Shown here: in pieces, positions 1-32,329 of the stretch
How the letters are laid out: each line of letters opens with the position of its first letter
Position numbering within the stretch: the stretch's first letter is position 1
Origin: Verrucomicrobiota bacterium
Lineage (GTDB): Bacteria > Verrucomicrobiota > Verrucomicrobiia > Opitutales > Opitutaceae
Assembly (NCBI GenBank): GCA_016209255.1
Contig: JACQWL010000226.1
Span: forward strand, 1 to 32,329
Direction of reading: 5' to 3'
Length of the DNA stretch: 32,329 nucleotides
Position numbers and translations under genes: made by a program
The notes under the pieces: generated by a model
What the model saw: only the letters and a program-made list of their open reading frames with translations
What the model was told of the DNA's origin: nothing
The model's database searches: none

Positions 1-81
1 GTAGAGCGTAAGCACGGGCGCGGGCAGGGTGGCGGAGCCGACCGCTGCCGGCAGGCCGCGTCCGACCGCGCTCAGCAGAAT

Positions 82-2916
82 CTAGCGCGGCGGCGCACCG
101 GCGCACACCACGCCGGCGATTTGGGGCGGACCGCCGGGCTCCACGCGGCTGCGGGCCGAGAAGTTGATCAGACGCGACCGGTTGGGGGCGACCGTGAGTG
201 TCGCGGGCTCGCTCGTGAAGGTCTGGCCGGCGATGGTCACGATGGCGCGATAGACGCCGGCCTGGTCGACCCGAACGGCCGGCAGCCGCAGCATCGCAGC
301 CGTCGCGCCCGCCAGCGTGGCACCGTCACGCGTCCACCGATACACGGCTGGCTGGGTCGTTCCAATCGCGACCTGAAAAAACGCATCGCGGCCGGCCACG
401 ACCGTCTGGCTGCGCGGGCCGGCGGTGATGCCGGCGACTTCCGTGGGCGCGAAGCGGGCGAGGGCAGAGCGCGGCTGTCCGTTGACCCGATCGAACGCGC
501 CGCCGAGCCACAGCCGGCCGTCCCCCGCGAGCAGGGCGGTCGCGGCGTAGCCGTTGCTTGACCCCTGGCGCAGTTGCGGCGCGAGATTCAGATCCGGCCA
601 GCCTTCGGCGTTGTAACGGCGCCCGTTCGAGAAAAATGATCCATCAGCGAGCCGGCGCGCGCCGCTCGCAATGGTTTCGGGCGGCGGCTGAAACGCCGGA
701 TCGACGGAGCCGTCGGCGCGCAGGCGGAGCACGCCGGCCTGCCAGCGGCCGCGCGTGATCGCGCTGCCGAAAACAAAAGCGCGGCCGTCCGGCAGGGGCA
801 GCGCGGCGTTCGGATAGTGGAGGGTGGCGAGATCGGGCGCGTAGGCGGCATCAGGTTTCCCGTCATCCAGCAGGCGCACCAGACCGGGACGCGCCTCGCC
901 GTCGACGCGCGAAAACGCACCCGCGACGAGCAGGCGGCCGCCGGCGAGGGGTTGCACGGCGTCGATGACATTCGGGCGGCCACCGCCGATCGGAATCGGC
1001 ATGACGACGTCGGCGGGAAGCGCCGCACCGGTGGCGTCCATCGGCAGGATGATGAAGCGAGTGAAGCGGGTGAACACCGTGGACAGCGTGGTGAGGCGCT
1101 GCCCGTCGGCGCCCAGCCAGATGAGTTTCAGGTTTTCTTCGCGATTGCTGTCGGGTTCGAACGCGGAGACGAGAATGCGGCCGTCGGGCATCGCCGCGTG
1201 CCAGTTGGTATTGATCGCTTCGAGCTTGGCGGGAAAGGCGAAGCTGGGGTCGACGCGGCCGTCGAGCTGCAGGCGCACGATTTGCGCGACGTAGCGGTGA
1301 AAGCCGTCTTCGAGGGCGGGACCGACCGTCATCTGCCGGACAATCATCCGACCGTCGGGCGGGGCGAAGAGCAGTTCGCCGGCGGAGGGCGCATACGCCG
1401 GATCGAGCGCACCGCTGGCGAGGAATCGCGCCAGTCCGGCGCGCGGCTGGCCATCGATGTGCGTAAACGTGCCCGCGGCAATCACACGTCCGGTGGAGTC
1501 GGTTTCGAGGCGGTTCACGGTGCCCGTGTAACGGTGGGTGATCGTCGTGCCGAATGGCGTGAGAGCGCCCGCGTCCGCTGAACTTATGGCGAGCGTCGGA
1601 TCGACCAACGTCGGACCAAGAAAAATTGGCGCGATGGCCGCGTCGGCGGGTGCCGTGGCGTCGAAGGGAATTCGGTAGAACGACGAGTTGAGCACGAGGG
1701 TGCCCTGGACCACGAGCACGCGGCCGTCGGCGAAAGCGGCGAGCAGCCGGTGACCTTCGCGGGCGCCGGGCACGCGGCGCAGATCGCGCTCGAGCTGGCC
1801 GTTGACGCCGAGGGTGAAGACGGCGGGCGCGCCCAGGGCGTTCGCCGCGCCGACGGTCGCTTCGACGGCGAGCCGGCCGGACGGGAGCGGTGCGATGCGC
1901 GAGATGGACTTGAGTCCCGGAATCTGGATCGCGTAGGTGCGGTCGGGCACGCCCGCCGGGGTGTAGCGCGTGAGATTGCCGTTGCCCGCGAGCACGCTGC
2001 CGTCGGGCTGCACCGCAAGCAGTGAATAGCTTGTGCCGGTTGTGGGGGGAGCGAAGCGCGCGTCGATGGCGCCGCTGGCGAGGAGACGCGTGAAGAAATA
2101 CGTCGTGCGCCCGAGAGGCTCGTACGCCACCGCGCTGACCACCAGCGAGCCGTCGGCCGCGGCGGCGACGGCGCTCACGTTGAGCGATGCCGATGAGAGC
2201 GCGGGCGCGAAAGTGGCGTCGAGCGTGCCGTCGGCGTTGAGCCGCGCGAGGCCGTTGCGCGCCTGTCCGCCGATCGCGCGAAACGCGCCCCAGACGAGCA
2301 CCCGGCCGTCCGGCAGCCGCGCAACTCGCGGGTAACCGTCAATGGGAAGCGCGGCGAACGCAGCGTCCTTGCGCCCGTCGGAGCGCAGCCGGATGAACTT
2401 CGCAACCGGAACGACGGGACGTACGACGACCCCCGAGCCGTCCGGTTCACCCGGCGACGTGATGACGGCGGGATCCACGGGGTCGACCGGCACCAGGGGA
2501 AATGGCGGTTCGATTTGCGGCGGGGTGACAACGGCAAAGCCGACGCTTGACCCGATCAGCGCGACGACGCGGCCGTCGGGCAGCGGCGCAACGTCAGTCA
2601 CACGCTCGTCAGCGGAGAGGTCGGAGGCGAACGCCGCATCGGCGGTTCCATCAACCCCGAGCCGGGCGAGGCCGGGGGCGGTGGAGCCGTTGACGTGGGT
2701 GAAGTTGCCGTGGGCGAGGGTCTGTCCGCCCGTCGCGGCCACATACGAGGCGATGAGCAACATCGGGGCGTCGTTGACGATCGCGGGCGCAACGACCGGA
2801 TCGAGCAACCACGCCTGTGCGTGGAGAACGGCCGGCGTCGCGGCGGCGATCAGGCAGAAAGCGGCGCACGACGTGCGCCGAATGGCGCTCAAAATCTGCA
2901 TGGCAAACTGCAACAT
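82..2916 (-). CDS. Delta-60 repeat (DUF5122-like beta-propeller) surface protein with C-terminal Ig-like domain; in-frame TAG at 82-84, homologous reading frame continues to window edge
   Basis: Repeated 'LARLNADGTLDATFAP / PDGRVLVWGAF' motifs; signal peptide-like N-terminus from ATG at 2916 (MLQFAMQILSAIRR...) or 2901; Ig-like segment 'ITAGPRSQTVVAGRDAFFQVA..YRWTRDGATLAGAT'. Longer ORF start at 3129 overlaps the upstream regulator and is unlikely. Confidence 0.85.
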   Translation of the reverse strand: MLQFAMQILSAIRRTSCAAFCLIAAATPAVLHAQAWLLDPVVAPAIVNDAPMLLIASYVAATGGQTLAHGNFTHVNGSTAPGLARLGVDGTADAAFASDLSADERVTDVAPLPDGRVVALIGSSVGFAVVTPPQIEPPFPLVPVDPVDPAVITSPGEPDGSGVVVRPVVPVAKFIRLRSDGRKDAAFAALPIDGYPRVARLPDGRVLVWGAFRAIGGQARNGLARLNADGTLDATFAPALSSASLNVSAVAAAADGSLVVSAVAYEPLGRTTYFFTRLLASGAIDARFAPPTTGTSYSLLAVQPDGSVLAGNGNLTRYTPAGVPDRTYAIQIPGLKSISRIAPLPSGRLAVEATVGAANALGAPAVFTLGVNGQLERDLRRVPGAREGHRLLAAFADGRVLVVQGTLVLNSSFYRIPFDATAPADAAIAPIFLGPTLVDPTLAISSADAGALTPFGTTITHRYTGTVNRLETDSTGRVIAAGTFTHIDGQPRAGLARFLASGALDPAYAPSAGELLFAPPDGRMIVRQMTVGPALEDGFHRYVAQIVRLQLDGRVDPSFAFPAKLEAINTNWHAAMPDGRILVSAFEPDSNREENLKLIWLGADGQRLTTLSTVFTRFTRFIILPMDATGAALPADVVMPIPIGGGRPNVIDAVQPLAGGRLLVAGAFSRVDGEARPGLVRLLDDGKPDAAYAPDLATLHYPNAALPLPDGRAFVFGSAITRGRWQAGVLRLRADGSVDPAFQPPPETIASGARRLADGSFFSNGRRYNAEGWPDLNLAPQLRQGSSNGYAATALLAGDGRLWLGGAFDRVNGQPRSALARFAPTEVAGITAGPRSQTVVAGRDAFFQVAIGTTQPAVYRWTRDGATLAGATAAMLRLPAVRVDQAGVYRAIVTIAGQTFTSEPATLTVAPNRSRLINFSARSRVEPGGPPQIAGVVCAGAPPR

Positions 2917-2987
2917 AATCGCGACAGCGCCCCAACGCAATGGCCTAGTCGGCGGGACGTCCGGCCCGCAGCGGTTGCACACCGCCC

Positions 2988-3644
2988 TCAGCGCCGCTGG
3001 TCCTGCGCGTAGATCACCGCCGCCTCGGCCCGGCGGGAGACGTGAAGTTTCTCGAAGATGGTGCTGAGGTAATTCTTCACCGTCTTCTCGCTCAGCCCGA
3101 GTTTTGCGCCCGCCTCCTTGTTCGTGCACCCGTCGGCGATCAACGCGAGCACCCGCCGCTCCTGGGGCGAAAGCGAGCCAAGCGGGTCGCGCCCGCTGCC
3201 CGTGGCCTTCAGCAGCTGCATCACCCGCGCAGTGACGGCGGGATCGAGAATGGATTTGCCCGCGGCAACATCGCGAATCGCCTGAATCAGCCCGCGGCCA
3301 TCGATCTCCTTCAGCAAGTAGCCTTGCGCGCCGGCACTAATCGCCTCGGCCACCATCGCATCATCGACCGCGGAGGTGAGAATCAAGACGCGGGTCTCGG
3401 GCACGCGTTTCAAAATCTGCCGGCACGCCTCGAACCCGGTGCCGTCGGGCAGCCGGATGTCGAGCAGCGTCACGTCGGGGCGCAGCCGAACGCAGGCTTC
3501 GACCCCGGTGGCGACGTTCGCGGCCTCGGCCACGACTTGGAGCGCTGGCTCCGTGCCGAGCAGGGCGCGGAGACCCATGCGCACGACCTCGCTGTCGTCG
3601 ATGATCGCGACGGTGATCCGGGGTTTTTCCTCGTCCGTCGTCAC
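2988..3644 (-). CDS. NarL/LuxR-family two-component response regulator
   Basis: Receiver domain (VAIIDDSEVVRMGL, VTLLDIRLPDGTG) and LuxR HTH (LSPQERRVLALIADGCTNKEAGAKLGLSEKTVKNYLSTIFEKL). GTG start overlaps upstream kinase stop. Confidence 0.93.
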   Translation of the reverse strand: MTTDEEKPRITVAIIDDSEVVRMGLRALLGTEPALQVVAEAANVATGVEACVRLRPDVTLLDIRLPDGTGFEACRQILKRVPETRVLILTSAVDDAMVAEAISAGAQGYLLKEIDGRGLIQAIRDVAAGKSILDPAVTARVMQLLKATGSGRDPLGSLSPQERRVLALIADGCTNKEAGAKLGLSEKTVKNYLSTIFEKLHVSRRAEAAVIYAQDQRR

Positions 3645-4699
3645 ATCGGGGTGGAGTCGAGGATGGGAAGCGTGGCGAGGACGCGCGCGCCCTCGCCGGG
3701 CCGGCTCGTCACGCGCAGCGTCGCGCCGAGCTGCTCCGCGCGCGCCTGCATGTTGGCGAGGCCATGGCCCCCGTCGCGTCGCGCCGCGGAGTCGAAGCCG
3801 GCGCCGTTGTCCTGGATGAGCAGGCAGACCTCCTGATCGCTCTTGTGCACACGCAACGTCACGACGGAGGCTCCGCCATGGCGGAGCGCGTTGCTCACGG
3901 CCTCGCGGGCGATTTGCAGGGCCTGCAGGCTTTGCTCGGCGCTGAGCATGGCCGCCGCCTCGTCGTCGATCTTGATGTCGAAGCGTGCGTCGCGACCAGC
4001 CTGCAAATCGAGCAGCAGGGCGCCGAGGGCGTGCGAAAATCCGCCCCGGCGCAGATTTTCCGGCGCGAGCCCCGTGATGTAGGCGCGCACATCGCGAATG
4101 GTTTCGTTGAGACCGGCGCGCGTCTGCTCCAGCCGCCGATCGGCCTCGTCGGGATCGCTCTTCACGAGCGCACGCACCGACTCCAGCGTGAGCCCGATGG
4201 CGTAGAGGGACTGGATGATGCCGTCGTGCAAATCGCGCCCGATCCGGATTTTTTCGTCGACCGACTGGGTGAGCAGCTGCTGCTTCAACTGGGCGTCCTC
4301 CTCGGCCCGGCGTCGCACGTCGCGTTCGCGGGTCAGCTCCGCACCCTGCGCGACCGACGTTTCCGCGAGCATCGCGAGCGTCTTGATCTCGGATCGGGCG
4401 GTGGCATACGGCGGCGCCGAATCGGCGGAGCGCCCGCGCCGGAACGCGAGGCTGAAGATGAGCGTGACCGCCAGTGCGAAGGCGACGAGCGCCAGCGCCA
4501 GGGCGAGGCGCGGTGGCAGGGCGGCCAGTCGTGCGGTCGCTCCCGGGCTGGGCGGTGGAGTGGCGGCGTCCACGGTGACGGTGCGTTGGCTCGGGGCGGA
4601 GGCGTGCAGCCCGCGCCAGGCGGGCATGGCCAGCAGCGCCACGAGTGCGGCGAGCACGACGAGCAGACCCATTCCCAGGATGCGTGGCAGCGCGTTCAT
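3641..4699 (-). CDS. Membrane sensor histidine kinase (HisKA_3 / NarX-DesK type)
   Basis: N-terminal TM segments, 'IGRDLHDGIIQSLYAIGLTLE' phospho-His motif, 'DNGAGFD...GGHGLANMQARAEQLGA' HATPase. Alternative starts 4735, 4714. Confidence 0.9.
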   Translation of the reverse strand: MNALPRILGMGLLVVLAALVALLAMPAWRGLHASAPSQRTVTVDAATPPPSPGATARLAALPPRLALALALVAFALAVTLIFSLAFRRGRSADSAPPYATARSEIKTLAMLAETSVAQGAELTRERDVRRRAEEDAQLKQQLLTQSVDEKIRIGRDLHDGIIQSLYAIGLTLESVRALVKSDPDEADRRLEQTRAGLNETIRDVRAYITGLAPENLRRGGFSHALGALLLDLQAGRDARFDIKIDDEAAAMLSAEQSLQALQIAREAVSNALRHGGASVVTLRVHKSDQEVCLLIQDNGAGFDSAARRDGGHGLANMQARAEQLGATLRVTSRPGEGARVLATLPILDSTPM

Positions 4700-4786
4700 C
4701 GAATCACCCGGCATGCTGCCGGCCGAAACCGGCACGTCAAAACTTTCGACATTTCACCCGGGGCGGGTTTTGTTGCCCGGCTCTGC

Positions 4787-6316
4787 ATGAAGTCCTTCTA
4801 CATCACGACCGCCATCGACTATGTGAACGGTTCGCCCCACCTGGGCCACGCCTATGAAAAGGTGCTGACCGACGTCATCGCCCGGTTCCGGCGGCAGATG
4901 GGAGATCGGGTGAATTTCCTCACCGGCACGGACGAGCACGGGCAAAAGGTGCAGGCGAGCGCGCGCGAGCGGGGCATCGAGCCGCAGCAATACGTCGATG
5001 AGATCGCCGCGGAGTTTCGCGCGCTTTATGACCGGCTCGAGGTGTCCTACGACGATTTCATCCGCACGACCGAGCCGCGGCACAAGCAGGTTGTCCGGGA
5101 CTTCCTGCAGCGCCTCTACGATGCGGGCGAAATCTACCAGGCCGAATACCACGGGTTTTACAGCACGCGGCAGGAGCAATTCCTGCAGGAAAAGGATCGG
5201 CTGCCCGATGGCTCGTGGCCGGAGATCTTCGGCGAGGTCACGGAGATCGTAGAGCCGAATTACTTCTTCCGGCTGCGCAAGCACCAGGACTGGCTGGTCG
5301 ACTACCTGCACACGCACGAGGACTTTATTTTTCCGCGCTACCGGCAGAAGCAGGTGCTCGAGTTCCTGAAGGAGCCGTTGAACGATCTCTGCATCTCGCG
5401 GCCGAAGGAGCGGCTGGAATGGGGCATCCCGCTGCCGTTCGACGAAAACTACGTGACGTACGTCTGGTTCGATGCGCTGCTCAACTACTACTCCGGCGTC
5501 GTCGACAAGGGGCTCTGGCCGGCCGACTACAACGTCATCGGCAAGGACATTCTGGTGCCGCCGCACGCGGTTTACTGGCCGATCATGCTCCACGCGTCGG
5601 GCCTGCCGCCGCCAAAGGCGCTGCTCGTGCACGGGTGGTGGCTGCAAAGCGGCGCCAAGATGTCGAAAAGCACCGGTGAGACGGTCAACCCGCTCGAACT
5701 CATCGAGCGATTCGGGGTCGATGCCTTCCGCTATTTTCTCATTCGCGAGATGAACGTCGGGCAGGACAGCGAGTTCACCGTCGAGCAGTTCTTCGTCCGT
5801 TACAACAGCGAGCTCGCCAACAATCTCGGCAACCTCGTCAACCGCGCGCTCAACATGACGACGCGCTTCGCCGCCGGCGTCCTGCCCGCCGCCGGGGCGA
5901 TCGAGGATTACGAACGCGAACTGCATGACCTCTGGCCGAAGACATGCGATGAGGTCATCGCGCTGTGCGAGGGATTTCAGTTTCACACCGCCCTGGAGCG
6001 TACGATCGGTTTCGTGACCGCGACCAACGCCTACATCGAGAAGCGCGCACCGTGGAAGCTGGGCAAATCGATCGCGGCGACGGATCAGGAGCGGCTGCGC
6101 ACGGCCCTCGCCACGATTGCCGAGGCGTTGCGGCTCGCGGTCGCGCTGCTGCAGCACGTCATGCCCGCGACCACGGCAAAAATCAACGAAGTGCTCGGTT
6201 ATGTGCCGGGTCCGGACTGGCGCCGTGAACTGGATTGGGGCACGAAGTTGAACGGCGCGAAGGTCGCGGCGGCCCTGGTGCTGTTCCCGCGGCCGCAGCC
6301 GCCGAAGGCGGCGTAA
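4787..6316 (+). CDS. metG: Methionyl-tRNA synthetase (short form)
   Basis: MKSFYITTAIDYVNGSPHLGHAYEKVLTD (HIGH-like), KMSKSTGETVNP (KMSKS). Start chosen inside the longer 3764-6316 ORF. Confidence 0.96.
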   Translation: MKSFYITTAIDYVNGSPHLGHAYEKVLTDVIARFRRQMGDRVNFLTGTDEHGQKVQASARERGIEPQQYVDEIAAEFRALYDRLEVSYDDFIRTTEPRHKQVVRDFLQRLYDAGEIYQAEYHGFYSTRQEQFLQEKDRLPDGSWPEIFGEVTEIVEPNYFFRLRKHQDWLVDYLHTHEDFIFPRYRQKQVLEFLKEPLNDLCISRPKERLEWGIPLPFDENYVTYVWFDALLNYYSGVVDKGLWPADYNVIGKDILVPPHAVYWPIMLHASGLPPPKALLVHGWWLQSGAKMSKSTGETVNPLELIERFGVDAFRYFLIREMNVGQDSEFTVEQFFVRYNSELANNLGNLVNRALNMTTRFAAGVLPAAGAIEDYERELHDLWPKTCDEVIALCEGFQFHTALERTIGFVTATNAYIEKRAPWKLGKSIAATDQERLRTALATIAEALRLAVALLQHVMPATTAKINEVLGYVPGPDWRRELDWGTKLNGAKVAAALVLFPRPQPPKAA

Positions 6317-6417
6317 TCTTTCTCTTTCCTCCTTCTCTTAATCCCTGGTCGCCTTTGGCGCCGCCGAAGGCGGGTAAACTTTCTCCTGTTCCGACCAACC
6401 TGACGAAAGAGAAAGAT
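6316..6417. repeat. 13-bp perfect inverted repeat of pyrimidine/purine tracts bracketing the metG-menF spacer
   Basis: ATCTTTCTCTTTC (6316-6328) and GAAAGAGAAAGAT (6405-6417). Confidence 0.7.
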
Positions 6418-6441
6418 AAAGAGGAAAGACGAAAGATTCTC

Positions 6442-7908
6442 ATGACCATCCTTCCCCTGCAACCCGCCGAGCACGCCTCGCCCGAGGCGTTGCGGGCGTT
6501 TTTGGGCCAGTGCCGGGACGCGGCGCGCCGGGACGGCCACGCCAAGCTGGTGAGCATCTCGCTGGCCGTCGACGCGCTCGATCCGCTGGCGGTGCTGGAG
6601 TCGATCTTCGAGCCGCACGAACCGCATTTCTACACCGAGCGGCCCACGATCGAAAGCGCGATCGCCGGCGCCGAAATCGCCGCCGCGTACGAGACCAGTG
6701 GCCCGAGTCGCTTCGCGAGCGTACAAGGCTGGATCGATGACACGCTGGCGCACACGATTGCGGTCGGCGACGTCAACGCACCGTTTGGCGGACCGCATTT
6801 TTTTGCCGGGTTCACCTTTCGCGACGAGGTCGAGCCCGGGGAGCCGTTTCCGGCGGCGTTCATTTTCGTCCCGCGGTGGCAGGTGGCGCTGGCCGGGGCC
6901 ACGACGACGGCGGTGGCCAATCTCCTCGTCGCCGCCGACGCGGATCTCGCCGCCCTGACAGAGCGCGTCTGGCGGGCGCACGGAAAATTTTCCCGGTTTG
7001 AATATCGGGAAAACGGTGGCACGAGTGCCCCGCCTGTAGGTTTGGGGCAAAGGGATGAGCCTCACGGGCACGACGCCCGAGCCACCGCCGCCGCCTTCAC
7101 GACCCGCGAGGCGGGCGACTATCGCGCCGCCGTCGCGCAGGCAATCGCACGCGTGGAGGCGGGGGAGTTTCGGAAAATTGTCCTCGCCCGCGCGCAGGAT
7201 GTGGCGTCGGCGCAGGCGCTCCACCCGTTGCGGCTGCTGAACGGCCTGCGGCAGCGGTTTCCCGATTGCTACTCGTTCTCGTTCGCGAACGGCCGCGGCC
7301 CGAGCTTCATCGGCGCCAGTCCCGAGCGACTCGTGCGCGTGAGCAAGGGCGTGCTCGAAACCGAGGCGCTCGCGGGCTCGGCGCGCCGCGGCACGACCGC
7401 CAGCGAGGACGCCGCGCTGGCGTCCGCGCTGCTGCGCAGCGAGAAAGACATCCGCGAGCAGCGCGAAGTGCTCGACGACATTGTGGCGCGATTGACGCCA
7501 CTCGGCCTGACCCTGGAATTTCCGGCGCATCCGCAGGTGCGGCGGCTGGCCAACGTCCAGCATCTGCACACCCCGGTGTGCGCGATGCTGCCGGAAGGCG
7601 TGCGGCTGCTCGATGTGCTGGCGGCGATGCACCCGACACCGGCGGTCGGCGGCAGTCCGCGCGAAGCGGCGGTGGCGCGCATTCGCGAACTGGAGGGCTT
7701 TCCACGCGGGCTCTACGCCGGCGCGCTCGGCTGGCTCAACACGCGCGGGGGGGGCGAATTTTTTGTCGGCATCCGCTCGGCGCTGGTCGAGGGCTCCCGG
7801 GCCCGGACCTACGCCGGCGCGGGTATTGTTGCCGGCTCGACGCCGGAAAAGGAGTTTGCCGAAACGGAATTGAAGTTTAAGGCCATGCTCGACGCCCTGG
7901 TCGTGTAA
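6442..7908 (+). CDS. menF: Isochorismate synthase
   Basis: Chorismate-binding domain: GEFRKIVLARAQDV, FIGASPERLVRV, ETEALAGSARRG, HLHTPVCAML, HPTPAVGGSPR, YAGALGWLN, YAGAGIVAGSTPEKEFAETELKFKAML; followed by menD. Confidence 0.92.
   Translation: MTILPLQPAEHASPEALRAFLGQCRDAARRDGHAKLVSISLAVDALDPLAVLESIFEPHEPHFYTERPTIESAIAGAEIAAAYETSGPSRFASVQGWIDDTLAHTIAVGDVNAPFGGPHFFAGFTFRDEVEPGEPFPAAFIFVPRWQVALAGATTTAVANLLVAADADLAALTERVWRAHGKFSRFEYRENGGTSAPPVGLGQRDEPHGHDARATAAAFTTREAGDYRAAVAQAIARVEAGEFRKIVLARAQDVASAQALHPLRLLNGLRQRFPDCYSFSFANGRGPSFIGASPERLVRVSKGVLETEALAGSARRGTTASEDAALASALLRSEKDIREQREVLDDIVARLTPLGLTLEFPAHPQVRRLANVQHLHTPVCAMLPEGVRLLDVLAAMHPTPAVGGSPREAAVARIRELEGFPRGLYAGALGWLNTRGGGEFFVGIRSALVEGSRARTYAGAGIVAGSTPEKEFAETELKFKAMLDALVV
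7015..7086. repeat. 72-bp palindromic repeat-like insertion inside menF (24 codons, in frame)
   Basis: Terminal inverted GGTGGC (7015-7020) / GCCACC (7081-7086), internal hairpin CGGGC-ACGAC-GCCCG (7065-7079); encodes G-GTSAPPVGLGQRDEPHGHDARAT between the N-terminal region and the catalytic core. Confidence 0.6.
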
Positions 7909-7933
7909 TCCCTTTCTGCCGTGAGAATCCTTT

Positions 7934-7966
7934 GTCCCATGCTCGTTTTTCCCGCCGAGATGGGAC
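7934..7966 (+). terminator. Terminator/attenuator-like hairpin between menF and menD
   Basis: GTCCCAT-g-CTCG / tttttcccgc / CGAG-ATGGGAC followed by GTTTTC. Confidence 0.55.
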
Positions 7967-8028
7967 GTTTTCAAATGGGTTTGGCGCTGGCGCAGCGTCC
8001 GACGGAACCACGAAAAAACTAGGGCGCC

Positions 8029-9774
8029 ATGGCATCGTTTCCGCACCTGGACCCGCGAAATACCAACTCCCTCTGGGCCAGCGTGCTCGTTGAGACGCTG
8101 GTGCGCTCCGGCGTGAAACACGCGGTGGTGTCGCCCGGCTCCCGCTCCGCGCCGCTCACGATGGCGTTGGCGGGCAACGCCGGCCTGGAGGCGATTCCCG
8201 TGCTCGACGAGCGATCGGCCGCGTTCTTTGCCCTCGGGCTGGCGAAACAGCGGATGCAGCCAGTGGTGCTCGTTTGCACCAGCGGGACGGCGGCGGCGAA
8301 TTATTTTCCGGCGGTCGTTGAAGCCCACGAAAGCGCCGTCCCGCTGCTCGTGATCACCGCGGACCGGCCGCCGGAACTGCGGGCGTGCGCGTCCGGCCAG
8401 ACGATCGATCAGCAGAAGCTTTACGGTGGTTACGCGAATTTTTTCCACGAACTCGCCGTGCCGGAGCTGAGCGAGCCGCTGCTGCGCTACCTGCGCCAGA
8501 CGGTGGCGCAGGCTGTGGCGCGCGCGCAGGGGCCGGCCGGCGGGCCGGTGCACCTCAACGCGCCCTTTCGCGACCCGCTGGCGCCGCTGGCCGACGACGG
8601 CGCCGCCGTGAGACTCGCTGCTGCGATCGACTGGGATATGTTTTTTTCCCACCTCGCGCCGGCTGAAGTGGCGCAGTTGGGCGCGAGGTTGCCGCGGATC
8701 TCGCCCGATGTGCACGGGGCGATTGTGGTGGGCCCGGCGCAGCCGGGCGACGTCGAGGAGTTTGTCGCGGCCACGGCCGAAATCGCCCGCCGGCTTGGCT
8801 GGCCGGTGCTGGCCGACGGACTGTCGCCGCTCCGGAATCACGCGGCCCGTTTCCCGCACCTCGTCACGTCCTACGACACCGTGCTGCGGAACGAAAACGC
8901 CGCCGAGCGGCTGAAGCCGGAGGTTGTGCTGTGCCTCGGCGGGTGGCCGGCCAGCAAGGTGCTGCGCGGATGGATCGAAGCGAGCGGGGCGACGGTCTGG
9001 CTGGCGACCGAGCGGGCGGACAATCGCGACGCGTTGCACGGCCGGACGCGCCAACTGTCGATCTCGCTGTCCGCGCTCGCGGCCTTCCTGCCGGTGGCGC
9101 AGGACGTGAATGGCTACGAACGGATGTGGGCGCGTTACGAGCAGCGGGTGCGGCCGGCGCTCGACGCCGGGCTCCTGGCCGAGACGGCGCTTTTCGAACC
9201 GAAGGCGGCGTGGCTGCTCGGGCGGCATCTGCCCGCGGAAACGCCGCTCTTCGTGGCGAATTCGATGCCGGCACGCGACGTCGAGTACGTCTGGCCGGCG
9301 GGCAACCGCGCCATCCGGCCGTTGTGCAACCGCGGCGCCAACGGCATCGATGGCACGCTTTCGACCGCGCTCGGTGTCGCGCATGACGCCGGCCGGCCGG
9401 CGGTTTTGCTGACGGGCGATCTCGCGCTGCTGCACGACACGAATGGCTTTCTGTTGCGCGGCCGGTTGCGCGGTTCGCTGACGATTGTGCTGATCAACAA
9501 TCGCGGCGGAGGAATTTTCGAGCATTTGCCCGTTGCGCAGTTCGAGCCGCCCTTCGAGGAGTTTTTCGCGACGCCGCAGGAGGCGGACTTCGGGCGGCTC
9601 TGCGGAGCCTATGGCGTCGGGCATGTGCTCGTGCGCGACTGGGCGCACTTCACGGAACTGATTTCCACGCTGCCGGCAGCCGGGATGCGCGTGCTCGAAC
9701 TGCGCACGGACCGAAAGCACGACGCGGCGCGCCGGAAGCAGCTGTTTGCGGACGTCGCGGCGGGATTGGGTTAA
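8029..9774 (+). CDS. menD: 2-succinyl-5-enolpyruvyl-6-hydroxy-3-cyclohexene-1-carboxylate synthase
   Basis: NTNSLWASVLVETLVRSGVKHAVVSPGSRSAPLTMAL, TADRPPELRACASGQTIDQQKLYG, NRGANGIDGTLSTALGVA, GDLALLHDTNG, NNRGGGIFEHLP. Confidence 0.96.
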   Translation: MASFPHLDPRNTNSLWASVLVETLVRSGVKHAVVSPGSRSAPLTMALAGNAGLEAIPVLDERSAAFFALGLAKQRMQPVVLVCTSGTAAANYFPAVVEAHESAVPLLVITADRPPELRACASGQTIDQQKLYGGYANFFHELAVPELSEPLLRYLRQTVAQAVARAQGPAGGPVHLNAPFRDPLAPLADDGAAVRLAAAIDWDMFFSHLAPAEVAQLGARLPRISPDVHGAIVVGPAQPGDVEEFVAATAEIARRLGWPVLADGLSPLRNHAARFPHLVTSYDTVLRNENAAERLKPEVVLCLGGWPASKVLRGWIEASGATVWLATERADNRDALHGRTRQLSISLSALAAFLPVAQDVNGYERMWARYEQRVRPALDAGLLAETALFEPKAAWLLGRHLPAETPLFVANSMPARDVEYVWPAGNRAIRPLCNRGANGIDGTLSTALGVAHDAGRPAVLLTGDLALLHDTNGFLLRGRLRGSLTIVLINNRGGGIFEHLPVAQFEPPFEEFFATPQEADFGRLCGAYGVGHVLVRDWAHFTELISTLPAAGMRVLELRTDRKHDAARRKQLFADVAAGLG

Positions 9775-9825
9775 CAGTTGAGGCGCCGAGGCAGCCCGGG
9801 AACCGAGCGGGGTCCCCGCCGGATT

Positions 9826-9848
9826 GATTTCAAACCAAGATTGAAATC
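9826..9848. promoter_or_regulatory. 8-bp perfect inverted repeat after menD
   Basis: GATTTCAA (9826-9833) - ACCAAGA - TTGAAATC (9841-9848); 38 bp upstream of the next ORF. Confidence 0.45.
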
Positions 9849-9886
9849 GGCGCAGGCGGCTGCAAGGTAAGTGACACCCAGACGCC

Positions 9887-10138
9887 ATGCCCGAACGAAA
9901 TCCAGATCCTACCACGGTCATCCTTGCCGAACTGATGCAGCGACTCGCGGACACCCCTTATATTCCGTTCACCATCGTCATGTCGAACGGCGACCGGCAC
10001 GAAGTGCCCACCGCAGACCATCTGACCATCACGCGACTCTTGCGCCGTGTCGAGTTGGAGACTGACGAGCCGCGTATCATCGGCATCAATCCGCTGCATG
10101 TCGCCACGATCGAGCGCGCCGGCAGACCGGCTGCATGA
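9887..10138 (+). CDS. Small conserved-type hypothetical protein (83 aa)
   Basis: Own ATG, compact fold-like sequence (PFTIVMSNGDRHEVPTADHLTITRLL..IIGINPLHVATIE). Confidence 0.6.
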   Translation: MPERNPDPTTVILAELMQRLADTPYIPFTIVMSNGDRHEVPTADHLTITRLLRRVELETDEPRIIGINPLHVATIERAGRPAA

Positions 10139-10363
10139 CGCGGCCTGGCCTTCGCCGCCTCGTGATCGTCATTCAGAGCGGAAAGCGGTAACTCGCGATG
10201 GTCGTCCGGCCGATCTGACGACGGCACTCGCTCGTCACGCGACCTAACGACGCTGTGATCTTGCGGCGGTCGACGCCAAAAAAATAAACCCGGTTGAAGT
10301 CAAGCGCGGCGGTTCATGCGGCAACTGATTCCCCGGTTGCACGGAAGAATTGGGCTCTTCAAT

Positions 10364-10421
10364 TTGCGCAACATGGCGCAAGTTGGGAGGGCATGGCGAA
10401 GAGTAACCTATTGGGTTACTC
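10364..10421. promoter_or_regulatory. Two operator-like dyads upstream of the Tat-signal TIM-barrel gene
   Basis: TTGCGC-AACATG-GCGCAA (10364-10381) and GAGTAACC-TATTG-GGTTACTC (10401-10421). Confidence 0.5.
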
Positions 10422-10512
10422 GACGCCGGCGTCGCCGAAGCAAAGATGTAAATGGGCGTACGCCGCAATCGTTGCATTTCTCGGCCCGACCGGGCACGCT
10501 GCCGCCGTCGCC

Positions 10513-11535
10513 ATGAAATCAAACCCTGCTTCCTCGACCCAATCATCCCGTCGCCGGTTTCTGACCCAACTCACCGCGATCAGTGCCGCGGTGCCGCTCG
10601 CCCGACTGACGACCGGCGCCAGCGCCGCCGAGCCCAAGAAAAAAACTGGCTCAACCGCGCCGGCGCCGGCCGCCCCCTGGGCCGGGGGGCCGACGGTCAT
10701 ACACGTATTCTCCAAGCCCCTGCACTGGCTCAGCTACGCGGAGACGGCCGCGCTCGCCAAGGAGGCGGGCTACGGTGGCATCGACTACACCGTGCGCGTG
10801 CCGCAGGGCCACGTACTGCCCGAGAAGGTGAAGGAAGATCTGCCGCGCGCCATCGACGCGGCGCGCGCCGCCGGCCTGAAGGTCGAGATGATGACCACCG
10901 AGATCACCAGCGTGCGGGACAAGCATGCCGAGACGGTGTTGCGGACCGCGGCGAAGCTCGGGGTGAAGTATTACCGGACCGGCAATTTCAACTACGACCC
11001 GAAGCTCGGCGTGATGGGCACGCTCGAGAAATTGAAGCCCGCGCTCAAGGAACTCGCGGCGCTCAACCAGAGCCTCGGCCTCCACGGCGCGATCCAGAAT
11101 CACGCCGGCCCCCGCATCGGCGGCGCCCTTTGGGACCTTTACGAACTGCTGCGTGACATCGATCCGCGCGGGCTCGGCGTCCAGTACGACATCCGCCACG
11201 CGCTCGTCGAGGGCGCGCAATCGTGGCCGGTCACGCTCCGGCTGCTCGCGCCGTGGATCAAGTGCACCGACCTGAAGGATTTCAAGTGGGAGCAGGCGCC
11301 GGGCAAGGCGACGATCGAAAACGTGCCGATCGGCGAGGGCGTCGTGCCGTTCGACGCGTATTTCAAGCTGGTCCGCGAACTGAATCTCGCCGGCCCGATG
11401 TCGGTGCACCTCGAGTACCCGCCGTTCGAGCGCTCGCCGATTTCCAACGCGGAGAAGCGCGGGCAATTCCCCGCGTTGATGAGAAAAGACCTCGGGGCCC
11501 TCAAAGGCTACATGGCCAGGCAGGGGATCAGTTGA
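10513..11535 (+). CDS. Tat-exported sugar phosphate isomerase/epimerase-like TIM-barrel protein
   Basis: Tat motif SRRRFLTQL; xylose-isomerase-like TIM barrel (AKEAGYGGIDYTVR, LGLHGAIQNHAG, GVQYDIRHALVEG, KCTDLKDFKWE, MSVHLEYPPF). Confidence 0.85.
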   Translation: MKSNPASSTQSSRRRFLTQLTAISAAVPLARLTTGASAAEPKKKTGSTAPAPAAPWAGGPTVIHVFSKPLHWLSYAETAALAKEAGYGGIDYTVRVPQGHVLPEKVKEDLPRAIDAARAAGLKVEMMTTEITSVRDKHAETVLRTAAKLGVKYYRTGNFNYDPKLGVMGTLEKLKPALKELAALNQSLGLHGAIQNHAGPRIGGALWDLYELLRDIDPRGLGVQYDIRHALVEGAQSWPVTLRLLAPWIKCTDLKDFKWEQAPGKATIENVPIGEGVVPFDAYFKLVRELNLAGPMSVHLEYPPFERSPISNAEKRGQFPALMRKDLGALKGYMARQGIS

Positions 11536-11581
11536 AGTCCAGCGGCGGCGGACAGAAATCTGGTTTGTCGGCGGGCGGAGT

Positions 11582-11767
11582 TTATAGATCCACCTTCAGC
11601 GTGGCGACGCTCCGCCCGTCGGTCGATGGGACATTCTTGATCATCTTCTGGCGCGAACCCTCGCCCACTTTGAGGATGTAAGTGCCAGCTTGGAACACCT
11701 TCGGTCGGAAGCTGCGGCCCTTGATGCGCAGTTGTTCAGGCCGCGGTGGATGGCGAAAGGTGGAAGC
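11582..11767 (-). pseudogene. C-terminal gene remnant without start, in frame after the GT39 TAG stop
   Basis: Reverse-strand translation ASTFRHPPRPEQLRIKGRSFRPKVFQAGTYILKVGEGSRQKMIKNVPSTDGRSVATLKVDL* is protein-like, has no plausible start of its own. Confidence 0.5.
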
Positions 11768-13333
11768 CTATTCCAGGCGCCAGATTCCGATGTTGCCGGC
11801 GGCAGCGATTTTCTTCCACGCACCCGGGCACCGCTTCCGGATCGCGTCCTCCTCCTCAATATCGAAAAGCGCGGCGTAAATCGGCCGGCCTGCCTTGCGC
11901 GCCAGCGCCTCATACCGGGCAAACTCCGCCGGCTCGACCGAGTCGAACAGCAGCGTGGGCAAATCGGTGTAGTAGTAAATCGACCCACTGACGTTGCAGC
12001 TCAAGATGAGGGCATTGGGGGGAACACGCTCCCGCACCAGCCGCGCCGCCTCCGCGTAGGCGCGCTCGTATCCCGGCACGTACAAGGCGTGCAGGCTTCG
12101 GGTCCAATACCAGGAGTTGCCCAGCGCCCACAGCGTGAAAACGAGCGCGACGACGGGACGAAAGGCCCGCGGCCAGCGCGCACCCGGGCCCCGTGCCATC
12201 GCCTCCACGCCAAGGAGCGCTCCGAGAATCAACGCGGGCAGCGCCGGCAGGATGTAGCGGAGGTACGTCCAGTCGTCGTGCGAATAAGCGCAGAAAAGAT
12301 AAAGCCCGACGATGGCAACGGTCACGAGGCCCAGCCCGAGCAGCTCGCGGCCACGGGTCCGGCGGTCCGCGAGCGCCGCCAACGGCAACGCCAGCACCAC
12401 CGGCGGCAGAAACAGCGCGAGCCATTTCGCGAAATGGAGCGCCGTCGGCGCGCCGTATTCGAGCGCGAAGTCGGTGAAGATGTCTCCGTAGCCGGAGCGC
12501 AACGCGCCGCCGTAAAGGTAATGATTGTAAAGTCCGAGCCAGAGGGCGCCAGGAACTCCGCCGAGGATGAAGCACCCGAGCCGCCGCACGTCGAATCCCA
12601 GCACCACGACCAGCGCGGGCGCGAGCAGCGCATTCGTTGGGCGCACGAGTACGGCGATCGCCAGCGCGGCGCCGCACGCCACCGCCCAGCGATGCGACGC
12701 ACGGCCACGCAGCGCAAAGAACAGCGCGGCCAGCGCCCACGTCGTCGCCAGCGTGTCGCTCAGGGTCTGAACCGACGCGTAAATGAAAACCGGGAAAACG
12801 GCCAGCATCGCGGCGGCCGCCCCGGCCAGCCCGAAATGCAGGCCCAGCGCGCGTGCCGTCCGGTAACACAGCCACACCGCCGCCACCGCGGCGAGCAATT
12901 GCACGACAAACGGCCCGATCTGCCAGCCCAGCAGCCGGCCGCCCAATGCGAGGTGCAGGGGAAATCCGGACGGATACGCCGGCGCCAGGTCCCGATGACC
13001 GGAGAAGCTGCAGAAACCCGCCGGCGAGAAATGGCTCCGTTTCAATTCAAGCCCGGCGAACTCGCTCGGAACGCGCAGTGCGGCGCGGACTTTGCCCGCC
13101 GCAAACAGCCGCGCGCTGTTGAGATATCCGGAGGAATCGGACCCACCCGCGACCGCGCTCATGTTCGCCGCCAAAAACATGGTGTACCCAGCCAGCGCGG
13201 CCAGGGCCAGCCGCACGAACCAGCGCGGCGCCGGCGGACGCGTCGGCGCGCTCGCGCCGGCTTCGGCCGGCCCCGGCGCCTTGACGGGGGGGAAAGGCGA
13301 TTCCCCGGCGAAGGGCGGGTCGGGTGGTGACAT
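11768..13333 (-). CDS. Multi-TM GT39/ArnT-PMT-like glycosyltransferase (paralog B)
   Basis: Polytopic; GGSDSSGYLNSARL, YPSGFPLHLALGG, VLVRPTN, RYILPALPALILGALLGVEA; strongly similar to 15401-16942. Confidence 0.8.
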   Translation of the reverse strand: MSPPDPPFAGESPFPPVKAPGPAEAGASAPTRPPAPRWFVRLALAALAGYTMFLAANMSAVAGGSDSSGYLNSARLFAAGKVRAALRVPSEFAGLELKRSHFSPAGFCSFSGHRDLAPAYPSGFPLHLALGGRLLGWQIGPFVVQLLAAVAAVWLCYRTARALGLHFGLAGAAAAMLAVFPVFIYASVQTLSDTLATTWALAALFFALRGRASHRWAVACGAALAIAVLVRPTNALLAPALVVVLGFDVRRLGCFILGGVPGALWLGLYNHYLYGGALRSGYGDIFTDFALEYGAPTALHFAKWLALFLPPVVLALPLAALADRRTRGRELLGLGLVTVAIVGLYLFCAYSHDDWTYLRYILPALPALILGALLGVEAMARGPGARWPRAFRPVVALVFTLWALGNSWYWTRSLHALYVPGYERAYAEAARLVRERVPPNALILSCNVSGSIYYYTDLPTLLFDSVEPAEFARYEALARKAGRPIYAALFDIEEEDAIRKRCPGAWKKIAAAGNIGIWRLE

Positions 13334-13383
13334 GGGGAGCGCAGCGTGGCGTAGGGCCTCGCCCGGTACGGGCGGCGGCACGC

Positions 13384-14100
13384 CTATGTCGCGATCGGCT
13401 GCTGAAGGACCACGAGATATTGCCCGCCGAGCGGCAGGTGGCGAAGCCATTTTTCGGCGCCCCGGCAGGCGCGCAGGGCGTTGGGAAAATAAAAATGAAA
13501 GGTGGTTTCCACCCAGTTGCCGCCCGCTTCCTCGCCGAGCCGGCGCGCGGCGCCGGGCTGGAGCGTGATGGCGTCGCGATCGAAGGGAATGCGCGACATC
13601 ACCCAGCGCGTGCCGGGATTGAAAGGGTTGTTTTCCCAGAAGAACCAGCAGCCGCCCGGACGCAGCAGGCGCATGATTCGCCGGGCCGCGTCGAGGCGGA
13701 GCGGTGGCGGGATGTGGTGAAACACGCCGTTGCAGTAAACCGCGTCGACCTGGTTCGCCCTCGCGGCGGATTCGGGGGCGTCCGGCGTTGACCACTCGAT
13801 GGCGAGGCCGTGCCGGCGGCGGGCCTCCGTGAGCGATGCGGTGGAAGGATCGAGCCCGATCAAGCGCGGCGCGCCAATCACCTCGCCGAGCAACGGCAGC
13901 GTGTCACCCGTGCCGCAACCGTAATCGCATACGGACCCGATCCGAAGCCCGATGCGCCGGCTGGCGTCCCGCATGATCTCGACGCGGCGGCGGGCGTAAA
14001 AATCGCGCGACTCGCCCGTCAGGCGGAGACCGCGATTGAGCGCCCCCTCGTAATCGCCGGCATAGGCATCGAAGGACGGCTTTTCCGGTGCGGCGCTCAT
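13384..14100 (-). CDS. Class I SAM-dependent methyltransferase
   Basis: VCDYGCGTGDTLPLLGE (motif I), YCNGVFHHIPPPLRLDAARRIMRLLRPGG; start overlaps GT2 stop (ATGA). Confidence 0.9.
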   Translation of the reverse strand: MSAAPEKPSFDAYAGDYEGALNRGLRLTGESRDFYARRRVEIMRDASRRIGLRIGSVCDYGCGTGDTLPLLGEVIGAPRLIGLDPSTASLTEARRRHGLAIEWSTPDAPESAARANQVDAVYCNGVFHHIPPPLRLDAARRIMRLLRPGGCWFFWENNPFNPGTRWVMSRIPFDRDAITLQPGAARRLGEEAGGNWVETTFHFYFPNALRACRGAEKWLRHLPLGGQYLVVLQQPIAT

Positions 14101-15290
14101 TTTCGCTCGAGGCTGGTGAGGCTGATCACGAAGCTGCCGAAAAACGTCTGGGCGGCGAGCGCGGTGAGGAGCAGGCCGGGCACCACGCGGCGGAGCGTGA
14201 TGGCGTAGGGAAGCTCGCCGTAATGCAGCCCCCGCCACGTCCAGAAAACGTGGCCAATGAGCAGGCCGCCGGCGATCGTGGCGACGAGGCTCAGCAGCAG
14301 CGCGCGCTCCAGCGTGAAGACGCGATAGAATTTTTCGAGAAAGGGCGACGCCGGGGCGAGATTTTCGCGCCAGGCGAAGGTCCGGGCAAAAAGCGCCAGC
14401 ATCAAGCCCTGGTAGCCGAGGAGGATCAGCACGACCGCGACGAGCAACGTATGCGGGCCGAGCGTGGCCGGGCCGAGCTTCACGCCAAACCAGGCGAGGA
14501 GGCCGGCCACCAGGCCGAACGCGAGCAGGGCGGCACTGGGAAAGAGATGCAGCCAGCGGGGGGAATAGAGCAGGAACAACCGGAGGGTGCGCCACCCGTC
14601 GTGAAATGTCCGCAGATGGGAGCCGGCGCCATCCCGGCCGTCGCGATGCAGGGTGATGGGAATCTCGGCGAGCCGCACGCGATGCAAGGCGGCTTTGATG
14701 ATCATTTCGGTCGCGAACTCCATGCCGGTGCACCGCTGGTCCATCCGCGCGGCGAAATCCCGGGTGAATCCGCGCAGCCCGCAATAAATGTCGTTCAGGC
14801 CCGTGCGGAAGAAAAGCCGCGCCAGGAGCGAAAGCGCGGGGTTTCCGATCCATCGGTGCGACCAGGGCATCGCACCGGGGGCGACGGTGCCGCCGCCGCG
14901 CGGCAGCCGGCAGCCCTGCACGAGATCGAAGCCCTCGCGCAGCTTGACGACGAAACGCGGCACGTCGCTGAAATCGTAGCTCGCGTCCGCATCCCCCATG
15001 ATCACAAAGCGGCCTCGGGCCGCCGCGATGCCCGCCATGAGCGCGCTCCCGTAGCCGCGCCGGGCCACGTTGACGATCCGGGCGCCGGCAGCCGTGGCCC
15101 GCTCGCACGAAGCATCGCGGCTGCCATTGTCGGCGACGACGACCTCGCCCGCCAGGCCCGCCGCTCGCATGGTCGCAATCGCGGACGCGACGCAGCCGCC
15201 GACGGTTTTTTCCTCGTTTAAACAGGGAATGACGACCGTGACTTCGAGATTATCGGCGGAATCCTCGGTGGGCGAGGTAGGGGATGTCAT
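14097..15290 (-). CDS. Family 2 glycosyltransferase with C-terminal TM segments (DPM/polyprenyl-type)
   Basis: EVTVVIPCLNEEKTVGGCV, VVADNGSRDAS, FVIMGDADASYDFSD; TM-rich C-terminus. Alternative start 15404. Confidence 0.9.
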   Translation of the reverse strand: MTSPTSPTEDSADNLEVTVVIPCLNEEKTVGGCVASAIATMRAAGLAGEVVVADNGSRDASCERATAAGARIVNVARRGYGSALMAGIAAARGRFVIMGDADASYDFSDVPRFVVKLREGFDLVQGCRLPRGGGTVAPGAMPWSHRWIGNPALSLLARLFFRTGLNDIYCGLRGFTRDFAARMDQRCTGMEFATEMIIKAALHRVRLAEIPITLHRDGRDGAGSHLRTFHDGWRTLRLFLLYSPRWLHLFPSAALLAFGLVAGLLAWFGVKLGPATLGPHTLLVAVVLILLGYQGLMLALFARTFAWRENLAPASPFLEKFYRVFTLERALLLSLVATIAGGLLIGHVFWTWRGLHYGELPYAITLRRVVPGLLLTALAAQTFFGSFVISLTSLERK

Positions 15291-15400
15291 CGTTGAAAAA
15301 GCGAGGCGGCGGTGCGCTCGCGCCGGGTCGTAAGCAAGAGTCGGAGGAGGCAGATCGGCGTTCGGATGGAGTGCAGCGTGCGCGGTTGCGTGAACAGGCT

Positions 15401-16942
15401 TCAATCAATTTCACCTTTCGCGCGTCGTGGCGCAAGGCGCCAAACGCCGACGTTGTCGACGGTGGCGAGGCAGAACCATTCCCCGGGACACGACTCTTGC
15501 AGCGCGCGTTGTTCTTCGTCCGCAAAAAGCAGCGCCCCGATCGTGATGCCGGCGCGTTGCGCCATCGCGGCATAGCGCGTGAACTCGGCGGGGTTGGCGA
15601 CATCCCAGCGCAACACCGGAAAATCGGTGTAATAAAAAACGGCGCCGCTCAGGTGGCAGCAGAGCACAAGCGTGTGAGGGGGAAAGCGGGTGCGGGCCGC
15701 GGCGGTTGCGGTGATGTAGACGTCTTCGTGGTGTTTGATAGAGAATACGCCAAGCGAGCGCGACCACTGCCACGACATGCCGACGGCCCAACCGGCGATA
15801 AGGACGGCGAAGACGCGGCGCAGACGCCGCGCCGGCGCGGCGGCCAGCAGGCGGGCGATCGCTTCAACACCCAGCATTCCGGCCAGAATCAACGCCGGCA
15901 GCGCCGGCAGGATGTAACGCAGGCACGTCCACGCCTCGTGCGAAAAGGCGACGAACAGGTAAAGCCCCGTGATGGAGACAAACCACCAGGCGAGCCCGTA
16001 CAGCCCGCGGGTGCGGGTGTCGCGCCGCCAGAAAGCGGCGAGAGGCAGCACCAGCAAAACGGCGGGCAGAAAAACGGCGAGCCACTGCAGGAAATACGAG
16101 GCGGCGGGCTTGAAGTACTGCAGCGCGAAAAACTCCGACCAGTCGAAATAGCCCGAGCGGAACGCTCCGCCGTAAAGCGTATGATTGTAGAACGCCAGCC
16201 ACGCAACGCATGGCACGCCACCGAGCGCGGCCCAGGTCAGCCGTCGCCCATGCAATCCGAGCAGCACCAGCAGTGCGGGCAACAGGACGATGTTCGTGGG
16301 CCGGACGAGCACGGCGACCCCATAGGCTGCTCCGCACGCCGCGGCCCAGCCGGCCTGCCGGCGGCTGCGCAGTGCGGCCCACACTGCCGCGAGACACCAG
16401 GTCGTGGCGGGCAGGTCGCTCAAGGGCTGGAGCGACGCGAAGAGCATCACCGGACACGCGGCCAGCACGACCGCAGCGGCGGCGGCGAGCGGCCAGGAGA
16501 GACCAAGCTCGCGCCCCACGGCATAGCACAGCCAGATCGCGGCAAGCGCCCCTGCCAGCTCGACGAACCGGGGCCCCCAGGACCAGCCGAGGATCTTTCC
16601 CGCGAGCGCCAGGTGCAGCGGAAATCCACTCGGGTAAGTCGGCGTCAGGTCGGAACTCATTTCCAACACGACGAATCCGAGCGGCTGAAACCACTCCGGC
16701 GGGACACCCTCCGCCGGGCCAAACCCAGGCGAGGTGCGCACGGGAACCGCCACTCGACCGGAAGCCAGCAGCCGAGCGCTGTTGAGATAGCCCGACGAGT
16801 CCGACCCGCCGGCCGCGATCGTCGAATTTACTCCGAGCAGCACCGCATAGCCGGCGAGCGCGACCACTCCGAGCCAGGCGAACCACTGCGGCGCCCGCGC
16901 GGCGGGCGGGGAGAAATGCGGATTCGCCATGTTGGAGTTCAC
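15401..16942 (-). CDS. Multi-TM GT39/ArnT-PMT-like glycosyltransferase (paralog A)
   Basis: Same architecture and motifs as 11768-13333 (GGSDSSGYLNSARL, YPSGFPLHLALAG, RYILPALPALILAGMLGVEA). Confidence 0.8.
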   Translation of the reverse strand: MNSNMANPHFSPPAARAPQWFAWLGVVALAGYAVLLGVNSTIAAGGSDSSGYLNSARLLASGRVAVPVRTSPGFGPAEGVPPEWFQPLGFVVLEMSSDLTPTYPSGFPLHLALAGKILGWSWGPRFVELAGALAAIWLCYAVGRELGLSWPLAAAAAVVLAACPVMLFASLQPLSDLPATTWCLAAVWAALRSRRQAGWAAACGAAYGVAVLVRPTNIVLLPALLVLLGLHGRRLTWAALGGVPCVAWLAFYNHTLYGGAFRSGYFDWSEFFALQYFKPAASYFLQWLAVFLPAVLLVLPLAAFWRRDTRTRGLYGLAWWFVSITGLYLFVAFSHEAWTCLRYILPALPALILAGMLGVEAIARLLAAAPARRLRRVFAVLIAGWAVGMSWQWSRSLGVFSIKHHEDVYITATAAARTRFPPHTLVLCCHLSGAVFYYTDFPVLRWDVANPAEFTRYAAMAQRAGITIGALLFADEEQRALQESCPGEWFCLATVDNVGVWRLAPRRAKGEID

Positions 16943-17108
16943 CTCTTTGGAGAAACCTGTCCGGGGAGAAAAGGAACTTCAAGCGTCGCCCGCGCGGGCG
17001 GCCAATAGCGGCACATAATCTTTCGCTCCTTGCCTCGTAAGAACTTCCCCGCTGTAACGCCATCCCGCCCCAATTTTTCCGGTTCAATCTCTCCCCAATT
17101 TCAATCCA

Positions 17109-17912
17109 GTGAGCAAGAAATCCAAGGCCGCCCCGACGGCCGCGAAACCCGTCAAAGGCAAATTCGTCCTCGTGACCGGCGGCGCCAGCGGCATCGGCCT
17201 GGCCATCGCGACGCGGTTCGCCGCCGACGGGGCCAAGGTGGTCATTAGCGATATCCAAACGGAGGCGGGTGCCGCCGCGGCCCGCCGGCTCAAGGGACTT
17301 TTCGTACCGTGCGACCTCAGCCGGCGCGGGGACTGCAAGGCCCTGATCGAGAAAATCGAGAAAGAGTGCGGCACCCTCCACATCCTGATCAACTGCGCCG
17401 GCTTTCAATCCATCGCCCCGCTCGACGAATTCGACGAGGACCGGTGGGAAAAAATGCTCGCCGTGATGCTCACCGCGCCGTTCCTGCTGACGAAGTACAT
17501 CTGGCCGACGCTCAAAGCCCAGCGCTGGGGCCGCATCGTCAACATCGGTTCGGTCCTGTCCGTGCGCGGCGTCGCCTTCAAAGCCGGCTATGTTGCCGCC
17601 AAGCACGGCTTGCTGGGGCTCACCCGCACCACGGCACTGGAGGGCGGAAAGTACAATATCACGGCCCATTGCATCTGCCCCGCCTACGTGCGAACTCCGC
17701 TCATGCAGAACCAGATTGCCGCGCAGGCTCGGACGCGGGGCATCCGGGAAGATGAGGTCATCGAGAAGGTCATGCTCGACGGCACCGCCATCAAGCGCCT
17801 GATTGAACCGCACGAAATCGCCAGCATGGTCGCCTGCCTGTGTCGCGAAGAGTCAGCGGCCACCACGGGCTCGCCCATCATGATGGATTTGGGGATCACG
17901 GCCGGTCACTAA
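17109..17912 (+). CDS. Short-chain dehydrogenase, 3-hydroxybutyrate dehydrogenase-like
   Basis: VLVTGGASGIGLAIA, NCAGFQ, YVAAK catalytic motif, CPAYVRTPLMQNQIAAQARTRGIREDEVIEKVML; GTG start. Confidence 0.88.
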   Translation: MSKKSKAAPTAAKPVKGKFVLVTGGASGIGLAIATRFAADGAKVVISDIQTEAGAAAARRLKGLFVPCDLSRRGDCKALIEKIEKECGTLHILINCAGFQSIAPLDEFDEDRWEKMLAVMLTAPFLLTKYIWPTLKAQRWGRIVNIGSVLSVRGVAFKAGYVAAKHGLLGLTRTTALEGGKYNITAHCICPAYVRTPLMQNQIAAQARTRGIREDEVIEKVMLDGTAIKRLIEPHEIASMVACLCREESAATTGSPIMMDLGITAGH

Positions 17913-17947
17913 TCGTCCAAGTCCTCGCCAGCCGAAAAGGAACTTCG

Positions 17948-17971
17948 ATGGCTGCGGCTCAGAGAAAATGA
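17948..17971 (+). other. Putative 7-codon leader ORF (MAAAQRK*) coupled to BKACE
   Basis: SD-like AAAAGGAA at 17935-17942 spaced for ATG 17948; its TGA overlaps the BKACE ATG as ATGA. Confidence 0.4.
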
Positions 17972-18816
17972 CAACCGCAAACCGCACAGGCCTCGCCCCG
18001 GTCGCCATCGCCGTCGCACCCAACGGCGGGCGGCGGTCGAAGGCGGATCATCCCGGCCTCCCGATCACAACCGACGAACTGGCCACGGTCGCAGCCGGGT
18101 GCGCGGACGCCGGCGCCGTTATGATCCACGTTCACATTCGCGACGCGCAAGGACGGCACCTGCTGGACGCCGAGACCTATCGGCGGACCATCGCCGCCAT
18201 CCAAAGGGCCGCCGGTGACCGTCTGCTGGTCCAAATCACCAGCGAATCCATCGGCGCGTACAGCCCGGCGGAGCAAATGGCCGTGGTGAAGGCGGTGCGA
18301 CCGGAGGCGGTGTCGCTGGGACTGCGTGAACTTGTGCCAGATGCCGCGAGTGAACGCGAGTTCGCCAGCTTCGTGACTTGGCTCTCCCGCGAGCACATCA
18401 CGCCGCAGATTATTCTCTACCAGCCCGACGAGGCGGTCCGGCTGGCCAGCCTGATGCAGCGCGGGCTGATCCCTTGGAAGAGCATTCCGGTCTTGTTTGT
18501 GCTGGGCGGCTACGTGAGCCCGCGGGAAGCGGAGGCTGCCGATCTGCTCCATTTCGTGTCGCCTGCCCTGCCGAAATTCGAACACTGGATGGTGTGCGCG
18601 TTCGGCCGCCAGGAAGCGGCGTGCGTGACATCGGCTGCGCGCATGGGTGGACATGTCCGCGTCGGTTTCGAAAACAACCTCCATCGACCGGACGGGACGC
18701 TGGCGCCCGACAACGCGGCTCAGGTTCACAGCGTGGCGCAGCTCCTGCGCTCGGCAGGCGTGGGGCTGCTGAGCGCCGACCAGCTTCGGGCGGCGTGGGC
18801 GGGCGTGCCGGCCTGA
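17968..18816 (+). CDS. Beta-keto acid cleavage enzyme (BKACE, DUF849 family)
   Basis: VAIAVAPNGGRR...HPGLPITTDELA, AGAVMIHVHIRDAQGRH, FGRQEAACVTSAARMGGHVRVGFENNLHRPDG. Confidence 0.92.
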   Translation: MTTANRTGLAPVAIAVAPNGGRRSKADHPGLPITTDELATVAAGCADAGAVMIHVHIRDAQGRHLLDAETYRRTIAAIQRAAGDRLLVQITSESIGAYSPAEQMAVVKAVRPEAVSLGLRELVPDAASEREFASFVTWLSREHITPQIILYQPDEAVRLASLMQRGLIPWKSIPVLFVLGGYVSPREAEAADLLHFVSPALPKFEHWMVCAFGRQEAACVTSAARMGGHVRVGFENNLHRPDGTLAPDNAAQVHSVAQLLRSAGVGLLSADQLRAAWAGVPA

Positions 18817-18908
18817 TTCCCGGGGAGCTTGATTTCGCGATCGAGCGCCGCGTCTCCGTAAAGCATTCCCGGGAGCACAAGCTCCGAGGCATTTGGGCAA
18901 GCCGCACC

Positions 18909-18959
18909 TTGTAGCCGGGGTCGGCGACCCCGGACCGGCCTCAACGAGGCCGGCTACAA
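18909..18959. repeat. REPIN/BIME-like inverted doublet of GTAG-headed palindromes
   Basis: TTGTAGCC...GGCTACAA ends; hairpin CCGGGGTC-GGC-GACCCCGG (18915-18933) and hairpin CCGGCCTC-AAC-GAGGCCGG (18935-18953); sits between convergent genes. Confidence 0.85.
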
Positions 18960-19028
18960 CCAAACCGAAGCAAGCGTCGGAGTATCGGATCCAAAGTGAA
19001 TGAAATACCCGGGCCGGCATCCAAACGG

Positions 19029-19064
19029 TCGGGCGACTGCGGTCCGCGGAGGCTGCCGACCTAC
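19029..19064 (-). repeat. GTAG-headed REP-like element overlapping the kup stop codon
   Basis: Reverse strand GTAGGTCGGCAGCCTCCGCGGACCGCAGTCGCCCGACC; outer stem GGTCGG/CCGACC; TAG of GTAG is the kup stop. Confidence 0.55.
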
Positions 19065-20944
19065 AACTGGATCGGCAGGCCGACCTCGATGATCTGCATG
19101 GGCGGCAGGCGGTAGTAGTCGCGCGCCTGGCGGGCGTTCCGGCTGAGAAAGCCGTAAAAGTGCTTTTGCCATTCCCACATTGGAGCGTCTCCGCCGGTGA
19201 TAATCATCTCGCGATTGAAATAGTAGGTCGCTTCCGAGGGTTTGAGCGGCACGCCGCGTGCGCGAATTTCCTCGATCAGCACGCTCACGTCCGGCGACTC
19301 CATGTACCCGTAGCGGCCGAGGGCGCGCCACACGCCGTTGCCGATTTCGCGGATCTCCAGACGGTCGGCGGCAGCCACGTAGGGAAGCTCCTCGGTTATG
19401 ATGCTGAGCAGCACGACAGTTTCGTGCAGCACCTTGTTGGCCTTGACGTGGTGGAGGAGCACCAAGGGCGTGCCGGTGGGATTACCAGCCATGAAGACGC
19501 CGGTGCCACGGACGCGGGTGATGTGGCCGCTGCAGGCGATGCTGCAGAGTTCGGCTTCCGTGATCTCATTGGCGTAGACCTGCCGGAAGATCTCCTCCTT
19601 GCCCTTTTTCCACGTGTGCATGACCGCAAGCACGCCCAAGCCCATCACGATCGGAAAGAATCCGCCGTGTAGCAGCTTGGGGAGATTGGAACCGAACAGC
19701 GAAAGATCGAAAACCAGGAACAGGAGGCAGAGGGGCAGCGCGCGCCAGATCGACCACTGCCACCGGCGTCGCACCACAAAGTAAAAGGCGACGGTGGTAA
19801 CAGCCATCGTTCCGGTCACGGCGATGCCATAGGCGGCAGCAAGGTTGGCGCTGGAACGGAATCCGACGACGACCAGGATGCTGCCCACCGCGAGCAGGGT
19901 GTTGACGAGCGGCAGGTAGATTTGGCCGGATAGGTCGGGGTTGGTGTGGCTGATCTGCAGGCGGGGGAAGTAGCCGAGTTGGATGGCCTGGCGGGTCAGC
20001 GAATACGTTCCGGAAATCATCGCCTGGCTCGCGATGACCGCCGCCCCGATCGAAAGCGCGGTGAGCATGAGGCGCGGGGCGCCGCCGGGCACGAGGGCAA
20101 AGAACGGATTGGTCGGATCCTCCGGATGTGCCAGCGCATAGGCGCCCTGCCCGAAGTAATTGAGGATCAGCCCGGGGAAGGCGCAATAGTACCAGGCCTT
20201 TGCGATGTAGGTGCGGCCGAAGTGCCCCATGTCGGCGTAGAGCGCCTCCGCGCCGGTGATGACGAGCACCACCGCACCCAGCACGCCGACCGCATGAGCG
20301 GGATGGTGGAGCAGGAGTCGCACGCCATGCAGCGGATTCAGGGCCCACAAGACTTCCGGTGCCTGGAAAATGTGCAGGAGCCCCAGTCCGCCGAGCACAC
20401 TGAACCACACGACCATCGCCGGCCCGAAGATCGCGCCGATGGCCTTGGTACCCCGGTGCTGGAACCAGAACAAACCGCACAAGATCACACACGCGATGAA
20501 AGGCACATAGGGGTGAAAGGCGGGATTGAACGACTCGAGACCCTCGGCCGCGCCGAGCACGGAAATCGCGGGCGTGATAACTCCGTCGCCATACAGCAGC
20601 GCCGCCCCAAAGAGCACAAAGAGCGTGAGCCGGGTCAGGCCGCGCCGCGCGCGATCCGGATGACTGAGTGCCAGCAGGGCGAAGATCCCACCTTCGCCGC
20701 GGTTATCAGCCCGGGTGACAAAGAGCAGATACTTGAAATTGACCTCGAAAGCCAGCGCCCAAAAGACCAGCGACAAGGCGCCGACGATACCTTCGCTGCG
20801 GGCAACGGGAGGCAGGTGGGCGAAGCATTCGCGCAGGGCATAGAGCGGACTGGTGCCGATGTCCCCGAACACCACCCCCAGTGCGCCGATTGCGAGGGCG
20901 GCCTGCGCTCCACGGTGGTTCGGCTTGACGGGTTCGCTGCTCAT
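19061..20944 (-). CDS. kup: Potassium uptake (KUP/HAK) transporter
   Basis: LAIGALGVVFGDIGTSPLYALRECF, GEGGIFALLAL, ADMGHFGR, PNYFGQGA-like LNYFGQGAYAL, SQAMISGTYSLTRQAIQLGYFPRLQI. Confidence 0.95.
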   Translation of the reverse strand: MSSEPVKPNHRGAQAALAIGALGVVFGDIGTSPLYALRECFAHLPPVARSEGIVGALSLVFWALAFEVNFKYLLFVTRADNRGEGGIFALLALSHPDRARRGLTRLTLFVLFGAALLYGDGVITPAISVLGAAEGLESFNPAFHPYVPFIACVILCGLFWFQHRGTKAIGAIFGPAMVVWFSVLGGLGLLHIFQAPEVLWALNPLHGVRLLLHHPAHAVGVLGAVVLVITGAEALYADMGHFGRTYIAKAWYYCAFPGLILNYFGQGAYALAHPEDPTNPFFALVPGGAPRLMLTALSIGAAVIASQAMISGTYSLTRQAIQLGYFPRLQISHTNPDLSGQIYLPLVNTLLAVGSILVVVGFRSSANLAAAYGIAVTGTMAVTTVAFYFVVRRRWQWSIWRALPLCLLFLVFDLSLFGSNLPKLLHGGFFPIVMGLGVLAVMHTWKKGKEEIFRQVYANEITEAELCSIACSGHITRVRGTGVFMAGNPTGTPLVLLHHVKANKVLHETVVLLSIITEELPYVAAADRLEIREIGNGVWRALGRYGYMESPDVSVLIEEIRARGVPLKPSEATYYFNREMIITGGDAPMWEWQKHFYGFLSRNARQARDYYRLPPMQIIEVGLPIQL

Positions 20945-21087
20945 GTGAGGTCGGCCACTGTTCATCAACCTGTGTTGCGGTCCAAGCAGTTTCGGCGCCC
21001 GGTCCGAAATGTGCTTGATTTCGCGCCGGATGGCAGGGCGGCCCGGGCGCAATGGACAAGCGGCGGAAAAGATTTCAGGCTCCGGCC

Positions 21088-21921
21088 ATGATTCCCGAAT
21101 GGAAGAGCGCCAAGACCTACACGGACATCCTCTACCACAAGTCCGGCGGCATCGCCAGAGTGACGATTAACCGTCCGGCCAGGCGCAATGCCTTCCGGCC
21201 GCTCACCGTGAAAGAGATGTTCGATGCGTTTAGCGACGCGCGTGAGGATCCGGCCATCGGCGTCGTGCTGCTCACTGGCGCCGGGCCGCACAAGGACGGG
21301 AAGTATGCGTTCTGCGCCGGTGGCGACCAGAGCGTGCGCGGTCACGCCGGCTACATCGACGAGGCCGGCATCCCGCGGCTCAACGTGCTCGATTTGCAGA
21401 AACTCATCCGTTCGATGCCGAAGGTCGTGATCGCGCTCGTGGCGGGCTACGCCATCGGCGGCGGCCACGTGCTGCATGTGGTGTGCGACCTGAGCATCGC
21501 GGCCGACAACGCGATTTTCGGCCAGGTCGGACCGAGGATGGGCAGCTTCGATGGCGGCTTCGGTTCGAGTTACCTCGCGCGGGTCGTCGGGCAGAAAAAG
21601 GCGCGGGAGATCTGGTTCCTGTGCCGGCAGTACAACGCGCAGCAGGCGCTCGACATGGGGCTGGTCAACGAGGTCGTCCCCGTCGGCGAGCTCGAGGCCG
21701 AGGGCGTGAGGTGGGCGACTGAGATTCTCGGCCACAGTCCGCTGGCAATCCGGCTGTTGAAGAGCGGCTTCAATGCCGAGCTCGACGGCCAGGCCGGCAT
21801 CCAGGAACTCGCCGGCAACGCGACGCTGCTTTATTACATGAGCGACGAGGCGAAGGAGTTTCACGCGGCCCAGCGCGAGAAGCGAGAGCCCGACGCGCGG
21901 AAATACCCGTGGCTGCCGTGA
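21088..21921 (+). CDS. menB: 1,4-dihydroxy-2-naphthoyl-CoA synthase
   Basis: [92 protein letters not shown] end. Confidence 0.96.
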
Positions 21922-21951
21922 GGTTTTGGCTCCGGCGGGCGGAAGTCGAAT

Positions 21952-22155
21952 CTACTCCTTGGGCATGCCCCAAAGACCGGCGGCGATCAGCTTCTGCTTT
22001 TCTTCGTCTGTAGTCGGACGACCGCCGTGCGCGATGACGATGCGACGGGCTTCCTCAACGGTCAGGACGCGCCTAGCGCTACCACGAAGGGCGCGGGGCA
22101 GCGGAGGAATACGGGCGAAACTAGTTTTTTTCGAAGATTTGGAGATAACTTTCAT
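21952..22155 (-). CDS. Small hypothetical protein (67 aa), second gene of a two-gene module
   Basis: Overlaps end of preceding gene by 35 bp on same strand; MKVISKSSKKTSFARIPPLPRALRGSARRVLTVEEARRIVIAHGGRPTTDEEKQKLIAAGLWGMPKE. Confidence 0.55.
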   Translation of the reverse strand: MKVISKSSKKTSFARIPPLPRALRGSARRVLTVEEARRIVIAHGGRPTTDEEKQKLIAAGLWGMPKE

Positions 22156-22429
22156 AGTGCGTCTTGAAGTCTGCTACCGCCAGGTTGAGCACTTTGCCGA
22201 ACGGAACGTTGGGAAACCATCGCTTGTGGAGCAAACCTTTCCTCCGTCCCAAGACGTCGCGGTGCGCCATGCCGTGCGCCGTATCATAACGGGCGACGTT
22301 CGCCGATCCGTTAGCAGTCTCGGCGACAAGCACGACGGCAAACGCGACAACTTCGCCGCCCGCCTAAACAAAGGTGATATGCAGATAAAGGCCCTCGCGC
22401 AGCCAGATGCGGTAACTTTCCAGGGGCAT
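22121..22429 (-). pseudogene. Small hypothetical protein interrupted by in-frame TAG at codon 22 (22364-22366)
   Basis: Reading ATG 22429: MPLESYRIWLREGLYLHITFV-TAG-AGGEVVAFAVVLVAETANGSANVARYDTAHGMAHRDVLGRRKGLLHKRWFPNVPFGKVLNLAVADFKTHYESYLQIFEKN*. The ORF track shows only the downstream part from GTG 22333. Confidence 0.6.
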
Positions 22430-22468
22430 GTTCCGGTCGCTTCGCTGCTGCCGGCGCGCGATGGACGT

Positions 22469-23419
22469 TTATTTCCCCAAGCTCACGCGGAGATCGGCGA
22501 GCTGGTTGGCGCTGCCGAGGAGCGCATTGCGGCCGGCGATGAACTTGGCGTATTCGTCGGTGAAGATCTTCCCTGGCGGGCGGAAATCGAAGTCGCCCGG
22601 CTTGTCCCGGAAGAACTCGCGGTGCACCCGTGTCCAGACGAGGCGGCCATCGGTGTCGATGTTGACCTTGGTGACGCCGCGCTTGGCGGCGGGCAGATAC
22701 TCGGCGGGATCGACGCCCATGGAGCCCTTGATCTGGCCGCCGGCGGCGTTGATGCGGTCGACCTCCTCCTTCGGCACGCTGGAGCTGCCGTGCATGACCA
22801 GCGGGAAGCCGGGGAGACGGGCCTTGATTTTGTCGAGCACGTCGAAGTGCAGGGACTGCTTGCCCTTAAACTTGAAGGCGCCGTGCGAGGTGCCGATGGC
22901 GCAGGCAAGAGAGTCGCAGCCGGTCTTCTTCACGAAGTCTTCGGCCTCAGCGGGGTCGGTCAGGCACGCGTTGCCTTCCTCGACCTTGATGTCCTCCTCA
23001 ACGCCGCCGAGCATCCCGAGTTCGGCTTCGACGGAGAGGTCCTTGGCATGGGCGCGGTCGACCACCCGTTTTGTGATCGCGACGTTCTCGTCGTACGGGT
23101 CATGCGACGCATCGATCATCACCGAGCTATAGAAGCCGGAGTCGATGCACTCGTAGCAGGTCTCCTCATCACCATGGTCGAGATGCACGGCGAAGATCGC
23201 GCCGGGAAAAATCTCGTCTGCGGCGCGAATGATACCCTCGAGCATGCGCTTGTCGGTGTATTTGCGCGCTCCCTTGGAAATCTGGATGATGAACGGAGCC
23301 TGCGATTGGATGCAGCCCTTGAAGAGGCCCATCGCCTGCTCGGCGTTGTTGATGTTGTAGGCGCCGACGGCGTATTTGCCATAGGCATGCTTGAATAACT
23401 GGGCGGTCGTGACGATCAT
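22469..23419 (-). CDS. fba: Class II fructose-bisphosphate aldolase
   Basis: AVGAYNINNAEQAMGLFKG, VHLDHGDEETC, SVMIDASHDPYDEN, EAELGMLGGVEED, LVMHGSSSVPKEEVDRINAAGG, GVTKVNIDTDGRL. Confidence 0.95.
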   Translation of the reverse strand: MIVTTAQLFKHAYGKYAVGAYNINNAEQAMGLFKGCIQSQAPFIIQISKGARKYTDKRMLEGIIRAADEIFPGAIFAVHLDHGDEETCYECIDSGFYSSVMIDASHDPYDENVAITKRVVDRAHAKDLSVEAELGMLGGVEEDIKVEEGNACLTDPAEAEDFVKKTGCDSLACAIGTSHGAFKFKGKQSLHFDVLDKIKARLPGFPLVMHGSSSVPKEEVDRINAAGGQIKGSMGVDPAEYLPAAKRGVTKVNIDTDGRLVWTRVHREFFRDKPGDFDFRPPGKIFTDEYAKFIAGRNALLGSANQLADLRVSLGK

Positions 23420-23423
23420 GGTC

Positions 23424-23456
23424 GTAAAAAAGAGAGGCCGCACTGTTCCTGCGGCC
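23424..23456 (-). terminator. Rho-independent terminator downstream of the Gly/Gln-rich gene, abutting fba start
   Basis: Reverse strand GGCCGCA-GGAACAG-TGCGGCC followed by TCTCTTTTTTAC. Confidence 0.85.
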
Positions 23457-23539
23457 CATGGCGCCCGCAAGGGTTTTCTCACTGATTACGCCAGCAGCTT
23501 GGGGTCAAGCCGCTCCACCCTTCATTGCATCGTTACGGC

Positions 23540-24775
23540 TCAGCCGCCACCGCCGGGGCGGCGATTCTGGATCCCACCGGTGGTGGTGCCGCCGCCAGGT
23601 GGGCCTCGACCGCGATCGCCGGGCGCCGGCTGGCCGGCGGACATGGTTTCCCGGATCAATTGCTGGAGCTGCTGCTGGCTCTGCTGTTGCTGCTGAATCT
23701 GCTGTAAAGCGCTGAGCTGGGATGGCGCGAGAATCGTTTGCGCCTGGGCGATGGCGGCACTCGTGACTGGCGCGGTGGCGCCTCCGCGGCCTCCATCCAT
23801 CACGGGCGTCACAAAATTGCCGCCGGGCCCGCCGCCGCCGCCGAAGGCCGCCACGATTGCACCTCCAATGTCGCCGCCGCGGCCGACAAAAACGGCGGCG
23901 TCGCCATAACCGCCGCCCCCGAAACCGCCGCCCGGTCCGCGACCGCCCGGTGGGGGCGGCGGGCCGCCGGCGGCAACCGGGTTGTTGGGCACACGTTGTG
24001 GCGCGTTCGCCGCGAGAATTTGCACCAGCTGCTCGGCCTGCGCCGATGTGAGCGGCGTATTCGTGTGGCTCAGACGCTGCTGCAGGTCGGTGACCAGGTT
24101 CCGCTGCGGGAGCGTCTGCTCGTAATTCTGAAGTTGCGAGAATCCGGCGTCGCCCAAGACGGACTTGATCCCGTTGTTGACCACGTTCTGGGCATCGCTG
24201 ATGAGTTTGCGGAAGCCGGCCGGATCCGTGCGCGGATCCACGCCCTGGTCGAAGGCCGCGGACAAGACATCCTGAACGGTGGTCTGCCGCTCGATGAGCA
24301 GGTTCTTCAGTTTGTCGAGCTGTTCAGGCGGAAGATTGAGATTCCGGAAGAGCGATGCGTAGCGGGCCTCGATCGCGGCCTTCTGTTGCACGCTCACCAG
24401 AGCCTGCACCTCGGGCTTGGCCATCAGGTCGCGGATGGCAGTCATTTGCTGCAAGCCATCGCCGGGTCCCCGCCCGCCACGACCCCGCCCGCCACGGCCA
24501 TCCTCAGAGGCGGGAGGCCGGTCGGCGCTGGCCGCGGCCAACACGGCTTCGGTCGCTTCGGTTCTTTCGCCCCGCAATGTCGCGAGCTGGTCCTGCAACT
24601 CGCGGTTGAGTTTCTCCAAACTCCACACGCGCTTCTGCAGGTCGGCACGTTCGTCCTTGTTCATCGCCCCGGCGCGCAGTTCGACGAGCTCCTGATATTG
24701 GCGCCATGCGACCGCCATCCCGCCGACGGTGGCAAGCGTGAGGAGGGCAATGAGGTAGCTCTTGGCGGAATTCAC
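23540..24775 (-). CDS. Membrane-anchored coiled-coil protein with Gly-rich and Gln-rich low-complexity C-terminus
   Basis: N-terminal TM (YLIALLTLATVGGMAVAW), coiled coil (LQKRVWSLEKLNRELQDQLATLRGE), G-rich tracts, 'IQQQQQSQQQLQQLI'. Confidence 0.75.
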   Translation of the reverse strand: MNSAKSYLIALLTLATVGGMAVAWRQYQELVELRAGAMNKDERADLQKRVWSLEKLNRELQDQLATLRGERTEATEAVLAAASADRPPASEDGRGGRGRGGRGPGDGLQQMTAIRDLMAKPEVQALVSVQQKAAIEARYASLFRNLNLPPEQLDKLKNLLIERQTTVQDVLSAAFDQGVDPRTDPAGFRKLISDAQNVVNNGIKSVLGDAGFSQLQNYEQTLPQRNLVTDLQQRLSHTNTPLTSAQAEQLVQILAANAPQRVPNNPVAAGGPPPPPGGRGPGGGFGGGGYGDAAVFVGRGGDIGGAIVAAFGGGGGPGGNFVTPVMDGGRGGATAPVTSAAIAQAQTILAPSQLSALQQIQQQQQSQQQLQQLIRETMSAGQPAPGDRGRGPPGGGTTTGGIQNRRPGGGG

Positions 24776-24862
24776 AGTGAAGGACTAGACGCGGGCGATC
24801 GGGCGAAGTTACTTTTCGGCCGCGTCCGCCGTGCAGCGCGCGGCGCTGCGCTTGGCGGGCTC

Positions 24863-27676
24863 CTACCGGGGCGGAAACTCGAACTCGGCCTTTACACCCG
24901 TCTTCGACAGCACCAGGTAGGCGCTAAACGGCTGGCCCCGTTTCGACATGAAACCCTCGATGAGATTCGTGCGGCCGTTTTCGAACAGGTTTCGCGCCTC
25001 CTCGGTGGAAATCTCCTTCTGGCAGACATGCCGCTTCAACGTGAACACGATGCGGTTGTCCTGATCCGGACGGCGGACATAGAACGCCTCGGGCGTTGCC
25101 AGAACCTCGCCGTGCTTGTGCATCTTGCTGTGGCCGACGACCACGGCCGTTGAAAGGTCGGGTGGCGTCCTGGCTTTCCGCGCGATCGGATTGCCGTCCT
25201 TGTCGATTTTCGGTTTCCGGGGTGGGAACTCCCACGCGATGCGATCATCGTGCCGCTTGAGAAACGCGTCGAACGGACGCCCTTTTTTCGAGGTGAAACC
25301 CTGGATGAGGTCGGTCCTGCCCTGCACGACCAGCTGGATCGCAGCCTCGCGCGGAATCGGCTTCTGGCACATCGACCGGCCGACGCGAAACGTCTGTTTC
25401 CAGCCTTCGCCGTTTTGCTCCCGCAAGATGTAGCTGTTGCCCGACTCGCACAATTCGGCGCCCGTTGCGGGATCCCGCCAGAACGGCTCGAGCGTGGCAA
25501 TGTCCTGCTTGTCGCCAAAGTCGTACTCGGCCTTCCATTTCCCCTTTTCCTCATCTTTGACGAGTTTCAGCGTGGCGGAGAATCGGCTCCGCGTCTTGGC
25601 CGAGATAAAACCATCGAGCGGCCCGACGACGCCTTTCTGGACGAGTTCGCGGACTTCCGCCTCCTCCATTTTCCGGCCCCCGATGACCTTGTAGATCATG
25701 AAATCGCCGTCGTGCGACTTGTAGCCGCGCAGTGTTTCGCGCAAGGGCTTCCCGTCCGTCGGCGCGATGATATCCGTCACGCGGGCGATGGAATCGTCCT
25801 CCTCAAAACCCTTCACCCGCTCGATGATGCCCTTGGTCGTCGCGGCGATCTCGGCCATGAACTTCGCCCGGGTAAACTTGCCGTGCTCGATCTGGCGGAG
25901 CTTGTATTCCCACTCGCCGGTCAGATCGGGCTTGGTCAGCTCCTCCGCCTTCACGGCACTGAGAAACTGCAGGAGCTGCTCGGCCTTGGACGTGGGAACG
26001 AGTTCGCGCTGCGCCCGATCCAGGTACTTCTGATTGATGAGGCCGTCGATCGTGTCGGCCCGCGTCGCCGGTGTGCCGAGGCCGCGTTCTTTCATCGCTT
26101 CCGCCATGTCCTCGTCGTCGACCAGTTTGCCGGCGCCTTCCATGGCCGACAGCAACGTCGCCTCGGTGTAGCGTGGCGGCGGCTTCGTGGTCTCGGCGCG
26201 CAGCACGGGATCGAGCGTCCTGGCTTGGGTGGGCGAGCCGTCCTCGGCCGTGAGCGCGGGCAGCGACTTTGAAACGGATGAATCCTCGTCGACGGTCGTC
26301 CGGCCGTAAACCGCCAGCCAGCCGGGGACCACGAGCACTTTCCCCTCGGTCTTGAAATCGTGGTCCGGCGCCACGGTGCTGATGCGGATCGTGACGTCGA
26401 ATTCCGCCGGCGGATAAAATGCCGCCACGAAGCGGCGGGCGATCATGTCGAAGATTTTCGCCTCCATTTCGTCGAGGTGCCTGGCCTCATGCGTTGTCGG
26501 GATGATGGCGAAGTGGTCGGAGATCTGCTCGTTGTTGAAGATGCGCTTGTTCGGCCGGACCCAGCCGGCATCGAGCACCTTGTGCGCATGGGGCGCGAGG
26601 CTGCCATGCAGGTTTCCCAACGTTTCGCGGACCGTCGGAATGTAATCTTCGGGCAGCGCCCGCGAATCCGTGCGGGGATAGGTGATCATCTTGTGGCGCT
26701 CGTAGAGGGCCTGCGCGATCTGCAAGGTGCGGCGGGCGGGCAGACCGAAGCGGTTGTTCGCCTCGCGCTGCAGCGTGGTCAGATCGTAAAGTCGCGGCGA
26801 CACCTGCGTGTTCGCTTTCTTTTCCTCGGAGACGCGGGCCAAAGGAGCGCCCGCAAGCGGGCTGCCTACGCAGGCGGCGAGGACGGCCTCGGCGAGGGCC
26901 TTTTCCCAGATGCGATCGACGCGGTCATGCTCGTCGTTTTCGTCGCGCTTGAAGGCCGCCCGCTGATAGGTGCCCTCGTAGCGGCCCCGGGCAACCTCGA
27001 ACGTCGCGGTCACCTGCCAGTAGTCGCGCGGCTTGAAATTCCGGATCTCCTGTTCGCGCGTGTAGACGATGGCGAGGGTGGGCGTCTGCACCCGGCCGAC
27101 GGACGCGACGTTGCCCGCGCGGGAACCGAACATGCGCTTGGTCAGGGCGCGGGTGCCGTTGATGCCGATGAGCCAGTCGCTTTCGCTGCGGCACCGCGCG
27201 GCGTCCTCGAGCCCGCGCATCTTTTCGCCGGGGCGAAGATTCCAGAATGCCTCCTTGATGCCTTCCGTCGTCATCGTCTGCATCCAGGCCCGCTGCACCG
27301 GCAGCTTGCACTTCGTCAGCTGGTAGAGATAGGCGAAGATGAGTTCGCCCTCCCGGCCGGCGTCGCAAGCATTGATGACCTGATCGACGTCTTTTCTAGC
27401 GAGGAGCTTCTTCAGCGCGCCGAAGCGGTCCTTGGATTGTTCGATGGGCTTGAGGCCGAATTTGGTCGGAATGATGGGCAGCGTCTCGAGCCGCCAGAAG
27501 CCGTATTTCTTCTTGTCGATGTCCTCCGGCATCTCGAGTTCCACGAGATGGCCAAGCGCGTACGATACGACAAACTTTTCGTTTTCATAGTGGTCGCCGT
27601 GCTTGGGGATTTTCCCGAGCGAGCGTGCGAGGTCGGCCGCGACGGACGGCTTCTCGGCGATGACAAGTGACTTCAT
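24863..27676 (-). CDS. topB: DNA topoisomerase III (type IA) with C-terminal repeats
   Basis: MKSLVIAEKPSVAADLARSLG toprim, NACDAGREGELIFAYLYQLTKC, MFGSRAGNVASVGRVQTPTLA, MITYPRTDSRALPEDY; multiple C-terminal repeats of the 'V..G.T.LI.GF.SKKGRPF.A.L' type. Confidence 0.93.
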   Translation of the reverse strand: MKSLVIAEKPSVAADLARSLGKIPKHGDHYENEKFVVSYALGHLVELEMPEDIDKKKYGFWRLETLPIIPTKFGLKPIEQSKDRFGALKKLLARKDVDQVINACDAGREGELIFAYLYQLTKCKLPVQRAWMQTMTTEGIKEAFWNLRPGEKMRGLEDAARCRSESDWLIGINGTRALTKRMFGSRAGNVASVGRVQTPTLAIVYTREQEIRNFKPRDYWQVTATFEVARGRYEGTYQRAAFKRDENDEHDRVDRIWEKALAEAVLAACVGSPLAGAPLARVSEEKKANTQVSPRLYDLTTLQREANNRFGLPARRTLQIAQALYERHKMITYPRTDSRALPEDYIPTVRETLGNLHGSLAPHAHKVLDAGWVRPNKRIFNNEQISDHFAIIPTTHEARHLDEMEAKIFDMIARRFVAAFYPPAEFDVTIRISTVAPDHDFKTEGKVLVVPGWLAVYGRTTVDEDSSVSKSLPALTAEDGSPTQARTLDPVLRAETTKPPPRYTEATLLSAMEGAGKLVDDEDMAEAMKERGLGTPATRADTIDGLINQKYLDRAQRELVPTSKAEQLLQFLSAVKAEELTKPDLTGEWEYKLRQIEHGKFTRAKFMAEIAATTKGIIERVKGFEEDDSIARVTDIIAPTDGKPLRETLRGYKSHDGDFMIYKVIGGRKMEEAEVRELVQKGVVGPLDGFISAKTRSRFSATLKLVKDEEKGKWKAEYDFGDKQDIATLEPFWRDPATGAELCESGNSYILREQNGEGWKQTFRVGRSMCQKPIPREAAIQLVVQGRTDLIQGFTSKKGRPFDAFLKRHDDRIAWEFPPRKPKIDKDGNPIARKARTPPDLSTAVVVGHSKMHKHGEVLATPEAFYVRRPDQDNRIVFTLKRHVCQKEISTEEARNLFENGRTNLIEGFMSKRGQPFSAYLVLSKTGVKAEFEFPPR
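26842..26869 (-). repeat. GTAG-headed palindromic insertion inside topB
   Basis: Reverse strand GTAGGCAGCCCGCTTGCGGGCGCTCCTT; GCCCGC/GCGGGC palindrome (26849-26862); encodes extra VGSPLAGAPL before the conserved ARVSEEKK. Confidence 0.5.
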
Positions 27677-27751
27677 GCGGACGCGAGCCGTTAGCGGCGC
27701 GCGAGCGAAGTGCAAGAAATAGTTTTCAGTTTTCCGCCGGGGGCGGAAAAC

Positions 27752-28111
27752 TCAGTGGCCGAGCAACACGATGGTTTTCGCGCCATTCTCCTGCGGCAAC
27801 ACGAGCAGCGGCCGGTCGCGCAACAGTGCAACCAACTCGTCGTCCGAAATAATATCGTAGCCGCGCGCCAGCGGGACGGGCTCGGGCGCCCGCACGTGAG
27901 GCGGCGGTGCGGATGTCCGGGGCGCGAACAAGAAGAGCACCAGCGCGAGGCCGACGGTCGCCCCTGCTGCCGCCAACCTGTGTCGAACGCGTCGGTGCTG
28001 GCGCGCGTGCGCGGCCGCACGCCTCGCCATCGCGCTGACGGGGCCATTGGCCCAGTCGCCTTGCAGCGTTTCGGCGAGCAGCTTGGCGCGCGGGTCGCGT
28101 GAGTCATTCAT
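27752..28111 (-). CDS. Anti-sigma-factor-like single-TM protein
   Basis: Start overlaps sigma gene stop; cytoplasmic segment, TM (LAAAGATVGLALVLFLFA), short C-terminal domain. Confidence 0.65.
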   Translation of the reverse strand: MNDSRDPRAKLLAETLQGDWANGPVSAMARRAAAHARQHRRVRHRLAAAGATVGLALVLFLFAPRTSAPPPHVRAPEPVPLARGYDIISDDELVALLRDRPLLVLPQENGAKTIVLLGH

Positions 28112-28721
28112 GGCGGGAGAGCGCGGCGACAAGGTGGCGGCGCAATTCGGCGCGAGCGCGGGTGAGGCGCGACTCGACTGCTTTTGGAGTTAGGTTGAGC
28201 CGGGCTGCCAGGCTGCGCACGTCGGTACCGGAAAAATATTTTTCCTCGAGCAGCGCGCGCTCGGCCGGCTCGAGCTGCGCCAGTGCCAGGTCGAGCGACT
28301 CGAACACGTGATTGTCGCTGGCAACAGATTCGGGGACCTGCTCCTCCTGGCCCGCTTCGGAGCGGCGCAGCAGGCTCCAGAAATTCTTCCGTCGTCGACG
28401 GCAGTCATTGAGCGCCGACCTCGCAACCACCCGCAGCCAGCCACTGAACATCGGCGCAGACTCGCACGGTCGGGCGTAGCGCGCGACACGCAGATACGTT
28501 TGCTGCAACGCTTCTGCCGCGAGGTCGTAGTCGCCGCGAGTGCCACCGAGCAGGTAACGAAAAAGGCCTGGGCCGTAGTCGCGGTGGAACTCTGACCATG
28601 CCGTATCGTCGCCCTGCGCGAGCGCACTCGTGAGTTCGCGCAGGTGCGAAGGCGACGCGGCTTGCTCCATGCTGGCGATGAGCAAGACGGAGTTCAGTGC
28701 GGAAGTGGCGGGAGAGGTCAC
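28104..28721 (-). CDS. ECF-type RNA polymerase sigma factor
   Basis: Sigma-70 region 2 (DYDLAAEALQQTYLRVARYARP...FSGWLRVVARSALNDCRRRR) and region 4 (LEPAERALLEEKYFSGTDVRSLAARLNLTPKAVESRLTRARAELRRHL); GTG start overlaps upstream stop; alternative ATG 28670. Confidence 0.9.
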   Translation of the reverse strand: MTSPATSALNSVLLIASMEQAASPSHLRELTSALAQGDDTAWSEFHRDYGPGLFRYLLGGTRGDYDLAAEALQQTYLRVARYARPCESAPMFSGWLRVVARSALNDCRRRRKNFWSLLRRSEAGQEEQVPESVASDNHVFESLDLALAQLEPAERALLEEKYFSGTDVRSLAARLNLTPKAVESRLTRARAELRRHLVAALSRHE

Positions 28722-29587
28722 CTTTTTTGTTCGGTCGGCGGCTGGGTAGGTCGCTTATTCGGTCTCAGGCCTTTGTCCGGTGAGATTGTAAGCTGAGAGA
28801 TGACTTTCCTTGCAACCATGATCGCCTCGGGTGGACCTGACACGAGCAAGATCGATGTGGCAGGATGAAACTTCAATCGTAGCACATCGCGGTCGTGAGT
28901 CGGATCAAGTTCCCAGGCCACACGAATCGCGCTGACGATGTCGTCAACTGACTGGTCTGCAAGGTAGGGCGCGAGTAGGAAGGAATCGAACTGCGCCGGC
29001 GTCACTCGCTGAACGGCTTGGGCGGGTTCGATGCGGCGCAACACCCCGATGAGCGAATTATTGCCCCCACCAGCGTGCTCCAGTTCAAAGCCTCGCGCTG
29101 CGAGCATGGAGCGGAGCACCTTGAAGACGGTGTCCAGGTGCGCATTGCGGAGGGTGAACGGCGGCACTTCCACGTTGAAATCAGCGCGATCCCCGGCCCC
29201 GATGATGTTGAACGATACGGCACGTGCCGTGGAGATTGTGGTTAGGAACTTTGAAATCGTGCCACCGGGGAATTCGATGCTGATCAGCCATGGCTGGTTC
29301 TTTTCCGCGTTTTCCAGCGATTCAACGCGGGCGCGTTGCATGGAGAATTCCGGATTTTTCTCGTCGAGGCCCCGTCGTTGGGCGGCTTCGAGTTCGGACC
29401 GCGCTTGGGCGAGCGCTGGCGCGAGTCCCGGATCTTCGGCCCGAGTCAACGACACTTCCGCCTTCGCCTGTGAATCGCGCGGCTTGTTAGCGTTGGATGT
29501 TGCCGCCGAGCCGGTCTGCGCCAAAGCAGGACCGGCCAGCAACGCGCCGAGAACGATGGCTTGAGATCGAAGGAGGAATTTTTTCAT
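28718..29587 (-). CDS. Exported protein with STN/secretin N-domain-like regions
   Basis: Signal peptide MKKFLLRSQAIVLGALLAGPALAQ; 'DFNVEVPPFTLRNAHLDTVFKVLRSMLAARGFELEHAG' STN-like; 'VDDIVSAIRVAWEL...LRLKFHPATSILLVSGPPEAIMVARKVISQL' secretin N1-like. Confidence 0.65.
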   Translation of the reverse strand: MKKFLLRSQAIVLGALLAGPALAQTGSAATSNANKPRDSQAKAEVSLTRAEDPGLAPALAQARSELEAAQRRGLDEKNPEFSMQRARVESLENAEKNQPWLISIEFPGGTISKFLTTISTARAVSFNIIGAGDRADFNVEVPPFTLRNAHLDTVFKVLRSMLAARGFELEHAGGGNNSLIGVLRRIEPAQAVQRVTPAQFDSFLLAPYLADQSVDDIVSAIRVAWELDPTHDRDVLRLKFHPATSILLVSGPPEAIMVARKVISQLTISPDKGLRPNKRPTQPPTEQKR

Positions 29588-29649
29588 GGGATGCGTGTTC
29601 ACAGGAGAATACGCACCTCGACGTAAAATCCTTCGCAGATAATAAAACC

Positions 29650-29919
29650 TCACCCGTCGTAAACGGTCGAGCGGTGGCCGACCGCGACGACGATAACGAT
29701 AAGGACCCTGTCTTCCAACCGGCAAAGGAGCCGCCAGTCGCGCACACGGTAGCGCCATAAACCGTGCCGGGAGCCGCGCAGCGGTTTGCCAAATTGCCGC
29801 GGATCTCGTGCGCCGCGAATCCGCTGGTCGAGCCAGTCGCGAATAACGCGGTCGGCCGCGGGGCCGAGGTCGCGAAGGTTGCGCACGGCCTCGGGCGTGA
29901 GTTCATATCCCCAATTCAC
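29650..29919 (-). CDS. RelE/ParE-family toxin
   Basis: ELTPEAVRNLRDLGPAADRVIRDWLDQRI..FGKPLRGSRHGLWRYRVRDWRLLCRLEDRVLIVIVVAVGHRSTVY. Confidence 0.92.
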   Translation of the reverse strand: MNWGYELTPEAVRNLRDLGPAADRVIRDWLDQRIRGARDPRQFGKPLRGSRHGLWRYRVRDWRLLCRLEDRVLIVIVVAVGHRSTVYDG

Positions 29920-30205
29920 GCCAGGCCTCCTCCGGTTTTAGCCGCTTGGCTCCGGAGGCAAGATGGCGCTCCCAGGCAGCGTCACCCAGGCGGGAGTCGA
30001 GTTCGTCTTCGACGGTCTCCCGCACTTGGTCGACGAGCGCCGCAAGACGGTCGAGGCGATCCGTTTCGGGAACGGCGTTCGCGCGCTCGAGGGCGGCATC
30101 AAGGATAAATTTGTGGGTGCTCACGCCGCGGCGGCGGGCAGCCGCAGCGAGGCGGCGTTTCGCCGCGGGCGTAAGACGGATCGTGGTGGTGCGGGTGGCA
30201 GCCAT
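29903..30205 (-). CDS. Ribbon-helix-helix antitoxin
   Basis: MAATRTTTIRLTPAAKRRLAAAARRRGVSTHKFILDAALERA; overlaps downstream toxin start. Confidence 0.85.
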   Translation of the reverse strand: MAATRTTTIRLTPAAKRRLAAAARRRGVSTHKFILDAALERANAVPETDRLDRLAALVDQVRETVEDELDSRLGDAAWERHLASGAKRLKPEEAWRELGI

Positions 30206-30240
30206 GTGGCACAGGTGTAGCACACGCCGGGAGCTGTCAA
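30203..30240 (-). promoter_or_regulatory. Toxin-antitoxin promoter/operator candidate
   Basis: Reverse strand TTGACA (30240-30235), 15-nt spacer, TACACC; 11-bp spaced direct repeats TGTGCTACAC / TGTGCCACAT overlapping the start codon. Confidence 0.45.
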
Positions 30241-30368
30241 AACGAAATCTCGCCGCCCTGTCGGGCTATGACCACGCGAAGCGTGGCATCGAGTTTTGGC
30301 GAGGTGTCGGCCGTGAACACGATTGAGGTTGTGCGGGTGGCTTGGACAGATTGAAGCTGAAACCGTAC

Positions 30369-32174
30369 ATGTCTTCCCTCCACGAACACCTCTGGAACCT
30401 CAACGCCGAAATGCAAAAGTCCTGGCTGCGGCAGGTCGACGCCTGGGACAAGACGTTGACCCGCAAGGCGCAGTTCGTGGCCGCCATCGAGACGCATCTG
30501 CGCGACAACCTCGCGAGTTTCGTCGCCCGGCTGTCGGACGCCGAGAAACATCTGCTTGCCGAATCAGCGCATCAGGGATGCCTGATCGGTCCTCGCGAGT
30601 TCGAGGCCAAATTCGGCGGCCCATGCCCGATGCCGAAGGGCTATTACGGTTACCGCGAGGAAGTCTCGCTGCTGACCGCGGTGATCTGCCTTCCGCGATA
30701 CGCCAACGAAGGCGAACCGGAGTTGGCGGGCGAATTGGTCGAGCCGCTGCGGCGGTTGCTGCCCAAGCCGGAGACGCCGCGACCGCGCACGCTGGCGGCA
30801 CTGCCGAAGTTCTGGCCGTCGGAGAAACAGTTTCTGGGCGGCGACAAGATTCGCCCGGTCCACGTCCACGAGGGTGAGCGTATCGCACCGGCCGAACTGG
30901 CCCGGGTGCTGCGGTTGATCCAGGGGGGCAAGCTCCAAGTCGCTGATTCCAGCCGGCGGCCGACGGACGCGGCGACGCGGTTGATCGGCGAGGCACTGTT
31001 GGTGCCTGACTTCGCGCTGGAGCCGCCGAAGAAGGAAATCGACAAGTGGACGGAACTTGGTGGTCCCGTCCGCGCTCATGCGTGGGGCGCGCTGGTACAG
31101 CAATGCGGCTGGGCCAGGCCGCGCGGCGGCGCGCTGACGCTGACCGCGGACGGCCAGGCGATGCTGCGCGGGTTCTCGCCGGAAGCATTTCGCGCGGGCG
31201 TGATGACGTTCCTCGGCGACGGCGAGTTCGACGAGTTGCACCGCGTGAACCACATTCGCGGCCAGTCGGGCAAGGGGCGGCGATGGCTTCGCAATCCTGG
31301 CCTGCGCAAAGCCGCCATTCAGGAGGCGATGAACGCGCTGCCCGTCGGTGACTGGCTGACCTACGAGGAAGCGCGGCGGATAATCGAGGCTTCCGGCCAG
31401 GAGTGGGACGTGCTGAAAGAAGACGCCGGCGTACTTTACTTCGCCGAACTGCGGTATGGAGTGATCAATGACATGGGTGGGCTCAACAGCCAGTTCTTGC
31501 GGACGCTGTTTCTCGAATCGTTCGCCACGCTCGGCCTGCTGGATGTCGGCTACGTGCATCCGCAGGGCCTCTGGCCGGACCTCGGCGATTCGTGGGGCAT
31601 CGACGACCTGAGTTTCTGCGGACGCTACGACGGGCTGCTTTACGTGCGGATCAATCCACTCGGCGCCTATGCGCTCGGGTATGCTGACCGCTACGATTTC
31701 CGCGCCGATCCGGGGCCGAAACTACTCCATCTCCTGCCGAACCTGGAAATCCACCTTGCGACCGGCGTGCTCAATCCGGCCGATCGCGCGAGTCTGGAAC
31801 TGATGGCCGTGCTGCAGGACAACGGGGTCTGGATGCTCGACGCCGAGCGCATTCTCTCGCACGTCGAAGCCGGCGGCACGCTAGCCGAGCTGCAGCAGTT
31901 TCTGGAGACCAATGCCGACGACGGTCTGCCGGAGAGCGTGCGCGACTTCGTGGGGTCGCTCGATCACCGCATCGGGGCCTTCCGGCGCGCACGCGATGCG
32001 GTGCTGCTGGAATGGGAAAACGAGGGCCTCGCGCGTCACATCGCCGACGACGTCGCAACCAGCGCGCTTTGTCACCACGCGGGCGGCAATCGGCTGGTCG
32101 TGCCGAAGGACCATCTTGCCGCGTTTCGCCGCGCGTTGAAGAAGCTCGGGTTTGTCATGCCGGCGGGAAAGTGA
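30369..32174 (+). CDS. XPB/Ssl2 helicase N-terminal domain-like (Helicase_C_3/PF13625-type) protein, standalone
   Basis: C-terminal 'LHLLPNLEIHLATGVLNPADRASLELMAVLQDNGVWMLDAERILSHVEAGGTLAELQQFLETNADDGLPESVRDFV' resembles the helicase-associated XPB-N pattern; no Walker motifs in this protein. TTG start at 30342 possible. Confidence 0.55.
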   Translation: MSSLHEHLWNLNAEMQKSWLRQVDAWDKTLTRKAQFVAAIETHLRDNLASFVARLSDAEKHLLAESAHQGCLIGPREFEAKFGGPCPMPKGYYGYREEVSLLTAVICLPRYANEGEPELAGELVEPLRRLLPKPETPRPRTLAALPKFWPSEKQFLGGDKIRPVHVHEGERIAPAELARVLRLIQGGKLQVADSSRRPTDAATRLIGEALLVPDFALEPPKKEIDKWTELGGPVRAHAWGALVQQCGWARPRGGALTLTADGQAMLRGFSPEAFRAGVMTFLGDGEFDELHRVNHIRGQSGKGRRWLRNPGLRKAAIQEAMNALPVGDWLTYEEARRIIEASGQEWDVLKEDAGVLYFAELRYGVINDMGGLNSQFLRTLFLESFATLGLLDVGYVHPQGLWPDLGDSWGIDDLSFCGRYDGLLYVRINPLGAYALGYADRYDFRADPGPKLLHLLPNLEIHLATGVLNPADRASLELMAVLQDNGVWMLDAERILSHVEAGGTLAELQQFLETNADDGLPESVRDFVGSLDHRIGAFRRARDAVLLEWENEGLARHIADDVATSALCHHAGGNRLVVPKDHLAAFRRALKKLGFVMPAGK

Positions 32175-32279
32175 GCGGCAGCAGAGGTGTGAGACCGAAC
32201 GTAACGGGGGCGCCTGTTGGCGGGAGCACTCTTTCACCTGCGAATATTCAGTCGGCCGCAACCTGGAGAGTAAAGAGAC

Positions 32280-32329
32280 GATTACCAACAGGTGGGCCGG
32301 CGACCTCCTGTCTTCGCCCTGCGGGCTAC
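32280..32329 (-). repeat. GTAG-headed REP-like element at window edge (possibly truncated)
   Basis: Reverse strand begins GTAGCCCGCAGGGCGAAGACAGGAGGTCGCCGGCCCACCTG; GCCC-GCA-GGGC stem and CAGGaGG/CCaCCTG stem. Confidence 0.4.

Follow-up and report, generated by a model that had tools for sequence, protein, structure and literature searches.

An in-frame TAG at the contig edge of a delta-60-repeat protein gene in an Opitutales assembly: most likely an assembly-edge or strain difference

The gene and its interrupted frame

The window analysed here (the whole stretch of 32,329 nucleotides) is the entire contig C119, so that the window edge is also the contig end. It belongs to an Opitutales assembly of 647 contigs and 6.78 Mb, estimated to be 85% complete. 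At its left edge, on the minus strand (positions 82 to 2916), is a gene that encodes a TAG-truncated, secreted delta-60-repeat (DUF5122) protein. The start given in the open reading frame list is a GTG at 3129; since this codon falls within the adjoining response-regulator gene, an ATG at 2916 or 2901 is preferred as the likely start. Six stretches of the product match Pfam DUF5122 (PF17164; E 4.9e-53, 177.5 bits for a cut-off of 27) and TIGR02608 gives 114.3 bits (cut-off 76.5), which places the protein in the delta-60-repeat family. In addition, an Ig-like domain is matched weakly. Our literature search found no paper naming the delta-60 repeat.

The reading frame ends at an in-frame TAG (positions 82 to 84, read from 84 to 82 on the minus strand), as an earlier note on this DNA had claimed. 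The same note held that the frame continues open up to the edge. Indeed, the 27 codons that follow the TAG (positions 1 to 81), cut by the contig end, read ILLSAVGRGLPAAVGSATLPAPVLTLY and agree with its letters exactly. Openness alone is uninformative, as 68% of all 81-nt frames are open in this window of 66% GC. The remainder of the reading frame in the window contains no further lesion.

The window also carries several dispersed repeats. One lies at 6315-6438 and contains a unit of about 42 nt (6339-6380) that recurs, for the most part with 91-98% identity, on over 25 further contigs. Further families occur at 18858-19005, at 23488-23543 and at 32246-32329, the last of which, with more than 20 copies, makes up the right end of the contig, as well as at 2845-3003 of the locus that holds contig C564 (L003). 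A region at 12344-13270, which covers a multi-pass membrane glycosyltransferase-like gene, has a paralogous or strain copy on contig C499 (81% DNA identity).

The C-terminal domain on both sides of the TAG

The relationship of the two sides of the TAG was assessed with a profile HMM built from 58 homologous copies, from which both contigs' versions of the own-genome copy (C119 and C564) were excluded. The window sequence read through the TAG scores 72.1 bits, and its equivalent on the overlapping contig C564 scores 75.1 bits. Of the two parts, the one before the TAG reaches 38.2 bits by itself. The one after it reaches 24.4 bits (E 1e-6), whereas the highest score among 1000 shuffles of this latter part is 8.8 and that among 1071 other open 27-mers of the window is 5.8. 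Because its score far exceeds both controls, the stretch beyond the TAG is the true rest of the domain. One feature of the domain is missing from the window copy: the near-invariant Arg of the xLLRxVGxGL motif, which C564 and 55 of 56 homologues have, is replaced by Ser (AGC, positions 70 to 72, minus strand).

When the tandem domain of a relative is modelled with AlphaFold2 (mean pLDDT 86), the TAG site corresponds to residue 35, where the third strand begins in the first domain of a tandem beta-sandwich. The truncated product would thus probably end in a stub unable to fold. In the corresponding column, relatives have P, R, N, T, S or Q. The earlier note had described a conserved C-terminal domain pattern from Verrucomicrobiota secreted proteins, with the TAG truncating it in mid-motif at a variable position; the profile identifies this same domain on both sides of the stop, and the model and the column agree with the rest of that description.

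This domain of about 130 residues, here called RAVGP, occurs as a tandem pair in Opitutales delta-60 proteins, for example at L003:190-1014 (on C564) and at L066:5190-6044. It has no Pfam or NCBIfam model and gave no significant PDB sequence match. A query containing it found 86 matches in the genome itself and dozens in most congeners. The intact window protein shares with other Opitutales DUF5122/delta-60 proteins (TIGR02608, PF17164) a signal peptide, DUF5122 repeats, an Ig-like domain and two C-terminal RAVGP copies; the window copy differs in stopping within the first C-terminal domain, whereas C564 does not. In its intact form the protein is probably secreted and located at the surface, and would consist of a signal peptide, a DUF5122 beta-propeller, an Ig-like domain and two jelly-roll-like domains. 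In Foldseek comparisons, one model domain of about 146 columns matched Tk-SP (9ues/3afg) with a probability of 1.00 and an rmsd of 3.7. The model also matched the ColG tandem (5iku) with a probability of 1.00 and a poor overall rmsd of 18.1, perhaps owing to a different orientation of the two domains. The predicted fold thus resembles jelly-roll domains found in secreted proteases and in proteins that bind collagen (the pre-peptidase/collagen-binding domains ColG s3a/s3b and the Tk-SP C-terminal domain), with an identity of just 11-13%, and this likeness is offered as a lead, not as a test.

Among the 86 own-genome matches, an internal stop is found in the window copy alone, and across 57 genomes (this one and its relatives) no other stop occurs among the matches listed. 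The named relatives used for comparison are Opitutae and Verrucomicrobia MAGs, several of them groundwater-derived. In a tblastn survey of the fetched loci, all aligned stretches but one were free of stops, and nearly all cover both domain copies. The exception, at L023, contains a stop and yet is stop-free over its match in the genome search; this stop is taken to be the natural end of that reading frame. None of the homologues compared ends at the TAG site, and truncated homologues were accordingly rejected as an explanation on the basis of both surveys. The earlier note had named natural ends of homologues at this position, or a continuation unlike the domain, as grounds for its refutation; neither applies.

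The overlap with a second contig

The rest of the gene, together with an intact version of the interrupted part, occurs in the same assembly on contig C564, which overlaps the edge of C119 over 375 bp at 94.7% identity. At the TAG site C564 has ACG (Thr), and its frame then stays open for 240 more residues, finishing the first domain and adding a complete second copy before a stop at 1015-1017. Joined, C119 and C564 encode a protein of about 1185 residues, compared with 1143, 1192 and 1233 residues for orthologues. Synteny in relatives speaks neither for nor against the adjacency of the two contigs, as the genes beside the orthologues differ.

The two contigs are exactly identical over 95 bases at the start of C564 (window positions 281 to 375), which would mark a branch point of the assembly, and then differ along a variant tip (positions 1 to 280) by 20 bases in 18 codons, 14 of which are synonymous. 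The distribution of these differences is uneven. Within the overlap, codons 32-88 include 10 that differ, every one of them silently, and the 88 codons that precede the edge stretch show no amino-acid change at all; these silent differences mark a strain divergence that is real and under selection. Among the final 37 codons, by contrast, 8 differ and 4 of these are nonsynonymous (Fisher exact p ~0.02 relative to codons 32-88, our own calculation). The four are the stop, the Arg-to-Ser change, a Val at 109-111 and an Ala at 19-21 (window residues), and both the Val and the Ala occur in relatives. The two harmful-looking differences, the stop and the Ser, which follows it 12 bases further on, both lie within the last 84 nt. 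Three of the differences are C-to-A (at window positions 83, 72 and 61), one of them silent, and TAG is separated from ACG by two adjacent base changes.

Contigs C190 and C248 were considered as a second example of strain overlap and rejected: both (loci L078 and L080) carry tRNA-His genes with nearby repeats that hold a copied piece of the tRNA end, adjoining a GCCTTCGC-type inverted repeat, and are thus cases of local repeats around tRNA genes and not a strain duplicate. Elsewhere in the genome, six low-scoring tRNA genes (Glu, Gly, Pro, Val, Asn and Pro) lie within 6 kb at L103 (G000:C49:11000-18000), possibly as part of a mobile element or prophage.

The origin of the TAG

The overlap fits a strain-variant contig end, in that a contig of the same assembly covers the edge with small and mostly silent differences. 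De Bruijn assemblers break at branch points, and alternative paths may stem from single or few variant reads (PMC10914622). The present case resembles such metagenome contig ends in its 95 exact bases followed by divergence and in the meeting of the contigs within one gene; it differs in that the overlap length matches no common assembler k-mer that we can name. We consider, with a probability of about 0.52, that the TAG is a difference in a short variant assembly tip with local sequence errors at the contig edge. C119 and C564 would represent the same gene, on which the assembly graph branched through strain variation; the TAG would be confined to the tip of about 280 nt where C119 breaks off in this fragmented metagenome assembly. 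The edge of C119 may have been extended from few reads, its last 84 bases or so holding errors (the TAG, the Arg-to-Ser change and a further C-to-A difference), and the cell itself probably carries an intact gene, at the length of the joined protein. That the stop, the lost Arg and the C-to-A changes crowd together at the extreme end of the contig argues for errors in a tip with thin support. Against this, the Val and Ala shared with relatives indicate that the tip is largely a real allele, in which case the stop may be real too, and the extension of C119 through the tip rather than through C564 suggests that the tip had some coverage.

The main and close rival, which we hold to be possible at less than even odds, is that the nonsense allele is genuine and recent and belongs to one of two strains that were assembled together, with the two C-terminal domains lost there and kept in the strain represented by C564. 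As this requires, the divergence of the contigs at silent sites reflects real strain differences, and the relatives' Val and Ala speak for it in the same way; moreover, the variable TAG column would allow a one-base route to the stop, from TCG for instance, and the Arg-to-Ser change would suit relaxed constraint. However, the harmful differences bunch at the contig edge after 88 codons that contain no amino-acid change, and the rest of the frame bears no other lesion. That a strain truly carrying the TAG makes a shortened, released surface protein without the C-terminal domains, as phase- or strain-level variation, is very unlikely.

We also regard as unlikely a reading in which C564 is not another strain's allele and one genome carries the gene twice in nearly identical form, C564 being one copy and the window copy a duplicate in decay. 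Tandem copies of the gene do exist in relatives (two adjacent genes in L064 and two in L066), but these are only about half identical, as against 94.7% here, and the assembly yielded no upstream half of another copy.

That the TAG is read through or recoded in a programmed way has next to no probability. The conserved domain does continue in frame, but the stop is peculiar to one of the 86 genome matches and absent from the relatives' matches listed. The genome has release factor 1 (RF1), none of its tRNAs that were found reads TAG, and within the window TAG serves as the normal terminator of kup and topA. Moreover, C564 has a sense codon at the site, and the window copy has lost the conserved Arg beyond the TAG. 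A missing RF1 as the cause of readthrough is rejected by its presence, and the ARAGORN-recognised tRNAs among 38 tRNA matches in this genome (about 85% complete) all have sense anticodons; no suppressor tRNA, RF1 loss or stop conserved in homologues was thus found. Of the three causes offered in the earlier note, readthrough is not supported, while nonsense mutation and sequence error both stand.

The main value of these results is as a caution. Before an in-frame stop that lies no more than about 100 bases from the end of a contig is interpreted as a sign of a pseudogene or of recoding, it should be compared with any contigs of that assembly that overlap the edge; in the present case this comparison yields an intact continuation at once. 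The domain cut by the TAG is itself numerous in this genome and genus, yet stands outside the Pfam and NCBIfam models. Whether error or allele, the TAG is an ordinary contig-edge variant, and in all likelihood it reflects a difference at the edge of an assembly or between strains and not new stop-codon biology.
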